The notes beneath the pieces were generated by a model, which searched no databases, was not told the DNA's origin, and was given only the letters and a program-made list of their open reading frames with translations. Positions 1 through 64,000 of a stretch of 64,000 nt of DNA are shown here, in pieces; within the stretch, counting starts at the first letter, position 1; each line of letters begins with the position of its first letter. A program made the position numbers and the translations under genes. The stretch comes from Burkholderiales bacterium (GTDB taxonomy: Bacteria > Pseudomonadota > Gammaproteobacteria > Burkholderiales > Ga0077523): contig JALHMS010000011.1 in the NCBI GenBank assembly GCA_022843925.1, forward strand, positions 62,001 through 126,000, written 5' to 3'.

Positions 1-198
1 GTCTTCGATGGGCAGGGGACTCCGCTCTTCGTGGGTCCGTATGCCGAAGGCGAGCATTGCAGTGCCGCCCACGGCGGTCGCGCGGAGGCCGCGCTGGCGA
101 ACATCGGCAGCGATCCGCAAGCGCCGGTGCCATCGGGGGAGGCGGCGGGCTGCGTCTGCGACACCCCCCGCCGACCGACCAGGTCAGAGTCTCCTTAG
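1..198 (+). CDS. C-terminal fragment of a DUF6436-like (thioredoxin-fold) protein
   Basis: Frame 1 is open from the window edge to a TAG at 196-198, giving 65 residues, so only the C-terminus is present. The start of the fragment reads VFDGQGTPLFVGPYAEG, which resembles the end of DUF6436 proteins, where a 'VFD..G.L.YFGPYS.G..C' strand is followed by a helix near the C-terminus. A Cys in EGEHCSAAHGG fits that pattern. The last 25 residues are low in structure and rich in Pro and Arg. The gene runs convergent to the acetoacetyl-CoA synthetase, whose stop lies 17 bases away. Family assignment is a memory-based match of a short motif and could be wrong; the open frame and motif are what I see. 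Confidence 0.45.
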   Translation, partial: VFDGQGTPLFVGPYAEGEHCSAAHGGRAEAALANIGSDPQAPVPSGEAAGCVCDTPRRPTRSESP

Positions 199-215
199 AC
201 CCTAGACCCCGGGCC

Positions 216-2168
216 CTAGCGCCCCAACTCGGGCAGGTCGCGATACAGCTCCAGCGCCTCCGGATTCGCGAGTGCCTCACGATTCTTCACGGTGCGCCCG
301 TGCACGACGTCCCGCACGGCGAGTTCCACGATCTTGCCGCTCTTGGTGCGCGGGATGTCGGCGACGGCAATCACCTTGTCGGGCACGTGCCGCGGTGTGG
401 TGTTCGCCCGCACCTTCTCCTTGATCCGCCTCACCAGCGCGTCGTCCAGCGTCGTGCCTTCGCGCAGGCGGACGAACAGCACGACGCGGACGTCGTTGTT
501 CCAGTCCTGACCGATCACCAGGCTCTCCACCACCTCGTCGAGCTGTTCGACTTGGCGATAGATCTCGGCCGTCCCGATGCGTACGCCGCCCGGATTCAGC
601 ACGGCGTCCGAGCGCCCGTAGATCACGCAGCTGCCGCGGTCGGTGATCTCCATCCAGTCGCCGTGGCACCACACGTTCGGAAAGCGCTCGAAGTACGCCG
701 CGTGGTACTTGGTGCCGTCCGGGTCGTTCCAGAACGCGACGGGCATGCAGGGGAACGGCTTCGAACACACAAGCTCGCCCTTGGTGCCGATCAAGGGCTT
801 GCCGTCGTCGTCGTAGACCTCGACCGCCAAGCCCAGCCCCCGGCATTGGATCTCACCGCGCCACACCGGCAGCCACGGGCTGCCCAGCACGAAGCACGAC
901 ACGATGTCGGTGCCGCCCGAGATCGACGAGAGCAGCAGGTCGGACTTCACGTTCGCGTAGACGTAGTCGAAACCTTCGGCCACCAGCGGGCTGCCGGTGG
1001 AGGTCATCGCCTTCAGCGCCGAAAGGTCGTGGGTCTCGGCGGGCTTCAGCTTCAGCTTGTTCAGTGCATCGATGTACTTCGCGGACGTCCCGAAGACGGT
1101 CATCCGTTCCTGCGCCGCGAAGTCCCAGAGAGTGTTCGCACCCGGATGGAAGGGCGATCCGTCGTAGAGCAGCAGCGTCGCCCCGGTGCCGAGGCCGGAC
1201 GCGAGCCAGTTCCACATCATCCAGCCGCAGGTCGTGAAGTAGAAGAGACGGTCGTCGCGCTTCAGGTCGGTCTGGAGCTGATGCTCCTTCATGTGCTGCA
1301 GCAGGGAGCCGCCCTGGCCGTGGACGATGCACTTCGGCACCCCTGTCGTGCCGGACGAGTAAAGGATGTACAGCGGATGCGAAAACGGCAGCCGGGCGAA
1401 CGGAATGTCGCCGGCCGCGAAGGGGCCGACGAATGTCCGGAACGTCACCGCCCGGTCGACGCCGGACAAGTCGGGCGATTCGTCGAGGTACGGGACGACG
1501 ACCACGCGCCGCACCGAAGGCAGCGCCTTCACGATCTCGGCGAGGCGCGGCAACACCTCGAGCCGTTTCCCGCCGTACCAGTAGCCGTCCACGGACAACA
1601 GGACCACGGGCTCGATCTGGCCGAAGCGGTCGAGCACCCCCTGCACCCCGAAATCGGGCGAGCACGAAGACCAGATGGCGCCGATGCTGTTGGCCGCGAG
1701 CAATCCGATGATGGCCTCGGGCATGTTCGACACGATCGCAGCCACGCGATCGCCAGGCTTCACTCCCTCTGCGAGCAGCGCCTGGGCGAGGCGCGAGACG
1801 CTGTCGTACACGTCCGCGAACGAGAGTGTCCGGCGCACCTTGTTCTCGCCGCGGAAGATCATCGCCGGGGCGTCGTCCCGCCGGCGCAGCATGTTCTCCG
1901 CGTAGCTGAGGCGGGCATCGGGGAACCACTGCGCCCCGGGCATGCGGTGGCCGTCGACGAGGACCCGCGCGCCCTTCGTCTCGGAGATCACCCCGCAGAA
2001 GTCCCACAGGGCGGACCAGAACTCTTCCGGTTCCCGGACCGACCACGCGTACAGGTCCGGATAGTTGTCGTACCGGACGCCGTGACGGTCGGCGACCAGT
2101 TTCGCGAAGGCGGTGAGATTGGCTTCCGCCCGTCGTTCGGGCGAAGGGGTCCACAGGGGAGTGGTCAC
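216..2168 (-). CDS. aacS: acetoacetyl-CoA synthetase (acetoacetate-CoA ligase)
   Basis: This 650-residue enzyme belongs to the ANL acyl-CoA synthetase superfamily and should activate acetoacetate with ATP and CoA, feeding ketone bodies or PHB breakdown products into acetyl-CoA metabolism. The AMP-binding loop [15 protein letters not shown] lies at about residues 270-284. The C-terminal lid carries the TKSGK lysine motif near residue 609. The N-terminus ([15 protein letters not shown]-type region [15 protein letters not shown]) is typical of AacS and not of acetate synthetases, and the length matches the family (about 650). The start is GTG at 2168, supported by a GGAG nine bases upstream. It is a single gene, divergent from the amidohydrolase at 2347. 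Confidence 0.93.
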
Positions 2169-2346
2169 GGCGGGACTCCGGAATCGGTGCGGTGCTGAAG
2201 GGGCGGCATGTTAGCGCAGGGGCCTCGCCCGTGGTGCGTTGCAGCGCGATCGCCGTGGCGGATCCCGCGCCGGAACCGGTCGTCCGTGCACTACCATCGG
2301 CCCCGGGATGCGCTTCATCGGAAGGGCACGCATGGGGAGAGAGGGG

Positions 2347-4050
2347 ATGCACGATCTGGTGATTCGCGGCGCGACGCTCGTGGACGGGACCGGTGCCGCG
2401 GCCCGGACCGCTGACCTCGCCGTGGACGGCGCGACGGTGACAGCGGTGGGCGATCGGTTGGGTGCCGGCCGACGGGAGATCGCAGCGGATGGCCTCCTGC
2501 TCACGCCGGGCTGGGTCGACATCCACACGCACTACGACGGGCAGGCCACCTGGGACCCGTACATCACGCCCTCGTCGTGGCATGGCGTCACGACCACCGT
2601 GTTCGGCAACTGTGGCGTCGGCTTCGCGCCGGTGCGGCCCGGGTCGGAGCGCTATCTCATCAACCTGATGGAGGGCGTCGAGGACATCCCGGAGACCGTC
2701 CTCGCCGAGGGCATCGAGTTCCGCTGGGAGACCTTCGAGGAGTACCTCGACACGCTCGATTCCGGCCGGCGCGTCATCGACATCGGGGCCCAGGTGCCGC
2801 ACGCGGCGTTGCGCTTCTACGCGATGGGCGACCGCGGCGCGGATCACGCAGCGCGTCCCGAACCCCGAGAGATCGAAGCCATGGGCGCGATGCTCGAATC
2901 CGCCCTCCGCGCGGGCGCCCTCGGCCTCACGACCTCGCGCACCATCAAGCACCGCGCGAAGGACGGCCGCTACACGCCGGGCCTCACCGCCGCCGACCCG
3001 GAACTGACGGGTCTCGCGCAGGCGATGCGGCGCGCCGGCGCCGGCGTGATCGAGGTGAACTCCGACTTCGGGGATGGTGACTTCGAGCACCTCCGGGCCG
3101 CGGCGCAGATCGCCGGCCGGCCGCTCTCGGTGCTGCTACTGCAGGTGCACAACGCCCCCGACCTCTGGCGCGACACCCGGGCACGCATCCACGCCGCGCG
3201 GGCGCAGGGCATGGACGTGACCGGGCAGGTCGGCTCGCGACCCATCGGCGTGATGATGGCGCTGGAGGGCAGCATCCATCCCTTCACCACGCATCCGCTG
3301 TGGCAGTCGATGGAGCACCTCGCGCCAGCCGAGCGCTACGCGCGCCTCCTGGCCGATGCCGATCTCCGTAGGCGCCTCGTCACGGAACGTCCCGACGACA
3401 CGCACGTGCGCTGGATCGCCGGCCTGCTCGCGAAGACGTTCCGGCTGGGTCACCCGATCGACTTCGAACCCGAGATCTCCCGAGGGATCGCGGCAATGGC
3501 CGCCGCCGAGGGGCGCGATCCCTTCGCAGTGGCCCTCGACTGGTTGATGGAGGAGGGCGGCAAGGCCGTGCTCTTCCACACGTTCGAGAACTATTTCGAC
3601 GGCAATCTAGACGTGGTTCGCGAACTCCTGACGGACCCTGCGACCGTTGCCGGCATCGCTGACGGCGGCGCCCACGTCGGCTTCATCTGCGATGCCAGCT
3701 CGCCGAGCAGCGCGCTCGCGTTCTGGACGCGCGATCGCACGCGCGGCGAGAAGATCCCGATCGAGTACCTCGTGAAGAAGCAGACCGCCGACACCGCCGG
3801 CGTCTACGGCCTGCGCGATCGCGGGGTGCTGGCCCCCGGGTACAAGGCCGACTTCAACCTCATCGACATGCAGCGTCTGCGCGTACTGCCTCCCGAGATC
3901 GTGTACGACCTCCCGGCCGGCGGGCGCCGGATCATCCAGAAGGCCGAGGGCTACCGCCACACGTTCGTGTCCGGCATCGAGACCATGCGGGACGGCGAGT
4001 TCACCGGTGCGCTACCGGGCCGGCTCGTGCGCGGTGCGCGGAGCCTCTGA
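2347..4050 (+). CDS. N-acyl-D-amino-acid deacylase-like amidohydrolase
   Basis: A 567-residue metal-dependent hydrolase of the amidohydrolase-3 / D-aminoacylase group, expected to cleave N-acyl groups from D-amino acids or a related amide in the cytoplasm. The first beta sandwich strand MHDLVIRGATLVDGTG is typical. The metal-binding motif HTHYDGQ follows at about residue 60, a FGNCGVGFAP segment near residue 88, and a DGGAHVGF segment near residue 440 carries the late aspartate. The C-terminal region GVLAPGYKADFNLID closes the sandwich. I chose ATG 2347 because a purine-rich GGGGAGAGAGGGG precedes it and homology begins there; longer in-frame extensions back to 2239 look unnatural. A Bug binding protein follows after one base, so the two are probably co-translated. 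The actual substrate is unknown. Confidence 0.85.
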   Translation: MHDLVIRGATLVDGTGAAARTADLAVDGATVTAVGDRLGAGRREIAADGLLLTPGWVDIHTHYDGQATWDPYITPSSWHGVTTTVFGNCGVGFAPVRPGSERYLINLMEGVEDIPETVLAEGIEFRWETFEEYLDTLDSGRRVIDIGAQVPHAALRFYAMGDRGADHAARPEPREIEAMGAMLESALRAGALGLTTSRTIKHRAKDGRYTPGLTAADPELTGLAQAMRRAGAGVIEVNSDFGDGDFEHLRAAAQIAGRPLSVLLLQVHNAPDLWRDTRARIHAARAQGMDVTGQVGSRPIGVMMALEGSIHPFTTHPLWQSMEHLAPAERYARLLADADLRRRLVTERPDDTHVRWIAGLLAKTFRLGHPIDFEPEISRGIAAMAAAEGRDPFAVALDWLMEEGGKAVLFHTFENYFDGNLDVVRELLTDPATVAGIADGGAHVGFICDASSPSSALAFWTRDRTRGEKIPIEYLVKKQTADTAGVYGLRDRGVLAPGYKADFNLIDMQRLRVLPPEIVYDLPAGGRRIIQKAEGYRHTFVSGIETMRDGEFTGALPGRLVRGARSL

Positions 4051-4051
4051 C

Positions 4052-5026
4052 GTGGCGGTCGAGCGTCGGCGGCTCCAGCTGGCCGGTGCGCTGGTCGCCA
4101 CGGCGTGCCTGCCGGGACTCGGCCGTGCCGCGGACTATCCTTCGAAGGACATCCGCCTCGTCGTGCCATACCCCCCGGGCGGCGCCACCGACTTCATCGG
4201 CCGCACCCTCGCGGCGGAACTGACCGTGCGGCTCGGCAGGGGCGTCATCGTCGAGAACCGGCCCGGGGCTGGGACGAACATCGCGGCGGAGTTCGTGGCG
4301 CGCGCGCCGGCCGACGGGCACGTGATCCTGCTCGCCGACAGCGCGACTCTCGCGACCAACAAGACGCTCTACCGCAAGCTCTCCTACGATCCGCAGCGCG
4401 ACCTCGTGCCGGTGGCGCGTGTCGCCCGGATCCCGCTCCTCCTCGTCGCGCCGGCAGGGGGCGAGACGCGAACGCTCGCCATGCTGCACGCGAAGGCGCG
4501 GTCCGACGAGATCACCTACGGGAGCCCCGGGCTCGGGTCACCCCACCATCTCGCGATGGCGCTCTACGCGCGGCGGGCCGGTCTCCATACGAACCATGTC
4601 CCGTACAAGGGAGCGGCGCCGGTGCTGCAGGAGTTGCTCGGCGCCCGGCTCGACGCCGCCTTCCTGGACCTGCCCACGGTGCGGAGTGCGATGGGCGGTG
4701 GACGCATCAAGGTGCTTGCCGTGGGCACAAAGGAACGGCTCGACGCGATGCCGGGCGTGTCCACGCTGGACGAGTCGGGTGCTGCAGGTTTCGACGCGTT
4801 CGCGTGGCAGGGCATCGTTGTCCCCGTGGGGACGCCTGCGGCGGCAGTGGGCCGACTCGGCGGTGCGCTGGACGATATCCTCACAACCCCGGCCGTGGTG
4901 AAGAAGCTCGAGGAGGCCGGCGTCCTTGCCGCCCCGGCGTCGCAGGCGGAGTTCGCGCGGTTCATCGCCGAGGAGTCCGCCCGCTGGGGCACCGTGATCC
5001 GCGAGGCGGGGCTCAGCCTCGAGTGA
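4052..5026 (+). CDS. Bug/TctC-family extracytoplasmic solute-binding protein
   Basis: A 324-residue periplasmic binding protein of the tripartite tricarboxylate transporter (Bug) family. After a leader with three arginines and a hydrophobic core (VERRRLQLAGALVATA) it continues with the family signature YPSKDIRLVVPYPPGGATDF, which forms the ligand pocket. HVPYKGAAPVLQELLG and the AGVSTLDESG-like region are also typical. The leader resembles a Tat signal (RRxxL), although Sec export is possible. Start choice: GTG 4052 begins one base after the TGA of the deacylase-like gene; an ATG at 4007 would add 15 residues and overlap that gene. No TctA/TctB membrane genes are present, so the protein is an orphan receptor or works with a permease elsewhere. 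Pairing with a hydrolase suggests an amide or carboxylate ligand, which is inference. Confidence 0.9.
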   Translation: MAVERRRLQLAGALVATACLPGLGRAADYPSKDIRLVVPYPPGGATDFIGRTLAAELTVRLGRGVIVENRPGAGTNIAAEFVARAPADGHVILLADSATLATNKTLYRKLSYDPQRDLVPVARVARIPLLLVAPAGGETRTLAMLHAKARSDEITYGSPGLGSPHHLAMALYARRAGLHTNHVPYKGAAPVLQELLGARLDAAFLDLPTVRSAMGGGRIKVLAVGTKERLDAMPGVSTLDESGAAGFDAFAWQGIVVPVGTPAAAVGRLGGALDDILTTPAVVKKLEEAGVLAAPASQAEFARFIAEESARWGTVIREAGLSLE

Positions 5027-5216
5027 GCGGTTTCGTGGCTGACCCGGGTGCCGTGCCGCCCGCGCCGCAGCCCTTGCACGAGCCGCAACCGGTGTCGCAA
5101 CCGGCCTTCGTCGCGGGTGCGCCGCGCATCCCGAACCAGCGACGCGGCAGGAATCGGCGTGCCACGTGCAGCGCCGCGAACGCGACGATGAGTCCCACCA
5201 CAATGCCTTCGAGCAT
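5013..5216 (-). CDS. small Cys-rich membrane protein next to FeoB
   Basis: A 67-residue protein with one N-terminal membrane segment (MLEGIVVGLIVAFAALHV), then basic residues, then a Cys-rich tail with CDTGCGSCKGCG, four cysteines in eleven residues. This layout matches the FeoB-associated Cys-rich membrane proteins often found directly after feoB, thought to stand in for FeoC and perhaps bind a metal or Fe-S cluster. It starts two bases after the feoB stop, so it is the third gene of the feoAB unit. Its 3' end overlaps the convergent Bug gene by 14 bases. Function beyond association with Feo is unknown. Confidence 0.8.
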   Translation of the reverse strand: MLEGIVVGLIVAFAALHVARRFLPRRWFGMRGAPATKAGCDTGCGSCKGCGAGGTAPGSATKPLTRG

Positions 5217-5218
5217 CG

Positions 5219-7075
5219 TCAGCCCCCCACCCACCAGAGTGCCGCGCGGTAGGTGACGAACGACGCCGCGTAGGCCAATGCGAAGAGATAGCCCGCCATC
5301 GCCGCGGGATAGAACCAGCTGTTGGTCTCGCGCTTCACGACCCCCAGCGTCGAGATGCATTGTGGCGCGAAGACGTACCACGCCAGCAGCGACAGCGCCG
5401 TCGGCAGGCCCCACGAGCCGGCGATGATGGGCGTGAGGGTTGCCGAGATGTCGTCGCCGGTCTGCGAGAGTGCGTAGACGGTGCCCAGTGCGCCGACCGC
5501 AACCTCCCGCGCCGCGAGTCCGGGGACGAGCGCGATCGAGATCTGCCAGTTGAAGCCGATCGGCGCGAACACGACCTCGAGCGCCCGCCCGATGGACCCC
5601 GCGTAGCTGTAGGCGATGGGTGGGAGCGTGGCGTCGGGGGGCGGGCTCGGGAAGCTGCTGAGGAACCAGAGCAGGATCATCAGCGAGAGGATGATCCCGC
5701 CCACGCGCGCCAGGAAGATGCGCGCGCGCTCCCACAGACCGATCGCGAGGCTGCGCACATGCGGCCAGTGATAGTCGGGGAGTTCCATCAGCAGGGGCTG
5801 GACGCGATCACCGGCACCCGCGCGCTTCGCGACGTAGCCCACGGCCATCGCGCTCGCCACGCCGGCCACGTAGAGGGCGAAGAGCACGACGCCCTGCAGG
5901 TTGAAGAGTCCGCCCACCGTCCGCGCGGGGATGAACGCCGCGATGATCAGCGCGTACACCGGCAGCCGCGCCGAGCAGGTCATCAGCGGCGCGATCATGA
6001 TCGTGACCAGGCGTTCGCGCGGGTTCTGGATCGTGCGCGTGGCCATGATCCCCGGCACCGCGCACGCGAAACTGGACAGCAGCGGGATGAACGCCCGACC
6101 CGACAGGCCCACCCGCCCCATCAGCCGGTCGAGCAGGAATGCCGCGCGTGGCAGATAGCCGCTTTCCTCGAGCGCGAGGATGAACAGGAACAGGATCAGG
6201 ATCTGCGGCAGGAAGACGAGCACGCTGCCCGTGCCACCGAGGATGCCCTCCACCAGCAGGCTTTGCAGCATGCCGTCGGGCAGCAGCGCCTTCACCTGCT
6301 CGCCGCACCAGCCCACGGCCGCCTCGATGAGATCCATGGGCGCCTGGGCCCAGCTGAAGACCGCCTGGAAGACGAGGAACAGCACGATGGCCAGCACGAT
6401 CGGCCCGGCGAAGGGATGCAGCAGCACGCGGTCGAGACGCTCGGTGGTGGTGTCCTCGCGGACCGGTTCGCGCACGCACGCGGCGACGATCGAACGGACC
6501 GCCGCGGCGAGCGCCTCGGGCGACGGCATGCCGACGCCGGTCACCGAACTGTCGGAGATCGGCGCCGCCAGATGCTCCAGGGCGGCGAGCAGCGCCTGTT
6601 CCCCACCGGCCCGCACAGCGACCGTCTCGACGACCGGCACGCCCAGCGCCTTCGAAAGTGCCGCCACGTCGATCTCGATGCCCCGCGAACGGGCGATGTC
6701 CGCCATGTTGAGCGCGACCACCATCGGCCGACCCAGCCTCGCGACCTCGAGCACCATCCGGAGATTCAGTGCGAGATTGGTCGCATCGACGACGAACACG
6801 ATGCCATCCGGCACCGGCTCGTCGGTGCGCGCGCCGAGGAGCACGTCGCGGGTGACGGCCTCGTCCGGCGTCGCGGCCGTGAGGCTGTAGGCGCCGGGCA
6901 GATCGAGGATCCGCCAGGTCCGGCCCGAGGGTGCCGTGAACCGGCCTTCCTTGCGCTCGACGGTGACGCCCGCGTAGTTCGCGACCTTCTGCCGCGCCCC
7001 GGTGAGGCGGTTGAAGAGCGCCGTCTTCCCGCAATTGGGTTTGCCGACGAGGGCCAGCGTGGCGACCGTGCTCAT
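5219..7075 (-). CDS. feoB: ferrous iron transporter FeoB
   Basis: A 618-residue inner-membrane Fe(II) permease with an N-terminal GTPase. The G1 loop GKPNCGKTALFNRL is at residues 12-25, the G2 region VANYAGVTVERKEG follows, G3 is DLPGAYSL and G4 is NMAD. The membrane part has the two Gate repeats with their cysteines: FACAVPGIMATRTI and a second at MTCSARLPVYALIIAAFIP, plus LVPGLAAREVAVGALGT near the end. It is shorter than the enterobacterial protein (about 770) because the GTPase-to-membrane linker is short. The start codon overlaps the feoA stop by four bases (ATGA), showing translational coupling. Confidence 0.95.
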   Translation of the reverse strand: MSTVATLALVGKPNCGKTALFNRLTGARQKVANYAGVTVERKEGRFTAPSGRTWRILDLPGAYSLTAATPDEAVTRDVLLGARTDEPVPDGIVFVVDATNLALNLRMVLEVARLGRPMVVALNMADIARSRGIEIDVAALSKALGVPVVETVAVRAGGEQALLAALEHLAAPISDSSVTGVGMPSPEALAAAVRSIVAACVREPVREDTTTERLDRVLLHPFAGPIVLAIVLFLVFQAVFSWAQAPMDLIEAAVGWCGEQVKALLPDGMLQSLLVEGILGGTGSVLVFLPQILILFLFILALEESGYLPRAAFLLDRLMGRVGLSGRAFIPLLSSFACAVPGIMATRTIQNPRERLVTIMIAPLMTCSARLPVYALIIAAFIPARTVGGLFNLQGVVLFALYVAGVASAMAVGYVAKRAGAGDRVQPLLMELPDYHWPHVRSLAIGLWERARIFLARVGGIILSLMILLWFLSSFPSPPPDATLPPIAYSYAGSIGRALEVVFAPIGFNWQISIALVPGLAAREVAVGALGTVYALSQTGDDISATLTPIIAGSWGLPTALSLLAWYVFAPQCISTLGVVKRETNSWFYPAAMAGYLFALAYAASFVTYRAALWWVGG

Positions 7076-7353
7076 GGGCTGTCGCTCGCGGAGATCTCGA
7101 TGAGGTCGGCCTCGAACCGGCGCAGCGCAAACGTGGCGTGGCCGATGCGCACCGCGATCGGGTCGCCGGCCGGGAACCCCTTCGCCAGGACGCGCACGCG
7201 CTCCCCGGGGAGGAACCCCAGTTCCCGAAGCCGGTGGATGTGCTCGGTGATGGCCGGGGTCGACGACGGGCGGATCCCCGTGATGATGGCGGAGCAGCCT
7301 TTCGCGAGCGCCGCGAGCGTCCGGTCGGTGGGGGTCGGCAAGAGTGGGGGCAT
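7072..7353 (-). CDS. feoA: ferrous iron transport protein A (SH3-like)
   Basis: A 93-residue cytoplasmic partner of FeoB with an SH3-like beta barrel. The central sequence HIHRLRELGFLPGERVRVLAKG and the end GHATFALRRFEADLIEI are characteristic of FeoA. The start at 7353 is chosen from homology, since upstream in-frame extensions to 7773 run through another gene. It overlaps feoB by four bases. The first gene of the feoA-feoB-Cys-rich operon, it is divergent from the two iron/2-oxoglutarate oxygenases. I looked for a Fur-type AT-rich box in the 234-base gap at 7354-7587 and saw none that I would defend. Confidence 0.9.
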   Translation of the reverse strand: MPPLLPTPTDRTLAALAKGCSAIITGIRPSSTPAITEHIHRLRELGFLPGERVRVLAKGFPAGDPIAVRIGHATFALRRFEADLIEISASDSP

Positions 7354-7587
7354 GGTCGGTGGCTCGGCTTCCGAGCGTATCGCAATTCGAATCGGCCCAG
7401 CCAACAGTCCGGGCACCGCGCTCGGACCGCGCCGCGCCGGGATCGTTGCGCCGGCGGGGCGGTGCCGATCGGGTCCGGCGTCTGCCGATGGCGGCAGCCG
7501 TTTGTCGCGGGGCCCTGGCTGCCCTACCATCCGGCGGTCACGTGACAGCAAGAGCGGATCCGTTCGAGACCGCCCGAAGGAGGATCG

Positions 7588-8406
7588 ATGCAGTTCACCG
7601 AAGCGCAGATGAAGCAGTACGACCGGGACGGCTTCCTGGTCGTCGAGGGGATGTTCGAAGCTGCGGAAGTGGCGGCCATGAAGCGCGAACTCGTCCGCAT
7701 CCAGGCCATCGACACCGATCACCTTGTCCGCGAGCGGGCAGGGGGCGTCGCGAAAACGATCTACCGGGTGCACGAAGCCGACGGGCCCACCGCATCGATG
7801 CTCTTCCGCAATGCCGCCCTATCCCCGCGACTCCTCGGCGGCGCGCAGCAGCTGCTCGGCGATGACGCGCTGTACATCCATCACACGAAGTGCAACCTGA
7901 AGACGGCCATCGACGGGTCCGTCTGGCAGTGGCATCAGGACTACGGTGCGTGGAAGCGCGACGGCATCGCCCGACCCGACATGACGACGGCCCTGGTCAT
8001 GCTGGACGAACCCACACCCATGAGCGGGTGCCTGTACTTCATCCCGGGCAGTCATCGCCTGGGCGACCTCGCGTCCGAGATGGACGACCGCACGACGGCG
8101 TACCGCCTGTGGATCGTGCCGAAGGCCGATCTCGTCCGGATCATGGAGACGAGCCCGGAGCCCGTGGCGATCACCGGCGCACCGGGCACGGTGGTCTTCT
8201 TCCACTGCAACATCCTGCATGCCTCGGGGCACAACCTCTCGCGGCATGACCGCTGGCATCTGTACTACGTTTACAACCCGGTCGTGAACCGTCCGCTGGA
8301 CGTGCCGAATCCGCGACCCGACTACGTGCGCTCTCGGAACTGGGCGCCGCTCGTCCCGGGTTCGGACGACATCCTGGCGGCCGCCCCGGCCGTCGCTTCG
8401 GTCTGA
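7588..8406 (+). CDS. phytanoyl-CoA dioxygenase (PhyH) family protein
   Basis: A 272-residue Fe(II)/2-oxoglutarate oxygenase. The facial triad is visible: WQWHQDYGAW supplies His and Asp (H-x-D) near residue 112, and FHCNILHASGHNLS supplies the distal His near residue 212, followed by an Arg (SRHDRW) that would bind 2-oxoglutarate. The N-terminus MKQYDRDGFLVVEGMF is the usual PhyH opening. A clear GGAGG precedes the ATG. It is followed after 14 bases by a TfdA-type oxygenase, so the two are probably one transcript. The substrate is not predictable; members hydroxylate anything from acyl-CoA to amino acids. Confidence 0.9.
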   Translation: MQFTEAQMKQYDRDGFLVVEGMFEAAEVAAMKRELVRIQAIDTDHLVRERAGGVAKTIYRVHEADGPTASMLFRNAALSPRLLGGAQQLLGDDALYIHHTKCNLKTAIDGSVWQWHQDYGAWKRDGIARPDMTTALVMLDEPTPMSGCLYFIPGSHRLGDLASEMDDRTTAYRLWIVPKADLVRIMETSPEPVAITGAPGTVVFFHCNILHASGHNLSRHDRWHLYYVYNPVVNRPLDVPNPRPDYVRSRNWAPLVPGSDDILAAAPAVASV

Positions 8407-8420
8407 CCGGGAGTCCGGCG

Positions 8421-9302
8421 ATGAACTTCCAAGTGCGTCCCCTGCATCCGCTCTTTGCCTTGGAGGTCGAGGGTGTCGACCTCCGCCAGCCGCCCACGCC
8501 CGAACTCGTCCGGTGGATCGATGCGGCGATGGACCGTCACGCCGTCGTCGTGCTGCGCGACCAGCACATCGACGATGACCAGCAGCTCGCGTTCGCGGAG
8601 GCCCTCGGTCCCCTGGAGCCCATGCAGGCCGTGGTGGACGTGCATCGGCAGCGGCTGAAGCATCGCGAGATGGTCGACATCTCGAACCTCGAGGTGGACG
8701 GCTCGATCCTCGCCGCCGACGACCGCCGCCGCATGTTCAATCTCGGGAATCTCCTCTGGCACAGCGACAGCAGCTTCAAGGCGACGCCGGCCAAGCACTC
8801 GATGCTGCACGCCCGATTGCTTCCGCCGTCCGCCCCGAACACCGAGTTCGCAGACATGCGCGCCGCGTGGGACGCCCTCCCGGCAGCGATGCAGGAGATT
8901 GCGCGCCCGCTGGTCTGCGACCATTCGCTGATCTACTCGCGCGCGCTGCTGGGGTTCGACGACTTCACGCCGGAAGAGCGCGAGTGGTTCGCGCCGGTGC
9001 CGCAACGCCTCGTGCGCCGCCACGCGGGGTCGGGGCGGTTGAGCCTCTACCTCTCCGCGCACATCGGTACGATCCACGGATGGCCGCGTCCGGAGGCGAT
9101 GGCTTTCATCCGCGATCTCACGGAGCACGCCACGCAGCGCGAGTTCGTCTACAGCCATCCGTGGCGGGATCACGACCTCGTGATCTGGGACAACCGCTGC
9201 ACGATGCACCGCGCGCGTCCGTTCGACGACAAGAAGTTCAAGCGCGACATGCGGCGGCTCACGCTGGAGGACAGCGCGCCGACGCTGGAACAGGCGGCGT
9301 AG
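8421..9302 (+). CDS. TauD/TfdA-family 2-oxoglutarate oxygenase
   Basis: A 293-residue protein of the TauD/TfdA clan of Fe(II)/2-oxoglutarate oxygenases, which hydroxylate small acids such as taurine or aryloxyalkanoates and release a cleaved product. The H-x-D pair is in LLWHSDSSFKATP (about residue 113), the distal His in DNRCTMHRARPFD (about residue 262), and an Arg follows for 2-oxoglutarate. The opening FQVRPLHPLFALEVEGVDL is standard. A GGGAG lies nine bases before the ATG. It is closer to TfdA-type than to taurine dioxygenase in its WHSDSSF motif, but the substrate cannot be read off. It is cotranscribed with the PhyH gene; a hairpin array starts 15 bases after its stop and could end the transcript. 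Confidence 0.9.
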   Translation: MNFQVRPLHPLFALEVEGVDLRQPPTPELVRWIDAAMDRHAVVVLRDQHIDDDQQLAFAEALGPLEPMQAVVDVHRQRLKHREMVDISNLEVDGSILAADDRRRMFNLGNLLWHSDSSFKATPAKHSMLHARLLPPSAPNTEFADMRAAWDALPAAMQEIARPLVCDHSLIYSRALLGFDDFTPEEREWFAPVPQRLVRRHAGSGRLSLYLSAHIGTIHGWPRPEAMAFIRDLTEHATQREFVYSHPWRDHDLVIWDNRCTMHRARPFDDKKFKRDMRRLTLEDSAPTLEQAA

Positions 9303-9316
9303 CACAGGCGGTTCCC

Positions 9317-9962
9317 GTAGGAGGGGCCCATGGCCCCGAAAGCGGTGAAGGCAAGGAAACGCTTCGACCGGCACCGACGCTTTCGCGGGCATGGCCCGCT
9401 CCTACAACAGCCTGGCCGATTCCCACGGTCGGTGGCGCATCCACCGCCGTTGTAGGAGGGGCCCATGGCCCCGAAAGCGGTGAAGGCAAGGAAACGCTTC
9501 GACCGGCACCGACGCTTTCGCGGGCATGGCCCGCTCCTACAACAGCCTGGCCGATTCCCACGGTCGGCGGCGCATCCACCGCCGTTGTAGGAGGAGCCCA
9601 TGGCCCCGAAAGCGGTAGATGCCGTGGAAGCGCTTCCACCGGAACGAACGCTTTCGCGGGCATGGCCCGCTCCTACAACAGCCTGGCCGATTCCCACGGT
9701 CGGTGGCGCATCCACCGTAGTTGTAGGAGGGGCCCATGGCCCCGAAAGCGGTAGATGCCGTGGAAGCGCTTCCACCGGAACGAACGCTTTCGCGGCCATG
9801 GGCCGCTCCTACAGAAAGCGTGGCCGATTGCCACGGTCGGTGGCGCATCCACCGCCGTTGTAGGAGGGGCCCATGGCCCCGAAAGCGGTCAGCACGCGGA
9901 AGCGCTTCTACCGCGGCAACCCGCTGCGCGCACCCGCCCTGATGGCGTCCGACGCCTACAAC
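9317..9962 (+). repeat. array of ~135-bp hairpin (BIME-like) repeats, four copies plus a partial fifth
   Basis: Copies begin with GTAGGAG at 9317, 9452, 9587, 9723 and 9860, a period of 135-137. Each unit has a left arm (for example 9317-9344) and an inverted right arm (9378-9405). Each arm is itself a hairpin: GGGGCCCATGGCCCC on the left, GCGGGCATGGCCCGC on the right. A third palindrome GGTGGCGCATCCACC follows in the spacer. Copies 1-2 share one loop sequence and copies 3-4 another. The fifth copy is degenerate on its right side, and its final CCTAC supplies the TAG stop of the convergent alcohol dehydrogenase gene at 9956. The array lies between two convergent genes, and its ATG-containing arms create only spurious reading frames. 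Confidence 0.95.
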
Positions 9963-11107
9963 ACCGCGCCGTAGATCCCCAGCACATCCTCGTACGTCAC
10001 GTCGCGCGGATTGTTCACCAGCAGGCGGGTCACTTTCATCGCGTCGGTCGCCAGCATCGGCAGGTCGCCCGCCGGCACACCCGCGCCGCGGAGCGTCTGC
10101 TCGAAGGGCATCCCGGCCACGAGCTTCCGGATCGCATCGAGGAACGCCGCCGACGCCGTCGCATCATCGGCCGACTGCATCGAGGGCAGCATCGCGCGGC
10201 CGAGCTGCGCGTAGAGCGGAGCCGCCACCGGCATGTTGAACGCCAGCACGGGCACCATGACCAGCGCGTTCGTCAGGCCGTGCGGCAGGTGGTAGTGCCC
10301 GCCCAGCGGATAGGCGAGCGCGTGCACGGCGGCCACCGGCGCGTTCGCGAACGCCATCCCCGCGAACAAGGAACCGAGCAGCATGGCCTCCCGTGCGTCG
10401 GCGTTGCGGCCGTCGTTCACCACCGTCCGGATGTTGTCGTGCAGGAGCACCAGCGCCTTCAGCGCGAGCGCGTCCGAGAGCGGATTCTTCTTCACACGCG
10501 ACGTGTAGGCCTCGATCGCATGGACCATCGCGTCGACGCCGGTCATCGCCGTCACGCGCGGTGGCAGGCCCAGCGTGAGCAGGCTGTCGAGCACCGCGAT
10601 GTCCGGGTACAGCAGGGACGAGACCACGCCCTTCTTCTCGCTGGTCGGCGTGGTGATGATCGAGATCGCCGTGACTTCTGAGCCGGTCCCGGCGGTGGTG
10701 GGGACCTGGATCAGCGGCAGCCGTGGCCCTTTCGCCAGCCCGATGCCGTAGATCGAAGGGAGGGGTTGCGGCGTGCGGGCGAGCAGGGCGACCAGCTTTG
10801 CCGTGTCCATGGAGCTCCCGCCACCCAGTCCGATCACGCCGTCCACACCCTTTGCGACGGCATCGGCGACGGCGTCCTCGACGCTCCCTTCGGGCGGGTC
10901 GGCCTGGACATCGGCGAACACCGTGACGCGCAGCCCGGCGGCTGCAAGGCTGGCCTCGGCCTCGCGCGTGAGACCGGACTCGTGCAGGAAGCGATCGGTG
11001 ACGAGGTAGACGTGGCGCATGCCGAGGTCGCGGGCGAGCTCGCCCAGGCGGCGGGCGCTGCCTTGCTCGCAGAGGATGCGCGGGGTGGTTTCGAAGCTGA
11101 AGTTCAT
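9956..11107 (-). CDS. iron-containing alcohol dehydrogenase
   Basis: A 383-residue group III (Fe-ADH) NAD(P)-dependent dehydrogenase. The nucleotide-binding GLGGGSSMDTAK is near residue 96-107, GTGSEVT near residue 140, and metal-binding histidines lie in AMVHAIEAYTS and in AVHALAYPLGGHYHLPHG (about residues 250-270). Length is typical (380-390). It lies 39 bases downstream of a PLP aminotransferase on the same strand, so the two probably form an operon; an aminotransferase followed by an alcohol/aldehyde reductase would suit conversion of an amine or amino acid, but this is inference. Its TAG stop lies inside the last copy of the hairpin repeat array. Confidence 0.9.
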   Translation of the reverse strand: MNFSFETTPRILCEQGSARRLGELARDLGMRHVYLVTDRFLHESGLTREAEASLAAAGLRVTVFADVQADPPEGSVEDAVADAVAKGVDGVIGLGGGSSMDTAKLVALLARTPQPLPSIYGIGLAKGPRLPLIQVPTTAGTGSEVTAISIITTPTSEKKGVVSSLLYPDIAVLDSLLTLGLPPRVTAMTGVDAMVHAIEAYTSRVKKNPLSDALALKALVLLHDNIRTVVNDGRNADAREAMLLGSLFAGMAFANAPVAAVHALAYPLGGHYHLPHGLTNALVMVPVLAFNMPVAAPLYAQLGRAMLPSMQSADDATASAAFLDAIRKLVAGMPFEQTLRGAGVPAGDLPMLATDAMKVTRLLVNNPRDVTYEDVLGIYGAVL

Positions 11108-11146
11108 GCGGTGGGCCTGTGGAGGATGAAGAGGGAGGAGTCCCGA

Positions 11147-12382
11147 TCAGCGATGGGGACCGGGATCGCGCGCGGGCACGCCGAACTCGCGATGACAGAT
11201 CTCGGCCAGCTGCGCCACGCCCTCGCGGATGACGTCCTCGGTCGGATGCGCGAAGCAGAGCCGCAGGTGCCGCCGACCGCCGACCGCGTCGGTCATCCAC
11301 TCCGCTCCGGGATTGATGGTCACGCCGGACCGCACGGCAAGTTGTTCGAGGCGGCTCGTGTCGACGGCGGCGGGAAGCTTCATCCAGAGGAAGATGCCGC
11401 CGGCGGGATCCTCGAACTCGACCTCGTCGCCGAACCGTTCGCGCAGCGACTCCATCATCACCACGAGCTTGCGCCGCAACGTCTGCCGCAGCGGCACGAT
11501 GTGCTCGTCGAAGTGATCCTGGCAGTACTCGGCAAGCACCATCTGATCGAGGGCCGGCGTGCCGCCGTCGGTCTTGATGGGCAGGATGCGTGACATGAGA
11601 GGCCACTTCGCGACAAGGAAGCCGATGCGCAGCGCCGGTGCGATCGACTTCGAGAACGACCCGATGTGTACCACGCGATCGTCGGCGGCCATGGCGTAGA
11701 GGGCGGTCGGACGCTCGCCGGTCCAGACGAGGTCCGCATAGCAGTCGTCCTCGAAGATCGGGACGCCGTGCTGCTCCGACAGCGCGATGATCTCGCGGCG
11801 GCGGGCCACGCTCATGACCGTGGCGGTGGGGTTCTGCACGGTGGGGATGGTGTAGATGTACTTGGCGCGGATGCCGCGCGCGGCGAGGTCGTCGAGTGCC
11901 GCGGAAAGCTTCGCGGCACTGAGCCCGTCGTGGTCCACGGGCACGCCGACGATGTTCGCGCCGCAACGCTTCAGTCGGCTGATCGCACCGCCGTAAGTCA
12001 TCTCCTCGACGATCACCGTGTCGCCGGGTGCCACGAGCGCGGCGTTCACGAGGTCCAGCCCCTGCAGGGAACCGGACGTGATGAGCACCTCGTCGGCGGT
12101 GCAGGTGATCCCGGCGTCCTTCGCGAGCTTGCGGACGATGAAGTCGCGCAGCGGTCGATAGCCCAGCGGGCCGCTCTGCATTCCGTAGGTCGCGAGTGTC
12201 GCGCCCTCCCGGCGCAGCACGCGCCCGGCGGCTGCGATGAGGTCATCCACGGGGACGCTGCCCTCGTCGTTGTGACCGCCCACGAAGTTGAACCGGGGAA
12301 AGCCGTTCCAGCGGGCAGCGGCGGGCGGGAGGTCGGCACGGACCAGGGCGGTGAAATCGAAGGGACTTGCGGACGCTGGCAC
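11147..12382 (-). CDS. PLP-dependent aminotransferase (2-aminoadipate/MocR-type fold I)
   Basis: A 411-residue class I/II aminotransferase of the type annotated as 2-aminoadipate aminotransferase: the MocR catalytic domain without a helix-turn-helix. Visible signatures are NFVGGHNDEGSVPVDDL at the start, YGMQSGPLGYRPLRDFI, LITSGSLQGLDLV, the FEDDCYADL strand with the PLP Asp, and the Schiff-base lysine in GSFSKSIAPALRIG. The C-terminal half has the carboxylate-binding Arg in HLRLCFA. I chose GTG 12382 because GGGAGG lies seven bases upstream and homology starts there; the in-frame region back to 12583 overlaps the divergent gene and looks noncoding. It is the first gene of a pair with the iron alcohol dehydrogenase. 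Confidence 0.87.
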   Translation of the reverse strand: MPASASPFDFTALVRADLPPAAARWNGFPRFNFVGGHNDEGSVPVDDLIAAAGRVLRREGATLATYGMQSGPLGYRPLRDFIVRKLAKDAGITCTADEVLITSGSLQGLDLVNAALVAPGDTVIVEEMTYGGAISRLKRCGANIVGVPVDHDGLSAAKLSAALDDLAARGIRAKYIYTIPTVQNPTATVMSVARRREIIALSEQHGVPIFEDDCYADLVWTGERPTALYAMAADDRVVHIGSFSKSIAPALRIGFLVAKWPLMSRILPIKTDGGTPALDQMVLAEYCQDHFDEHIVPLRQTLRRKLVVMMESLRERFGDEVEFEDPAGGIFLWMKLPAAVDTSRLEQLAVRSGVTINPGAEWMTDAVGGRRHLRLCFAHPTEDVIREGVAQLAEICHREFGVPARDPGPHR

Positions 12383-12530
12383 GGAACGGCCTCCCGGAGA
12401 CGTTGGAATTGGCCGGGAGTTTAGAGGAAACGCCCGTGTGGGCCTCGATGCGGGAACCGTCCCGTGCGAGGATTGCCCGAGATTGCGACGGGGTCGCCAT
12501 GGCGGCCCGTCTCCCATCACCAGGAGCCAC

Positions 12531-13073
12531 TTGAAGAAACTGTTTGCCCGTTGGCTCCCCGATCCCGAGTCGCTGCACCGCAACCGTTGGCTGCGCTGGC
12601 TCGGTCCCGCGCTGCTGCATCGACGGCTCTGGCACTACAGCCGCCGTGGGGTCGCCGTGGGCGTGTCGATCGGCGTCTTCTTCGGATTCCTCGTTCCGAT
12701 CGCGCAGATCCCGATCGCCACCGGCGTCGCCGTGCTTCTGCGCGCCAACGTCCCCACCGCGATCGCCGGGACGCTGGTCACGAATCCCGTGACCTTCGCC
12801 CCCGTGTACCTGCTGGCGCACCGCGTGGGCAGCGTGCTGCTCGATGCCGACGAGCCCACACCCTCGCAGGCGGCCTCGGCCGTCGCCAGGGACGCGCGCG
12901 GTGGATGGACGGGCCTCCGGGAGCGCATCGTCGGTCTGGGCAGGCCCCTCGTCCTGGGTCTGGCGGTGCTGGCGGTGACGGCTGGCATCGTCGCGTACTT
13001 CAGCATCATGGTCGGCTGGCGTCTGCGGACGGCCTGGATCTGGCGCCGACGGCGCGGTCGGCCTCCCTTCTGA
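12531..13073 (+). CDS. DUF2062 membrane protein
   Basis: A 180-residue inner-membrane protein of the DUF2062 family. The family motif is visible: an N-terminal amphipathic part with WLGPALLHRRLWHYSRRGVA, a first membrane segment GVSIGVFFGFLVPIAQIPIA, then the conserved RANVPTAIAGTLVTNP with TNPVTFAPVY, and a last membrane segment near residue 145. I use TTG 12531, preceded by AGGAG at 12522-12526, because the protein sequence begins KKLFARW there and no ATG in frame fits. It is convergent with the histidine kinase; the 19-base gap holds a short stem GACGG/CCGTC. Function is unknown. Confidence 0.8.
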   Translation: MKKLFARWLPDPESLHRNRWLRWLGPALLHRRLWHYSRRGVAVGVSIGVFFGFLVPIAQIPIATGVAVLLRANVPTAIAGTLVTNPVTFAPVYLLAHRVGSVLLDADEPTPSQAASAVARDARGGWTGLRERIVGLGRPLVLGLAVLAVTAGIVAYFSIMVGWRLRTAWIWRRRRGRPPF

Positions 13074-13092
13074 TCCCGACGGCTCCGGACCG

Positions 13093-16000
13093 TCAGGCAG
13101 GGGTCCCCTCGGGCTCCGGCGTTGCGGCCTCCAGCCGCGGCTCCAGGGGAATGAGCAGGGAGAAGCGGGCGCCGCTGCCCGGATTGTTGTCCGCCCAGAT
13201 ACGCCCGCCGTGGTGGGCGACGATCTCCCGGCAGATGGCGAGGCCGAGGCCAGTGCCGCCCGCGCCGCTCGACGTCTTGCTGCTCTGGACGAACTTGTCG
13301 AAGACGGCCTCCAGCTCACCCTCCGGGATGCCGATGCCTTCATCGACCACGCTGACCAGCGCGGCGTCGCACAGGGTGCCATCGGGACCGGCGATCGATT
13401 GGTCGCCGCGGAGGTCGATCGTGACCGACAGCCCGGCACCGGTGAACCGGATCGCGTTCGACAGCAGGTTGCGGACGACCTGGCCGATCCGCTCGGCGTC
13501 GCAGCGGGCCACGACCGGCGCATCCACCGGGACGATCGCCACGATGACGCCGCGCTCGTGGGCATACGCCGCCAGTTCGCCCACGACGGTGGCCACGATA
13601 TCGCGCAGGTCGTGATGCGCGAAGTCGTAGCGCATCTTCCCGGACTCGAGCTTCGAGAGATCCAGCAGGTCGTTCAGCAGACCCAGCAGCCGGTGGCCGC
13701 TCTGCTCGATTCGCTCGAGATAGGTGGCGATCTTCGGCATCTGAGCCGTGCCGTTCCGCATGCGGTCCTGGCCCAGCCGGGAAAACGACAGGATGGCGTG
13801 CATCGGCGTGCGCAGCTCGTGCGACATGTTCGCGAGGAACTCCGATTTCGCTCGGTTCGCCGCTTCGGCAAGCTCCTTCGCACGGACGGCTTCGGCGGTG
13901 CGCTCGGCGACGATCAGCTCCAGTTCGTCGCGATGCTGGCGGAGCGCCTCCTGAGCGCGCCGAAACTCGGTGACATCGATGTGCCCGCCCACCAGCCGCA
14001 GGGCGCGCCCGTCGGCATCCCGCTGGATCTGCGCACGCGAGAGGATGCTCCGCCACGAGCCGTCCCGATGCCTGAGCCGGAACTCGGCCTGATAGAGCCC
14101 GCTGTCCGAGGCGATGGCGTCGGTCACGGCCTGATTGGCGGTCGCCCGGTCGTCCGGGTGCAGGTGATCGTTCCAGGTCTCGAACCGGTCGGTGAGTTCC
14201 CCCGGCTGGAATCCCAGCTGGGATTTCCATCGCGGCGAAAAGCGCACATTGCCGTCGACGAGATCGAGGGACCAGAGGCCGAGATCCGATGCCCAGACGG
14301 CGGCGCGGAGCACGGCCTCGCTGTCCCGGAGGTCCGCCTCGACGCGCGCGTGCTCGGCGTCCGCGTCGGCCTTGAGCAGCGCGAGTGTCAGGGCCTCGCC
14401 GACCTCGGTGATGGTCTGCCGCTCGTGCTCGCGCCAGGTGCAGGGGGGCGCCGCGGAGAGGGTCAGCACCGCGCGCGGCAACGGCGAGTGCGTGCTTCGA
14501 ATCGGCACTGCGATGAAGGCTTGCAGGCGTCCGGCCTCGCGGCGCCCGGCGTCGTCCCCGTTCTCGATGACAGGCTCCCCACGCTCCAGCGCCTCCAGGA
14601 TGGCCGGTGCGACGGCCACGCGGAAAGCACCGCTGTCGACGATGTCGGCCGGCATCGGACCGACGCATGTGGTCAGGGCATAGCCATCGGACGCCGACCG
14701 CGACCAGAAACCCACGGCCAGCCCCTCCAGGGCGTCCGAGACGCGGTTCATCGCCCTGGTGATCAGCGAGGGCAACGGCACCTCCGCAGTCATGTCGGCG
14801 GCGATGCCGTTCAGAACCTCGAGGCGGGACCGTGCCTCGAGGGCGTCCTGCTCTGCGCGCTTGCGCGCCGTGATGTCCAGATTCACCGAGATCACGCAGC
14901 GGGCGCCGTCGTCCAGGGTCGTGGCGACCTTGGACATGAGAAGCCATCGCGCGGGGCCGTCGCCGAACCGGATCAGTTGCTCGGTGGTGATGGGGGCGTC
15001 GCCGCCGAGCACTGCATCGTCCTCCGCCACGGCCCGGGCGGCCTCCTCCGGCGCCACGAGGTCGAAATCCGTGCGGCCGATCACTTCGCCGCGCGGCCGG
15101 CCCAGTTCCCGTTCCGCGGCACTGTTCATCATGACGAACCGGTGGGAGGCATCCTTGACGAACACGAGCGCAGGCATCGCATCGATGATCGCGTTCAGGA
15201 AGGCGCGGTTGCGCTGGAGGGCAAGGTCGGCCCGGCGCCGGTCCGAGGCGTCCGTGAGGGTGCAGATGAGTACCTTGGTCCCGTCGGCCATGCGCATGGC
15301 GGTCTTGGACTTGCTCTGCCAGATCCCGGTGCCGGACCCCTTCTGCGGCGGCGCCTCCTCGAGGAGGAGCGGGCTGGCCGCGTGCCATGCGGCCGCGTCC
15401 TGCTCGTCGAAGCGCGCACCCTCTGCCGGACCGTAGATCTCCCGGTTCGTGCGTCCGATGACCTGTTCACGCGTCAAGGTCGAAAGGCGCAGGAAGGGCT
15501 CGTTCACCAGGATCCAACGGCCCTCGGCATCCTTGACGAAGATGCCTTGCGGGACCGCGTCGATGAGCGCTTCGACGAACTGCTTGCTGCTTTCGAGGTC
15601 CGCGACGGCCTGCTTGAGCGGCGTGATGTCGCTCGACACGCCGACGAGATAGCGACTGCCGTCGTCCAGGGTGATCGGTGTCTTGGACTTGAGCTGCCAG
15701 CGTGCCGTGACCAGGGGGTCCATGGTCCTCTGCTCGAACGTGGCGATCTTTCCGCTCGCCCAGGCGGCGGCGTCCTGGGACTGGAGGATGCGGCCGACTT
15801 CCTCGCCGTAGATCTCGCGTACCGAACGGCCGATGACGCCGTCCGGGGTCCGCTGGGTCAGATCGTAGTAGGCCCGGTTCGCGAGGATCGTGACGCCGGC
15901 CTGGTCCCGCACGTTCACCGCCTGGGGCAGGGCGTTCAGGAGGGCATCGAGGAACCGCCGGCTTCGATCTACCGCGAGCACGGCCTCCTTCTGAACCGTG

Positions 16001-18648
16001 ATGTCGGCAAGGGCCGCGATCAGGAAGCGCCGGCCGTCGGGCATCGTAAGCCGAGATTTCACCTTCAGGACCAACGGCTGGCGGCCTGTCGGATGGGGGA
16101 CGCGCCACTCGAGCGCGTTGCGTTCGCCGGTGCGCATCACCTCGGCGTCCACACGGTCGAACAGCGCGGCGACATCAGCGGGATAGATGTCCACGTTCTT
16201 CCGCCCGATCAGGGTGTGCCTGGCGCGCCCGGTGAGATCCGCGAGCGCCCCGTTGGCAAGGATCCATCGCCCGGCCTCGTCCCGCACGGACACGCCGACC
16301 GGCAGCGCCTCGATGACGCCGTCCAGCAGAAGGCGCGATTCGTTGAGCGCCTGCTCGGCCCGCTCGCGCTCCGTCCGTGCGCCGCAGTACTCCAGGGCGG
16401 CCGTCAACGCCTCGGCGATCTCGACGGCGACCTGGACGTCATCGGCGCTCCAGGGACGTCCTGCCCCGGCCTCGATGCTCAGGACGCCCTTCATCTGGTC
16501 GCCGTGGCCCAGCGGTGCCAGGATGCGCGCGTGGATGTCGTCGGGCGGCAGCGCCGCGGAGGCGTCCCCCGAAACGCCCGTCGATCCGCCGGGAAGCACG
16601 ACCGACTCCCGCGCCTGCAGGCGCGCCAGAACGTCCGGTGCATCCGCGAATACCTGCGCAACCGTTGTCCCGCCGCCGTCGGCCGTCATCGGCAGCAGCC
16701 GTACGACCGTGCCCGGGATCAGCGATGCGAGGGCGCCGATGGCGACGGCGGCGAGCGCGTCAGGGGCGTCTCCCGCCAGGGTCCGTGTCGCGAGCTGGTG
16801 AAGGGCCTCGATCCGGCGTCGGGCCGTCGCGGTCTCCGACTCCAGGCGCTTAAGGTCGGTGATGTCCAGCGCCCAGCCCACGAGCAATCGTTCCCCCGAC
16901 GACAGCGTGACCAGATTCTTCGTCTTCAGCATCCAGCGGTCGCCCCCGTCGGCGCCGTCGAACCTTTCCTGGGTCCGCAACGGCACGCCGGTCCGCATCA
17001 CCTCCTCGTCCTGCGCGAGGTACTGCGCCGCGGTCTCGGGCGGAAAGAAGTCGCTGTCGGTATGGCCGAGAAACCGCTCGGCGCCCACACCGCGGAGGGT
17101 TTCGACCGCCGGATTCAGCAGGATGTAGCGATGCGCCTCGTCCTTCACGAAGATGAAGGCGGGCGAGCCGTCCAGGACGCCTCGAAGCAGGCCGCGCTCG
17201 CGCTCGAGCGCGATCTCCGCCGATTCGAGTTCGTGGACGTCGAACGAGATGCCGATGAACCCGATGTGCCTGCCTTCGGCGTCGCGACGTGGGCGAATGT
17301 TGGCGAGATGCCAGCGATAGGTGCCGTCCTGCATGCGCATCCGACCGCGAACGGTGCAGGGCACCGGCGCGCCGGCCATCTGGCGGAACGTCTCGGTGAT
17401 GGCCGGCAGGTCGTCCGGATGGACGAAGTCGCGCCAGCCATGGCCGCGGGCGATCTCGCTGGGCTGCCCCGTGGTCGCCGACCAGGCATCGTTGACGTAG
17501 GTCGGATGCATCTTCGCGTCGGACACCCAGAGCATGAACGGCGCATCGTTCGCGAGGTCCCGGAATCGGGCGTCGCCGTCGGCACGGGCGTGGGCCAGGG
17601 CCGCGCGGGTCCGGCGCCGGCTGCGGTCGATGGCGAGGCCCAGCACGAAGAGCCCGCAAGCGCCGCCGACCAGCACGGCAAGCAGGGCAGGACGGGGCGG
17701 GAGGGTCTCGTTCACGACGACGTCGAGCTGCCATCGGGCGCCGCCTCGGGCGATCTCGGCGGTCTCGCGGGCTGCCACGTCGCCTTCGGTCGTCGTGTCG
17801 CCCACGATCAGGGTCACGGGCCCCGTCTCGCCATGCGTCAGCGTGAGCGTTGCACCGATGCCTGACGCCACCTCCAGGCTGCGCGCCAGCAACCTGTCCG
17901 GCCGTAGCGTGATGCCGACGAAACCGGCCTCCGGTGCTGCGGCCTCCGCCGGGAACACCGGGGCCACCATCACGACGCCCGGTGCGCTGTCCGGCGCATT
18001 GCCATCGGCGGGGAGCGTGGCCCGCGTCTGCACCATCGCGCCGGAGTACGCGACCGTGCGCTTTGAGAGCGCTTCCGCCATGGCCGCCCGACGCTCCGGC
18101 ACGGTGAAGGGGTCGAAGCCGATGGGCGCAGGGATGCCGGGCTCCGTGATCCGCCGGAGAAGGACGATGGGGTAGTAGGTGTCCCGCGCTTCGGGCGGGT
18201 GGACGCGATAGCCCGGATGTATGCGACGCTGCCGTTCGATGTGATCGTCGAGGTTCGCTTGCGGGACGCGCTCGGCGAACGCCACCGTCAGGATGGCATC
18301 CCCGTAGACGCCCTGCAGGTCGAGGGCATCGACATACCTGCGCCAGCTCTCCGCGTCGAACCGCACGCCCGTACCCATCGTGGCGGCGACCGCGCGGGCG
18401 GTGAGCTCCAGCTTGGCGAGATCGCCCTCGAATGCGTCGATGGCGCGTCGTGCCTGGGCCTGGGCCCGGCGCGAGGCTTCGGTGACGGCATCGTGCCGCA
18501 ACCACTCCCAGATGCCGAAGGACGCCGCGAGCGCCGCCAACAGCACGATCCAGGGCCAGAAAGCTGCCTTGCCAACCCGAGATCCCGATCGCGGTTCGGA
18601 TGCTTCCGCATCTGCGTCCCGCGAACGTGCCTCCACCCGATTCGTCAT
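13093..18648 (-). CDS. large CHASE / 7xPAS / 2xGAF sensor histidine kinase
   Basis: A 1,851-residue membrane histidine kinase. Reading N to C: a membrane segment (about 30-48), a periplasmic CHASE domain (60-315; DAILTVAFAERVP and HPGYRVHPPEARDTYYPI are typical), a second membrane segment (321-340), PAS (362-480), PAS (490-600), GAF (620-770), four PAS domains (790-1285), GAF (1300-1450), PAS of the PAS_3 type with SPRWKSQLGFQPGEL (1470-1590), HisKA with NMSHELRTPMHAIL (phospho-acceptor His), then HATPase with N box NLLSNAIRFT, DEGIGIP and GTGLGLAI. There is no receiver domain and no response regulator beside it, so the partner is elsewhere. Four neighbouring PAS domains share a 'FVKDA.HR..L.N' layout and probably arose by duplication. 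The start is ATG 18648 by homology; no strong ribosome site is seen. Confidence 0.92.
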   Translation of the reverse strand: MTNRVEARSRDADAEASEPRSGSRVGKAAFWPWIVLLAALAASFGIWEWLRHDAVTEASRRAQAQARRAIDAFEGDLAKLELTARAVAATMGTGVRFDAESWRRYVDALDLQGVYGDAILTVAFAERVPQANLDDHIERQRRIHPGYRVHPPEARDTYYPIVLLRRITEPGIPAPIGFDPFTVPERRAAMAEALSKRTVAYSGAMVQTRATLPADGNAPDSAPGVVMVAPVFPAEAAAPEAGFVGITLRPDRLLARSLEVASGIGATLTLTHGETGPVTLIVGDTTTEGDVAARETAEIARGGARWQLDVVVNETLPPRPALLAVLVGGACGLFVLGLAIDRSRRRTRAALAHARADGDARFRDLANDAPFMLWVSDAKMHPTYVNDAWSATTGQPSEIARGHGWRDFVHPDDLPAITETFRQMAGAPVPCTVRGRMRMQDGTYRWHLANIRPRRDAEGRHIGFIGISFDVHELESAEIALERERGLLRGVLDGSPAFIFVKDEAHRYILLNPAVETLRGVGAERFLGHTDSDFFPPETAAQYLAQDEEVMRTGVPLRTQERFDGADGGDRWMLKTKNLVTLSSGERLLVGWALDITDLKRLESETATARRRIEALHQLATRTLAGDAPDALAAVAIGALASLIPGTVVRLLPMTADGGGTTVAQVFADAPDVLARLQARESVVLPGGSTGVSGDASAALPPDDIHARILAPLGHGDQMKGVLSIEAGAGRPWSADDVQVAVEIAEALTAALEYCGARTERERAEQALNESRLLLDGVIEALPVGVSVRDEAGRWILANGALADLTGRARHTLIGRKNVDIYPADVAALFDRVDAEVMRTGERNALEWRVPHPTGRQPLVLKVKSRLTMPDGRRFLIAALADITVQKEAVLAVDRSRRFLDALLNALPQAVNVRDQAGVTILANRAYYDLTQRTPDGVIGRSVREIYGEEVGRILQSQDAAAWASGKIATFEQRTMDPLVTARWQLKSKTPITLDDGSRYLVGVSSDITPLKQAVADLESSKQFVEALIDAVPQGIFVKDAEGRWILVNEPFLRLSTLTREQVIGRTNREIYGPAEGARFDEQDAAAWHAASPLLLEEAPPQKGSGTGIWQSKSKTAMRMADGTKVLICTLTDASDRRRADLALQRNRAFLNAIIDAMPALVFVKDASHRFVMMNSAAERELGRPRGEVIGRTDFDLVAPEEAARAVAEDDAVLGGDAPITTEQLIRFGDGPARWLLMSKVATTLDDGARCVISVNLDITARKRAEQDALEARSRLEVLNGIAADMTAEVPLPSLITRAMNRVSDALEGLAVGFWSRSASDGYALTTCVGPMPADIVDSGAFRVAVAPAILEALERGEPVIENGDDAGRREAGRLQAFIAVPIRSTHSPLPRAVLTLSAAPPCTWREHERQTITEVGEALTLALLKADADAEHARVEADLRDSEAVLRAAVWASDLGLWSLDLVDGNVRFSPRWKSQLGFQPGELTDRFETWNDHLHPDDRATANQAVTDAIASDSGLYQAEFRLRHRDGSWRSILSRAQIQRDADGRALRLVGGHIDVTEFRRAQEALRQHRDELELIVAERTAEAVRAKELAEAANRAKSEFLANMSHELRTPMHAILSFSRLGQDRMRNGTAQMPKIATYLERIEQSGHRLLGLLNDLLDLSKLESGKMRYDFAHHDLRDIVATVVGELAAYAHERGVIVAIVPVDAPVVARCDAERIGQVVRNLLSNAIRFTGAGLSVTIDLRGDQSIAGPDGTLCDAALVSVVDEGIGIPEGELEAVFDKFVQSSKTSSGAGGTGLGLAICREIVAHHGGRIWADNNPGSGARFSLLIPLEPRLEAATPEPEGTPA

Positions 18649-19747
18649 CGTCAACCAAGGGCCGCGGCTCGGGGGGCAGCGCGCGGCGCCGTGAAGGTAG
18701 GGAGCCCCCGTGCGCCGGATCTTCGAGCCTGCTCTCGAAAGGCGCAACCCCGCCCGTCAAGGATCGCCGGAGCGGTGCGGCATCGTCCGCGTGATCGGGG
18801 CGTGACATGCTCCCGACCGCGGCGGCCCTGGCGCGCGCGGATGCCGGCGGCGCGATGTCCCGGGGCGGCGATGCGCCGTCGAGCGCCCCGGCCGGACGCC
18901 CATCGGCCACCTCTGGGAACCGCCGCGAGCCAGAGGGAGGCGTGTCACGTGCCGTCTCCCGTGCTCGCCGATCCGCATCGGACCCATCCCGGCATCGAGA
19001 TGGCGCTCGTCGTTTCCGACGCGGTGGCCCACCGGTTCTGGCGTACGGCCGATGTCGCGGTGGGAAGCGGTGCAAGGGGTACAGGGATCGGTGATTCCGC
19101 CATGGTGCGCCGGGCGCAACGCGGATGGCTGTGGGCGTTCCTCAGGCGAAGGCCGCCCCGAGCTGTCTCCCTCCGACGACGAAGAGCGGACAAGCGGACG
19201 ATGGATTCGTCATCGAATCGGAAAGCCACGGCGCCATTCGCATCCCGCTCTTGACTCGGGGTGTCGGACGACCTGCCACGCAGTCCCCCTGCGCGTCGCG
19301 GCGGTGTTCCTTGCCGGGCGGCAAGGGCCCGCTCCCTGTAGTCCGTCCTGCTCACGCCCGCGCGCCGAGGCGCGGTCGCGTGGCACTGGTAACTTGCAGT
19401 CGTGGCGCGTTGTTTGCTGACGCGACCTGGCCGCCACTGCCGCCGACGAGTAGCGGGGTGGTGGAGGCGGCGTGAGGGATTGTCGATGGGAAGCGCCGCA
19501 GGCCGCGCAGCCATGAGACCCGTGATCGACAACAGGAATCGGATGCCATGCACATCACCACCTTCGTTCATTGCAACGCGCGCTCTGCGCGCGCTTCCTG
19601 GCTGCGTCCGTTGAGAGGCGCCGGATTGGTTTACACCGACGCGTCTCCGGGCTTCGCCGGCCGCGCAGGTGTGCACGCCCCGGACTCGTTCATGGCCGGC
19701 GGCGACCTGCCGACCGGGGACGCCCTCTGCGGGGAGGGTTGGTGAAC
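18649..19747. other. ~1.1 kb with no gene I can support
   Basis: Reading frames here are long only because the DNA is GC-rich; none has a recognisable motif, good start signal or sensible composition on either strand. I see a short inverted repeat CTTGCCGGGCGGCAAG at about 19307-19322 and an ATGC-poor run near 19560-19620 with repeated GCGCGC. The region separates the histidine kinase start from the unknown protein at 19748 and may contain the promoter of each. A decayed gene is possible. Confidence 0.5.
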
Positions 19748-20179
19748 ATGCGTCTAGGGAACTGCTACACGTTCGCCGTCCGCCAGTACCGCCGCGAAGG
19801 CGGGTTCCTCGTGCTCCGGAAGAGCGTCAAGGCCGTGGTGCCGCACATGCAGTGGGCTGCGCACGGGGCCGAGCGCGGGGCCGAACCGATCGGCTGGTTC
19901 CGCGGTTTCCTGCGGGTGATGGGGCCGGAGCGCGGCTACCTGCTATGGAACGGAACGGGTGCCTACTGGCGCCCGCGCATCAGCCGGCTTGCGATCATCG
20001 AGTATCTGCCGCCCGAGTGGTGCAACCAGCTGGCGAAGCGTTTCTGGCTCGCACGTGTCCTGCCCATCTACGTGATCGTCTTCCGGGGATGGGTGCGGAC
20101 CGGCGAGGGAGAACAGGACACCACCCAGGACATCATCGACCGCACATGGCCGGGCGCGCGCGAGGAATACGAGCGCTGA
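19748..20179 (+). CDS. conserved-looking protein of unknown function
   Basis: I do not recognise this 143-residue protein. It is basic and rich in Trp, Tyr and Arg (for example YWRPRISRLAIIEYLPPEWC), with one hydrophobic stretch LARVLPIYVIVFRGWV around residue 105-120 that could be a membrane segment or a buried strand. A GGGGAGGG at 19731-19738 lies nine bases before ATG 19748, a strong ribosome site; a GTG at 19742 is also in frame but too close. The codon pattern (third positions mostly G or C) supports a real gene. Its neighbours, a gene-poor stretch and a tRNA-Arg gene, give no clue to the role. Confidence 0.6.
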   Translation: MRLGNCYTFAVRQYRREGGFLVLRKSVKAVVPHMQWAAHGAERGAEPIGWFRGFLRVMGPERGYLLWNGTGAYWRPRISRLAIIEYLPPEWCNQLAKRFWLARVLPIYVIVFRGWVRTGEGEQDTTQDIIDRTWPGAREEYER

Positions 20180-20304
20180 CCGAGTCCGACGCGGCGATCG
20201 TCGGCAAGGAGCGATACACGAAGGTGTCCGTCGACATCCCGAGCCCGCCGAACGGTGGCTCGGTCACGGGGGCTCGATGGCCCTCGCATGCCGACTTGAT
20301 TGTC

Positions 20305-20380
20305 TGGCGCCCCGAAGACGAATCGAACGTCCGACCTACCCCTTAGGAGGGGGTCGCTCTATCCACTGAGCTACCGGGGC
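20305..20380 (-). tRNA. tRNA-Arg (anticodon CCU)
   Basis: On the minus strand a 76-base cloverleaf can be drawn: acceptor stem GCCCCGG paired with UCGGGGC, D arm with GCUCAGU, anticodon loop CU-CCU-AA, T arm with the GUUCGAUUC element, discriminator G and an encoded CCA end at 20305-20307. The anticodon CCU reads the Arg codon AGG. It lies between the unknown protein and uup. Confidence 0.95.
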
Positions 20381-20520
20381 GTGCGGCGGATTGTAGCGGA
20401 GCGATCCCGCTTTCCGAAGGAACGATGCGCCCGCAAGGCGCCGGGCGCGCTAAGCTCCCGTCCCGCGATCGGGGTCCCCGCTCGCGCATCCTCCCTCGTT
20501 CATCGTTCCGGAAACCGTAC

Positions 20521-22428
20521 ATGCCGCTGCTCACCCTGTCCGCCGTCAGTCACGCCTATGGCGACGTCCCCTTGCTCGATCGAGTCGACCTGGTCGTGGA
20601 GAAGGGGGACCGCTTCGGTCTGATCGGCCGCAACGGCGCGGGCAAGTCGACCCTGATGGGGATGCTCTCGGGTGCCACGGCGCCCGACGAGGGCGTGATC
20701 TGGCGGCAGCCGGGGATGCGTGTCGCGTTCGTGGCACAGGAGCCGCCCATGGTGGAATCGGCCACCGTCTTCGCGGTGGTGGCGGAGGGCCTGGGACCCG
20801 TCCGGGACGCCGTGATCGAGTACCACGCCGTGACCCATCGGGTGACGACGGGCGAGGGCGACACCGACGCGGACCTCGCCCGGATGGCGGAGCTTCAGTC
20901 GGTGCTCGAATCGGGCGGCGGATGGGGGCTGGAGGCGCGCGTGGAGTCCGTGCTGTCGAGGCTCTCGCTTTCGGCGGACACGGTCGTCGGTACGCTGTCC
21001 GGCGGACAGCGGAAGCGCGTCGCGCTTGCCCGCGCCCTGGTGTCCGACCCCGAGCTGCTGCTTCTCGACGAGCCCACGAACCACCTCGACCTGGAGTCGA
21101 TCGAGTGGCTGGAGTCGCTGATCGGGGACTTCGCTGGGGCGGTCATCGTCGTGACCCACGACCGGCGCTTCCTCGATCGCGTGGCGAAGGGGATCCTCGA
21201 ACTGGACCGTGGCCGGCTGCGCCTCTTCGACTGCGGCTACGCACAGTACCGGTCGAGGAAGGAGGACATCCTCTCGGCCGAGGCGCAGGAAGCCGCGCGG
21301 TTCGACAAGCTGCTCGCCCAGGAGGAAGTCTGGATCCGCAAGGGCATCGAGGCCCGGCGTACCCGCAACGAGGGGCGCGTGCGGCGTCTGGAGCAGTTGC
21401 GCGTCGAACGCTCCCGCCGGCGCGATCAACTGGGCAACGTGCGGCTCACGATCGACCAGGGCGACCGCTCGGGGGCCCTGGTGGCCGAGTTCGAACACGT
21501 GACGAAGGCCTTCGGCGGCCGGGTGATCGTGAACGACTTCTCGACGCGGGTGATGCGCGGCGACCGACTCGGGCTCGTGGGGCCGAACGGTGCGGGCAAG
21601 AGCACCTTCATCAAGCTCCTCCTGGGCGAACTCGCGCCCGACAGCGGACGGGTGCGGCAGGGCACGAACCTCGGCGTCGCGTACTTCGACCAGTTCCGGG
21701 AGCAGCTCGATCCCGAGGCGACGGTCGTGGAGGTCATCAGCCCGGGCTCGGAATGGATCGAGATCGGCGGCGTGCGGAAGCACGTCATGAGCTACCTCGG
21801 CGAGTTCCTCTTCGCGCCCCAGCGCGCCCGGGCGCCGGTGCGTGCGCTCTCGGGTGGCGAGCGCAACCGCCTGCTGCTTGCGCGACTCTTCGCTCGGCCG
21901 GCCAACCTGCTCGTCCTCGACGAACCGACGAACGATCTCGACGTCGAGACGCTGGAACTCCTGGAGGCGCTGATCGCGGAGTACTCGGGTACGCTCGTGC
22001 TCGTCAGCCACGATCGCGAGTTCCTCGACAACGTGGTCACGCAGGTGATCGCCTTCGAGGGCGACGGCCATCTCGCGGAGTACGCGGGCGGGTACGACGA
22101 CTGGGTGCGGCAGCGGCCCGCGCAGAAGTCCGAGGTCGCCGCGAAGGAGTCGAAGCCGAAGGAGGACACGCGTTCGCCGCGGCCCCGGGCGGTCAAGAGC
22201 AACCTGTCGTACAAGGAGACGAAGGAACTGGAAGCCCTCCCGTCGCGCATCGAGAAGCTCGAGGCGGAGCAGGCGCAGTTGTCGGGGCTGCTCGGCGGCG
22301 GAGACCTGTATCGCACCGATCCCGAGCGGGCCAAGGTCGTCCAGGCGAGATTCCCGGAGATCGAGCGTGAACTCGCCGAGGCGTACGCCCGCTGGGAGGC
22401 CCTGGAGGCGCGGGCCAAGGCGTCGTAG
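20521..22428 (+). CDS. uup: ABC-F ATPase Uup
   Basis: A 635-residue soluble ABC-F protein with two ATPase domains and no membrane segments. Domain 1: Walker A GRNGAGKST, signature LSGGQRKR, Walker B LLLLDEPTNHLD. Domain 2: Walker A GPNGAGKST, signature LSGGERNR, Walker B LLVLDEPTNDLD. The interdomain linker is charged and helical. A C-terminal coiled coil follows (LSYKETKELEALPSRIEKLE onward, about residues 560-630), which binds DNA in E. coli Uup and separates Uup from other ABC-F proteins; length is the same as the E. coli protein. Uup is linked to ribosome function and to low precise excision of transposons. ATG 20521 starts the homology. Confidence 0.92.
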   Translation: MPLLTLSAVSHAYGDVPLLDRVDLVVEKGDRFGLIGRNGAGKSTLMGMLSGATAPDEGVIWRQPGMRVAFVAQEPPMVESATVFAVVAEGLGPVRDAVIEYHAVTHRVTTGEGDTDADLARMAELQSVLESGGGWGLEARVESVLSRLSLSADTVVGTLSGGQRKRVALARALVSDPELLLLDEPTNHLDLESIEWLESLIGDFAGAVIVVTHDRRFLDRVAKGILELDRGRLRLFDCGYAQYRSRKEDILSAEAQEAARFDKLLAQEEVWIRKGIEARRTRNEGRVRRLEQLRVERSRRRDQLGNVRLTIDQGDRSGALVAEFEHVTKAFGGRVIVNDFSTRVMRGDRLGLVGPNGAGKSTFIKLLLGELAPDSGRVRQGTNLGVAYFDQFREQLDPEATVVEVISPGSEWIEIGGVRKHVMSYLGEFLFAPQRARAPVRALSGGERNRLLLARLFARPANLLVLDEPTNDLDVETLELLEALIAEYSGTLVLVSHDREFLDNVVTQVIAFEGDGHLAEYAGGYDDWVRQRPAQKSEVAAKESKPKEDTRSPRPRAVKSNLSYKETKELEALPSRIEKLEAEQAQLSGLLGGGDLYRTDPERAKVVQARFPEIERELAEAYARWEALEARAKAS

Positions 22429-22592
22429 GGCCGGTTCGGTGGTTGGACGGCGCGCGTCGTGGATCGGCACACGGCGAGGGTGTTGTGCGCATCCCCGCCG
22501 GCGGGGTTACTCTCGATGCATGGTCGCCGCCTTCCGCAGTGCTTCGTATCCGAGAGAACGGCGCGGCCCTGACAGACGCGGGGGGAGACGAG

Positions 22593-23390
22593 ATGAGCGA
22601 TGAAAACGGAGCCGTGGTGCGGGAGGCACCGTTCGTCATGCCGAAGGTGCGGGAGGTGGCTTCGGGGGCTCCGTGGCGCTGGCTCGCACTGGGGTTCGCG
22701 GATCTTCGAGCCGCGCCCCTGCCGAGCCTCTTCTACGGGTTCGTCTTCGCGGTGATGGGGGCGGCCATCCAGCGGTTCGTCGGCGAGGCGGCTCTCGAAC
22801 TCGCGCTGGTCACCGGCTTCCTGCTGGTGTCCCCGTTCCTCGCCGTGGGCATCTACGACATAAGCCGCCACCGCACCCGCGGCAAACGGGTCGTGTTCGC
22901 CCACACGCTCGTCGCCTGGCAGGCGAATGCGCCCTCCATCGGCTTCTACGCCCTGATCCTCGCGCTGCTGCTCGCGGTCTGGATCCGCGTCTCGGTCGTC
23001 GTGGTCGCACTCTTCTTCACGGGCGACATGCCGCAGGAAGGCGGCATCTTCGCGCAGCTGGCCGCGACGCCCGAGGGCTGGGTCTTCATGGCCGCCTACG
23101 CGGCAGCCGGCGCGGGCTTCGCGCTGTTCGTCTTCGCGACCGGCGCGGTCTCGATCCCGATGCTGCTCGACCGCCACGGGATGGACACCCTCACGGCCAT
23201 GATCACCAGTTTCTCGGCTCTGCGGCGGAATCTTCCCGTGATGGTGTTGTGGGCAGTGACCATCGTGGTGCTCGTGGGTGTCGGTGTGTTCACGTGGTAT
23301 CTCGGGCTTGTGGTCGTCGTCCCGCTCGTGGGCCATGCCTCCTGGCATGCCTACCGGGACTGCGTCGAACCCGTGCCGTCTCCGCCGTGA
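22593..23390 (+). CDS. DUF2189 integral membrane protein
   Basis: A 265-residue polytopic protein of the DUF2189 family. A soluble start ([31 protein letters not shown]) precedes six hydrophobic segments; the first two are [20 protein letters not shown] and [20 protein letters not shown]. The motif GIYDISR and the later SIPMLLDR are the most conserved parts. A GGGGGAG at 22581-22587 fits ATG 22593. Function is unknown. It is a single gene between uup and rhlE. Confidence 0.87.
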
Positions 23391-23526
23391 AAGTCCTTCC
23401 GCGCCCGGGGGGGCTCCTGTAGCATGCTGTTCCGCCGGAATTTCGTGCATTCCCTTCTCACTTCGTCGGCATCCGGCCGGCCCTCCGGCGCCGCCTTGCC
23501 GCATTTCGGAAACTGACCCCCACAGG

Positions 23527-25002
<1,476 letters not shown>

Positions 25003-25021
25003 CGTCCGGGTCGGCAGGACC

Positions 25022-25861
25022 ATGAACGACCGTCTTCCCGCGCGGCTCCGAGAGTTGCTCGATGCATCGCCCGATGACGTGCGGCTTGCCGAGGTCGCGC
25101 TGCTCCTGACCGAGGCGCAGCGACCCGGGGTGGACGTGGAGGAGCAGCTCGGCCGGCTCGATGACATCGCCCGGGCCGTGAGCGAGCGGCTGCCTCCGGA
25201 TGCCGATGCCGTGCAGACCGTCCTCGCCATCAACCAGCACATCTTCCATGAGATGGGTTTCAGTGGTGCCGGTGCGGACTACTACGACCCCCGCAACAGC
25301 TTCCTCGACGAGGTACTGCGCAGCAAACGCGGCATCCCGATCACGCTGGCGATCCTCTACATCGATGTCGGGCGCCAGCTCGGTCTCGACCTGTACGGCA
25401 TTGCGTTCCCCGGGCACTTCCTCGTGCGCTGCGAGATGGACGACGGCGTCGTGATCATCGACCCGTACGGCGGCGGCGCGACGCTGGATCGCGAGGACCT
25501 CCAATCGCGGTTGCGCGAGACGCGCAACGGCGAGGTGGCCGACAACACGCTCGACGAGATGCTCGTGCCGGCGTCCCCGCGGGACGTCGCGGCGCGGATG
25601 CTCCGCAATCTGAAGGCGATCCACCTGCGCGCGAAGCACTACGACCTCGCGCTGCCCATTCTCGACTGGCTCGTCGAGATCGTTCCGGACGACGCCGTCG
25701 AACTGCGCGATCGCGGCCGCGTGTTCGAGCACCTCGAATGCTTCCGGGCTGCCGTGGGCGACTACGCCCGCTATCTGGAACAGGTGCCCGACGCCGACGA
25801 CAACGACGCCATCCGGTCGCGGGTCGTCGATCTCCAGCGAGCTGCGGCCCGCCTGAATTGA
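25022..25861 (+). CDS. SirB1-family transglutaminase-like / TPR protein
   Basis: A 279-residue cytoplasmic protein of the SirB1 (YchA) family. The transglutaminase-like core is seen in YYDPRNSFLDEVLRSKRGIP (about 89-108) and GIAFPGHFLVR (about 128-138), followed by helical tetratricopeptide-like repeats in the C-terminal third (LKAIHLRAKHYDLALPILDW). The family usually lacks the full transglutaminase catalytic triad and its job is unknown. It begins 19 bases after rhlE and its stop overlaps the TTG start of the next gene by three bases. Confidence 0.9.
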   Translation: MNDRLPARLRELLDASPDDVRLAEVALLLTEAQRPGVDVEEQLGRLDDIARAVSERLPPDADAVQTVLAINQHIFHEMGFSGAGADYYDPRNSFLDEVLRSKRGIPITLAILYIDVGRQLGLDLYGIAFPGHFLVRCEMDDGVVIIDPYGGGATLDREDLQSRLRETRNGEVADNTLDEMLVPASPRDVAARMLRNLKAIHLRAKHYDLALPILDWLVEIVPDDAVELRDRGRVFEHLECFRAAVGDYARYLEQVPDADDNDAIRSRVVDLQRAAARLN

Positions 25862-26784
25862 GCGCCGGTGCCGCACTCGGCGGGCGCTTCGGTGCACCCT
25901 GGTTGCTCCTGTCTGCGGCCAGTCTCTTCTGGGCCCTGAATCTGGTGATCGGGCGCGGGATGCGCGGCGAGATCCCGCCGGTCGCGATGTCGTTCTGGCG
26001 CTGGACCATCGCGTTCGCGATCATCCTGCCTTTCACGGCCGGCGGGCTGTGGCGGGAGCGGCGCACGATCGCGAAGCACTGGCCGGTGCTCGCGCTGCTC
26101 GGACTGGTCGGCATCTGTCTCTTCAACACGATGTGCTACATCGGACTCACGGCGACCACCGCGACGAACGCGACGCTGTTCAACTCCGTGGTCCCGGTGT
26201 TCATCCCGCCGATCGCCTGGCTGCTGATCCGTGAACGCACGCGTCCCCGGCAGCTCGCGGGAATCCTGCTCTCCCTGCTCGGTGTCGTTGCGATCGTCGC
26301 GCAGGGCAGCGTCGAAGTCCTTCGCACGCTCCAGTTCAATCGGGGAGATCTCTGGCTGCTCGCTGCCATGGTGCTCTGGGCGTTGTACACCGTGCTGCTG
26401 CGGTTCCGACCCGCGCATTTCGGCATGCTCGATTTCCTGGCGGTGATCCTCCTCTTCGGCTGGCCGATGCTGCTGATCTGGTACGGATTCGAGGTGGCGA
26501 GCGGCGAGTCGGTGCAATGGAGTCCGCGGACGGCTACGGCACTGGCGTACTACGGCATCTTCCCTGCGGTGCTCGCCTTCGTCTGCTACAACCGGGGCGT
26601 CGCGGCCATCGGGCCGACGCGCGCCGGGATCTTCGTGCACCTGGTGCCCGTGTTCGGCATCCTGCTGTCCACGCTGTTTCTCGGGGAGCCGCCACGCTGG
26701 TACCACGCGGTCGGCATCCTCCTCATCTTCTCCGGCATCGCATTGACGACCTGGCCGCAGGCCGAGGGAAGGGCGCGTGGCTGA
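25858..26784 (+). CDS. EamA (DMT superfamily) permease
   Basis: A 308-residue inner-membrane protein with about ten hydrophobic segments and two EamA repeats. Repeat one starts PWLLLSAASLFWALNLVIGR and contains FWRWTIAF; repeat two starts LWLLAAMVLWALYTVLLR and ends GILLIFSGIAL. GPTRAGIFVHLVPVFGILLS is the usual last-but-one helix. The start is TTG 25858, overlapping the SirB1 stop, because no ATG lies before the first helix. Its 3' end overlaps the methyltransferase start by eight bases. Likely an exporter of small metabolites; the substrate is not predictable. Confidence 0.85.
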   Translation: MSAGAALGGRFGAPWLLLSAASLFWALNLVIGRGMRGEIPPVAMSFWRWTIAFAIILPFTAGGLWRERRTIAKHWPVLALLGLVGICLFNTMCYIGLTATTATNATLFNSVVPVFIPPIAWLLIRERTRPRQLAGILLSLLGVVAIVAQGSVEVLRTLQFNRGDLWLLAAMVLWALYTVLLRFRPAHFGMLDFLAVILLFGWPMLLIWYGFEVASGESVQWSPRTATALAYYGIFPAVLAFVCYNRGVAAIGPTRAGIFVHLVPVFGILLSTLFLGEPPRWYHAVGILLIFSGIALTTWPQAEGRARG

Positions 26785-27724
26785 TCCCGTGGCATTGGTG
26801 GAGGCGTTCGAGAACCGGGTCGCGAAGCGCTTCCGCCATCTTCGGAAGTGGGCGAAGCGCGAGGATACCAACTGTTTCCGCATCTACGACCGCGACATTC
26901 CCGAGCTTGCCTTCGCGCTCGATGCCTACGGCGAGCACCTGCTGTTGCAGCAGTATCTGCGCGACGAGGACGTGGGTCCGATCACGCCCGATGTCGCCGT
27001 GGCTGCGGTCGCCCGGGCGACGGGGTGTCCGGTGGAGCGCGTCGTGCTCAAGGTGCGACGCCGGCTCGATCGGCGCAACGAGCAGCACGAGCGGGCGGCC
27101 GCCGGCGGGCGGATGTTCGAGGTCCGGGAGGGCGGTCTGCGGTTGCTGGTCAACCTCGAGAACTACCTCGACACCGGCCTCTTCCTGGACCACCGTCCCC
27201 TGCGGGCCATCGTGCGGGCGCGGTCGGCCGGTCGGCGGGTGCTCAACCTGTTCTCGTACACGGGCAGCGTCACGACCCACGCGGCGGCCGGCGGCGCCGC
27301 GTCGACGGTGAGCGTCGACCTGTCGAACACCTATCTCGCCTGGGCGCGCCGGAATCTCGACTTGAACGGGTTCGACCCTTCGCGTCACGAACTCGTGCGT
27401 GCGGATGTCATGGCGTGGCTGCGGAACGCCAAGGGAGACACGACCCGGCGATTCGATCTGATAGTGGCGGATCCGCCTTCGTACTCGAGTTCGAAGCGCA
27501 TGGAGGATGTCTTCGACGTGCAGCGCGATCATCCGGCGATCATCGCGGGCGCCATCGCGCTGCTGGCGCCGGGCGGCGAGCTTTTCTTCTCGACCAATCT
27601 GCGCGCGTTCAAGCTGGGCATGCTGCCCCTGGGCTGGCGCGCGGAGGACATCAGCGACCAGACGGTGCCTGAGGATTTCCGGAACCGGCGCATCCACAGC
27701 TGCTGGCGAATCGCCGCGGTCTGA
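26777..27724 (+). CDS. RlmK-like SAM-dependent rRNA methyltransferase
   Basis: A 315-residue class I methyltransferase related to the C-terminal (RlmK) half of RlmKL and to RlmI, which modify 23S rRNA. SAM motif I is in NLFSYTGSVTTHAA (about 157-170), the acidic SAM residue in VSVDLSNTYL, and motif IV in VADPPSYSSSKRM (about 231-243). The preceding segment NLENYLDTGLFLDHRPLR is typical of RlmI/RlmK. The start is GTG 26777 with GAGGGAAGGG upstream, overlapping eamA. A 14-base palindrome CTGAACGGGTTCAG covers its stop codon and may help end transcription toward the convergent mlaA. Confidence 0.87.
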   Translation: MADPVALVEAFENRVAKRFRHLRKWAKREDTNCFRIYDRDIPELAFALDAYGEHLLLQQYLRDEDVGPITPDVAVAAVARATGCPVERVVLKVRRRLDRRNEQHERAAAGGRMFEVREGGLRLLVNLENYLDTGLFLDHRPLRAIVRARSAGRRVLNLFSYTGSVTTHAAAGGAASTVSVDLSNTYLAWARRNLDLNGFDPSRHELVRADVMAWLRNAKGDTTRRFDLIVADPPSYSSSKRMEDVFDVQRDHPAIIAGAIALLAPGGELFFSTNLRAFKLGMLPLGWRAEDISDQTVPEDFRNRRIHSCWRIAAV

Positions 27725-27744
27725 ACGGGTTCAGGCGGCGGTCG

Positions 27745-28512
27745 TCATTCCGGGTCGTCGATCGCGCCTTCGCCCGGATCCTCGAGATCGGCGTTGGGAT
27801 CCTCGGGGGGATTCCCGTCGTAGATGAGGTTCCGGCGGCGCTGGAAGTAGGCTTCGCGGAGGAACGAATAGCGGTCGGGTTGCTGTTCGAGCAGTTTCCC
27901 GGCGGGCAGGACGTTGGCCCGGACGTCGACGAGATTCACCGCGGTCAGGGAGTTCCGTACCGGAACGTCCGGAATCTGCCAGATGGGGTCGATGCGGGAA
28001 TCCACCACGAGGCCCACGGAATCCCGCAACGTGCTCGGACCCAGCAGGGGGAGCACGAGGTACGGTCCGCTCCCGACACCCCAGTACGCCAGGGTCTGTC
28101 CGAAGTCCTCCTGCCGCTTGGTGAGGCCCCGCATCCCGGCGACGTCCACCAGGCCCAGGCCGCCGAACACCGTGTTCGATACCAGGCGCACGAGGTCCCG
28201 CGACGCGTTGGTGAATTTCAGCTGCAGGAGATCGTTCGTCACGACGACGACATCGCCGATGTTGTTGAAGAAGTTGCGTACGCCCGTGCGGACGAAGGAG
28301 GGCAGTATGCGGTCGTAGACCTGGGCGATCGGCTTGGTCACGTACCGATCGGCCTTCTCGTTGAACGTGAAGATGGCGCGGTTGACCGGCTCGATCGGGT
28401 CGGACGGACTCGGTGAGGAAGTCGTGGCGCAACCCGACAGCAGCATCACAGCGAGCAGCATCGCTTGCAGCCGGTGCGCATGACGTCCGGGAATGGCGGG
28501 GAGACGGATCAA
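27745..28512 (-). CDS. mlaA: MlaA-family phospholipid-transport lipoprotein (VacJ)
   Basis: A 255-residue outer-membrane lipoprotein that in the Mla pathway removes misplaced phospholipids from the outer leaflet. The lipobox is MLLSGC, followed by DPIEPVNRAIFTFNEKAD, the family signature. NNIGDVVVVTNDLLQ, GLVDVAGMRGL, GVGSGPYLVLPLLGPSTLRD and DPIW are also standard. I place the start at TTG 28512, because it gives a normal signal peptide (basic start then hydrophobic core) and lies downstream of a TATACT promoter element; a longer frame from 28572 would begin before the promoter. No mlaBCDEF genes are nearby, so it acts with a complex encoded elsewhere. The acidic tail (DPNADLEDPGEGAIDDPE) is unremarkable. 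Confidence 0.9.
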   Translation of the reverse strand: MIRLPAIPGRHAHRLQAMLLAVMLLSGCATTSSPSPSDPIEPVNRAIFTFNEKADRYVTKPIAQVYDRILPSFVRTGVRNFFNNIGDVVVVTNDLLQLKFTNASRDLVRLVSNTVFGGLGLVDVAGMRGLTKRQEDFGQTLAYWGVGSGPYLVLPLLGPSTLRDSVGLVVDSRIDPIWQIPDVPVRNSLTAVNLVDVRANVLPAGKLLEQQPDRYSFLREAYFQRRRNLIYDGNPPEDPNADLEDPGEGAIDDPE

Positions 28513-28548
28513 GAAGTTCTTCTTCGCGAAGCGGGTGACTCGGGGTCG

Positions 28549-28575
28549 AGTATAGCAACGGGTGGTTTGCAAACC
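28549..28575 (-). promoter_or_regulatory. candidate promoter and operator of mlaA
   Basis: On the minus strand a -10-like TATACT is at 28554-28549. Just upstream, 28564-28575 is a perfect 12-base palindrome GGTTTGCAAACC, placed where the spacer and -35 would be, as an operator often is. No convincing -35 hexamer at 17 bases is present. This is a reading by eye only. Confidence 0.35.
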
Positions 28576-28739
28576 CGCAGACCATCCGTCAGCATTACGG
28601 CCTTTTTTTCCCGCGGCTTGAGGTGCCCGCGGGGGTATCGTTCACCGATGCCATCATGGATCGCGGCGAAGCGAAGCACTGCCAGGACGGCAGCGCAGTA
28701 CCAACATCAATCAACACTCGATCAACGAAAGGGGGCGGC

Positions 28740-29519
28740 ATGGATCTCGGAATTCGCGGCAGGAAGGCGATCGTCTGCGCGGGCAGCAAGGGGTTGGGCA
28801 AGGGATGCGCGATGGCGCTGGCCCGCGAGGGGGTGGAGGTGACGATCGTCGCCCGTGGCCGGGAGGCGCTCGAAGCGACGGCCGCGGAGATCCGCGCAGC
28901 GACCGGGTCGACGGTCCACGTGGTCGTGGCCGACATCACGAAACCCGAGGGTCGCGCCGCCGCCCTGGCCGCCTGTCCGGCGCCCGACATCCTCGTGAAC
29001 AATGCCGGCGGCCCGCCCACCGGCGACTTCCGCGAGTTCACCCGCGACATGTGGATCGCCGCGATCGACGCCAACATGCTCGCCCCCATCGAGATGATCA
29101 AGGCCACGGTCGACGGCATGATCGCCCGCGGGTTCGGACGCATCGTCAACATCACGTCCAGCGCGGTGAAGGCGCCGATCGACATCCTCGGCCTCTCGAA
29201 CGGTGCGCGGAGCGGCCTCACCGGCTTCGTCGCCGGCATCGCCCGCAAGACCGTCGTCCACAACGTCACCATCAACAACATCCTCCCGGGCCTGTACGAG
29301 ACCGAGACCATGCTGGGACGGGTCGAGGCGATGGCCCGCACCAACGGCGTGACATTCGACGACGCGCGGGCCGCCCGCCTGAAGACCATTCCCGCGGGGC
29401 GGTTCGGCAAGCCGGAGGAGTTCGGTGCCCTCTGCGCCTTCGTCTGCAGCGAACACGCGTCGTATCTCACCGGCCAGAACTTCCTCACCGACGGCGGCGC
29501 CTATCCGGGCACCTACTGA
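28740..29519 (+). CDS. SDR-family oxidoreductase with altered active site
   Basis: A 259-residue short-chain dehydrogenase/reductase. The cofactor loop is AGSKGLGKG in place of TGxxxGxG, and NNAGG follows near residue 85. In the active site, the Ser of ITSSAVKAP (about residue 139) is present, but the usual YxxxK is replaced by a LSNGARSG stretch (about residue 152), so the catalytic Tyr and Lys are missing. A subgroup of SDRs annotated as 3-oxoacyl-ACP reductase-like shares this LSNxxR pattern, so it may be a real lineage with another mechanism. The C-terminus (LTGQNFLTDGGAYPGTY) is normal. AAAGGGGG precedes the ATG. It lies 28 bases before gabD, so both likely share a transcript. Confidence 0.88.
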   Translation: MDLGIRGRKAIVCAGSKGLGKGCAMALAREGVEVTIVARGREALEATAAEIRAATGSTVHVVVADITKPEGRAAALAACPAPDILVNNAGGPPTGDFREFTRDMWIAAIDANMLAPIEMIKATVDGMIARGFGRIVNITSSAVKAPIDILGLSNGARSGLTGFVAGIARKTVVHNVTINNILPGLYETETMLGRVEAMARTNGVTFDDARAARLKTIPAGRFGKPEEFGALCAFVCSEHASYLTGQNFLTDGGAYPGTY

Positions 29520-29547
29520 TCGTCACGTCCTGTCAAAGGAGACCAGC

Positions 29548-31023
29548 ATGAACGCACCGCTCCGCCAGACCCTGGCGCTGAAGGACCCCTCGCTGCTGCG
29601 TCAGCAGTGCTATGTCGACGGCCAATGGGCCGACGCCGACAGCGGCGTGAGCATCGCCGTGCACAACCCCGCCACCGGCGCGATGCTCGGCACGATTCCG
29701 CGCATGGGCACCGCCGAGACCCGTCGCGCCATCGAAGCGGCGAATGCCGCGTGGCCGGCGTGGCGTGCCAGGACCGGCAAGGAGCGCGCCGTCGTCCTGC
29801 GCAAGTGGTTCGAGCTGATGCTCGCCCACCAGGACGACCTCGCGGCGATCATGACCGCGGAGCAGGGCAAGCCGCTTGCCGAGGCCAAGGGCGAGATCGT
29901 CTACGCAGCATCGTTCCTCGAATGGTTCGCCGAGGAAGGCAAGCGCATCTATGGCGACGTGATGCAGCATCCGCAGGGCGACAAGCGCATCGTCGTGCTG
30001 AAGCAGCCGGTGGGCGTGTGCGCGGCGATCACGCCCTGGAACTTCCCGGCGGCGATGATCACCCGCAAGGCGGGTCCGGCCCTGGCCGCCGGCTGCGTGA
30101 TGGTGTTGAAGCCCGCCACGCAGACGCCATTCTCGGCGCTCGCGCTCGCGGAACTGGCGGAGCGCGCCGGAGTGCCCAGGGGGGTGTTCAGCGTCGTGAC
30201 CGGCAGCTCGGCCGAGATCGGTGCGGAGATGACGTCCAGCACGCTGGTGCGGAAGCTGACCTTCACCGGGTCCACGGAAGTGGGCCGCAAGCTGATGGCC
30301 CAATGCGCCGAGACGATCAAGAAGATGTCGCTGGAACTGGGCGGCAACGCGCCGTTCCTCGTCTTCGACGATGCGGACCTCGATGCCGCGGTCGAGGGGG
30401 CCATGGCGTCCAAGTACCGCAATGCGGGTCAGACCTGCGTCTGCGCGAACCGTCTGATCGTGCAGGACGGGGTCTACGACGCCTTCCTGGCGAAGCTCGC
30501 GGCGAAGGTGAGGACGCTCCAGGTCGGGAACGGTGCCGACGCCGGCGTGACGACCGGGCCGCTCATCGACGCCGCCGCGGTGGCGAAGGTCGAGGAGCAC
30601 GTGGCCGATGCCCTCGCGAAGGGGGCCAGGCTGGTGTCCGGCGGACGTCGCCATTCGCTCGGCGGGCAGTTCTACGAGCCGACGATCCTGGCCGACGTGA
30701 CCCCCGACATGAAGGTCGCGGTGGAGGAGACCTTCGGCCCGGTGGCCCCGGTCTTCCGCTTCAAGACCGAGGAGGAGGCCCTCGCGATGGCCAACGACAC
30801 CGAGTTCGGTCTCGCGGCCTACTTCTACTCGCGCGACATCGGCCGGGTGTGGCGCGTCTCGGAAGGCATCGAGTCGGGGATCGTCGGCGTCAACGTCGGG
30901 ATCATCTCGAACGAGGTGGGGCCGTTCGGTGGCGTGAAGCAGTCCGGTCTGGGCCGGGAAGGGTCGAAGTACGGCATCGAGGACTTCCTGGAAGTGAAGT
31001 ACCTCTGCATGGGCGGCATCTGA
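29548..31023 (+). CDS. gabD: NAD(P)-dependent succinate-semialdehyde dehydrogenase
   Basis: A 491-residue aldehyde dehydrogenase close to GabD, which oxidises succinate semialdehyde to succinate. Signatures: AITPWNFPAAMITRK, the cofactor loop TFTGSTEVGRKL, the catalytic Glu in LELGGNAPF, and the catalytic Cys in NAGQTCVCANR followed by a second Cys two residues later, as in GabD enzymes that can be redox regulated. EETFGPVAPVFRF and the final SGLGREGSKYGIEDF are typical of GabD. AAAGGAG precedes ATG 29548. Related semialdehyde dehydrogenases cannot be ruled out as the true activity. A strong hairpin follows the stop. Confidence 0.88.
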   Translation: MNAPLRQTLALKDPSLLRQQCYVDGQWADADSGVSIAVHNPATGAMLGTIPRMGTAETRRAIEAANAAWPAWRARTGKERAVVLRKWFELMLAHQDDLAAIMTAEQGKPLAEAKGEIVYAASFLEWFAEEGKRIYGDVMQHPQGDKRIVVLKQPVGVCAAITPWNFPAAMITRKAGPALAAGCVMVLKPATQTPFSALALAELAERAGVPRGVFSVVTGSSAEIGAEMTSSTLVRKLTFTGSTEVGRKLMAQCAETIKKMSLELGGNAPFLVFDDADLDAAVEGAMASKYRNAGQTCVCANRLIVQDGVYDAFLAKLAAKVRTLQVGNGADAGVTTGPLIDAAAVAKVEEHVADALAKGARLVSGGRRHSLGGQFYEPTILADVTPDMKVAVEETFGPVAPVFRFKTEEEALAMANDTEFGLAAYFYSRDIGRVWRVSEGIESGIVGVNVGIISNEVGPFGGVKQSGLGREGSKYGIEDFLEVKYLCMGGI

Positions 31024-31034
31024 TCGGATGCCCG

Positions 31035-31063
31035 ACCGCCCGGCGCGCTCCGCGTCGGGCGGT
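31035..31063. terminator. bidirectional terminator-type hairpin
   Basis: Two 13-base arms, 31035-31047 and 31051-31063, pair completely (one G-U) around a CTC loop. It lies between the convergent gabD and chemotaxis genes. There is no T-run on either side, so it may act with Rho or simply protect the 3' ends. Confidence 0.6.
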
Positions 31064-31072
31064 GCCGATCGC

Positions 31073-32578
31073 TCAGGCCGCGCGATCCTGGAGCCGGAGC
31101 GCGACGTCGCCGAGCTTGTCGGCCAGGGTCTCGAGGGACCGTGTGGTCTCGATGGCGGTGCCGACGTCCCGCCGCGCGTCCTGCGCGGCGGTCTCCAGGT
31201 GCTGCACCTGCAGCGCCATCCCGCGGATGTCCTCCGCCTGGCGGCCGACGCTGCCGTGGAGCGACTCCACCTGGTCCGCCACGCGGGCCGCATTCTCTTC
31301 GATGGCCACGATCGTCGAGCGCGCCTGATCGGCGAGCGACACGCCGCGGGACACCCGCGATGTCGCCTGGCTCATGCTCTCGAGCGCGACATCCTTGCTG
31401 TCGGCGATCTCGCAGATCGTGCGGGCGATCTCCGTGGTGGAACTGCTGGTGCGCTCGGCCAGCTTGCGCACCTCGTCCGCGACCACGGCGAATCCTCGGC
31501 CGCTCTCGCCGGCGCGGGCGGCCTCGATCGCGGCATTCAGCGCCAGCAGGTTGGTCTGTTCGGCCACATCGCGGATCACGTCGACCATGCCCGAGATGCG
31601 CGCCGACTTGCGACCGAGTTCCGACACCTTCTCGGTGGCGGATCCGATCGTGCCGGAGATGGCCTCCATCTCGGCGGCGGCATCCTCGATCACCCGGCGA
31701 CCGCCCCGACAGGCGTCCTGCGCCATCCGGGTGAGTGCCAGGGTCCGGTCGATGTCGTGGATCACGCCGGTCAGCGGATCGTCGAGGCCGGCCGACGTGC
31801 GCGACAGCGTGGCTGCGACGTCCAGCGTCTGGCCGGCGCGGACGTCCAGATCGGCCGTCATGCCCGCCAGGCGACCGGAAGCCTCGCGGATTCCCTCGGC
31901 CGTGGCCTGCATCTCACCGAGCGCCGACCGGAAACGCTCCCCGGTCGCCAGCATCGCGCGGAGTCCCGGAGACGCCTTCGCGGCATCGATGTGCCGGAGA
32001 GTGTCGAAGTCGCCCTCGGCGACCGCTGCCGCCACGCGGGAGATCGAGTGGACGTCGACGGCTTCGCGACGGAGTCGCTCGGCCAGGACCACCAGGACAG
32101 CAGTCTCGGCGACGACGAACGCCGCGTGCAGCGCGACGCGCCACACGTGGTCGGCCGCCGGGAAGACGAAGACACCGAAATCCATGGACTGCAGGATGTA
32201 GAAGCCGAGGTGGTGGACCGCGATGGTGACCGCACCGGCGACCACCGGCCGCCAGTCGCGATACACGAGCAGGAAGGCGAGACCCACGAAGACGCCGAAG
32301 TGGATCTCGAGCATCCCGCGCGTCTGCTGGATCTGCGCAGCGACGAGGATCATCGCGGCGCACGCGAGCGTGAGCCGGGTGAGCAGTTCGCCGGGCGCCG
32401 TCCGCACCAGGAAGGCGCACAGCACGAGCGTCGGCAACATCACCCCGAGCACGGGAAGCCAGGCGCCGAGGAATCCGGCGACGACCAGGCTGATCAGGGT
32501 GTAGCCCGCGCAGACGGCCAGCATCATGCGGTCGCTGGCCGCGCGGGAAGGCTTCAGGAAATCGTCGTTCGGATTCAT
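31073..32578 (-). CDS. methyl-accepting chemotaxis protein with a membrane-embedded N-terminus
   Basis: A 501-residue receptor. The first 175 residues contain about six hydrophobic segments with only short loops (for example [20 protein letters not shown] and [20 protein letters not shown]), so there is no periplasmic ligand domain; sensing would be within the membrane or through the loop near [14 protein letters not shown]-like linker leads to the signalling domain, whose hairpin tip is [20 protein letters not shown] followed by [20 protein letters not shown]. No CheB/CheR-type C-terminal pentapeptide is seen. The start codon overlaps the stop of a 60-residue reading frame by four bases. Confidence 0.9.
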
Positions 32579-32757
32579 CGGGATTCACGCGAAGGCATGG
32601 AGGGGGAGGTGCTGCAGAACGTGTCCCACGAGCGGGTCGACCAGGCCTCCCACCAAAGCGTGCCGAGCGATGCGCAGAGCCAGATGACGACTGCGATCGC
32701 GGGGAGGGGGAGTGGTCGCCTCGGCGCCGTGGGCGATGCGGGTTCCATGCGAGGCAT
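32575..32757 (-). CDS. possible small single-pass membrane protein coupled to the chemoreceptor
   Basis: This 60-residue frame has one hydrophobic segment ([20 protein letters not shown], about residues 16-35) with a basic start, and its TGA overlaps the ATG of the chemotaxis receptor in the ATGA form that marks translational coupling. Against it, no good ribosome site precedes the ATG at 32757 (or an internal one at 32748), and the C-terminal half is Ser-rich without features. It may be a real leader protein or chance. Confidence 0.35.
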
Positions 32758-32837
32758 AACGACCCGGGCACCGTCTTCTCGACGGACGTTTCCGGCAATA
32801 AATCGTCTGGCGCCGGCTCGCGCTTCCGTTTCCGAAG

Positions 32838-33467
32838 TCAGCCGGTGATCGACCGCCAGCGCGTGATGAACTGTCGCGCGGCACCGGCCACGTCATCGAG
32901 TCTCGCGCCCGGTCGGTAGAGCGCCGAGCCCAGACCGAACCCGCCGGCCCCGGCATGCCAGTAGGGTTCCATGTTGTCGGGTGTGATGGAGCCCACCGGC
33001 AGCACGGCGGTCGCCTTCGGGAGCACGGCACGCATGGCCTTCAGCACGGCGGGCGGATGTGCTTCGGCGGGGAAGAGCTTCAGGCCGTCGGCGCCCGCCG
33101 CGAGCATGGCGAAGGCCTCGGTCGGCGTCGAGAATCCCGGCAGCGCCAGCATGCCGCGGGATTTCGCCTCGCGCACGACGGCACCGTCGGCGTGGGGCAT
33201 CACGATCACGCTGCCACCGGCGTCCTGCACGCGCTCGACCTGTTCCACGTGGGTGACGGTGCCTGCACCCACGAGGGCGCGGCCGCCGAACCGACCCGAG
33301 AGCAGGGCGATGCTCGCGTACGGCTCGGGCGAATTGAGCGGCACTTCGATGATGCGGAAGCCCGCTTCGAACAGGGCCTCCGCCACGTCGATGACTTCGT
33401 CGGGTCGCACCCCCCGCAGGATGGCGACGAGGGGGCATTGCACCAGCCAGGCGTCGAGAGCGGTCAT
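32838..33467 (-). CDS. dgoA: 2-dehydro-3-deoxy-6-phosphogalactonate aldolase
   Basis: A 209-residue class I aldolase of the KDPG/KDPGal family that splits KDPGal to pyruvate and glyceraldehyde 3-phosphate (De Ley-Doudoroff pathway). LVAILRGVRPDE, FRIIEVPLNSP with the catalytic Glu, VGAGTV, and the Schiff-base Lys in DGLKLFPAE (about residue 129) are visible. The LNSPEP form, and the kinase partner next to it, favour the galactonate enzyme over KDPG aldolase. Its start overlaps the dgoK stop by four bases. It ends the RraA-dgoK-dgoA unit. Confidence 0.88.
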   Translation of the reverse strand: MTALDAWLVQCPLVAILRGVRPDEVIDVAEALFEAGFRIIEVPLNSPEPYASIALLSGRFGGRALVGAGTVTHVEQVERVQDAGGSVIVMPHADGAVVREAKSRGMLALPGFSTPTEAFAMLAAGADGLKLFPAEAHPPAVLKAMRAVLPKATAVLPVGSITPDNMEPYWHAGAGGFGLGSALYRPGARLDDVAGAARQFITRWRSITG

Positions 33468-34372
33468 GGACGTCCGGTCAGGAGGCCGCGCGAGCGCGCG
33501 ATGTGGACGAGCCCGATCAGGGCGGCGTCGGGATCATGACGGGTCGTCGGGCTCTCGAGCATCGCCAGTGCGTGCTGATACCGGGCCGTGAGTGCAGCGC
33601 TGCCGACGAGATGCACTGTGCGGCCTGCAGCCGCGGCGCGGCACTCGTGACCGACCAACAGGCCCGACAGGTAGTCGCGCGTGGCGGCTTCCGCGAGCCC
33701 GTCGACGAGCACTTCGGCGCGGACCCCGAACATGTGATGCAGCAGGCCACCGGGCTCACCGCTGCGTCGCACGCCCTTCTCGAAGGCTGACGTGTCGAAG
33801 TCGCCCGTGTCGCCGGGCATGGTGCGCGCGAGGATGCTGTGTTTGGAAAAGAGCGCGAACGTCTCGCCGGTCATGTGGGTCGCGAACCCCGTGATGCGCC
33901 CGTCGCGCACGGTCACCCATTTACTGTGCGTGCCCGGCAGGCAGAGCAGGTGCTCCCCGGCGCCGAGTGCCGGAAGAATCCCCAGGATCTGGGTCTCTTC
34001 CCCACGCATCACGTCGCGCACGCCCGACGCGGCCCTGGCCGAGACGCCGGGGACGATCCATGCGGGCAGGCCGTCGGTCAGCGCGAACGCATGGAGCCCC
34101 GCCGACAGTTCCGCAGGTCCGGCCGGTGCCGGGACGTATGGCGCTTCCTGCCAACCCTGCCGGCTGCCGATCATCCCGCTCATCAGGACCCCGCTGCAGC
34201 GCCGCGGGTCGAGCCACTGTCCGACCTGACCGCGCAGCACCGCTTCGAACGCGCCGCCATCGACCGACAGGATCCCGCGGTCGGCCGCGTGGCGCGCGAG
34301 GGTGCGGCCCGTGCCGTCGAGCTGCCACGCACGGAACCCCGATGTGCCCCAGTCGACCGCGACGAGGCCCAC
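33464..34372 (-). CDS. dgoK: 2-dehydro-3-deoxygalactonokinase
   Basis: A 302-residue sugar-acid kinase of the DgoK family that phosphorylates 2-dehydro-3-deoxygalactonate. The first phosphate motif is VAVDWGTSGFRAW; PGTHSKWV (about residue 157) is the other conserved block, and the C-terminal HLVGSAALTARY is typical. The start is GTG 34372, one base after the stop of the RraA-like gene, since homology begins VGLVAVDWG; the frame extends further upstream but would lie inside that gene. Its 3' end overlaps dgoA by four bases. Confidence 0.85.
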   Translation of the reverse strand: MGLVAVDWGTSGFRAWQLDGTGRTLARHAADRGILSVDGGAFEAVLRGQVGQWLDPRRCSGVLMSGMIGSRQGWQEAPYVPAPAGPAELSAGLHAFALTDGLPAWIVPGVSARAASGVRDVMRGEETQILGILPALGAGEHLLCLPGTHSKWVTVRDGRITGFATHMTGETFALFSKHSILARTMPGDTGDFDTSAFEKGVRRSGEPGGLLHHMFGVRAEVLVDGLAEAATRDYLSGLLVGHECRAAAAGRTVHLVGSAALTARYQHALAMLESPTTRHDPDAALIGLVHIARSRGLLTGRP

Positions 34373-34373
34373 C

Positions 34374-35042
34374 TCAGATGCGCCCGAATTCCTCGAGCAG
34401 TTGCTCGAAGCTGCGGCCTTCGCGGATGCGGCTTCGGGTGGCTTCCTCCCGCTCCGCCTGCTCGCGCGCCAGTGGCAGCACCGACGCCGCATCGGCCAGC
34501 GGCACCACCGTCACGCCGATCTCGTCGGCCACGATGATGTCCCCTGGGTTCACGACGATCCCGCCGCATTGCACCGGGACGCTGAGCGCGACGTCGTCCT
34601 TGCGGCCCGAGAACATCGTGTGGGTGCCGCGTGCGGTGACGGCGCGCGAGAAGACGATGAACCCGATGTCGCGCAGCTCGTCGATGTCGCGGCAGGCGCC
34701 GTCGATGATCGCGCCGGCGACGCCCAGATTGCGGAAGAGGCTGCCCATCAGCCCGCCGAAGACGGAGGTTTCGGTCTCGCCGCCTGCATCGACAACCACG
34801 ACGTCACCGGGCCTGGCGGCGTGGAGCGCGGCGAGCGGGTCCTGGAGATCGCCCGGCGAGAGGCGCACGGTGAGCGCGGGGCCCACGGCCTTGCCGGCGA
34901 AGATCGGCTTCATGCCGCTGTGCATGACGCCGCCGCGCTTCTGCACGTCGGCGAACACGCACGAGGCGCTGTAGCACCGCGCCACCTCGCGGTACCGGTC
35001 GACGAGATCCTGCGGCGGGCGGGGGAAGTCTTTCAGCGACAT
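34374..35042 (-). CDS. RraA-like aldolase family protein
   Basis: A 222-residue protein of the RraA / 4-hydroxy-4-methyl-2-oxoglutarate aldolase family. The metal- and substrate-binding block DGACRDIDELRDIGFIVFSR (about 103-122) carries the conserved Arg-Asp, preceded by PGDVVVVDAGGETETSVFGG. RraA in E. coli inhibits RNase E, but enzymes of this length in sugar-acid operons are usually pyruvate-type aldolases or unknown. ATG 35042 is preceded by GGAG. It heads the RraA-like, dgoK, dgoA unit; no galactonate dehydratase (dgoD) is seen, so it may carry out a different step on the same C6 acid. Confidence 0.83.
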   Translation of the reverse strand: MSLKDFPRPPQDLVDRYREVARCYSASCVFADVQKRGGVMHSGMKPIFAGKAVGPALTVRLSPGDLQDPLAALHAARPGDVVVVDAGGETETSVFGGLMGSLFRNLGVAGAIIDGACRDIDELRDIGFIVFSRAVTARGTHTMFSGRKDDVALSVPVQCGGIVVNPGDIIVADEIGVTVVPLADAASVLPLAREQAEREEATRSRIREGRSFEQLLEEFGRI

Positions 35043-35128
35043 GATGGCGGGTCTCCGTTCGATGGATTTCGGGAACCCGATTAGGCCACAGCAGCGCGGG
35101 CGTTCACAGGTGGAACGCCGCGCGCGGA

Positions 35129-35992
35129 TCAGTCGGCGAAGAGGAAATCCGTGACGGCCTCGATCTGGTCGTCGGCCATGAAGGTCGGGGCATGCCCGAT
35201 GCCGGCGAAGTCGACCAGCTGCGTGCGCCCGGCCCGCGTGAGCATCGCCTCGGCGGTTTCGCGCGTGAGGAGGTCGGATTCCGCGCCGCGCGTGATGAGC
35301 ACATCGCAACCGACGCGCTCCCACACCGCGCGCAGATCGACATCCGCGACGCCGCCGCTGAAGGCCACGGCGATCCCCGGATCGTAGGCGAGCCTGAGCG
35401 TGCCGTCCGCGGCGACGCTCCCGCCATGCTCGGCAAGGTGGCGCCACTGGGCATCGGTGAGCGGCCCGAAGGGCGCAGCGACCCGGCGCAGGTAGGCCTC
35501 GATCGCGGCGACGTCGGCGAAGATCGGATCCTTGCCGACGTACGTGCCGATGCGCTCCAGCGCCGCCTTGGGGATGAACGCACCGACATCGTTCATCACC
35601 AGCCGGCGGATCGGGACCCCGGACTGTGCAGCGAGCAGCATCCCGATGAGGCCGCCCATCGAGGTGCCCACCCAGTCGACCGTCGTTGCGCCGGTGCGCG
35701 CGATGAGCGTCGTCAGATCACCGAGGTACTGCGGATAGCCGTACCCTGCGGGATCCTTCAGCCAGTCGCTGCGGCCGCGCCCCACGACGTCCGGGCAGAC
35801 CACGCGGCAGCGTCCCGCCAGGGCCTGTGCGAGCACATCGAAGTCCCGGCCATTCCGCGTGAGGCCGTGCACGCAGAGCACCACGTGCGGGTGATCCGCC
35901 GGTCCCCACTCGGTGTACGCCATCCGGTGGAATCCCTGGGGGCCGAGGCAGGCCACGTTCCCATCTCTCGGCGCCTGCCCGTCCTTGGACAT
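35129..35992 (-). CDS. alpha/beta hydrolase
   Basis: A 287-residue alpha/beta-fold hydrolase. The oxyanion segment is CVHGLTRNGRDFD, the nucleophile elbow VGTSMGGLIG (Ser about residue 115), and the catalytic His is in GIGHAPTF near the C-terminus; LITRGAESDLL gives the acid. There is no signal peptide, so it acts in the cytoplasm. The gene sits 14 bases after the cytochrome c gene on the same strand, and likely shares its transcript. The ester or acyl substrate is unknown. Confidence 0.87.
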   Translation of the reverse strand: MSKDGQAPRDGNVACLGPQGFHRMAYTEWGPADHPHVVLCVHGLTRNGRDFDVLAQALAGRCRVVCPDVVGRGRSDWLKDPAGYGYPQYLGDLTTLIARTGATTVDWVGTSMGGLIGMLLAAQSGVPIRRLVMNDVGAFIPKAALERIGTYVGKDPIFADVAAIEAYLRRVAAPFGPLTDAQWRHLAEHGGSVAADGTLRLAYDPGIAVAFSGGVADVDLRAVWERVGCDVLITRGAESDLLTRETAEAMLTRAGRTQLVDFAGIGHAPTFMADDQIEAVTDFLFAD

Positions 35993-36006
35993 GGTTCTCG
36001 TCCTGC

Positions 36007-36582
36007 TCAGTTGATGTTCGCAATGTAGTGGGACAGCGCCTCGATATCCTCGTCGGAGATGTTCCGCATCACGCTCTGCATGTTCCCGGCGTCGTTCGTG
36101 CGTTCCTTCTGCTTGAAGGCGGTCAACTGCCGCAGCACGTAGGCCTGATGCTGACCGGCGACGCGCGGCACTTCGTTCTGCCCGGAGAACCCGCCGAGGT
36201 GACACATGGTGCACAACGCATCGTCCGCGACCTTCTTGCCACGCACGACCTTCGCCGCATCGGCCTGGAAGGGGACGGCCTTCGGCTTCTGCGCCGCGAA
36301 GTAGTCCCCGAGATCGCGCATGTCCTGCTTGCTGAGGTTGGTGACCATCGGGGTCATCAGCGCGTGCTTGCGGCGGCCCTCCTTGTAGTCCTTCAACTGC
36401 AGATAGATGTAGCGGCTCGCCTGACCGGCCAGGACCGGGTAATCGGACGTTGCCGAGTTGCCGTCCGCGCCGTGGCAGGCGCCGCATACCTCTGCCTTGG
36501 CCTTGCCTTCCTCGACGCCGGCTTTGGCGGTGGTCGCCGCCAGCAGGGCGAACAGCAAGAGCGGGAGCGGGGTGGTCTTCAT
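36007..36582 (-). CDS. di-haem cytochrome c (c4-like)
   Basis: A 191-residue periplasmic protein. A signal peptide (MKTTPLPLLLFALLAATTAKA) precedes two c-type haem sites, CGACH (about residue 33) and CTMCH (about residue 129). Each half has a downstream Met that can be the sixth ligand (LMTPM and QSVM). The size and two-domain build match cytochrome c4/c553-type electron carriers. It lies immediately downstream of a PQQ dehydrogenase, so it is a plausible electron acceptor, although a hairpin separates the two genes. Confidence 0.9.
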   Translation of the reverse strand: MKTTPLPLLLFALLAATTAKAGVEEGKAKAEVCGACHGADGNSATSDYPVLAGQASRYIYLQLKDYKEGRRKHALMTPMVTNLSKQDMRDLGDYFAAQKPKAVPFQADAAKVVRGKKVADDALCTMCHLGGFSGQNEVPRVAGQHQAYVLRQLTAFKQKERTNDAGNMQSVMRNISDEDIEALSHYIANIN

Positions 36583-36605
36583 CGGTACAACCTCATCGGT
36601 AAACG

Positions 36606-36629
36606 AAAGGCCGCCTTGCGGCGGCCTTT
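36606..36629 (-). terminator. intrinsic terminator or attenuator between PQQ dehydrogenase and cytochrome c
   Basis: AAAGGCCGCC and GGCGGCCTTT form a perfect 10-base stem with a TTGC loop; on the minus strand the stem ends in TTT and continues CGTTTACC. It is 24 bases before the cytochrome start and 89 after the PQQ dehydrogenase stop, so it would end or reduce transcription into the cytochrome gene. Upstream, a 17-base sequence CGCTGCATCACGGCAGC occurs at 36682-36698 and again at 36711-36727, the second copy spanning the dehydrogenase stop codon. Confidence 0.65.
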
Positions 36630-36717
36630 CGAAGACCCGGATATCGGGCCTCAGTTCAACACTGCAACGCCGATACGATCACGCTGCATCACGGCAGCCG
36701 CAACACATAGCGCTGCA

Positions 36718-38442
36718 TCACGGCAGCGCGAAGACGAACACGCTGTTGCCACGCTTGAAGTCCAGCTGCGTGTTGCCGCCCGCCGCCACGGCGATGTACT
36801 GCTTGCCGTTCACGGTGTACGACACGGGAGGCGCGTTCACGCCGGCACCGCAGTTGAACGACCACAGCTTCTTGCCGTTCTTCGCGTCGTACGCGTTGAA
36901 CATGCCGTTGCCTTCACCCGTCAGTACCAGATTGCCGGCCGTGGCCAGCACGCCGCCCATCAGCGGCTGGTCGGTCTTGGCGCTCCAGGCGATCTTGCCG
37001 GTGTCGAGGTTCACCGCGGAGAGCACGCCGAACTGCTTCTCGCCGGGGATCACCTTGAACGCGCCACCGAGCCACAGCTTGTCGCCGCCGGGATACTCCG
37101 CCGCCTCGACGTGGTAGGTCATCGGCTGATGGAGGTTGGCAGCATAGGACATCCGCAGCTTGGGATGGATGGCGAGCGGGTTCCACTCGACGCCGCCGTT
37201 GGCGCCCGGCAGCATGCGCGCACCGTCGGGGGTGGGCAGCACCCACATGTTCTCCTGCGGCACCATCGCTTCGGAGAAGCGGATCAGCTCGAGCGTCTTC
37301 GCGTCGTGCACGTAGACGTGTCCGGTCTTGCCGCCGTGGATCACGACCTTGCGATCCTTGCCATCCTTGCCCTTCGCCGTCGTGATGATGGGCGGGGACA
37401 CGGCGTCGAGGTCCCACACGTCGTGCGCGATGTACTGGAAGTGCGACTTGTAGGCGCCGGTGTCGAGATCGACCGCGACGATCGAGTCGGTGTAGAGGTT
37501 GTCGCCGGGGCGGATGTCGCCGTAGAGGTCGGGAGAGGGGTTGCCCACCACGAAGTAGACGGTACGCGTCTCGGTGTCGATCGCGGGCGTCATCCACACG
37601 CCGCCACCGAGGGTCTCGAAGAAGTCGCCGCCGTTCTTGGCGAGCGCTGCCTTCTCGACCGGGATGTTGCGCAGCATGTTGCGGCCCGTGGCGTCATGCG
37701 TGGCCCACACGCCTTCGTGACCCTTCTCGGGGATCGTGTGGAACGTCCAGAGCAGATTGCCCGTCTTGGCATCGAAGGCCTTCACGAAGCCGCGGATGCC
37801 GTACTCGCCACCGTTCGTGCCGATCAGCACCTTGCCGTCGATGACGGTGGGCGCCATGGTTTCCGAGTAGCCCTTTTCGGGGTCGGCGATCTCGGTTTCC
37901 CAGACGAGTGCGCCGGTCTTCGCATTGAGCGCGACAAGCTTCGCGTCGAGCGTCCCCATGAAGAGCAGGTCGCCGTGGGCGGCGACGCCACGGTTGTTCG
38001 GGCCGCAGCAGTAGGTCGTGACGGGACCCATCTTGTGCTTGTAGTGCCAGAACTCCTCGCCCGTGACGGCATCGATCGCATACACGTGGTTGTAGGAGGT
38101 CGTGAGGAACATGACGCCGTTCACCACCAGCGGCGCCGTCTCCATCGACTCCATGACCGCGGTCTGGAAGACGAAGGCCGGGCGCAGCTTCGAGACGTTG
38201 CCGGTGTTGATCTGGGAGGCAGGGTAGAAGCGCGTCTGGGCGTAGTTGCCGTTCGAATGCAGCCAATGATTCTTGTCGGCATCGGACGCGTTCAGCATCT
38301 CCTGCGTCACGGGGACCAGCTTCGGCGACATCGGCTTGCCGGTGCTCGTCGCCTGGTTCTGGATCTCACCGGCGATCGCGCCACCGGCAAGGCTGGCCAC
38401 GATCATTCCTGCGGCGATGCGGGAGAACTGTCTGGATTGCAT
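36718..38442 (-). CDS. PQQ-dependent alcohol dehydrogenase (methanol/ethanol type)
   Basis: A 574-residue periplasmic quinoprotein. A signal peptide ends near residue 24 (GGAIA). The eight-bladed propeller shows repeated W-type motifs ([41 protein letters not shown]). The vicinal disulfide ring that sits over PQQ is CC at residues 145-146 ([10 protein letters not shown]). The catalytic Asp is D344 in HDVWDLD, with a second Asp at 346; that D-x-D form is the mark of lanthanide-binding enzymes such as XoxF, where calcium enzymes have Ala, Ser or Thr. No haem domain is present, so it relies on a separate cytochrome, probably the one at 36007. PQQ synthesis genes are not in the window. Substrate is likely a small alcohol. 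Confidence 0.9.
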
Positions 38443-38596
38443 GTTTCCTCCTGTCTCTGGTTGGGCTTGCGCGCCATGCCCATCGGGTGCGGGCAGTGGT
38501 CCGAGATCGCGCCAAACGAAGGGGAGGCGCGATCAAGGTTGCGCGGACTATAGTCATCCCTCCTACGGCAAACAAGACAATTTCCTGAGCAAAAAT

Positions 38597-39295
38597 ATGA
38601 ACAAAAAGCAATTGGTTGCGGCAATCTTTACTTGTGCTGTCGCAGCTTTCGCTGGGTTCGCTTCGACGCAGACGCTTGCCCAGAACATGGGTGCCCCGGA
38701 CTTCGACGCCGACGCGTACAACATCACGGCGCAGTTCCTCGCGGTGTCGAAGAAGGGCGATGCGGTCCGTGCGAGGGCATTGCTGGACCGCGGTGCCGCG
38801 CTGAATGCACGCAATCGCAACGGCGAGACAGCGCTGCTGATGTTCACGAGGCGCGGTGATCTGGCCATGATCGATTCGTTGCTGCAGCGGGGCGCAGATC
38901 CGAACCTGGCTGCGATCGACGGGACGACGCCGCTGATGGCGGCAGCCTTCGAAGGCCCTCTCGCCATCGCCACACGCCTGCTCGATGCCGGTGCGGACGT
39001 CGAGATGCTCGATCGCCTGAGGAAGAACGCGATGGTCTACGCGGCCGGGGCCGGGCGGTCGTCGATCGTGGCCCTTCTGCTCGAGCGGGGCATCGATCCC
39101 GATCGGACCTACGAGCACGATCTCACGGCGCTGATGTGGGCCGCGGGCTACGGGAGGACGGACACCGTGGCGCTGCTGCTCGCCCGGGGCGCCGACGCGT
39201 CGCGGCAGGACGACAGGGGGCTCGACGCCGCCGCGATAGCAGCGCGTGCAGGGCACGACGAGACTCGGCGTGTGCTCGAGGCCGCTCGGCGCTGA
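38597..39295 (+). CDS. exported ankyrin-repeat protein
   Basis: A 232-residue protein with a signal peptide (MNKKQLVAAIFTCAVAAFAG, cleavage near ALAQ) and about five ankyrin repeats, for example NGETALLMFTRRGDLAMID, DGTTPLMAAAFEGPLAIA and HDLTALMWAAGYGRTDTVA. It is therefore a periplasmic binding scaffold with unknown partner. It is divergent from the PQQ dehydrogenase across a 154-base gap that must hold both promoters. Unlike most genes here, its start region (38570-38600) is A-rich. Confidence 0.88.
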   Translation: MNKKQLVAAIFTCAVAAFAGFASTQTLAQNMGAPDFDADAYNITAQFLAVSKKGDAVRARALLDRGAALNARNRNGETALLMFTRRGDLAMIDSLLQRGADPNLAAIDGTTPLMAAAFEGPLAIATRLLDAGADVEMLDRLRKNAMVYAAGAGRSSIVALLLERGIDPDRTYEHDLTALMWAAGYGRTDTVALLLARGADASRQDDRGLDAAAIAARAGHDETRRVLEAARR

Positions 39296-39655
39296 AGCCG
39301 GATGGACCGGTGGGGACGAGCGGTGCGGCCATCCGGGACCGGAAAGGTCCACGGAGCTACGACCGAGGCGTCGGGCGGATATCGCCCATGCCGGTTCTCT
39401 CGGCGAGGATCGCCATGCCTTGCGAAGAGGGGGTGCGACGCGCAAACCACTTCCGGCCTGAGGACCCGCCCGATCAGATCCAGGAAAGTCGGTGGCGGCC
39501 TGCGCATCGCAGGGGAGGTCCAAAAGCACGTCCTGTGCCGCGACCTGCCCGTCAGATCGGTCGGTGCGGGTCCGTCGATACCGGGGTCGCCGCTCGCCTC
39601 GTGGGGAGCCCTTCGGTAGAATCCGACGCCTTTCACCCGGCGCACTCACTCATTC
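39296..39655. other. 360 bases without a supportable gene
   Basis: No reading frame has a motif or start signal I trust. A TAGAAT at 39617-39622 could be the -10 of lysC, 34 bases before its ATG. Nothing else stands out. Confidence 0.4.
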
Positions 39656-40909
39656 ATGGCGTTGATTGTTCAAAAGTACGGCGGGACGTCGGTGGGCTCC
39701 CCGGAGCGCATCAAGGCGGTCGCCCGGCGCGTCGCGAAGTGGCGCAGGGCGGGACACGATGTGGTCCTGGCGGTGTCTGCCATGAGCGGCGAGACCAATC
39801 GGCTCCTCGGCCTTGCGAAGGAGATCCAGGCGCAGCCCGACCCGCGGGAACTCGACGTGATCGCCGCCACCGGCGAGCAGGTCACGATCGGACTCGCGTC
39901 GATGGCGCTGATGGCGCTCGGCGTCAAGGCGCGCTCCTACACCGGCGCGCAGGTGCGCGTGGTCACCGACAGCGCCTTCACTAAGGCACGCATCCTGTCC
40001 ATCGACGAGCAGCGGCTGCGGGCGGACCTCGCTGCGGGCATCGTGCCGGTCGTGGCAGGGTTCCAGGGCATAGACGAGGCCGGCAACATCACCACCCTGG
40101 GCCGCGGTGGATCCGACACGACGGGAGTCGCGCTCGCTGCGGCACTCGGTGCCGACGAATGCCAGATCTTCACCGACGTCGATGGCGTCTACACCACCGA
40201 CCCCCGCATCGAACCGGACGCGCGGCGCCTCCGCACCGTGACGTTCGAGGAGATGCTGGAGATGGCGAGCCTGGGCTCGAAGGTCCTGCAGATCCGCTCC
40301 GTGGAGTTCGCAGGCAAGTACCGCGTGCGGCTGCGCGTGCTCTCCAGCCTCACCGACCCGGAGATCCCCATCGAGGTCGAAGCGCAGTCCGGCACCCTCA
40401 TCACCTTCGAAGAAGACGACAACATGGAACAGGCCATCATCTCGGGCATCGCGTTCTCCCGCGACGAAGCCAAGCTGACCGTGATGGGGGTGCCCGACCG
40501 TCCGGGCATCGCCTACGCGATCCTGGGCCCGGTGGGCGACGCCAACATCGACGTCGACATGATCATCCAGAACGCGAGCGTCGAAGGCCTCACCGACTTC
40601 TCGTTCACCGTCCCCCGCAACGACTACGCGCGCGCACTGGGAATCCTGGAATCGGTGAAGCAGCACATCGGCGCCCGGGCGATCGTCGGCGACAACAAGA
40701 TCTGCAAGGTGTCGATGGTCGGCGTCGGCATGCGCTCCCACGTGGGCATCGCGAGCAGCATGTTCCGGTGCCTGGCGGAGGAGGGTATCAACATCCAGAT
40801 GATCTCGACGTCCGAGATCAAGATTTCCGTGGTCGTCGACGAGAAGTACATGGAACTGGCCGTCCGGGTCCTGCACAAGGCGTTCGACCTGGATCAGATG
40901 CCCGCGTGA
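39656..40909 (+). CDS. lysC: aspartate kinase
   Basis: A 417-residue enzyme that phosphorylates aspartate, the first step toward lysine, methionine, threonine and diaminopimelate. The catalytic start is LIVQKYGGTSVGSPERI; VSAMSGETNRLL, GRGGSDTTGVALAAALGADE and FTDVDGVYTTDPR complete the kinase domain. Two ACT domains follow, seen in ISGIAFSRDEAKLTVMGVPD and VSMVGVGMRSHVGIAS, where lysine and/or threonine bind for feedback control. The length and form match the single alpha-type, monofunctional enzyme of betaproteobacteria. It is followed by tRNA-Ser and tRNA-Arg genes. Confidence 0.96.
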   Translation: MALIVQKYGGTSVGSPERIKAVARRVAKWRRAGHDVVLAVSAMSGETNRLLGLAKEIQAQPDPRELDVIAATGEQVTIGLASMALMALGVKARSYTGAQVRVVTDSAFTKARILSIDEQRLRADLAAGIVPVVAGFQGIDEAGNITTLGRGGSDTTGVALAAALGADECQIFTDVDGVYTTDPRIEPDARRLRTVTFEEMLEMASLGSKVLQIRSVEFAGKYRVRLRVLSSLTDPEIPIEVEAQSGTLITFEEDDNMEQAIISGIAFSRDEAKLTVMGVPDRPGIAYAILGPVGDANIDVDMIIQNASVEGLTDFSFTVPRNDYARALGILESVKQHIGARAIVGDNKICKVSMVGVGMRSHVGIASSMFRCLAEEGINIQMISTSEIKISVVVDEKYMELAVRVLHKAFDLDQMPA

Positions 40910-40960
40910 GGAATTCCGGTTTGACCGGGCCCCCCCGAAGGGGTAGGATTCGCGCCCTTC

Positions 40961-41053
40961 GGAGACGTGACCGAGAGGCCGAAGGTGCTCCCCTGCTAAG
41001 GGAGTATGCGGGCAAAACCTGCATCGTGGGTTCGAATCCCACCGTCTCCGCCA
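40961..41053 (+). tRNA. tRNA-Ser (anticodon GCU)
   Basis: A 93-base class II tRNA. The acceptor stem GGAGACG pairs with CGUCUCC, the anticodon loop is CU-GCU-AA, a long variable arm GUAUGCGGGCAAAACCUGC follows, then the T arm with GGUUCGAAUCC, discriminator G and encoded CCA. It reads AGC and AGU codons. Confidence 0.97.
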
Positions 41054-41205
41054 AGACGCGCCAGCTATTCTGTGTAGAGGCAAACGCGCTTAGGTGGAGA
41101 TCTCTGAGGATCGGCTGCAACAAGGTTTTTGAAACGTTCGGCGAGCGATCGTCGGATGCATCGGAAGCGTCCGCTGAGCAATCAGCGGATGAAGAGCAAG
41201 AAGAA

Positions 41206-41282
41206 GCGCCCGTAGCTCAGTTGGATAGAGTACCTGGCTACGAACCAGGGGGTCGTGGGTTCGAATCCTGCCGGGCGCGCCA
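41206..41282 (+). tRNA. tRNA-Arg (anticodon ACG), likely integration target
   Basis: A 77-base tRNA: acceptor GCGCCCG with CGGGCGC, D arm AGCUCAGUUGGAUAGAGU, anticodon loop CU-ACG-AA, T arm GGUUCGAAUCC, discriminator G and CCA at 41280-41282. The A at position 34 is normally modified to inosine to read CGU, CGC and CGA. A truncated phage-type integrase lies directly downstream with its 3' end toward the tRNA, the common arrangement for an element inserted at a tRNA 3' end. The 152 bases between the two tRNAs contain an 8-base perfect hairpin with a GCAA loop at 41170-41189. Confidence 0.97.
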
Positions 41283-41289
41283 AATATTC

Positions 41290-41323
41290 AAGGACTTAGG
41301 TCGAAAGACCTAGGTCCTTTTTT
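41290..41323 (+). terminator. strong intrinsic terminator after tRNA-Arg
   Basis: A 13-base stem, 41290-41302 paired with 41307-41319 (one G-U), closes on a GAAA tetraloop and is followed by a T-run ending at 41323. It ends the tRNA transcript and shields it from the convergent integrase remnant. Confidence 0.93.
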
Positions 41324-41363
41324 ATTGCCTGCGTGAGATTTGCGTGACTTCATCGCGAATCAC

Positions 41364-42338
41364 TCACGCAACGGCCCGGAGCAGCGTGATCGCCGGTGTG
41401 GCAAGCGATCGGTCGATCCGGTTGACCGCCTCCAGCAACTCCGCGAGTTCGGCGGCAGAGTAGTGCGTTGGCATGCTGCGGGTCTTGTGACCCAGCAGCA
41501 CGGCACGAGTCTCCTCCGACACGCCAGCCGCGCGGAGTCTTCGCCCGAACGTGTGCTTGAGATCATGTATGCGCACGTGGGCGAAGCCCCACGGGGCCTC
41601 GCGCCCCAGTTCCTTCAAGTACTCCAGTGCTGCCTGTCTGCGGGCGTTCTGCCATGCCGTGTTGTTCATGGTGTCGAGGCGGCGCGGTGGGCTCTGCGGC
41701 TTCGCGTATGCCGCGGGATCCCGGGTTCGCTCACGCTGGTAGGCGAACACGAACTCGGGATGATGCCCTCGCATCTTTTCCACCACCGACCTGGCCACGT
41801 GGTTCAGGACGACGAGCCGATCTTCGCGATTCTTGACGATCGCCCCGGGGATGATGAAGACGCTGGTCTTCAGTGCCTCGACCTTCACTTCCCACGCCCA
41901 CTCCAGCGAACACACTTCCTGCTCGCGCATACCGGTGTTGACCTTGAACAGTGCCATGTCCCTGTTCAATTGCGGCAGGTGCCCGAACAGCAGGTCCTGC
42001 TCTTCCCAGGACAGCGGATAGGCGCGACGCGCCTGACGATTGCGCTCGATGGTGACCAGCGGGGCGGTCTGCATCCAGGTCATCCCGTTCGGATGTCTCC
42101 AGAACCGGGCGGCCAGATTGAGAATCCTCCGCAAGATCTCGATCGCGCGATTCACCGTCGTCAGACTGACGCGATCCACTCCGAGGCGATGCTCCTTGAA
42201 CGGGCGCAGCGTCTCATCGTGAATCTCCTCGAGGTACCGATCGCCGATCCAGGTATCGAGAGTCTCGATGTGCCAGGCCGCCACATCGATCGTGGCGATC
42301 CTGTCCTGGAAATCCGTCAGGTACTTTGGGGGGGGTGA
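41364..42338 (-). pseudogene. 5'-truncated tyrosine recombinase (integrase)
   Basis: About 325 residues of a phage-type integrase remain. The core-binding region begins around YLTDFQDRIATIDVAAW and the catalytic domain has Arg I in NTGMREQEV, the box II segment HDLKHTFGRRLRAAGVS, LLGHKTRSMPTHYSAAEL with the third His and nucleophile Tyr. Box II has Lys where HxxR is usual; I recall this HDLKHT form in a group of proteobacterial integrases, so it is probably natural. The frame stays open to 42797, but upstream of about 42338 it runs antisense through a MOSC gene and carries no integrase similarity. The true start and N-terminal part are thus lost. The break is at a run of eight G at 42328-42335. 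Confidence 0.8.
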
Positions 42339-42339
42339 A

Positions 42340-42867
42340 ATAGATCGGCGCGAACACTTCAAGCTCAACCTGCGCTTCCGCGTGGGTGATATGGCACCGC
42401 GTGTGCAGCACACGCTGCGGGCGGGCTGGTATCTGCGCGTTGAGCAACCTGGGGCAGTCTGCGCAGGCGACCGGCTCACGTTGCTGGACCGGCCCCATCC
42501 GTCGTTCAGCGTCGCCTGGCTGCAGGCGCTGATCCGCGACCGCGTGATCGACCCTTCACAGATCGCGCCTGTGCTGCGGTTGCCGCTGACGCCGAACCGG
42601 CGGCGCCTGTTCGAGCAGAGGCTGAGTGCGCAACAGGTAGAGGATTGGTCGCGACGCATGGAGGTAGCAATGATGGCTGCGTCATGCGTTGATCCGATGC
42701 GTGGCCTACTTCTTGGGCCGTTCATATCGATCCATCTTTCCGTAAGTCCCGCTCCACCATGCCGCCAGTCAAATGGAGCATTCAGATCAGTCTTCAACAG
42801 CGCTGGCGGGCAGGCACGATCGCTTCTCTATGGCTGTCGAAAGCGTGCAGTTCTCGTCGGCGTGTGA
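42340..42867 (+). pseudogene. fragment of a YiiM-like MOSC / 3-alpha domain gene
   Basis: In this frame the sequence REHFKLNLRFRVGDMAPRVQ, RAGWYLRVEQPGAV, GDRLTLLDRPHPSFSVAW and QQVEDWSRRME matches the second half of YiiM-type proteins (end of the MOSC domain, then the 3-alpha domain), which bind molybdenum cofactor or pull sulfur-bound substrates. The first half (about 100 residues) is absent because the DNA switches at 42340 to the antisense of an integrase. Similarity ends near 42663 and the frame then runs on into the 3' end of the neighbouring lactonase gene, so the natural stop is lost too. No start codon or ribosome site is present, so it is almost certainly not expressed. Confidence 0.7.
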
Positions 42868-43881
42868 CTGAAGCGGGCTCTGGCGAGATCGTTCGATGAA
42901 CGTATCGATCTTCTCGGAAACGTTCTTGTCGTGAGAAGGCACGAGCAGGCTGCTCCGTTCCCTGACCATTACGCTCAGCTTTGCGTGCAGATCGCGAATG
43001 CCGGGGATACTGAAGTGCATCCCGGAGACCTCTGATTCTGGAGAAACGGAAGAATCGCTGAACGAGATGTCTCCGATGAACCAGAGATCACCCTGATCCG
43101 TGCGTAACCTGATGGAAAGCGAACCGGGTGTGTGACCGGGCGTTGAATAGATCCGTAGCGATCCGTCTGTCGTCAGGAAAACGGATGGTCCGAACAGGCT
43201 ATCGCCGAGATCCTGCAAGTCCGAAGGTGGCTCGGAGGTCATCTTGGCAGCATCGAGGATCTTCACCCCATCCAGAAACCTGCAGGGCACTGCGCCAATC
43301 TTGCCTGCCGCTTCAATATCCGCACCGCCAACGAATGTCGGCAGGTCGAGTTCTCGCAGTGATGCCGTGTGGTCAAAGTGCAGATGGGTAACGACCACGG
43401 AGTGGATCTCCTTTGGCGATACGCCCAACGTGCGAAGCTGTCCCAGCAGATCCTCGTTCTGAGGTACTTGGACGTCTGCCAATGCTCTCGATGCAATTCT
43501 GGATCTCGTGTCGCAACGCCAGGATTCATCGTCGTTCCAAAGGCGGTCACCGCCGGCATCAACTAGAAAATATCCATCGGGATGACGAATAAGGAACGTG
43601 TATATCGGCAGCCGTTCCGAATGGGCAGTTCGCGAGAAGAAGATACGAATGAGTCGAGCGGGATACGAAGTCCCCTCATCGAGACAGTTCGAGAAGTGGC
43701 ACTGCTTGATCTGAATGGTGCCTGTAGGAATTGCGTACACCGTCGCGGATCGGCCCCCGATGGTGAAGTCGTGTTGCGAGACGCGCGGCGTAGGAATCTC
43801 TTGGGATCTGTTGGTTGTGGAGCAAGCAGCGGCGACGAGTGTCAGAAGGAGGAAGGCTGACAGTCGGAGGAAGGTCGTCAT
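42787..43881 (-). CDS. lipoprotein metallo-hydrolase, AHL-lactonase-like
   Basis: A 364-residue protein with a lipoprotein signal (core FLLLTLVAAACS; Cys about residue 20, Ser at +2, so probably outer membrane). The body is a metallo-beta-lactamase fold: FLVDAGGD, the metal motif HLHFDHTAS (HxHxDH), CRFLDGVKILDA, STPGHTPGS with a metal His, and the metal Asp/His-bearing ends LWFIGDIS and LLVPSHDKN. Two-Cys TGTIQIKQCHFSNC before the domain resembles the start of N-acyl homoserine lactone lactonases. It should hydrolyse a lactone or ester outside the cytoplasm. The region has visibly lower GC and mixed codon use compared with the rest, a sign of transfer. A palindrome 29 bases upstream may be a repressor site. 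The last ~25 residues look extra and overlap a broken MOSC frame. Confidence 0.83.
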   Translation of the reverse strand: MTTFLRLSAFLLLTLVAAACSTTNRSQEIPTPRVSQHDFTIGGRSATVYAIPTGTIQIKQCHFSNCLDEGTSYPARLIRIFFSRTAHSERLPIYTFLIRHPDGYFLVDAGGDRLWNDDESWRCDTRSRIASRALADVQVPQNEDLLGQLRTLGVSPKEIHSVVVTHLHFDHTASLRELDLPTFVGGADIEAAGKIGAVPCRFLDGVKILDAAKMTSEPPSDLQDLGDSLFGPSVFLTTDGSLRIYSTPGHTPGSLSIRLRTDQGDLWFIGDISFSDSSVSPESEVSGMHFSIPGIRDLHAKLSVMVRERSSLLVPSHDKNVSEKIDTFIERSRQSPLQSHADENCTLSTAIEKRSCLPASAVED

Positions 43882-43909
43882 CGGGAAGCCTCTGGGTTAA
43901 AGCAGAATA

Positions 43910-43925
43910 TATAACAAACGTTATA
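43910..43925. promoter_or_regulatory. palindromic operator candidate upstream of the lactonase gene
   Basis: TATAACAAACGTTATA is a perfect 6-base inverted repeat with a four-base centre, sitting 29 bases before the lactonase ATG in an AT-rich patch that is likely its promoter. The TetR-type gene at 44795 is the obvious candidate to bind it. Confidence 0.4.
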
Positions 43926-44794
43926 AAACGCTGCAAGTACAGACCGAGGGGTGTGGTAGCACGTTCGTGAGAGGCGCCGCACCATCAGGGTGGAACTGCT
44001 TTCTGGCTAGGCGTGCAACGTCGAGCGCTTTCACCCTGGGGCTTGTCCACACGGGTCGCTGTGGCGAGAGAGTCGGTCACGGCGACTGTCCGCGCATCCT
44101 TGATCGACAAAGCGGGAGTTGCGAGGGAGCTCTGGAACCGTGCCCATGAATCGTATTGCTGACCGTTGGATTCCAACCCAGCCATGGACGGTCGATGTCC
44201 GAGGCCTGGTTGACGTTCAGAACTGACGACCCTGCGTCGTGCCGGTAATTCGAATGCTTGCGCAATCAGAGACTGAGCGATGATCGCCGGAAGTCGGACG
44301 GTTGTTCCATGAGCGAGGCGAGCAGCGCGTTCAGAGCGAACATGCGACGGTCACGTGAGGCGTCTGGTGGAAGGCTGACAAGTGGCCCGCCCTGCTGGAT
44401 GTCCGCCGCAGCGGGCTGAGCGAGAAGCGGGTTGATGCGAACCTCGACGGGAAAGTGGAACGGCTATTTCGCGGCGCACAGCCACGGTGCAGCGAACTAC
44501 ACTTCTCACGAACCAAGAGCGGTCACGGAAGTGGGAAATGATCACTGGGTGGTTGCGCTGTCGGCGGGTGCGAAGGTTTCCGAAGTGCATTGATTTCGAC
44601 TGCCGAATCTTCCGATCTGAGGATGACGGGCGCGGGATCTTGAAATCGGGTTCGATGCGGCGTTGGAGCGAAGCCGAGAGAAGAGGAGGCTTCTCCTGGC
44701 CTGGGTCATCACGTTCCATCGCGGTCGTGAACCAAGCCGCTCCCTATACGCTGCCGAGTCGGTGTTTCGCCAGATCATTCAAACACTGGAGTTC
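43926..44794. other. 870 bases of decayed island DNA, no intact gene
   Basis: No intact gene is visible. On the minus strand, 44466-44275 has an open, coding-like stretch of about 63 codons ending in TGA (for example RINPLLAQPAAADIQQGG and RRMFALNALLASLMEQPSDF), interrupted upstream by a TAG; it looks like the tail of a lost gene I cannot identify. A second weaker frame is 44185-43985. Both have no ribosome site. The region fits remnants of older cargo. Confidence 0.45.
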
Positions 44795-45388
44795 ATGAAA
44801 GTGCCAAAGGTAATCGATCATGAGGAAATGAGGTGGCAGATACTCACGAAAAGCCACCGCGTGTTCTGCGAGTTGGGATATCAGTCCGTTTCGATGAGAA
44901 GGCTAGCGGAGAGAATCGGGGTTTCGACGGGTGTGCTGTATCACTACTTCTTGAACAAGGAAGAGCTGGTGCGGGCGGTCCTGAGCATGGGAGTGGAAGA
45001 GCCGGTGACAGGATATCGATCGGACCCGACCTTCAAGGAGATGCGCCGGGATCTGCCGATCGAAGAGAAGCTCAAGATTCTGTTCGAATCCATGAAGGAA
45101 TGCGACGACACGGCCATCACAACGATCATGCTCATGTCTGACTATTGCAGAGACACGCAATCGAGTGATGATGAAGCCACCAAGTACGATCTTGCGTTCA
45201 AGTATCTGAAGTCGTTCAAGAAGGCGATGGGCATCGACGAACGAGACTCCGACATGGCGAGGTTTGTTCTTGCTTACTTGGTTGGGGTGCACACCATAAG
45301 GATGTGGACGGGAAATAGAACATCCATAAGGGAATTCGGAGGAATGCTATTGAAGTACTTCAAGCGTCCGACGCAATCCGATCGTTGA
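44795..45388 (+). CDS. TetR/AcrR-family transcriptional regulator
   Basis: A 197-residue repressor. The N-terminal helix-turn-helix is typical: RRQIL-type start (EMRWQILTKSHRVFCELGY), SVSMRRLAERIGVSTGVLYHYFLNKEEL. The ligand-binding C-terminal domain is not assignable. The gene has low GC for this genome (for example third positions rich in A and T), like the lactonase. GGAG four bases before ATG 44795 is weak but acceptable. It probably regulates the lactonase gene through the 43910 palindrome; this pairing is inference. Confidence 0.88.
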   Translation: MKVPKVIDHEEMRWQILTKSHRVFCELGYQSVSMRRLAERIGVSTGVLYHYFLNKEELVRAVLSMGVEEPVTGYRSDPTFKEMRRDLPIEEKLKILFESMKECDDTAITTIMLMSDYCRDTQSSDDEATKYDLAFKYLKSFKKAMGIDERDSDMARFVLAYLVGVHTIRMWTGNRTSIREFGGMLLKYFKRPTQSDR

Positions 45389-45865
45389 TCGATCACGATT
45401 TCCGCTCCCGGTCCGTGGTTTCCATGTAGGCATCGACAATCCCTTGTCCAGCGCGCCAAAGTGTCCGGCACCTGTTTCGTGGATCGCTCGCAGCTAGGGG
45501 CAAGGCCGGCGTTGGGGCATATTGTTCCTGCCGCATTAGTACGCTCCACGTACCAATCTCCTGGCGGGCCGCAGTGGCCTGTTGCCGCCGACCGAGCATT
45601 GACCCACTTGAGAGGGATATTCCGATCCCTCGCTGACCCGGGTGCTCAACTCCCCGCGCTACATGTCCAAGCAGTCGTAGCGGGGACGGAAGGTGTGACC
45701 AAGCTTGGGTCAAGTGGCGAGCGGAACCGTGGGTCAAGAAATTGTCGGCGTCAACACGTACCACTCTCTTCACCCACGTTGCGCAGCCTGTACGATTCCG
45801 CGCATGTCCCATCCACCACACACCCCCACGCCCAGCCGCGTCGTCCGCGAACGGAGCGACGAACC
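45389..45865. other. right edge of the island, with a candidate attR
   Basis: The 477 bases have no supportable gene. At 45451-45460, GCGCGCCAAA repeats exactly the end of tRNA-Arg(ACG) at 41275-41284 and could be the remnant of the far attachment site. GC content rises again after this point. The following AAGTGTCCGGCACCT resembles short repeats I associate with REP-type elements in this group, but I cannot verify that. Confidence 0.4.
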
Positions 45866-47053
45866 GTGAAGTGGCCGATCGCGATCATCGTTGTCGCGCA
45901 GCTTTTCGGAACCTCTCTCTGGTTCAGCGCGAACAGCGCCGCCGACGACCTGAGCCGCCTCTGGGGTCTGCTGCCGGTGCATCTCGGGTGGCTCACGAAT
46001 GCCGTGCAGGTGGGGTTCATCGCCGGGACGCTGGTGTTCGGGTTCACCGGTCTGGCGGATCGATTCCGCGCGAGTCGCATCTTCGTGGTCTGCAGCGTCG
46101 CGGGTGCCGTGGCCAACGCACTCTTCGCGCTGCTCAGCACCGGGCTCGGCAGCGCGATGCTGTTCCGGTTCGCGGTGGGGCTCGCGCTTGCGGGCGTCTA
46201 TCCGTTGGGTATGAAGCTCATCGTCAGCTGGAGTCCTGCGAGTGCCGGCCGCACGCTCGGGCTCCTCGTGGGCATGCTGACCCTCGGCACGGCGCTGCCG
46301 CACGGCGTGCGCATGGTCGGCGCGGCCTGGCCCTGGCAGTGGGTCATCCTGTGTTCTTCCGTGCTCGCCGTGATCGGTGCGGTGATGGTCGGCGTGACCG
46401 GTGACGGACCGCATCTCCAGAGTCGCCGCGCCGGCGCCCGCCCGCAGGCGGACATGCGGTCGATCTTCCGCATACCGACGTTTCGGGCATCGGCCTTCGG
46501 CTACTTCGGTCACATGTGGGAACTGTATGCGTTCTGGACGCTTGCGCCGCTGCTGGTGATGGAAGTGCTTTCGCGCGGCGGCGCTGCGGCGGCTGGCAGC
46601 GTGTCCGGATGGACCTTCCTGGTGATCGGGGCCGGTGCCGTCGGCTGTATCGGCGGCGGGCTGGTCAGTCAGCGCGTCGGAAGCGCGCGCGTGGCCTGGT
46701 GGGCGCTGCTCGTCTCGGGTGCGGTCTCTGCGATCTATCCGTTCCAGGCGGCGTTCCCAGTGTCCGTAGCGCTCGCGCTGATGCTGGTGTGGGGCGCAGC
46801 GGTCGTGGCCGATTCCCCGCAGTTCTCCGCGATGTCGGCACGCGCGTGCCCGCCGGATGCGGTCGGCAGCGCGCTCGCACTGCAGAACAGCGCGGGCTTC
46901 CTCATCACCACGGTCTCCATCCTCCTGGCCACGTCAGCGTTCCCGCTGATCGGCGGCAGGGTGGCGTGGTTGCTTCTGCCGGGGCCCGTCCTCGGGCTTT
47001 ACGCGATGCGCAGCCTGCTGCGCGAGACCGGCGCCGGGGCGACATCGAAGTAG
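45866..47053 (+). CDS. major facilitator superfamily transporter
   Basis: A 395-residue inner-membrane transporter with about 12 hydrophobic segments. The first reads [20 protein letters not shown]; the loop-2/3 motif is [14 protein letters not shown] in place of the classical GxLaDrxGrr. A basic central loop ([15 protein letters not shown]) separates two six-helix halves. The GTG at 45866 fits the start of the first helix. It may be an ordinary chromosomal gene just outside the island, as its GC content and codon use match the genome. Substrate is unknown. Confidence 0.85.
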
Positions 47054-47369
47054 TGAGCGCGGCGTCACGCGAGACCGGATCGATTGTGATGTGGCAGGAG
47101 CCCATGGCCCCGAGAGCGGCGGATCCAAGGAACCATCTCGACTGCAACGCTGATCGTCCGGTACCCAACGGTACGGCGTTCGAAAGAACCATGTCGTTCG
47201 TCACGAGATCGCCACGGTCCTGACATCCCGGGTTCACCAACGGTCTGTACGGTCCGGTCACGCTTCCAAAAGGGATTTCCATGCGCGATCGGTGTCGGTT
47301 TCGTGGCGTGCGATTGTCGATCCGTAGCCTCGGCAGCCGGGGCACCCACGCGTCGTCAGGGCCGGTGCG
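47054..47369. other. intergenic region with one half hairpin repeat
   Basis: The 316-base gap has no gene. A single half copy of the 9317 array repeat lies at 47091-47119, described separately. The last 60 bases lead into the TatT gene and could hold its promoter; no clear element is seen. Confidence 0.5.
47091..47119 (+). repeat. dispersed half copy of the 135-bp hairpin repeat
   Basis: These 29 bases match the left arm of the array at 9587-9615 in 26 positions, including the GAGCCCATGGCCCC core. The inverted right arm is missing. The unit thus exists outside the array as single arms, about 38 kb away. Confidence 0.75.
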
Positions 47370-48281
47370 ATGACATTCCGACTGCGATGGTCGATCGTTG
47401 CCGCGCTTGCGCTGGTGTCGACAGGCTGCTCCGTCCAGGACCTCGTGCTCCGTCGTGTCGCCGATGCGGCCGCCGGAGAGGCTGGCGTCTTCGCATCGGA
47501 GTCCGACGTGGTGCTCGCCGGTGCAGCGATCCCTGCGGCGCTCAAGGCCAACGAGGCGCTGCTGGTCCGACAGCCCACGCACCAAGGCCTCCTCCTGTCC
47601 GCTGCCAGGGGCTTCACGCAGTACGCCTACGCGTTCGTGCAACTGCCTGCCGACGAGCTGGAAGCAGCTGACCTCCAGGGCGCCTATCGCGAACGTCAGC
47701 GTGCCTTGCGCTTGTATCAGAGGGCGCGCGACTACGGCCTGCGGGGGCTGCGACTGGACGGCACCGCGCAGGCCGGGGTGCTCCGGCGCGCGCCGGCCAC
47801 GGCACTCGCCGCCATGGGACGGGCCGACGCGGAACTGCTGTACTGGACGTCCGCGGCATGGGCGGCTGCCGTAGCGCTGGCGAAGGACGATCCGGAAATG
47901 CTCGCCGCGCTGCCCATCGTCGAGGCCATCGCAGCGCGCGCAGACGCCCTCGCTCCCGATCTCGATCGAGGTGCGCTCCAGGTCTTCCTCATCTCGTTCG
48001 AGACTTCACGTCCCGGCGCCACGGCAGGGTCCCTCGTACAGGCGCGCGAGCGCTTCCGGAAGGCCGTGCGACTGTCGCAGGGCAGGCAGGCCGCGCCGTT
48101 CGTCGCACTGGCCGAAGCCGTGGCCGAGCGCCATGGCGAACCTGCCGAGTTCGACGAGCTGCTGCGGTCCGCGCTCGCGGTGGACCCCGACGCCACGCCC
48201 GAGTGGCGTCTCTCCAATCACATCGCGCAGCGGCGTGCCCGCTGGCTGTCGACGCAGAAAGACCTCTTCTTCCCGGAGTGA
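47370..48281 (+). CDS. TRAP transporter TatT-like lipoprotein
   Basis: A 303-residue protein with a lipoprotein signal (ALALVSTGCS; Cys about residue 20), then an all-helical body with tetratricopeptide-like repeats, as in TatT (T component) of TRAP systems, which gather the ligand-binding protein in the periplasm. ADELLYWTSAAWAAAVALAKDDPEMLAALP is characteristic in outline. It starts a three-gene TRAP operon, eight bases before dctP. Confidence 0.83.
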   Translation: MTFRLRWSIVAALALVSTGCSVQDLVLRRVADAAAGEAGVFASESDVVLAGAAIPAALKANEALLVRQPTHQGLLLSAARGFTQYAYAFVQLPADELEAADLQGAYRERQRALRLYQRARDYGLRGLRLDGTAQAGVLRRAPATALAAMGRADAELLYWTSAAWAAAVALAKDDPEMLAALPIVEAIAARADALAPDLDRGALQVFLISFETSRPGATAGSLVQARERFRKAVRLSQGRQAAPFVALAEAVAERHGEPAEFDELLRSALAVDPDATPEWRLSNHIAQRRARWLSTQKDLFFPE

Positions 48282-48288
48282 TCCGTCA

Positions 48289-49311
48289 GTGAAATCCATC
48301 GCGCTCCTGTGCGTCGCCTGTGCGGCGGCGTGCCTCTTCGCCTTCCTGCCTCGCGTCGGCGCCGCCGAACCCTCGACGCTCAAGATGTCCACGATCGCCC
48401 CCAAGGGCTCGATCTATCACCGCGTGCTGCAGGAGGTGGGCGAGGCCTTCAAGGGGAACCGCGGCACTGCCGCCCGCGCCATCGTGTACCCCGACGGTGT
48501 GCAGGGCACGGAGTCGGACGTCGTGCGCCGGTTGCGCATCGGCCAACTGGATGCGGCGCTGCTCACCGTGATGGGGTTGAAGGAGATCGACGCCTCGCTG
48601 ACGGCGCTGCAGTTCATGCCCATGGTGTTCCGCTCGTGGGAGGAGGTGGATCTCGTCCGGAACCGGCTGCGCAACGTGTTCGAGGCGCAACTTGCGAAGA
48701 AGGGCTTCGTCGTGCTCTTCTGGGGCGACGCCGGCTGGGTGCACTTCTTCAGCAAGACGCCCATGGCGATGCCCGAGGATTTCAAGCGGGCGCGCATCTT
48801 CGTCTGGGAGGGCGACGGCCCGCAGATGGCGCTCATGAAGGGCATCGGCTATTCGCCGGTCGGATTGCCCGTGGCCGACATGCTGCCGTCGCTGGAGACC
48901 GGGATGATCGATACGGTCCCGATGGTCCCCGTGTGGGCGCTGGCGGGTCAGTTCGACCGCGTGACGCCGCACATGCTCGCGGTGAAGTGGGTGCCGATCG
49001 TCGGCGCGGCGGTGATGCGCCAGGCCACGTTCGATGCGCTGAGCCCTGCCACCCGCGAGGCCGTCATGCAGGCCTCGGCGAAGGCGGCGGCCCAGCTCCA
49101 GGCGCATCGCGTGACCCAGGACGAGGAGTCGCTGCGCGCCATGCAGGCGCGCGGGCTGCGCATCCAGCCCGCGACCCCCGAGATCGAGGCCGCATGGCGC
49201 GGTTTCGCCTCGAAAGTGTGGCCGCAGGTCCGCGGGGCGATGGTGCCTGCCGAGACGTTCGATCAGGTGCAGGCGATCCTGACCGAGTACCGCGCAAGCA
49301 AGCGGCCGTGA
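48289..49311 (+). CDS. TRAP transporter solute-binding protein (DctP family)
   Basis: A 340-residue periplasmic binding protein with a signal peptide (LLCVACAAACLFAFLPRVGAAE). Conserved features: LKMSTIAPKGSIYHR at the start of the mature chain, FKGNRGTAARAIVYPDG, DAALLTVMGL, and the carboxylate-clamp Arg region FKRARIFVWEGDGPQ. The start is GTG 48289. The ligand is likely a carboxylate, but the binding Arg alone does not identify it. Its stop TGA overlaps a GTG codon of the permease gene. Confidence 0.88.
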   Translation: MKSIALLCVACAAACLFAFLPRVGAAEPSTLKMSTIAPKGSIYHRVLQEVGEAFKGNRGTAARAIVYPDGVQGTESDVVRRLRIGQLDAALLTVMGLKEIDASLTALQFMPMVFRSWEEVDLVRNRLRNVFEAQLAKKGFVVLFWGDAGWVHFFSKTPMAMPEDFKRARIFVWEGDGPQMALMKGIGYSPVGLPVADMLPSLETGMIDTVPMVPVWALAGQFDRVTPHMLAVKWVPIVGAAVMRQATFDALSPATREAVMQASAKAAAQLQAHRVTQDEESLRAMQARGLRIQPATPEIEAAWRGFASKVWPQVRGAMVPAETFDQVQAILTEYRASKRP

Positions 49312-49313
49312 CG

Positions 49314-51143
49314 ATGCCCGCGGTTCCCGCGGCCAGCCCGGCGCATCCCGGCGCGTTCCACCGGTTCGAGAACGTGGTGGTCGCATGCCTCTTCGCGCTG
49401 ACCGTGCTGCTGCCCATCCTCGAGATCGGCCTGCGCGCCTTCCTGCACGTCGGCATCGAGAACCTCGCGAACCTGGTCCAGCACATCACCCTCGTGGTGG
49501 GGATGCTGGGCGCCGCGGTCGCTGCACGGGAGGGGCGCCTGCTCACGCTGGCCGTCGCGGGCTTCCTGAAGGGGCGCGCGGCTGTCGTGGCGAAGTCGGG
49601 AAGTGCCGTCGTCGCCGTGGCCGTGGCGGTGCTCCTGGCCCTGGCTGCGCTGGAATTCATCGGCGTGGAGCGTTCCGCCGGCGCCACGCTCGCTTACGGC
49701 GTGCCGGTGTGGATCGTGCAGGCTGCGATCCCGCTCGGATTCGTCGTGATCGCGTGGCGGCTCGTGACCACCTCGTCCGCGTCGTCGGGGAGGCGGGCGG
49801 CGGTCACCGCTGCGGCCACCGGCCTCGTGGCCATGGTGTGGTGGAGCGGATTGTCGCCCGATGCGATCACGGTCCCCGCCATCGTCGTCATCCTGGTCGC
49901 GACGGTGTTCGGTGCCCCCGTGTTCGTGGCCATCGGCGGCATCGCGCTCGTGCTCCTGACGGGCGACGGCGTACCCGCCGCATCGGTGGCGCTCAACCAC
50001 TACGGCCTCGTCTCGAACCCTACGCTGCCCGCGATTCCCATCTTCACGCTGGCCGGATACCTCCTCGCGGAGAGCCGCGCACCGAACCGGCTGCTGGAAG
50101 TGTTCGACGCGTTCTTCGGCCGGATGCGCGGCGGCGCGGCCATCGCCGCCGTGCTGGCGAGCACCTTCTTCACCTGCTTCACCGGCGCCTCGGGCGTCTC
50201 GATCCTGACGCTGGGCGGGCTCGTGATGCCGCTCCTGCTCGCGCAAGGCATGGCCCCCCGTCACGCGCTCGGGCTGGTGACGTCCGCGGGCCTGCCGGGG
50301 GTGATCCTCATGCCGGCGCTCCCGCTCCTCCTGTACGCGATCGTGGCCGGGCAGAGCATCGAGGACATGTTCCGTGCGGGTCTGCTGCCGGCGCTGCTGA
50401 TGCTGGTGCTCGTGTCGATCTGGGGAGTCCGTGCACAGGGCCGTTCGACGGCCCCACGCACGGCGTTCTCGTGGTCGCGCGCACGGCAGGCGCTCGCCGC
50501 TGCGAAGTGGGAACTGACCATGCCCTTCGTGCCGATCCTCCTGCTCGCGACCTCCGTGGCGACGCCCGTCGAGGCCGCTGCCTTCACCGCGGCGTACGCG
50601 GCCTTCATCGTCACCGTCGTCCATCGCGATCTGCGGATCCGGACCGATCTGCCGCGGGTGGCCACCGAGTGCGCGCTGATGATCGGCGGGATCCTGCTGG
50701 TGCTGGGTGTGGCGATGGCCCTCACCAACTATCTGGTCGACGCCGAGATCCCCGTCCGGGTCGTCGAATGGGTGACGTCCCACATCGAATCGCGCTGGGT
50801 CTTCCTGCTGGCGTTGAACGTCGCGCTGCTGCTGGCGGGCTGCGTGATGGATGCCTACACCGCCATCGTCGTGCTCGTGCCGCTCGTGGCGCCGCTCGGG
50901 GTCGCGCTCGGCGTGCATCCGGCGCATCTGGGCATCATCTTCCTGGCCAATCTCGAGATCGGCTACCTCACGCCGCCCGTGGGGATGAACCTGTTCTTCT
51001 CGTCGTACCGGTTCGGGCAACCCATCGGCACGGTGTTCACGGCCATCCTGCCGGTCCTGGGATGGCTCATGGCTGCACTCCTCCTGATCACCTACGTGCC
51101 CTGGCTGAGCACCGCCCTGCTGCAAGGGGCGTCTGCGCATTGA
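49314..51143 (+). CDS. fused TRAP permease (DctQ-DctM)
   Basis: A 609-residue inner-membrane protein in which the small DctQ subunit (four helices, residues about 20-180; LVQHITLVVGMLGAAVAARE is typical) is fused to the large DctM subunit. DctM has about 12 helices with GLVSNPTLPAIPIFTLAGYL, FTGASGVSILTLGGLVMP and, near the end, NLEIGYLTPPVGMNLFFSS. Such DctQM fusions are common. ATG 49314 lies three bases after the dctP stop; a GTG at 49308 in the same frame, overlapping that stop (GTGA), is an alternative. It is driven by a sodium gradient in known relatives. Confidence 0.88.
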   Translation: MPAVPAASPAHPGAFHRFENVVVACLFALTVLLPILEIGLRAFLHVGIENLANLVQHITLVVGMLGAAVAAREGRLLTLAVAGFLKGRAAVVAKSGSAVVAVAVAVLLALAALEFIGVERSAGATLAYGVPVWIVQAAIPLGFVVIAWRLVTTSSASSGRRAAVTAAATGLVAMVWWSGLSPDAITVPAIVVILVATVFGAPVFVAIGGIALVLLTGDGVPAASVALNHYGLVSNPTLPAIPIFTLAGYLLAESRAPNRLLEVFDAFFGRMRGGAAIAAVLASTFFTCFTGASGVSILTLGGLVMPLLLAQGMAPRHALGLVTSAGLPGVILMPALPLLLYAIVAGQSIEDMFRAGLLPALLMLVLVSIWGVRAQGRSTAPRTAFSWSRARQALAAAKWELTMPFVPILLLATSVATPVEAAAFTAAYAAFIVTVVHRDLRIRTDLPRVATECALMIGGILLVLGVAMALTNYLVDAEIPVRVVEWVTSHIESRWVFLLALNVALLLAGCVMDAYTAIVVLVPLVAPLGVALGVHPAHLGIIFLANLEIGYLTPPVGMNLFFSSYRFGQPIGTVFTAILPVLGWLMAALLLITYVPWLSTALLQGASAH

Positions 51144-51171
51144 AGGTGGTGGGGAAGCACTGCACCCGCCG

Positions 51172-52368
51172 TCATCGGGGAACGGGACAGGCCGCCTCGT
51201 GCAGCACCGATTCGAGGTTGCCGACGATGTCGCTCCAGTCGAGGCGTTGGGCGTCCACAGCCGCCCTCGCGCCGAGTGCGGTGGCCCGGGCCATGTCGCC
51301 GGCGAGGGCGGCCGCCTCCGAGATGAAGCGCTCCGGGTCGTCCAGCGGCGCCAGGATGCCGTTCTCGCCCTGACGGATGTGCTGACGGGCGGCACCATAG
51401 TCGAAGGCCACCACGGCCAGCCCGCACGCCATCGCCTCGACCGTCACGTTGCCGTAGGTCTCGGTCCGACTCGGGAAGATGAAGATGTCGCCGGAGGCGA
51501 TGTGTCTTGCCAGTTCCGTGCCGCGCTGCATGCCCGGGAAGACCGCGTACGGCATCCGCCGCTCCATCCCGGCGCGGGAGGGCCCGTCGCCCACGACCAC
51601 GAACTTCGCGGTCGGGACCCGCCGGCGGATGGCTTCGAAGGTGAGCGCGATCATCTCCGGGTCCTTCTCCGGCGCCAGGCGTCCCATGTGGAGCACCACG
51701 GGGTCGCTGTTCCGGGCGCCCCACAACGTCCGAAGCCCGGCGCTCCTGCGCGCCGCCGTGAACACCTGGGTGTCGACCCCACGCGAGATCACGCGGACGT
51801 TCCGGAAACCGTCGTGCGTCAGCGCGGTCCGCATGGCCTCGGTGGGCACGAGCGTTGCGCGTGTCCGGTTGTGGAAGCCGCGGAGATAGGCGAGCACGGG
51901 CGTCTTCAGCCATCCGACGCCGTAGTGCTGGCTGTAGGCGTGGAAGTTCGTCCGGAAGTCCGAGACCACCGGCAGCCCGAGCTTCGTCGCAGCCTGCAGG
52001 GCGGACCAGCCGAGGGGGCCTTCCGTCACGATGTGGACGATGTCCGGTCGTTGCGCCTGCCACATCCGGTGCAGCCTCCGCGGGGCGGGCAGTCCCATCT
52101 TCAGTTGCGGGTATCCGGGGATCGGCACGCCCTGCGTGAGGACTTCCTCGAAGCGCGCGTCCGCCCGCGGTACCTCCGTCGGCTTCTGCCGCGGACGTAT
52201 CAACTGGATCGTGTGATCCCGATGGCGCAGACCCTCGACGAAGTGGGCGGCGGTGATCGCGACGCCGTTCACTTCCGGCGTGTACGTCTCCGTCACCACT
52301 GCGATGCGCAGCAGCGTGCGTCGGCCTGCTGTCTCGTCGACCCGTAGGGGGATGGCGTCTCTCTGCAT
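51172..52368 (-). CDS. GT4-family glycosyltransferase (Agt-like)
   Basis: A 398-residue GT-B fold transferase. The start IAVVTETYTPEVNGVAITA is the acceptor-side loop, VTEGPLGWSALQAA and SDFRTNFHAYSQHYGVGWL continue the N-domain, and the donor-binding motif SRTETYGNVTVEAMACGLAV carries the E-x7-E pair (about residues 305-313). Proteins of this form, next to PlcP-type phosphoesterases, include the diacylglycerol glycosyltransferase Agt of Agrobacterium-type bacteria. GAGGAG lies eight bases before ATG 52368. A PhoB-box-like repeat lies 50 bases upstream. I infer glycolipid synthesis during phosphate starvation; other GT4 acceptors are possible. Confidence 0.85.
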   Translation of the reverse strand: MQRDAIPLRVDETAGRRTLLRIAVVTETYTPEVNGVAITAAHFVEGLRHRDHTIQLIRPRQKPTEVPRADARFEEVLTQGVPIPGYPQLKMGLPAPRRLHRMWQAQRPDIVHIVTEGPLGWSALQAATKLGLPVVSDFRTNFHAYSQHYGVGWLKTPVLAYLRGFHNRTRATLVPTEAMRTALTHDGFRNVRVISRGVDTQVFTAARRSAGLRTLWGARNSDPVVLHMGRLAPEKDPEMIALTFEAIRRRVPTAKFVVVGDGPSRAGMERRMPYAVFPGMQRGTELARHIASGDIFIFPSRTETYGNVTVEAMACGLAVVAFDYGAARQHIRQGENGILAPLDDPERFISEAAALAGDMARATALGARAAVDAQRLDWSDIVGNLESVLHEAACPVPR

Positions 52369-52418
52369 GGCGCGGCTCCTCAGATGCGCGCACGGTGCCA
52401 TCCCTTCGCGAAAATCCG

Positions 52419-52436
52419 ATGACGCTCCCGTGACAA
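52419..52436 (-). promoter_or_regulatory. candidate PhoB box upstream of the glycosyltransferase
   Basis: On the minus strand TTGTCAC-GGGA-GCGTCAT gives two seven-base half sites, each matching CTGTCAT at five positions, at the 11-base period expected of a PhoB site. It lies 50 bases before the ATG and in the same direction. Confidence 0.45.
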
Positions 52437-52517
52437 TCCGACTGCGAAGGCCTCGAGACGGGTCGCCGGCACCGTCGTGATCCGATCGGCTGACGGCGCC
52501 CGATTCGCATCGAAATT

Positions 52518-52546
52518 CCGTCACGACTTGCGCGACGAGTTGTCAC
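52518..52546 (+). promoter_or_regulatory. candidate degenerate PhoB box upstream of the membrane protein
   Basis: CCGTCAC, TGCGCGA and TTGTCAC are three seven-base units separated by four bases each, so the two good TCAC units are 22 (2 x 11) bases apart; the middle unit is poor. It lies 59 bases before ATG 52606. This is the weakest of the four sites. Confidence 0.3.
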
Positions 52547-52605
52547 GAAGGCTTCGTACGGTGACGGGATGCGACCGACGGGTGTCGCGTACCCACGAGG
52601 ACCCC

Positions 52606-53214
52606 ATGAAAGAATTCCTGCACGCCCTCGAAGTACAACGCTGGGACGATCACCGCTTCTATCATCACAGCCGGATCAACCAGTCGCTGCACTTCATCAG
52701 CGCCGCGAGTTTCATCGTGGCGTACGCCTTCCTGTTCGTGGATCCCGCCGTGTCGGCGCTGATCGGCTGGTTGTTCTCGATGACCACGCGACAGTCCGGC
52801 CACTTCTTCTTCGAGCCGCTCGGCTACGACGAGGTGAACCAGGTGACCAACGAGTACAAGGAAGCCGTGAAGGTGGGTTACAACCTGAAGCGGAAGGCCG
52901 TGCTGATCGGCGTGTGGGCGCTTTCGCCCCTCGTGCTGCTGCTGGACCCGTCGCTATCCGGACTGGTGACACCGCACGAAACCGCCTGGGGATTCGTGCA
53001 CAACGTCGGGTACATCTGGCTCGCGCTCGGTGTGGCCGGCCTCCTGTTCCGGACCGTGCACCTCTTCTTCCTGCGCGACGTGCAGACGGGTCTCATCTGG
53101 ATGATCAAGATCCTGACCGATCCGTTCCACGATCTCTGGCTTTATCGCAAGTCACCGCTCCATCTTCTGCGCGGCGAGCTGATCGATCCGATGACGCACG
53201 CGCAACGCCATTGA
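52606..53214 (+). CDS. DUF962/Mpo1-like membrane protein
   Basis: A 202-residue inner-membrane protein with about four hydrophobic segments. The start HHSRINQSLHFISAASFIVA and the later RQSGHFFFEPLGY resemble the HxxxxNxxxHF and GHxxFE metal-binding blocks of DUF962/Mpo1 proteins, which oxidise 2-hydroxy fatty acids in yeast. The last 40 residues form a cytoplasmic tail (LTDPFHDLWLYRKSPLHLLR). It is divergent from the glycosyltransferase and convergent with the aminotransferase. The family call is tentative; the gene call is firm. A role in lipid metabolism would suit its neighbours. Confidence 0.8.
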   Translation: MKEFLHALEVQRWDDHRFYHHSRINQSLHFISAASFIVAYAFLFVDPAVSALIGWLFSMTTRQSGHFFFEPLGYDEVNQVTNEYKEAVKVGYNLKRKAVLIGVWALSPLVLLLDPSLSGLVTPHETAWGFVHNVGYIWLALGVAGLLFRTVHLFFLRDVQTGLIWMIKILTDPFHDLWLYRKSPLHLLRGELIDPMTHAQRH

Positions 53215-53233
53215 GCCTGTTCCGGTATCGCGC

Positions 53234-54895
53234 TCACCCGAGCCGGTGCCGGAGCATCTCCCGGAGCACGTTGCGGCGGATCTTCCGCGCGGTGACTTCT
53301 TGACTCGTCCACCACCATCCGTCGCGGCGCATCGCCAGGGCTGCCGCGACGAATCGCTCGGCGACCGCATCGAAATCGGCATCGGAGTAGTTGAGGCTGA
53401 AGATCAGCCGGCCGGTGCCGACCCAGCTGAGTGCGAGGCCCTCGGCACGGAGGTAGTACTGCAGCATCCAGTGGTACCTCGAGGGCTGTGTGAAGCCGAC
53501 CGACCAGATCGACGACAGGTTGGCCACGCGCAGCGGCAGGCGGGCCTCAGCCAGACGGGCGTTGAGATCGGCGGCGCGCGCATTCCACCGGTCGTCGAGG
53601 CCCTGGTAGATCGCGCGGATATCGTCGTCCTCGATGCGCTCCAGGAAGCACTGCATGGCGCCCATCACGTACGGATGGGCGTTGAAGGTGCCGCGCGCGA
53701 AGCAGATGTCCGCCGGCCGGTCGTCACGAAAGCGCTTCATCACCGCGTGCTTTCCGCACAGGACGCCGATGGGGAATCCGCCCGCGACGGTCTTCCCGTA
53801 GGTCACCATGTCGGCACCCACGCCGTAGTACTCCTGGGCGCCCCCCGGCGCGAGCCGGAAGCCGACGAACACCTCGTCGAAGATGAGCACGATGCCGCGC
53901 GCCGTACAGACCTCGCGCAGCCTGCGCAGCCACGCGGCGTAGGCCTCTCGGTCGATGCCGCGCACGTCACGGCCATGGACGAGCGAGCCGTCGCCGGGCG
54001 CGGAAGCGTTCGGATGCAGTGCCTGCAGCGGGTTCACCAGCACGCAGGCGATGTCCTTTCGGGTGCTGAGCACGTGCAGCGCCTTGTCGTCGAGATCCTT
54101 CAGCGTGTAGGTCTCGCGCGCCGGCACCGGATTGCCCACGCCGGGTTGCACGTCGCCCCACCAGCCGTGATAGGCCCCGCAGAACCGCACGACGTGGGTC
54201 CGCTTCGTGTGGTAGCGGGCGAGGCGGACTGCCTGCATCACGGCCTCCGTGCCGGACATGTGGAACGACACCTCGTCCATACCGGAGATCGCGCGCAGCC
54301 TCCGCACGTTGTAGGCGACCGAGGGATGGTAGGCACCGAGCACCGGACCGAGCGATGCGGCGATCGCGCTGCCGCGCGCCATGCAGTCCTTGTAGAAGTC
54401 CACGCCGAACACGTTGACGCCGTACGACCCGGTGAGATCGTAGAACTCGTTCCCGTCCAGATCGACGACCTTGACGCCCGATGCCGACTGCACGAATGCA
54501 CCCGCGTCGAGACGGCGGCGGAGGTGCCGGCTGAACTGGAACGGCACTCGGTAGGCGCCAGTGAACTGGAGATCCGATACGCCTTCCCGGGTCTCGCCGG
54601 TGAGCTGCGCCGTCTTCGCGAACCGGGTCCGATACAGCGCCGCGAGGCGATCGAACCCCGCCATGCGCCGGCTCACGAAATCCGGGGGGGCGTCGTCGGC
54701 TCGGAAGAAACGTTCGCCCTCGAATTCGTAGTAGGGAACGAACTTGGCCAGGGTCCGGCTCATGCGGGCGTGGCCCGCCAGAGACCGATGCTTCGCGCGC
54801 GACAGCGCGATGCGCGCCTTCAGTTTCGGGGTGACGGCGGCAAGTGTTGCCGCGCCGAGCAGGGAGAGGGCAAGGGTCGAGTCCATGCGTAGCAT
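53234..54895 (-). CDS. class III aminotransferase (glutamate-1-semialdehyde aminotransferase-like)
   Basis: A 553-residue PLP enzyme. The fold-type I core has FHMSGTEAVMQAVRLARYHT, FCGAYHGWWGD, the PLP Asp in LIFDEVFVGFR and the Schiff-base Lys in TYGKTVAGGFPIG. It is about 120 residues longer than HemL, with an N-terminal extension that starts hydrophobic (STLALSLLGAATLAA) and continues KLKARIALSRAKHRSLAGHA, a block I recall from long aminotransferases of this type. The role is unknown; a polar lipid or polysaccharide amine is one guess. The ATG at 54895 lies only a few bases from the psd start on the other strand. Confidence 0.87.
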   Translation of the reverse strand: MLRMDSTLALSLLGAATLAAVTPKLKARIALSRAKHRSLAGHARMSRTLAKFVPYYEFEGERFFRADDAPPDFVSRRMAGFDRLAALYRTRFAKTAQLTGETREGVSDLQFTGAYRVPFQFSRHLRRRLDAGAFVQSASGVKVVDLDGNEFYDLTGSYGVNVFGVDFYKDCMARGSAIAASLGPVLGAYHPSVAYNVRRLRAISGMDEVSFHMSGTEAVMQAVRLARYHTKRTHVVRFCGAYHGWWGDVQPGVGNPVPARETYTLKDLDDKALHVLSTRKDIACVLVNPLQALHPNASAPGDGSLVHGRDVRGIDREAYAAWLRRLREVCTARGIVLIFDEVFVGFRLAPGGAQEYYGVGADMVTYGKTVAGGFPIGVLCGKHAVMKRFRDDRPADICFARGTFNAHPYVMGAMQCFLERIEDDDIRAIYQGLDDRWNARAADLNARLAEARLPLRVANLSSIWSVGFTQPSRYHWMLQYYLRAEGLALSWVGTGRLIFSLNYSDADFDAVAERFVAAALAMRRDGWWWTSQEVTARKIRRNVLREMLRHRLG

Positions 54896-54919
54896 TTACC
54901 AGTGTCGTTTTACGAATCC

Positions 54920-55801
54920 ATGACCATTCGAAACTCAATTCTTCGTATCGCCCAGCAGGAGGACCTCAATTTCCTCCTGACCAACCGCATTCCCCGACGT
55001 TGGCTGACGATGCTCATGGGGCGGTTCAGCCGGATCGAGCATCCGTGGGTGCGGGACCTGTCCATCGCGGTATGGCGCTTCTTCGGCGATCTCGATCTGT
55101 CGGAGGCGCGCGAGACCTCGTTCAAGAGCATGCACGACTGCTTCATCCGCGAGTTGAAGCCGGGCGTCCGACCGATAGACGCCGAAGCGTCCGTCCTCAC
55201 GAGTCCCAGCGACGGGATCGTCGGTGCTTGCGGGCAGGTCGCGGACGGCGTTGTGTTCCAGGCCAAGGGCTTCCCGTACCGGCTCCGCGATCTGCTGTGC
55301 GATCCAAGCCTCGAGGATCGCTATCGCGACGGCACGTATGTCACGTTGCGATTGACGTCGAACATGTATCACCGGTTCCACGCCCCCCACGATTGCCGCG
55401 TCCGGCGGGTGACGTACATCTCGGGGGACACCTGGAACGTGAACCCCATTGCGCTGAAGCGGGTGGAGCAGCTGTTCTGTCGGAACGAGCGGGCGGTCAT
55501 CCAGACGTGGATCGGTGAGTCCGAGCATCTCGTGACGCTGGTGCCTGTCGCGGCGATCCTCGTCGCGAGCATCCGGCTGCACTGCCTGGCGAGTCCGCTG
55601 CACCTGCGCTATCGCGGGCCGAACGTCATCGATTGCGATGCCGGTTACGCGAAGGGGCAGGAGATGGGGTGGTTCGAGCACGGCTCGACGATCATCGTGT
55701 TCGCGCCCCGCGGATTCACATTGGCGGCCGGGGTTCGGGACGGTGCCCGGATCCGGATGGGGGAGGCGCTGATGCGTCTTCCGACAGTAGCCAAGGGGTA
55801 G
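54920..55801 (+). CDS. psd: phosphatidylserine decarboxylase
   Basis: A 293-residue (as called) proenzyme that makes phosphatidylethanolamine at the inner membrane. TSPSDGIVGACGQV, RLTSNMYHRFHAPHDCRV with its catalytic His, TWNVNPIA, NERAVIQTW and VPVAAILVASI are the family blocks. The self-cleavage site is in FEHGSTIIVF, where the LGST of many enzymes is HGST; the Ser becomes the pyruvoyl group. It is a proteobacterial type (about 290-300 residues). Start choice is difficult: a GTG at 54902 and ATG at 54920 are in frame and neither has a good ribosome site. The divergent aminotransferase begins at 54886 or 54895, so the two genes leave almost no room for promoters. Confidence 0.9.
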   Translation: MTIRNSILRIAQQEDLNFLLTNRIPRRWLTMLMGRFSRIEHPWVRDLSIAVWRFFGDLDLSEARETSFKSMHDCFIRELKPGVRPIDAEASVLTSPSDGIVGACGQVADGVVFQAKGFPYRLRDLLCDPSLEDRYRDGTYVTLRLTSNMYHRFHAPHDCRVRRVTYISGDTWNVNPIALKRVEQLFCRNERAVIQTWIGESEHLVTLVPVAAILVASIRLHCLASPLHLRYRGPNVIDCDAGYAKGQEMGWFEHGSTIIVFAPRGFTLAAGVRDGARIRMGEALMRLPTVAKG

Positions 55802-55839
55802 GCCGGCCCGGTCGTCGGCGCAGCGGCGAATCCCGGAGT

Positions 55840-56069
55840 GCGGGCGTCGGGCGGAGCCCGACCCACGGGGGTTGTTTCCAGCGCTGACCGATCCAGTGTC
55901 GAAGGTGATCTCGTGGGTCGAGCTGCGCGCGACGCGGCACCGGCTTGGGCGTCGCAGTGAATCCAGGAACGCGGGCGTCGGGCGGAGCCCGACCCAAGGG
56001 GGTTGTTTCCAGCGCTGACCGATCCAGTGTCGAAGGTGATCTCGTGGGTCGAGCTGCGCGCGACGCGGC
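55840..56069 (+). repeat. pair of 99-bp direct repeats containing hairpins
   Basis: 55840-55938 and 55971-56069 are almost identical (one visible difference: CCCACGGG against CCCAAGGG), 131 bases apart. Each contains GTCGGGCGGAGCCCGAC, a perfect 7-base stem with GGA loop, and further on GACCCA...GTGGGTC arms that would enclose the rest. The pair fills the gap between psd and the convergent phosphoesterase (55802-56120), and nothing else is there. It is a different family from the array at 9317. Confidence 0.9.
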
Positions 56070-56120
56070 GTTGTCGTGAGCACCGCTGCATCCAATCGAG
56101 ACTGCGCACTGCAGCGCGCG

Positions 56121-56993
56121 CTACGGCGCCGTCACCGTCTCTTCCGTGATGGTGCGGGCAAACGCGGGCGCGCCCCTCGGAATCACCGGTACGCCCGGAA
56201 TGGAGCCCACCGTGAAGTCGCTACGCCGCAACGCCTCGATCGCCTTCCAGTCGATGATCCGGAGTTCGCCGTCCTCCAGTTCGACCAGCGCCGTGAGGCT
56301 CTCGACCCAGTCGCCGTCGTTGCAGTACAGGATCCCGTCGATGTCCCGGATCTCGGCCTTGTGGATATGACCGCAGACGATGCCGTCGAAGTCGCGTCGC
56401 CGCGCTTCGTCCGCGAGCGCATCCTCGAAGTGGGTGATGTAGCTGACCGCGTTCTTGACCTTGTCCTTCATGAAGCGCGACAGGGACCAGTAGGGGAGGC
56501 CCGCCTTGGCGCGGGCGCTGTTCAGCCACTGGTTCAGCTTCAACGTGAACATGTACAGCTGGTCGCCCAGATGTGCGAGCCACTTGGCACCGCAGACCAC
56601 GGCATCGAAGAGGTCCCCGTGGATGACCAACAGGCGGCGACCGTCAGACGTCGTGTGCGTGTACTCGTCGCAGACCTCGATGCCGCCGAAGGCCAGACCG
56701 AGAAAGTGCCGCATCACTTCGTCGTGGTTGCCCGCCACATAGATCACGCGCGTGCCCTTGCGTGCCTTCCGCAGAACCTTCTGCACGACGTCGTTGTGCG
56801 ACTGCGGCCAGAACCAGCGACGCCGCATCTGCCAACCGTCGACGATGTCGCCGACGAGAAACAGCGTGTCCGACTCGGTGTGTCGCAGGAACTTCAGGAG
56901 ATGCTCCGCCTGGCAGGTCGGCGTGCCCAGGTGTACGTCTGAGATCCAGATGGTCCGGAATCGGTAGTGCGGCAGCGCGTCGTCGTCGTCCAC
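56121..56993 (-). CDS. PlcP/LpxH-like metallophosphoesterase
   Basis: A 290-residue calcineurin-type phosphoesterase, cytoplasmic or inner-membrane associated. All metal motifs are present: ISDVHLG (about residue 17), LVGDIVDGW, AGNHDE, VIHGDLFD and GHIHKAEI. The segments CQAEHLLKFLRHTESDTLFL, WPQSHNDVVQKVLRKARKG and YCNDGDWVESLTALVE match the family of PlcP, the phospholipid-cleaving enzyme of Sinorhizobium-type phosphate starvation, which databases usually name UDP-2,3-diacylglucosamine diphosphatase (LpxH-like). A true LpxH lacks the WPQSHNDVVQK block, so I favour PlcP. A strong PhoB-like half site is 68 bases upstream. Confidence 0.85.
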   Translation of the reverse strand: MDDDDALPHYRFRTIWISDVHLGTPTCQAEHLLKFLRHTESDTLFLVGDIVDGWQMRRRWFWPQSHNDVVQKVLRKARKGTRVIYVAGNHDEVMRHFLGLAFGGIEVCDEYTHTTSDGRRLLVIHGDLFDAVVCGAKWLAHLGDQLYMFTLKLNQWLNSARAKAGLPYWSLSRFMKDKVKNAVSYITHFEDALADEARRRDFDGIVCGHIHKAEIRDIDGILYCNDGDWVESLTALVELEDGELRIIDWKAIEALRRSDFTVGSIPGVPVIPRGAPAFARTITEETVTAP

Positions 56994-57061
56994 TGGGCGG
57001 GATCGTGCGATTGAGTTCTGCCGATGATGACTATCTTTCGCTTCAGCCGCGTTTCACTGCC

Positions 57062-57079
57062 ATAGCGATTTTGTGACAG
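57062..57079 (-). promoter_or_regulatory. candidate PhoB box upstream of the PlcP-like gene
   Basis: On the minus strand CTGTCAC-AAAA-TCGCTAT. The first half matches CTGTCAT at six of seven positions and the spacer is A-rich as in known sites; the second half matches three of seven. It lies 68 bases before the ATG and in the right direction, downstream of the GDPD terminator. Confidence 0.45.
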
Positions 57080-57114
57080 CAGGTGGGCCGTTCCTCGCAT
57101 GGCTCCCGTCGCCG

Positions 57115-57146
57115 CCCCCTCCGAACCCGGCCCGGTTCGGAGGGGG
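57115..57146 (-). terminator. hairpin terminator after the glycerophosphodiesterase gene
   Basis: Arms 57115-57127 and 57134-57146 form a perfect 13-base GC-rich stem (CCCCCTCCGAACC / GGTTCGGAGGGGG) with a six-base loop, 45 bases after the GDPD stop. There is no clear T-run. It separates GDPD from the PlcP-like gene's own promoter region. Confidence 0.7.
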
Positions 57147-57190
57147 ACCACCTGTACCGACGGACGACACTCAGGCCTGGCGCCGCGGGT

Positions 57191-58399
57191 CTATCGGCGA
57201 CGCGCCTTCGCTGCCAGCACGAGGCCGAGCCCTGCGAGCATCAGCGCGTACGTCTCGGGCTCCGGGACGGCCACGACGGCCCGGGCGGCGAATCCCGTGT
57301 CCGGATAGTCCGTGAACACGCCGTCGACGCCGAGGCGGAAGTAGGCTTCCATCTCTAGCTGGGGGTCGCTGAAGCCGTACTGGCTACGATCGTTGCGGAA
57401 GGTCCACGTGTGGACGAGCAGACCGGCGGCGTGCGCCGCGTCGATCACGCCCGTATCGCCCTCGATGCGCCGATCGTTGATCGTGATCACCCCGTCACCG
57501 TTGCGATCGACGTTGTCGGCGACCGTCCGCAACAGGTACGGCTTCCACGGGCCGACGCCGTCGGCGTACGTCGCGATCTCCGCGAGACCCTCGGGCGTGA
57601 GCAGGTCGGAGAAGAGACGGCTGTCGCCACTGACCACGAAGTCGTAGGGCTGGCGATAGGGCGCCACGAGGGAAAGGCTGCCGTCGGGGTTCACGTCGTC
57701 GGCGTCCACCAGCTGCACCAGGCGGATGTCGGTCGTGCTGTTCAGGTACTTCAGATTGCTCACCTCGAACGACTGGATGAACACCGGCGCCGTCCGCGTG
57801 TTGCCGTAGGCCGCGTGAAGCTTGCTCACCAGCGCGTCCTCCATCGGCAGGCCGAGATCCCGGTGGTAGGTCGAGTGCTTGATCTCGGGGTAGATGCCGA
57901 TGGTGCGGCCGAGCGATGCGCTGCGCGACTGTGCCAGTGCGATGACTTCGTCGAGGGTGGGGATCTCGTAGAGTCCGTTCTGGCTCTGGTCGCGACTCGC
58001 GACGGGCTGCACGGCGCGCAGCGTCTTGATCTCCGCCAGCGTGAAGTCGGAGGCGAACCAGTCGGTCGTGGAGACGCCATCCAGCATCCGGGTCGTCTTG
58101 CGAGCCGCGAATTCCGGCCGGGATGCCACGTCGGTCGTGCTTGCGAGCGTCGGCTCGTGGCGTGCGATCAGCACGCCTTCGCGGGTCATCACCAGATCGG
58201 GCTCGATGAAGTCGGCACCGAGATCGATCGCCTTGGCGTAGCTCTCCAGCGTGTGCTCCGGCGTGTAGCCGGAGGCCCCGCGGTGACCGATGACGAGCGG
58301 CGCGCTGCCGTCGAGCGTGTCCCACGCCATGGCGGGGATGGAGATGCCGGTCAACGCGACACCGATGGCCAACGGAAGCAGCTTGAGGCGGTGGAGCAT
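57191..58399 (-). CDS. exported glycerophosphodiester phosphodiesterase with PEP-CTERM tail
   Basis: A 402-residue secreted enzyme that hydrolyses glycerophosphodiesters to glycerol 3-phosphate and an alcohol. A signal peptide (LLPLAIGVALTGISIPAMA) is followed by the GDPD motif GHRGASGYTPEHTLESY and the metal-binding FIEPDLVMTREGVLIARHEP (about residues 48-97). A Ca-binding-like DRNGDGVI (about residue 317) is also present. The C-terminus VPEPETYALMLAGLGLVLAA then RRR is a PEP-CTERM sorting signal: PEP motif, hydrophobic segment, basic end. It would be processed by an exosortase encoded elsewhere. GGGAG lies nine bases before ATG 58399. A PhoB-like site is 71 bases upstream. GlpQ/UgpQ-type enzymes are classic Pho-regulon members. 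Confidence 0.92.
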   Translation of the reverse strand: MLHRLKLLPLAIGVALTGISIPAMAWDTLDGSAPLVIGHRGASGYTPEHTLESYAKAIDLGADFIEPDLVMTREGVLIARHEPTLASTTDVASRPEFAARKTTRMLDGVSTTDWFASDFTLAEIKTLRAVQPVASRDQSQNGLYEIPTLDEVIALAQSRSASLGRTIGIYPEIKHSTYHRDLGLPMEDALVSKLHAAYGNTRTAPVFIQSFEVSNLKYLNSTTDIRLVQLVDADDVNPDGSLSLVAPYRQPYDFVVSGDSRLFSDLLTPEGLAEIATYADGVGPWKPYLLRTVADNVDRNGDGVITINDRRIEGDTGVIDAAHAAGLLVHTWTFRNDRSQYGFSDPQLEMEAYFRLGVDGVFTDYPDTGFAARAVVAVPEPETYALMLAGLGLVLAAKARRR

Positions 58400-58470
58400 G
58401 TTGTTTCTCCCTGGACGGATTCGATTGTTCCCATGGCCGAGAAGGCCGTCCTGGACGGTAGGCGCCTGGA

Positions 58471-58488
58471 ATGACAATCGATTGACGA
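58471..58488 (-). promoter_or_regulatory. candidate PhoB box upstream of the glycerophosphodiesterase
   Basis: On the minus strand TCGTCAA-TCGA-TTGTCAT: two (C/T)GTCA units exactly 11 bases apart; the second half matches CTGTCAT at six of seven. It lies 71 bases before the ATG and in the right direction. Confidence 0.5.
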
Positions 58489-58889
58489 GGGAAGGCGACG
58501 GGCGTGGGTCAGTCGGCACGTGGGCAGCCACGGCCTCTTCGATCGCGGCCAGTCTGCAGAACACGGGGAACGCGGTCGATGTGCTTTGCCGGAAGGCGAT
58601 CTGCGCAGGGCACCCGGCGCGCCCATTCCGCCGGGAGATCGCGAAAGCAGTCCGCGCACCGAGGCCGACGGTCCCGGCCCCGCGTTCGACGGGCCTGGCT
58701 GCGCAAGGCGGCGATGTCGTTCAGACTGGCGACCAGAGCGCGTCGCGCATCGCTTGGTCCTCGACTCGTTCGCTGTGCGGCTCGCGCCTTCGGCGGCGCG
58801 GGTGATGCGCGGGGCTTGATCGATCCCGCCCTGGTCACGCGCTGTCGTACCATCGCTCGCCACAACAACGAGTCCATCGGGGAGGGACC
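58489..58889. other. 400 bases without a supportable gene
   Basis: No frame on either strand has a motif or good start. The region must hold the promoter of the PQQ dehydrogenase at 58890, but I see no clear promoter element. Confidence 0.4.
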
Positions 58890-60530
58890 ATGCGCCACGC
58901 CATCGCCGCCGTCTTCATCACGGCCTTCGCCACATCGGCGTTCGCCGAATCGCCCGGGCTGGAACAGCCGAACGACTGGCCCCAGTACCACCGCACCTAC
59001 AACGCCTGGCGTTACAGCCCGCTCGAGCAGGTCACCCGCGAGAACGTCAAGCGGTTGAAGGTCGCGTGGATCCATCAGCCCGGCGACATCACCCACGGCA
59101 TCCAGGCCACGCCCATCGTGCTGGACGGCATCGTGTACTACGTCTCCGCCTTCAACGTCGTGCATGCCGTCGACGGCGCGACCGGTGCGCCGATCTGGAA
59201 GTACAAGCCCAGGCTGGACAGTGCCGTGTCGCAGGCGGTGTTCCCCGCGTGGAGTCGCGGCATCGCGATCGCGCATGGGCGTGTCTATCTCGGCACGCTC
59301 GACGGACGCGCCATCGCGCTCGATCAGAAGTCCGGGCAGGAGCTCTGGACGCTGCAGCTCACGGCGTTCAAGGGTTGCCACGGCTGCAACTTCACTTCGC
59401 CACCCGTGGTGGCGGGCGACATGCTCACCTTCGGTCCCACCGCCGGCGACCTCGCGACGCGCGGCCAGATCTACGGCGTCGATGCGCACACGGGGACGCT
59501 CGTCTGGGCGTTCGACACGATCAAGGATGATCCGAAGAGCTGGCCCGGTGAGACCGGCAAGTACGGGGGTGGTGGGGCCTGGCTGCCCGGCACCTACGAC
59601 CCGACCACCGACAGCGTGATCTACGGCACCGGCAATGCGGCACCGTGGGTCGGCGAGGACCGCGAGGGCGACAACCTCTACACAGGCAGCGTGATCAGCC
59701 TCGATCCGAAGTCCGGCGCGCTGAAGTGGTATCGCCAGGAGATTCCGCACGACGCGTGGGACTACGACTCCGCGTACGAGGCGCTGCTCATCTCCCGCGG
59801 AGGCCGCGACTATCTCGTGCACCTGAACAAGGGCGGGTTCGTGTGGGTGATGGACAAGCACGATGGCCGGCTCGAGAACGTGTGGCGTTTCGCCAAGCAC
59901 ATCACGTGGGTCGACGACATCCATCCGAAGACGGGTGAGCTCATCGGGCGTCACGAACACCGCATCGGCGAGCCCTTCGTGCAGTGCCCTGCGACGGGTG
60001 GCGCGCGGCAGTGGAATGCGGGCGCCTACAGCCCGAAGACCCAGCTCTGGTACGTGAACGGGATGGAGATCTGCATGTCGTGGACGCCCACGCGCGTCGA
60101 CCCCGCCAAGCTACCGCTCGCGCAGAACTACTCGTCGATCAAGGATGTGAAGCGGGTCCCGCCGCCCGGTGGCAAGGCGACGGCGCGCTTCGACGCCCGG
60201 GATCCGCTCACGGGTGCGGTGAAGTGGAGCATCGACTACGCGATGCCGGCGTACGCGGGCGTGCTCGCGACTGCAGGCAACCTCGTCTTCAACCAGGACG
60301 CAGAAGGCATCGTCCGCGCGCACGACGCCGAGACGGGGGCGGTGCTCTGGAGCTTCCGCACCGGCTCCGGATCGCGGGGCGGCATCGTCAGCTACGCGGT
60401 CGATGGAAAGCAGTACATCGTGGTGCCGAGCGGCATGGGCGGGTACGCCGCCATCTCGGGGCCGCAATGGTTCCCGGAGATGTCGAAGGTCAACGGCGGC
60501 GCCGCGCTCATCGCGTTCACCGTGGAGTGA
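58890..60530 (+). CDS. PQQ-dependent dehydrogenase without the vicinal disulfide
   Basis: A 546-residue periplasmic quinoprotein with a signal peptide (AIAAVFITAFATSAFA). Propeller motifs are HAVDGATGAPIWKY, ALDQKSGQELWTL, LDPKSGALKWYR and HDAETGAVLWSF. Catalytic Asp D291 in HDAWDYD is followed by Asp 293, the D-x-D form of lanthanide-binding enzymes. At the place where PQQ dehydrogenases have a CC disulfide (145-146 in the enzyme at 36718), this one reads FPAW, so the disulfide ring is absent; a separate CHGC at 163-166 could form another disulfide. There is no haem domain: a cytochrome c gene follows after eight bases. GGGGAGGG precedes ATG 58890. Substrate unknown. Confidence 0.88.
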   Translation: MRHAIAAVFITAFATSAFAESPGLEQPNDWPQYHRTYNAWRYSPLEQVTRENVKRLKVAWIHQPGDITHGIQATPIVLDGIVYYVSAFNVVHAVDGATGAPIWKYKPRLDSAVSQAVFPAWSRGIAIAHGRVYLGTLDGRAIALDQKSGQELWTLQLTAFKGCHGCNFTSPPVVAGDMLTFGPTAGDLATRGQIYGVDAHTGTLVWAFDTIKDDPKSWPGETGKYGGGGAWLPGTYDPTTDSVIYGTGNAAPWVGEDREGDNLYTGSVISLDPKSGALKWYRQEIPHDAWDYDSAYEALLISRGGRDYLVHLNKGGFVWVMDKHDGRLENVWRFAKHITWVDDIHPKTGELIGRHEHRIGEPFVQCPATGGARQWNAGAYSPKTQLWYVNGMEICMSWTPTRVDPAKLPLAQNYSSIKDVKRVPPPGGKATARFDARDPLTGAVKWSIDYAMPAYAGVLATAGNLVFNQDAEGIVRAHDAETGAVLWSFRTGSGSRGGIVSYAVDGKQYIVVPSGMGGYAAISGPQWFPEMSKVNGGAALIAFTVE

Positions 60531-60538
60531 GGGCTGTG

Positions 60539-60901
60539 ATGCATCGACGTTTCGTCATCGCTTGTTCTCTCCTGCTGACGGCGATCGCCATGGTCGGCGT
60601 GCCGGTCGCGACCGCCGACGAACCTGCCGACCTGCTTTCGCCGGATCGCGTGCAGCGCGGCCACGAGGCCTTCGGGGAATCCTGCAGCTATTGCCATGGC
60701 GAGAACGGCGCTGGCGGCGCCACGGGCGCTCCGGGTCTGCAGGGACGGACGGACCTCTCCGCCGCCGACCTCTTCGGGACCATCACGCACGGGCGGATCA
60801 GCGGCATGAACATCATGCCGGCCTGGGGGGATTCGCTCTCCGAGGAGCAGCGTTGGGCGCTCGTCGCGTACATCCGGTCGTTGGCGGGCGTCGCGAAGTA
60901 G
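60539..60901 (+). CDS. small monohaem cytochrome c
   Basis: A 120-residue periplasmic protein with signal peptide (FVIACSLLLTAIAMVGVPVA), one haem site CSYCH (about residue 49) and a Met ligand in GMNIMPAWGDSLSEEQ (about residue 94). The size matches cytochrome cL/c-555-type acceptors of PQQ dehydrogenases. It is eight bases after the dehydrogenase gene, so it is probably its electron acceptor. Confidence 0.88.
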   Translation: MHRRFVIACSLLLTAIAMVGVPVATADEPADLLSPDRVQRGHEAFGESCSYCHGENGAGGATGAPGLQGRTDLSAADLFGTITHGRISGMNIMPAWGDSLSEEQRWALVAYIRSLAGVAK

Positions 60902-61075
60902 CTGACTGCGGGTTGGTCATCGTCTTGCGCGATCGTGCGTTCCGCGCGTACGCCCCGGTCGAGGTCACCCGCCGGGATCTCCAAGGCCGACTCGTGCGGA
61001 TCGCCGTCGCGAACCGACCTTTCCCAGGACGCGGTCGCGCGACCGTATGATCCCGGCTTCCCGAGGCCGTGACGC

Positions 61076-61936
61076 ATGGATCGACTCTCCACCCTCCTCG
61101 AGCACTTCTCGCTTCGCGCCGGCGTGTTCCACACCGGCAGTCTCTGCGGCATCCACCGATTCCAGGCGGATGCGCTGAGAGGGCATCTGCACCTGGTGGA
61201 GCGCGGCTTGGTGCGCATCACCGGTGTCGGCCGATCGCACCTGCTCATCACCGAACCCACCATCGTGTTCCTGCCGCGTCCCGGCAAGCATCGCGTGGTG
61301 GCGGACGAGCGGGAAGGCGCCGACGCGGTGTGCGCGACGGTGCAGTTCGCAGGCGGCGGCACCAATCCGGTGACGGATTCGTTACCCTCCGTGGTGAGCG
61401 TACTGCTGGCGGACCTGCCTGGCAGTGCGATGCTGGTCAGGCTCATGTTCCAGGAAGCCTCGTCGTCCCGGTGTGGACGTCAGGCGGCGCTCGATCGTTT
61501 GTGCGAAGTCCTGATGATCCAGTTGCTGCGTCACTGCCTGGATCGTGGGATCACGCAGGTGGGTGCGCTCGCAGGGCTGTCTGATCCGCGCCTTGCGCGG
61601 GCGATGGTCGCGATGCACGACGATCCTTCACGGGAATGGGACCTGAGCGCCATGGCCGGGCTGGCCGGCATGTCCCGAGCTCGCTTCGCCGTGCGCTTCC
61701 GGGAGGTCATCGGACAGACGCCAGCCGACTACCTCGCGTCGTGGCGGATTCTCGTGGCGCAACGGTTGTTGCGCAGAGGCCTGCCGATCAAGCAGGTCGC
61801 CTACGACGTTGGGTACGGCAGCCCAACTGCGCTGGCGCGCGTCTTCGTGCGCAAGATCGGCTGTACCCCATCGCGCTGGCTGGGGAAGCTCCGGGAGCCG
61901 TCCGCAGCGGCCGGCGCGGAACGTCAGGTGGAATGA
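61076..61936 (+). CDS. AraC-family transcriptional regulator
   Basis: A 286-residue regulator. The N-terminal half is a cupin-like sensing domain (the FHTGSLCGIHRF and LVERGLVRI strands). The C-terminal 100 residues carry two helix-turn-helix motifs: LSAMAGLAGMSRARFAVRFRE and IKQVAYDVGYGSPTALARVF. It sits next to the second PQQ dehydrogenase and its cytochrome and is a reasonable regulator of them. It starts at ATG 61076 with no strong ribosome site visible. Confidence 0.9.
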   Translation: MDRLSTLLEHFSLRAGVFHTGSLCGIHRFQADALRGHLHLVERGLVRITGVGRSHLLITEPTIVFLPRPGKHRVVADEREGADAVCATVQFAGGGTNPVTDSLPSVVSVLLADLPGSAMLVRLMFQEASSSRCGRQAALDRLCEVLMIQLLRHCLDRGITQVGALAGLSDPRLARAMVAMHDDPSREWDLSAMAGLAGMSRARFAVRFREVIGQTPADYLASWRILVAQRLLRRGLPIKQVAYDVGYGSPTALARVFVRKIGCTPSRWLGKLREPSAAAGAERQVE

Positions 61937-62062
61937 ACGAGACGCCTGGTATGCGTCGACGTTCTCGCACCCCTTAGGCTTCGTTGCGCCGCGCCGACCG
62001 TGGACTCGCGTCCGGGCCGGGGAACCCCGGGCGATCCCCATTCGATTCCAGGAGAAGTCTCG

Positions 62063-62287
62063 ATGCCGGCCGTGCCCTACATGCAGGTCCTCCGCTCGGT
62101 CGATCACGCGACCACTGGCGGCCCCCGCAAGGAAGTGATCGCCCTCGCGCCCTGCGCAAGATCATCCCTGTCATGGCGGTGAAGACGCCGAGCTGCTCCC
62201 GCAATCACACACTCGTCACCATCGTGGACGATCGCTTTTCGGCCGGACGGGTCGACCGAAACCGGCGAGCCGGAAAAAGAGGTTTCG
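62063..62287 (+). pseudogene. possible small frameshifted gene
   Basis: AGGAG lies nine bases before ATG 62063. The first about 28 codons (MPAVPYMQVLRSVDHATTG) have strong GC third-position bias, as in real genes here. That bias then switches to another frame (ALRKIIPVMAVKTPSC), which runs to a stop at about 62287. This looks like a small gene with a one-base frameshift near 62147 or two coding pieces. No family is recognised, and a short noncoding stretch is the alternative. Confidence 0.25.
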
Positions 62288-62288
62288 A

Positions 62289-63110
62289 ATGAAACGACGC
62301 CATTTTCTGCAACTGGTACCGGCGGGTGCCCTGCCCGGCATGTCTGGGAGTGCAGCTGCCGCGGCTCCGACCTACGTTTCCGAGGAGGGACTCACTTTGG
62401 CGGAAGAGAAATCGCGATCCACCGGACGGGTGATCGTATTTGACGTGATCGAGACGCTGCTCGATCTCCGCGCGCTTGCGCCGGCCTTCGAGCGCGCGTT
62501 CGGGGATGCCGGGGCGTTGCCGGAGTGGTTCGCGCAGATGCTGCAGTCGGCCTTTGCGATCACCGTGGCTCAGCGGTATGCGGATTTCGGCGTGGTCGCG
62601 AAGGCGGCACTCACGATGACTGCCGCGAAGCGGGGCGTCAGCCTCACCGATTCGGGCTACGCAACGCTTCTCGGCGGTATCCGTAGTCTGCCACCGCATC
62701 CCGACTCGGCGGCGGGCCTTGCGCTGCTTCAGGACGCCGGCTTCCGACTGGCCGCACTGACGAATTCGGCGGGAGCGGTGCTGGAGATGCAGTTGACCTC
62801 GGCCGGACTACGCAGGCACTTCGAGCGCCTGCTCACGGTCGATTCCGTGAAGCAGTTCAAGCCGGCGCCCGCCGTCTACCGATCCGCAGCGGCGAGCATG
62901 GGTGTGCCGGTCGGCGCATTGCGCATGGTCGCGGCTCATTCCTGGGACGTCGGCGGAGCGATGCAGGCGGGGTGTGCCGCAGCCTTCGTCGCAAGGGCGG
63001 GCATGGTCCTCGATCCGTTGTTCGACCGGCCAGACATCGTCGGCGCGGACCTGCCGGAGGTGGCCCGGGCCATCATCGCGGCGGATTTGCCGGCGGCGAA
63101 GATGGCTTGA
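62289..63110 (+). CDS. HAD-superfamily dehalogenase-like protein with Tat-type leader
   Basis: A 273-residue HAD enzyme of the type II haloacid dehalogenase form. The nucleophile Asp is in VIVFDVIETLLD (D-x-x-x-T), Ser-Asn in AALTNSAG, Lys in VKQFKPAPAVY, and the final Asp in AHSWDVGGAMQAG. The Arg that holds the substrate carboxylate in true L-2-haloacid dehalogenases is not where I expect it (WFAQMLQSAF), so real dehalogenation is doubtful. The leader KRRHFLQLVPAGALPGM has a twin-arginine motif, unusual for this cytoplasmic family; it suggests Tat export. GC-rich, in frame with good codon use. Confidence 0.85.
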   Translation: MKRRHFLQLVPAGALPGMSGSAAAAAPTYVSEEGLTLAEEKSRSTGRVIVFDVIETLLDLRALAPAFERAFGDAGALPEWFAQMLQSAFAITVAQRYADFGVVAKAALTMTAAKRGVSLTDSGYATLLGGIRSLPPHPDSAAGLALLQDAGFRLAALTNSAGAVLEMQLTSAGLRRHFERLLTVDSVKQFKPAPAVYRSAAASMGVPVGALRMVAAHSWDVGGAMQAGCAAAFVARAGMVLDPLFDRPDIVGADLPEVARAIIAADLPAAKMA

Positions 63111-63381
63111 ACCGAGGTCTGGACCTCGGGAGGGGTGCGGCGTCTGTTCGCGCCTCGAGGCGGGGGAACTGCCACTGGTGGCGATCAGCGGCGTTTGCGA
63201 GGGACTGCCGCTTGGCGCGGCTGAACTCCGTGGTTTCGCGAACGGCAACGCAGACTTTTCGGAAGTCTTCCACGCGAAGTCGCCTGGGTTCCGTGATGAC
63301 CGGGCGAAGGTGTCCAGTCCGGCCCGGCGGATCCGGAGGTACGATCCTTCCTCTTCGCCACCTCCCGGAGTGCCCCTCGCC

Positions 63382-64000
63382 ATGCACAACTTCAGCGCGT
63401 CCCTGCGCATCACCAAGTCCGCCATCCGCACCGAGCAGGGTGTGGTCGCCGCACAGCATCGTCGCGCCGCCGAGGAGGGCGCGAAGGTGCTCGCCGGCGG
63501 TGGCGACGCCGTCGATGCCGCGATCGCGACGTCGTTCGCGCTCGGGGTGCTCGAACCCTGGATGAGCGGCATCGGTGGCGGTGGCGCGATGGTGCTGTAC
63601 CGCGCGAAGGAGAGGCGGACCTCCGTGGTGGACTTCGGGATGCGGTCCCCGGAGTCGCTCGATCTCGCGGACTTTCCGCTGAGCGGCGCGGGCCGGGCGT
63701 CGGATCTCTTCCCGTGGGCGCAGGTCGTGGGCGATCGCAACGTTCACGGTCCCCTCGCCATCGCGGTGCCAGGTGTTGTGGACGGCATGCGGATCGCGCA
63801 CGAGCGGCACGCCCGGATGCCATGGCGCGATCTGCTCGTGCCGGCCATCCGCCTGGCCGACGAAGGGCTGCTCGTGGACGGCGTCACCTCCCAGCACATC
63901 GCATCGGCCGCGCCGGACCTGCGCCGATACGCGGGCGCCAGCGAGGCCTATCTCACGGATGGGCTGCCGCCCGTCCCGGCGTGGTCGGCGCGCACCGAGG
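63382..64000 (+). CDS. gamma-glutamyltransferase family protein, 5' part only
   Basis: The frame stays open from ATG 63382 to the window edge, giving the first 206 residues. EQGVVAAQHRRAAEEGAKVL, GGDAVDAAIATSFALGVLEP and GIGGGGAMVLY are the opening of the gamma-glutamyltranspeptidase (Ntn-hydrolase) family, and VPGVVDGMRIAHERHARMPW with PAIRLADEGLLV follow in order. The self-cleaving Thr lies further downstream, outside the window. No signal peptide is seen, unlike E. coli Ggt, so it may be a cytoplasmic type. Which substrate it acts on is unknown. Confidence 0.88.
   Translation, partial: MHNFSASLRITKSAIRTEQGVVAAQHRRAAEEGAKVLAGGGDAVDAAIATSFALGVLEPWMSGIGGGGAMVLYRAKERRTSVVDFGMRSPESLDLADFPLSGAGRASDLFPWAQVVGDRNVHGPLAIAVPGVVDGMRIAHERHARMPWRDLLVPAIRLADEGLLVDGVTSQHIASAAPDLRRYAGASEAYLTDGLPPVPAWSARTE

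Follow-up and report, generated by a model that had tools for sequence, protein, structure and literature searches.

A predicted PhoB-regulated lipid-remodelling module with a constant aminotransferase, decarboxylase and Mpo1-like core in a Burkholderiales bacterium

Introduction

The remodelling of membrane lipids during phosphate shortage is usually put down to glycolipids, betaine lipids and ornithine lipids. The BtaA-BtaB system, in which BtaA uses S-adenosylmethionine, yields a phosphate-linked zwitterionic diacylglycerol lipid and includes an N-methyltransferase. The PssA-PSD-PmtA pathway leads from phosphatidylserine through phosphatidylethanolamine (PE) to phosphatidylcholine (PC). In the PlcP-Agt systems of Sinorhizobium, marine heterotrophs and Pseudomonas aeruginosa, PlcP and a glycosyltransferase with PhoB boxes are predicted to turn diacylglycerol into glycolipid, according to the passages of PMC4796936 and PMC8528852 drawn on here.

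The locus described here lies within a window of 64,000 nucleotides, which is the whole stretch of DNA that was analysed. It shares with PlcP-Agt a PlcP-type phosphoesterase, a GT4-type enzyme and PhoB boxes, but its PlcP and GT4 genes border on a core from which they can often be separated: a trio composed of a class III PLP aminotransferase, a phosphatidylserine decarboxylase (PSD) paralogue and an Mpo1-like protein, which goes unnamed in those passages of the two papers. BtaA-BtaB is similar in the kind of lipid proposed below and in the N-methyltransferase, and lies near the module in some genomes; the module, however, includes both a transaminase and a decarboxylase, and of the 39 genomes that carry the aminotransferase (carriers) 32 yielded no BtaA. 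The PSD family and a PmtA-like methyltransferase, the latter mostly alphaproteobacterial, are features of PssA-PSD-PmtA, whereas the module PSD belongs to a separate clade, is additional to a further PSD and is accompanied by the aminotransferase and Mpo1-like genes. The likeness to the Mpo1 2-hydroxy fatty acid dioxygenase (PF06127) consists of a weak, family-wide profile match and conserved histidines, although the window protein scores below the curated Pfam gathering cut-off (17.8 against 24 bits). A description of the trio was not found in the open-licence PubMed Central literature among the matches listed.

Gene content of the locus

The locus is composed of six genes, which gene calls and domain profiles placed at the positions given in the earlier note. 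The genes and the candidate regulatory sites are as follows.

51172..52368, minus strand: GT4-family glycosyltransferase (Pfam Glyco_transf_4 and Glyco_trans_1_4), candidate diacylglycerol glycosyltransferase with an Agt-like role
52606..53214, plus strand: Mpo1-like helical protein of 202 aa (weak PF06127), core gene
53234..54886, minus strand: class III PLP aminotransferase (PF00202), core gene whose product has an N-terminal helix interpreted as a membrane anchor
54920..55801, plus strand: PSD paralogue (TIGR00163), core gene
56121..56993, minus strand: metallophosphoesterase, PlcP-type (predicted phospholipase C; PF00149)
57191..58399, minus strand: GlpQ-type glycerophosphodiester phosphodiesterase (GDPD) with PEP-CTERM tail (PF03009, PF07589)
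52420..52435, minus strand: exact PhoB-type box, YGTCA-N6-YGTCA, oriented like the GT4 gene and situated 52 bases before its start
52518..52546, plus strand: a pair of exact half-sites separated by N17 (22-base period), ahead of the Mpo1-like gene
57062..57079, minus strand: degenerate PhoB-like site, 8/10 positions, upstream of the phosphoesterase
58472..58487, minus strand: exact PhoB-type box, YGTCA-N6-YGTCA, about 73 bases upstream of the GDPD start and in the same orientation

The phosphoesterase at 56121 scored 48.1 bits against PF00149 (cut-off 21.5) and only 31.8 of the 190.35 bits required by TIGR01854 (LpxH). The earlier note had counted it against the model if this gene grouped with true LpxH in a genome lacking another one; a separate LpxH is encoded at G000:C5:204036 (275.8 bits), and an LpxH identity for 56121 is rejected. 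Since it is not the genome's LpxH, the gene product is likely to be PlcP, as predicted from its sequence. The solved structures nearest to the GT4 protein include PimA, and its best NCBIfam match was GlcN_PG_synth with 130.5 of 480 bits.

Conservation of the gene set

Two sets of loci were fetched by aminotransferase homology, 39 from the order and 80 named loci; eight of the latter lie on the same contigs as loci of the first set, and 111 distinct loci are left when these are omitted. By tblastn, the aminotransferase, PSD and Mpo1-like genes were each found in 39/39 order loci, GT4 in 34 and the PlcP-like gene in 21, while the named loci held the aminotransferase in 80, PSD in 80, the Mpo1-like gene in 79, GT4 in 65 and the PlcP-like gene in 12. 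The trio is co-located in 39/39 and 79/80 loci, in many of which PlcP is not close by, and so makes up the constant part of the arrangement; the earlier proposal to include the Mpo1-like protein and the long aminotransferase in the module holds, with PSD completing the core. Trio loci occur in Betaproteobacteria and Alphaproteobacteria with varying flanking genes, and carriers include Bradyrhizobium, Nitrobacter, Variovorax, Zoogloea and many environmental betaproteobacteria. This comparison of sequences supports the view that the genes form an evolutionary unit. The GDPD, also put forward earlier as a member, gave one weak 60-residue match in the 38 other order loci and was present in 2/80 named loci; it is rejected from the conserved module as a local neighbour. 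Its score against NF008354 was 182 of 254 bits.

At the level of whole genomes, PlcP (E<=1e-40) was present in 35/39 carriers as against 161/360 other genomes (Fisher 2.5e-8, uncorrected for kinship), with the presence of PlcP or BtaA in carriers scored by eye. PlcP was not found in 4/39 carriers, and some of these genomes are incomplete.

The trio is sometimes situated near btaAB-type, phoBR-phoU or pst genes. Pho or BtaA/B-type genes were found near the module in 14/111 distinct loci, a raw count without a background rate, and the neighbour queries for the 111-locus counts were proteins from six module loci themselves. In one locus (L070), a single 16-kb stretch brings together PlcP-BtaA-BtaB-like genes, four other ORFs, PSD-aminotransferase-Mpo1-like-GT4 and PhoR-PhoB-PhoU. 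Of the seven carriers with a BtaA-family gene, four have it no more than 16 kb from the aminotransferase, and the association of BtaA with carriers is not significant (7/39 against 33/360, p 0.08). As no anticorrelation with BtaA was seen between the 39 carriers and the 360 other genomes, the idea that the module replaces betaine lipid is rejected. A PmtA-like methyltransferase is encoded in 34/111 distinct loci, mostly alphaproteobacterial; the enzyme of locus L147 scored 158.1 bits against NF045882, below the 390-bit cut-off, and its nearest structure is the PE N-methyltransferase 8ys9 (E 6.5e-43). The ornithine-lipid acyltransferase family PF13444 is found in 318/399 genomes and is too common to be informative.

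PhoB-type boxes

Four PhoB-like boxes had been reported in the locus. Two of these, at 52420-52435 and 58472-58487, are exact, and the other two are weak. The site at 52518-52546 does have exact half-sites at the 22-base period described earlier, but neither it nor 57062-57079 serves as stand-alone evidence, as the best 11-base-period scores in their upstream regions were about those of shuffles (p ~0.43 and ~0.53, respectively). A count of two exact sites in the window is not beyond chance, with at least two present in 20/100 shuffles, and no window site is within three mismatches of an E. coli-type Pho consensus. Genome-wide, 18 exact sites were counted as against 24 for a reversed control; two of the 18 fall within the 6-kb locus (Poisson 2e-4, for a region picked post hoc). 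From these shuffles, the reversed control and the consensus scan, the significance of the boxes was not established in the window or its own genome alone. The GT4 box is kept in a near relative (locus L040 of genome G003), where the 22-base-period site is unchanged and the degenerate site is largely kept. Two overlapping sites with 9/10 positions are found about 90 bases before the genome's own phoB match.

The boxes are credible because of a comparative test across genomes and not because of window statistics. In related-genome loci, 24 of 38 exact 11-bp-period boxes fall in module promoters, which make up 6.6% of the bases, whereas the 23 other half-site permutations gave 0 to 3 sites in the same promoters; L040, a near copy of the window, was omitted from this count, and other close relatives and overlapping array sites were retained. 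When loci were merged into representatives at 85% aminotransferase identity, exact boxes were present in 9/49 GT4 promoters (shuffle mean 0.23) and, in the non-alphaproteobacterial representatives, in 6/22 PlcP promoters (shuffle mean 0.15) as well as in 10/58 promoters of Mpo1-like orthologues at the 11-base period; across all module promoters, only 17/62 of the non-alphaproteobacterial representatives show any exact box. The motif is also found upstream of pstS, phoX, ppk and a Ppx/GppA-type gene in related loci, where 13 exact sites lie outside module promoters and the downstream genes of 10 were inspected.

The 6-base spacing is not the only one raised. Module promoters in the second set hold 9/19 sites with a 19-base spacing and 8/24 with the 6-base spacing, and among the representatives some other spacing reaches seven GT4 and eight Mpo1-like promoters against nine and ten for the 6-base one. 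In a Bradyrhizobium-type group the 6-base count of 22/26 is equalled by other spacings (17/20, 20/23 and 29/37) because the loci are near copies; most boxes in this group overlap the PSD start codon, the complement of which gives a half-site. The spacing counts for the second set and the Bradyrhizobium-type group omit the eight same-contig loci and L116, which is not established as a copy. As judged from the boxes, the locus is a predicted Pho-regulon locus, with exact boxes for GT4 and GDPD, enrichment in relatives and weak sites for two window genes.

Proposed function

The earlier reading of the region as a low-phosphate lipid-remodelling locus keeps its core, which is consistent with the boxes across genomes, the co-occurrence with PlcP and the Pho/Bta neighbours, and loses the GDPD and the weak boxes. 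As a claim about the module, PhoB-regulated lipid remodelling is quite probable from the sequence comparisons, and as the best explanation overall such a module is judged likely. Under low phosphate, PlcP would strip phospholipid headgroups to leave diacylglycerol, which GT4 would glycosylate. The trio may form a second branch, less certain than that of PlcP and GT4, which would lead to a membrane lipid with an amine headgroup. In this branch the membrane-held aminotransferase would add an amino group to a lipid-linked oxo-acid, and the amino acid so formed on the lipid would lose its carboxyl group to the PSD paralogue, leaving a primary amine, with the Mpo1-like protein, possibly an iron oxygenase, preparing the oxo or hydroxy precursor. 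Where present, mostly in alphaproteobacteria, the PmtA-like enzyme would add N-methyl groups to this amine. The branch would end in a lipid resembling PE or PC, perhaps phosphorus-free, formed beside the glycolipid. This particular chemistry of transamination, decarboxylation and an Mpo1-like precursor step is possible and is offered tentatively; that the trio is a new route to a phosphorus-free amine- or choline-type glycerolipid, supplying PE- or PC-like surrogates when phosphate is short, is somewhat doubtful.

Trio proteins and alternative explanations

The PSD paralogue exceeds the TIGR00163 cut-off (153.9 against 111.75 bits). It conserves Asp98, His154 and Gly255-Ser256-Thr257, which we take to be the catalytic set and the GS(T/S) cleavage site, and retains the AKG-x-x-Y, YHRxH and NER blocks of solved PSDs. 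The 18 module PSDs in the tree make up a clade of their own, outside the one formed by 13 housekeeping PSDs of the same genomes, with a support of 100/100 from a bootstrap that is not fully settled. The 13 rows are those left from 20 further PSD stretches after seven were filtered out, including a shorter PSD type, and some begin at an inner Met. The two groups differ by a switch at 21 positions, among them neighbours of the catalytic His and Ser. The idea that the module PSD displaced the housekeeping enzyme is rejected, as 38/39 carriers retain another PSD.

The retained catalytic residues and blocks, the profile score and the Pmt-like enzyme of the alphaproteobacterial operons would also suit an alternative route to ordinary PE or, with that enzyme, to methylated PE or PC. 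The aminotransferase would here make phosphatidylserine from an oxidised phosphatidylglycerol headgroup, and the PSD paralogue would decarboxylate it. Such a scheme can be likened to a lipid-linked version of the serine pathway. It is fairly unlikely, given that nearly all carriers already have another PSD, that the positions adjoining the catalytic His and Ser differ from those of the housekeeping PSDs and that Pho-induced phospholipid synthesis is illogical when phosphate limits.

The aminotransferase has Lys368 and Asp340 invariant among 34 members. Its nearest matches in both sequence and fold, among those listed, are the AMT domain of mycosubtilin synthase and then GSA aminomutase, and it scored 161.1 bits against TIGR00713 (GSA aminomutase, HemL), below the 527.3-bit cut-off. 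The nearest relatives of solved structure are not lipid-headgroup enzymes. Residues 2-34 are helical in the structure model, and this N-terminal helix is probably a membrane anchor. The Mpo1-like protein matches PF06127 at E<1 in 29/29 aligned members (best 8.7e-6) and has invariant His, Glu and Asn residues; its structure model has a pLDDT of 90 and gave no solved-structure match below E 0.001.

The mycosubtilin AMT domain (MycA) aminates a beta-keto acyl chain, and an acyl-chain or sphingoid modification in which the aminotransferase does the same and the Mpo1-like protein shortens 2-hydroxy acyl chains would agree with that nearest structure and with the description of PF06127 as 2-hydroxy-palmitic acid dioxygenase Mpo1-like. 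One plasmid, from Sphingomonas parapaucimobilis, also carries the trio about 10 kb from an acyl carrier gene and a class I/II aminotransferase, presumably Spt-like. Four of the neighbours there have no match (E<=1e-10) in 119 other loci, on which ground a sphingolipid link from this one plasmid is rejected, and the constant PSD is left unaccounted for, making acyl-chain modification distinctly unlikely.

Class III PLP enzymes also include ethanolamine-phosphate phospho-lyase (ETNPPL), and in a headgroup salvage scheme PSD would feed PE, PlcP would free phosphoethanolamine and a class III phospho-lyase would free its phosphate, the genes thus making a phosphate-recovery chain. Among the matches listed, however, the aminotransferase most resembles the AMT domain and GSA aminomutase, and no chain named as a phospho-lyase occurs in the best 60 of 137 sequence matches or the best 50 of 1703 fold matches. 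Salvage also fails to account for the N-terminal helix or the Mpo1-like partner, PlcP was not found in every carrier, and the scheme is improbable. Ordinary PlcP-Agt remodelling with the trio adjoining by accident is highly improbable, for although PlcP-glycosyltransferase neighbourhoods with Pho boxes are documented in the passages drawn on from PMC4796936 and PMC8528852, the conserved gene order of the trio contradicts it.

Biological significance

Returning to the PhoB-regulated lipid-remodelling module, the constantly co-located aminotransferase, PSD and Mpo1-like genes point to a further branch of remodelling. If this is true, the trio could explain some of the uncharacterised aminolipids of phosphate-starved marine bacteria mentioned in the part of PMC4796936 drawn on here. 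The trio provides a gene handle for seeking an unassigned lipid in organisms that are culturable and amenable to knock-out. The gene set is kept together in many soil and water bacteria, which apparently use it to swap phosphorus-containing membrane lipids when phosphate is scarce, and three of its genes may make a lipid not previously described.

Genes of the locus

The window (G000:C11:62001-126000) belongs to a genome of 5.57 Mb in 64 contigs that is 99% complete. The earlier note placed a possible phosphate-starvation lipid-remodelling locus at 51172-58488, and all six genes that it named were found there by gene and profile searches.

51172-52368, minus strand: GT4 glycosyltransferase (gene call and family profile)
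52606-53214, plus strand: Mpo1-like protein (gene call)
53234-54886, minus strand: class III aminotransferase (gene call and family profile)
54920-55801, plus strand: PSD paralogue (gene call and family profile)
56121-56993, minus strand: metallophosphoesterase (gene call and family profile)
57191-58399, minus strand: GlpQ-type GDPD with a C-terminal PEP-CTERM motif (gene call and family profile)

About 33 bases separate the divergently transcribed aminotransferase and PSD genes, and the Mpo1-like and aminotransferase genes form a convergent pair. The GDPD gene is preceded by an exact PhoB-type box, and the PEP-CTERM end of its product hints at a GlpQ-type enzyme that is sorted or linked to the surface. 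The interval separating the PSD gene from the phosphoesterase gene contains a 131-base repeat in two tandem copies (55804-56065); a 100-base probe from it gave 260 genome matches, and those listed are mostly in tandem arrays with a spacing of about 130 bases on many contigs. The module is adjoined by a TRAP transporter cluster with a TAtT component (47370-51143), and TAtT and DctM homologues also occur near the module in five of the stretches fetched around aminotransferase homologues (L073, L085, L100, L155 and L159).

The phosphoesterase is not LpxH, an identity on which the earlier reading would have foundered had the genome no second copy: it reaches 31.8 bits against the 190.35 bits of the LpxH model, far below the cut-off, and the genome has its own clear LpxH at C5:204036 (275.8 bits). 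It is therefore a candidate PlcP. Among the 399 genomes of the order, 196 have a homologue of it (E<=1e-40), comprising 35 of 39 aminotransferase carriers versus 161 of 360 non-carriers (Fisher 2.5e-8, a test that ignores kinship).

A conserved core of three genes

Of the 12 genomes of the family, 3 encode the aminotransferase; across the order the count is 39 of 399, spread over 23 genera. All 39 stretches fetched from the order contain matches to both the PSD and the Mpo1-like protein, with GT4 in 34 and a PlcP-like gene in 21. The usual order is GT4, Mpo1-like, aminotransferase and PSD, with variable flanks. A scan of named genomes gave at least 596 aminotransferase relatives, of which the best 80 were examined, 8 of them on contigs of the first set. 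These 80 loci encode PSD in 80 cases, the Mpo1-like protein in 79, a GT4-type protein in 65 (often just ~30% identical) and PlcP within 9 kb in 12; in the sole locus lacking the Mpo1-like gene, L134, the contig runs for just 594 bases past the aminotransferase. Carriers among the matches listed include Bradyrhizobium, Nitrobacter winogradskyi, Methylocapsa, Variovorax, Zoogloea, Dechloromonas and some MAGs called Gammaproteobacteria.

Compared with PSDs of solved structure, the paralogue has kept the catalytic residues along with several conserved blocks. In a tree with 13 housekeeping PSDs from these same genomes, 18 module PSDs group in a clade of their own, and the two groups differ at 21 positions conserved within each, some of which are beside the catalytic His and Ser. 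All but one of the 39 carriers have a further PSD, and the one without it is a genome of 84% completeness. The aminotransferase is predicted with modest confidence to have an N-terminal helix (residues 2-34), and its closest relatives by sequence and fold, among the matches listed, are the AMT domain of mycosubtilin synthase and then GSA aminomutase. The Mpo1-like protein gives a confident helical model (pLDDT 90); structure searches found no solved relative, and all 29 aligned members match PF06127 at E<1.

A methyltransferase gene is present in 34 of 111 distinct loci, and the 29 Bradyrhizobium-type loci have the order GT4, methyltransferase, Mpo1-like, then aminotransferase and PSD. The closest solved structure to the methyltransferase is a PE N-methyltransferase (E 6.5e-43), and the protein falls below the cut-off of the PmtA model. 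A Sphingomonas parapaucimobilis plasmid (L185, NZ_CP155753.1:55500-87095) encodes PSD, aminotransferase, Mpo1-like protein and methyltransferase, with a class I/II aminotransferase that we take to be spt-like, an acyl carrier and an NAD(P)H-binding gene about 10 kb from the trio and a fatty acid desaturase about 4 kb away.

PhoB-type boxes

Four PhoB-like boxes had been proposed for the locus, two of which are exact YGTCA-N6-YGTCA repeats (52420-52435 and 58472-58487). The third has two exact half-sites at a 22-base period and the fourth matches at 8 of 10 positions; in both regions the best 11-base-period scores are not above those of shuffles. The evidence from this single genome is weak, since two or more exact sites also occur in 20 of 100 shuffles of the window, the genome has 18 exact sites versus 24 for the reversed control, and the 6 kb holding 2 of these 18 (Poisson 2e-4) was picked because of those sites. 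The genome's own phoB (365 bits) is preceded by two overlapping sites with 9 of 10 positions, some 90 bases ahead of the phoB match; the surrounding 20 kb has three such sites in all.

Comparison across the order used the aminotransferase regions fetched from 39 genomes, counted as 38 loci, among them that of the window, after removal of one near copy. These loci contain 38 exact sites, 24 of which are in module promoters (6.6% of bases), although the set keeps some close relatives and some sites overlap within one array. The 20 other spacings (0 to 20) gave 2 to 18 sites each with 0 to 13 in promoters, and 23 other half-site permutations gave 0 to 22 sites with 0 to 3 in promoters. N17 was the highest of the other spacings (13 of 18 sites in promoters); it reads this 11-base array out to the next repeat, and the third site of the window has this form. 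In the second set of 80 named loci, which partly overlaps the first, 42 non-alphaproteobacterial loci were kept; 8 of their 24 exact sites are in promoters (6.1% of bases), and the N19 spacing is as good as N6 (9 of 19). YGTCA-N19-YGTCA pairs are raised upstream of the Mpo1-like gene in L075, L107, L123, L133, L142, L145, L151 and others.

With one representative locus per 85% aminotransferase identity, 17 of 62 non-alphaproteobacterial representatives have an exact box in a module promoter. The box is found in 9 of 49 GT4 promoters (shuffle mean 0.23, best other spacing 7), 10 of 58 Mpo1-like promoters (0.28 and 8), 6 of 22 PlcP promoters (0.15 and 1), 4 of 62 aminotransferase promoters (0.12 and 2) and 1 of 62 PSD promoters; one intergenic region is often common to the GT4 and Mpo1-like genes. 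The Bradyrhizobium-type group has 22 of 26 exact sites in promoters, and other spacings are equally good because the loci are near copies; these boxes are discounted for that equality and because most overlap the PSD start codon. In five such loci an exact box lies 63-64 bases ahead of GT4, and none of the 13 alphaproteobacterial representatives has one upstream of this gene.

Outside the module promoters, the 38 order loci contain 14 exact sites, one being the window's GDPD site, and downstream genes were inspected for 10 of the remaining 13. Four of these precede pstS (L079), phoX (L074), ppk (L084) and a Ppx/GppA-type gene that scores below curated cut-offs (L081), and the motif therefore marks Pho genes in this group; the other six have other genes or no called gene downstream. 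In 8 of the 111 distinct loci, a hydrophobic protein without a Pfam match (L072:2886-3752 and relatives) is encoded close to the module, and an apparent relative in L075 has a double exact PhoB-type box about 100 bases upstream.

By raw count, 14 of 111 distinct loci contain one or more of a set of twelve pst, pho, ppk, ppx, btaA or btaB-like genes. In L070 the order is PlcP, BtaA and BtaB-like, four other ORFs, PSD, aminotransferase, Mpo1-like and GT4, then PhoR, PhoB and PhoU, and in L079 the GT4 gene has PlcP and a pst operon in its vicinity. BtaA-family genes occur in 7 of 39 carriers versus 33 of 360 others (p 0.08), and in 4 of these 7 the gene is within 16 kb of the aminotransferase, one of these four, in G079, being a weak and divergent match.

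Proposed function

The observations of the earlier note are confirmed in part and its interpretation is partly supported. Comparison supports a unit tied to PlcP and PhoB-type promoters. The best new content is the trio of aminotransferase, PSD paralogue and Mpo1-like protein, of which no earlier description was found in open-licence papers among the matches listed. Uncharacterised aminolipids are listed in marine bacteria studied under phosphate starvation (PMC4796936).

By analogy with known families, PlcP would release diacylglycerol and GT4 would glycosylate it. PSD enzymes use alpha-amino acids as substrates, and aminotransferases can make alpha-amino acids; tentatively, the aminotransferase and PSD paralogue would therefore most simply take consecutive steps on a lipid headgroup. 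In this scheme the Mpo1-like protein might supply the precursor and the methyltransferase, where present, might finish the amine.
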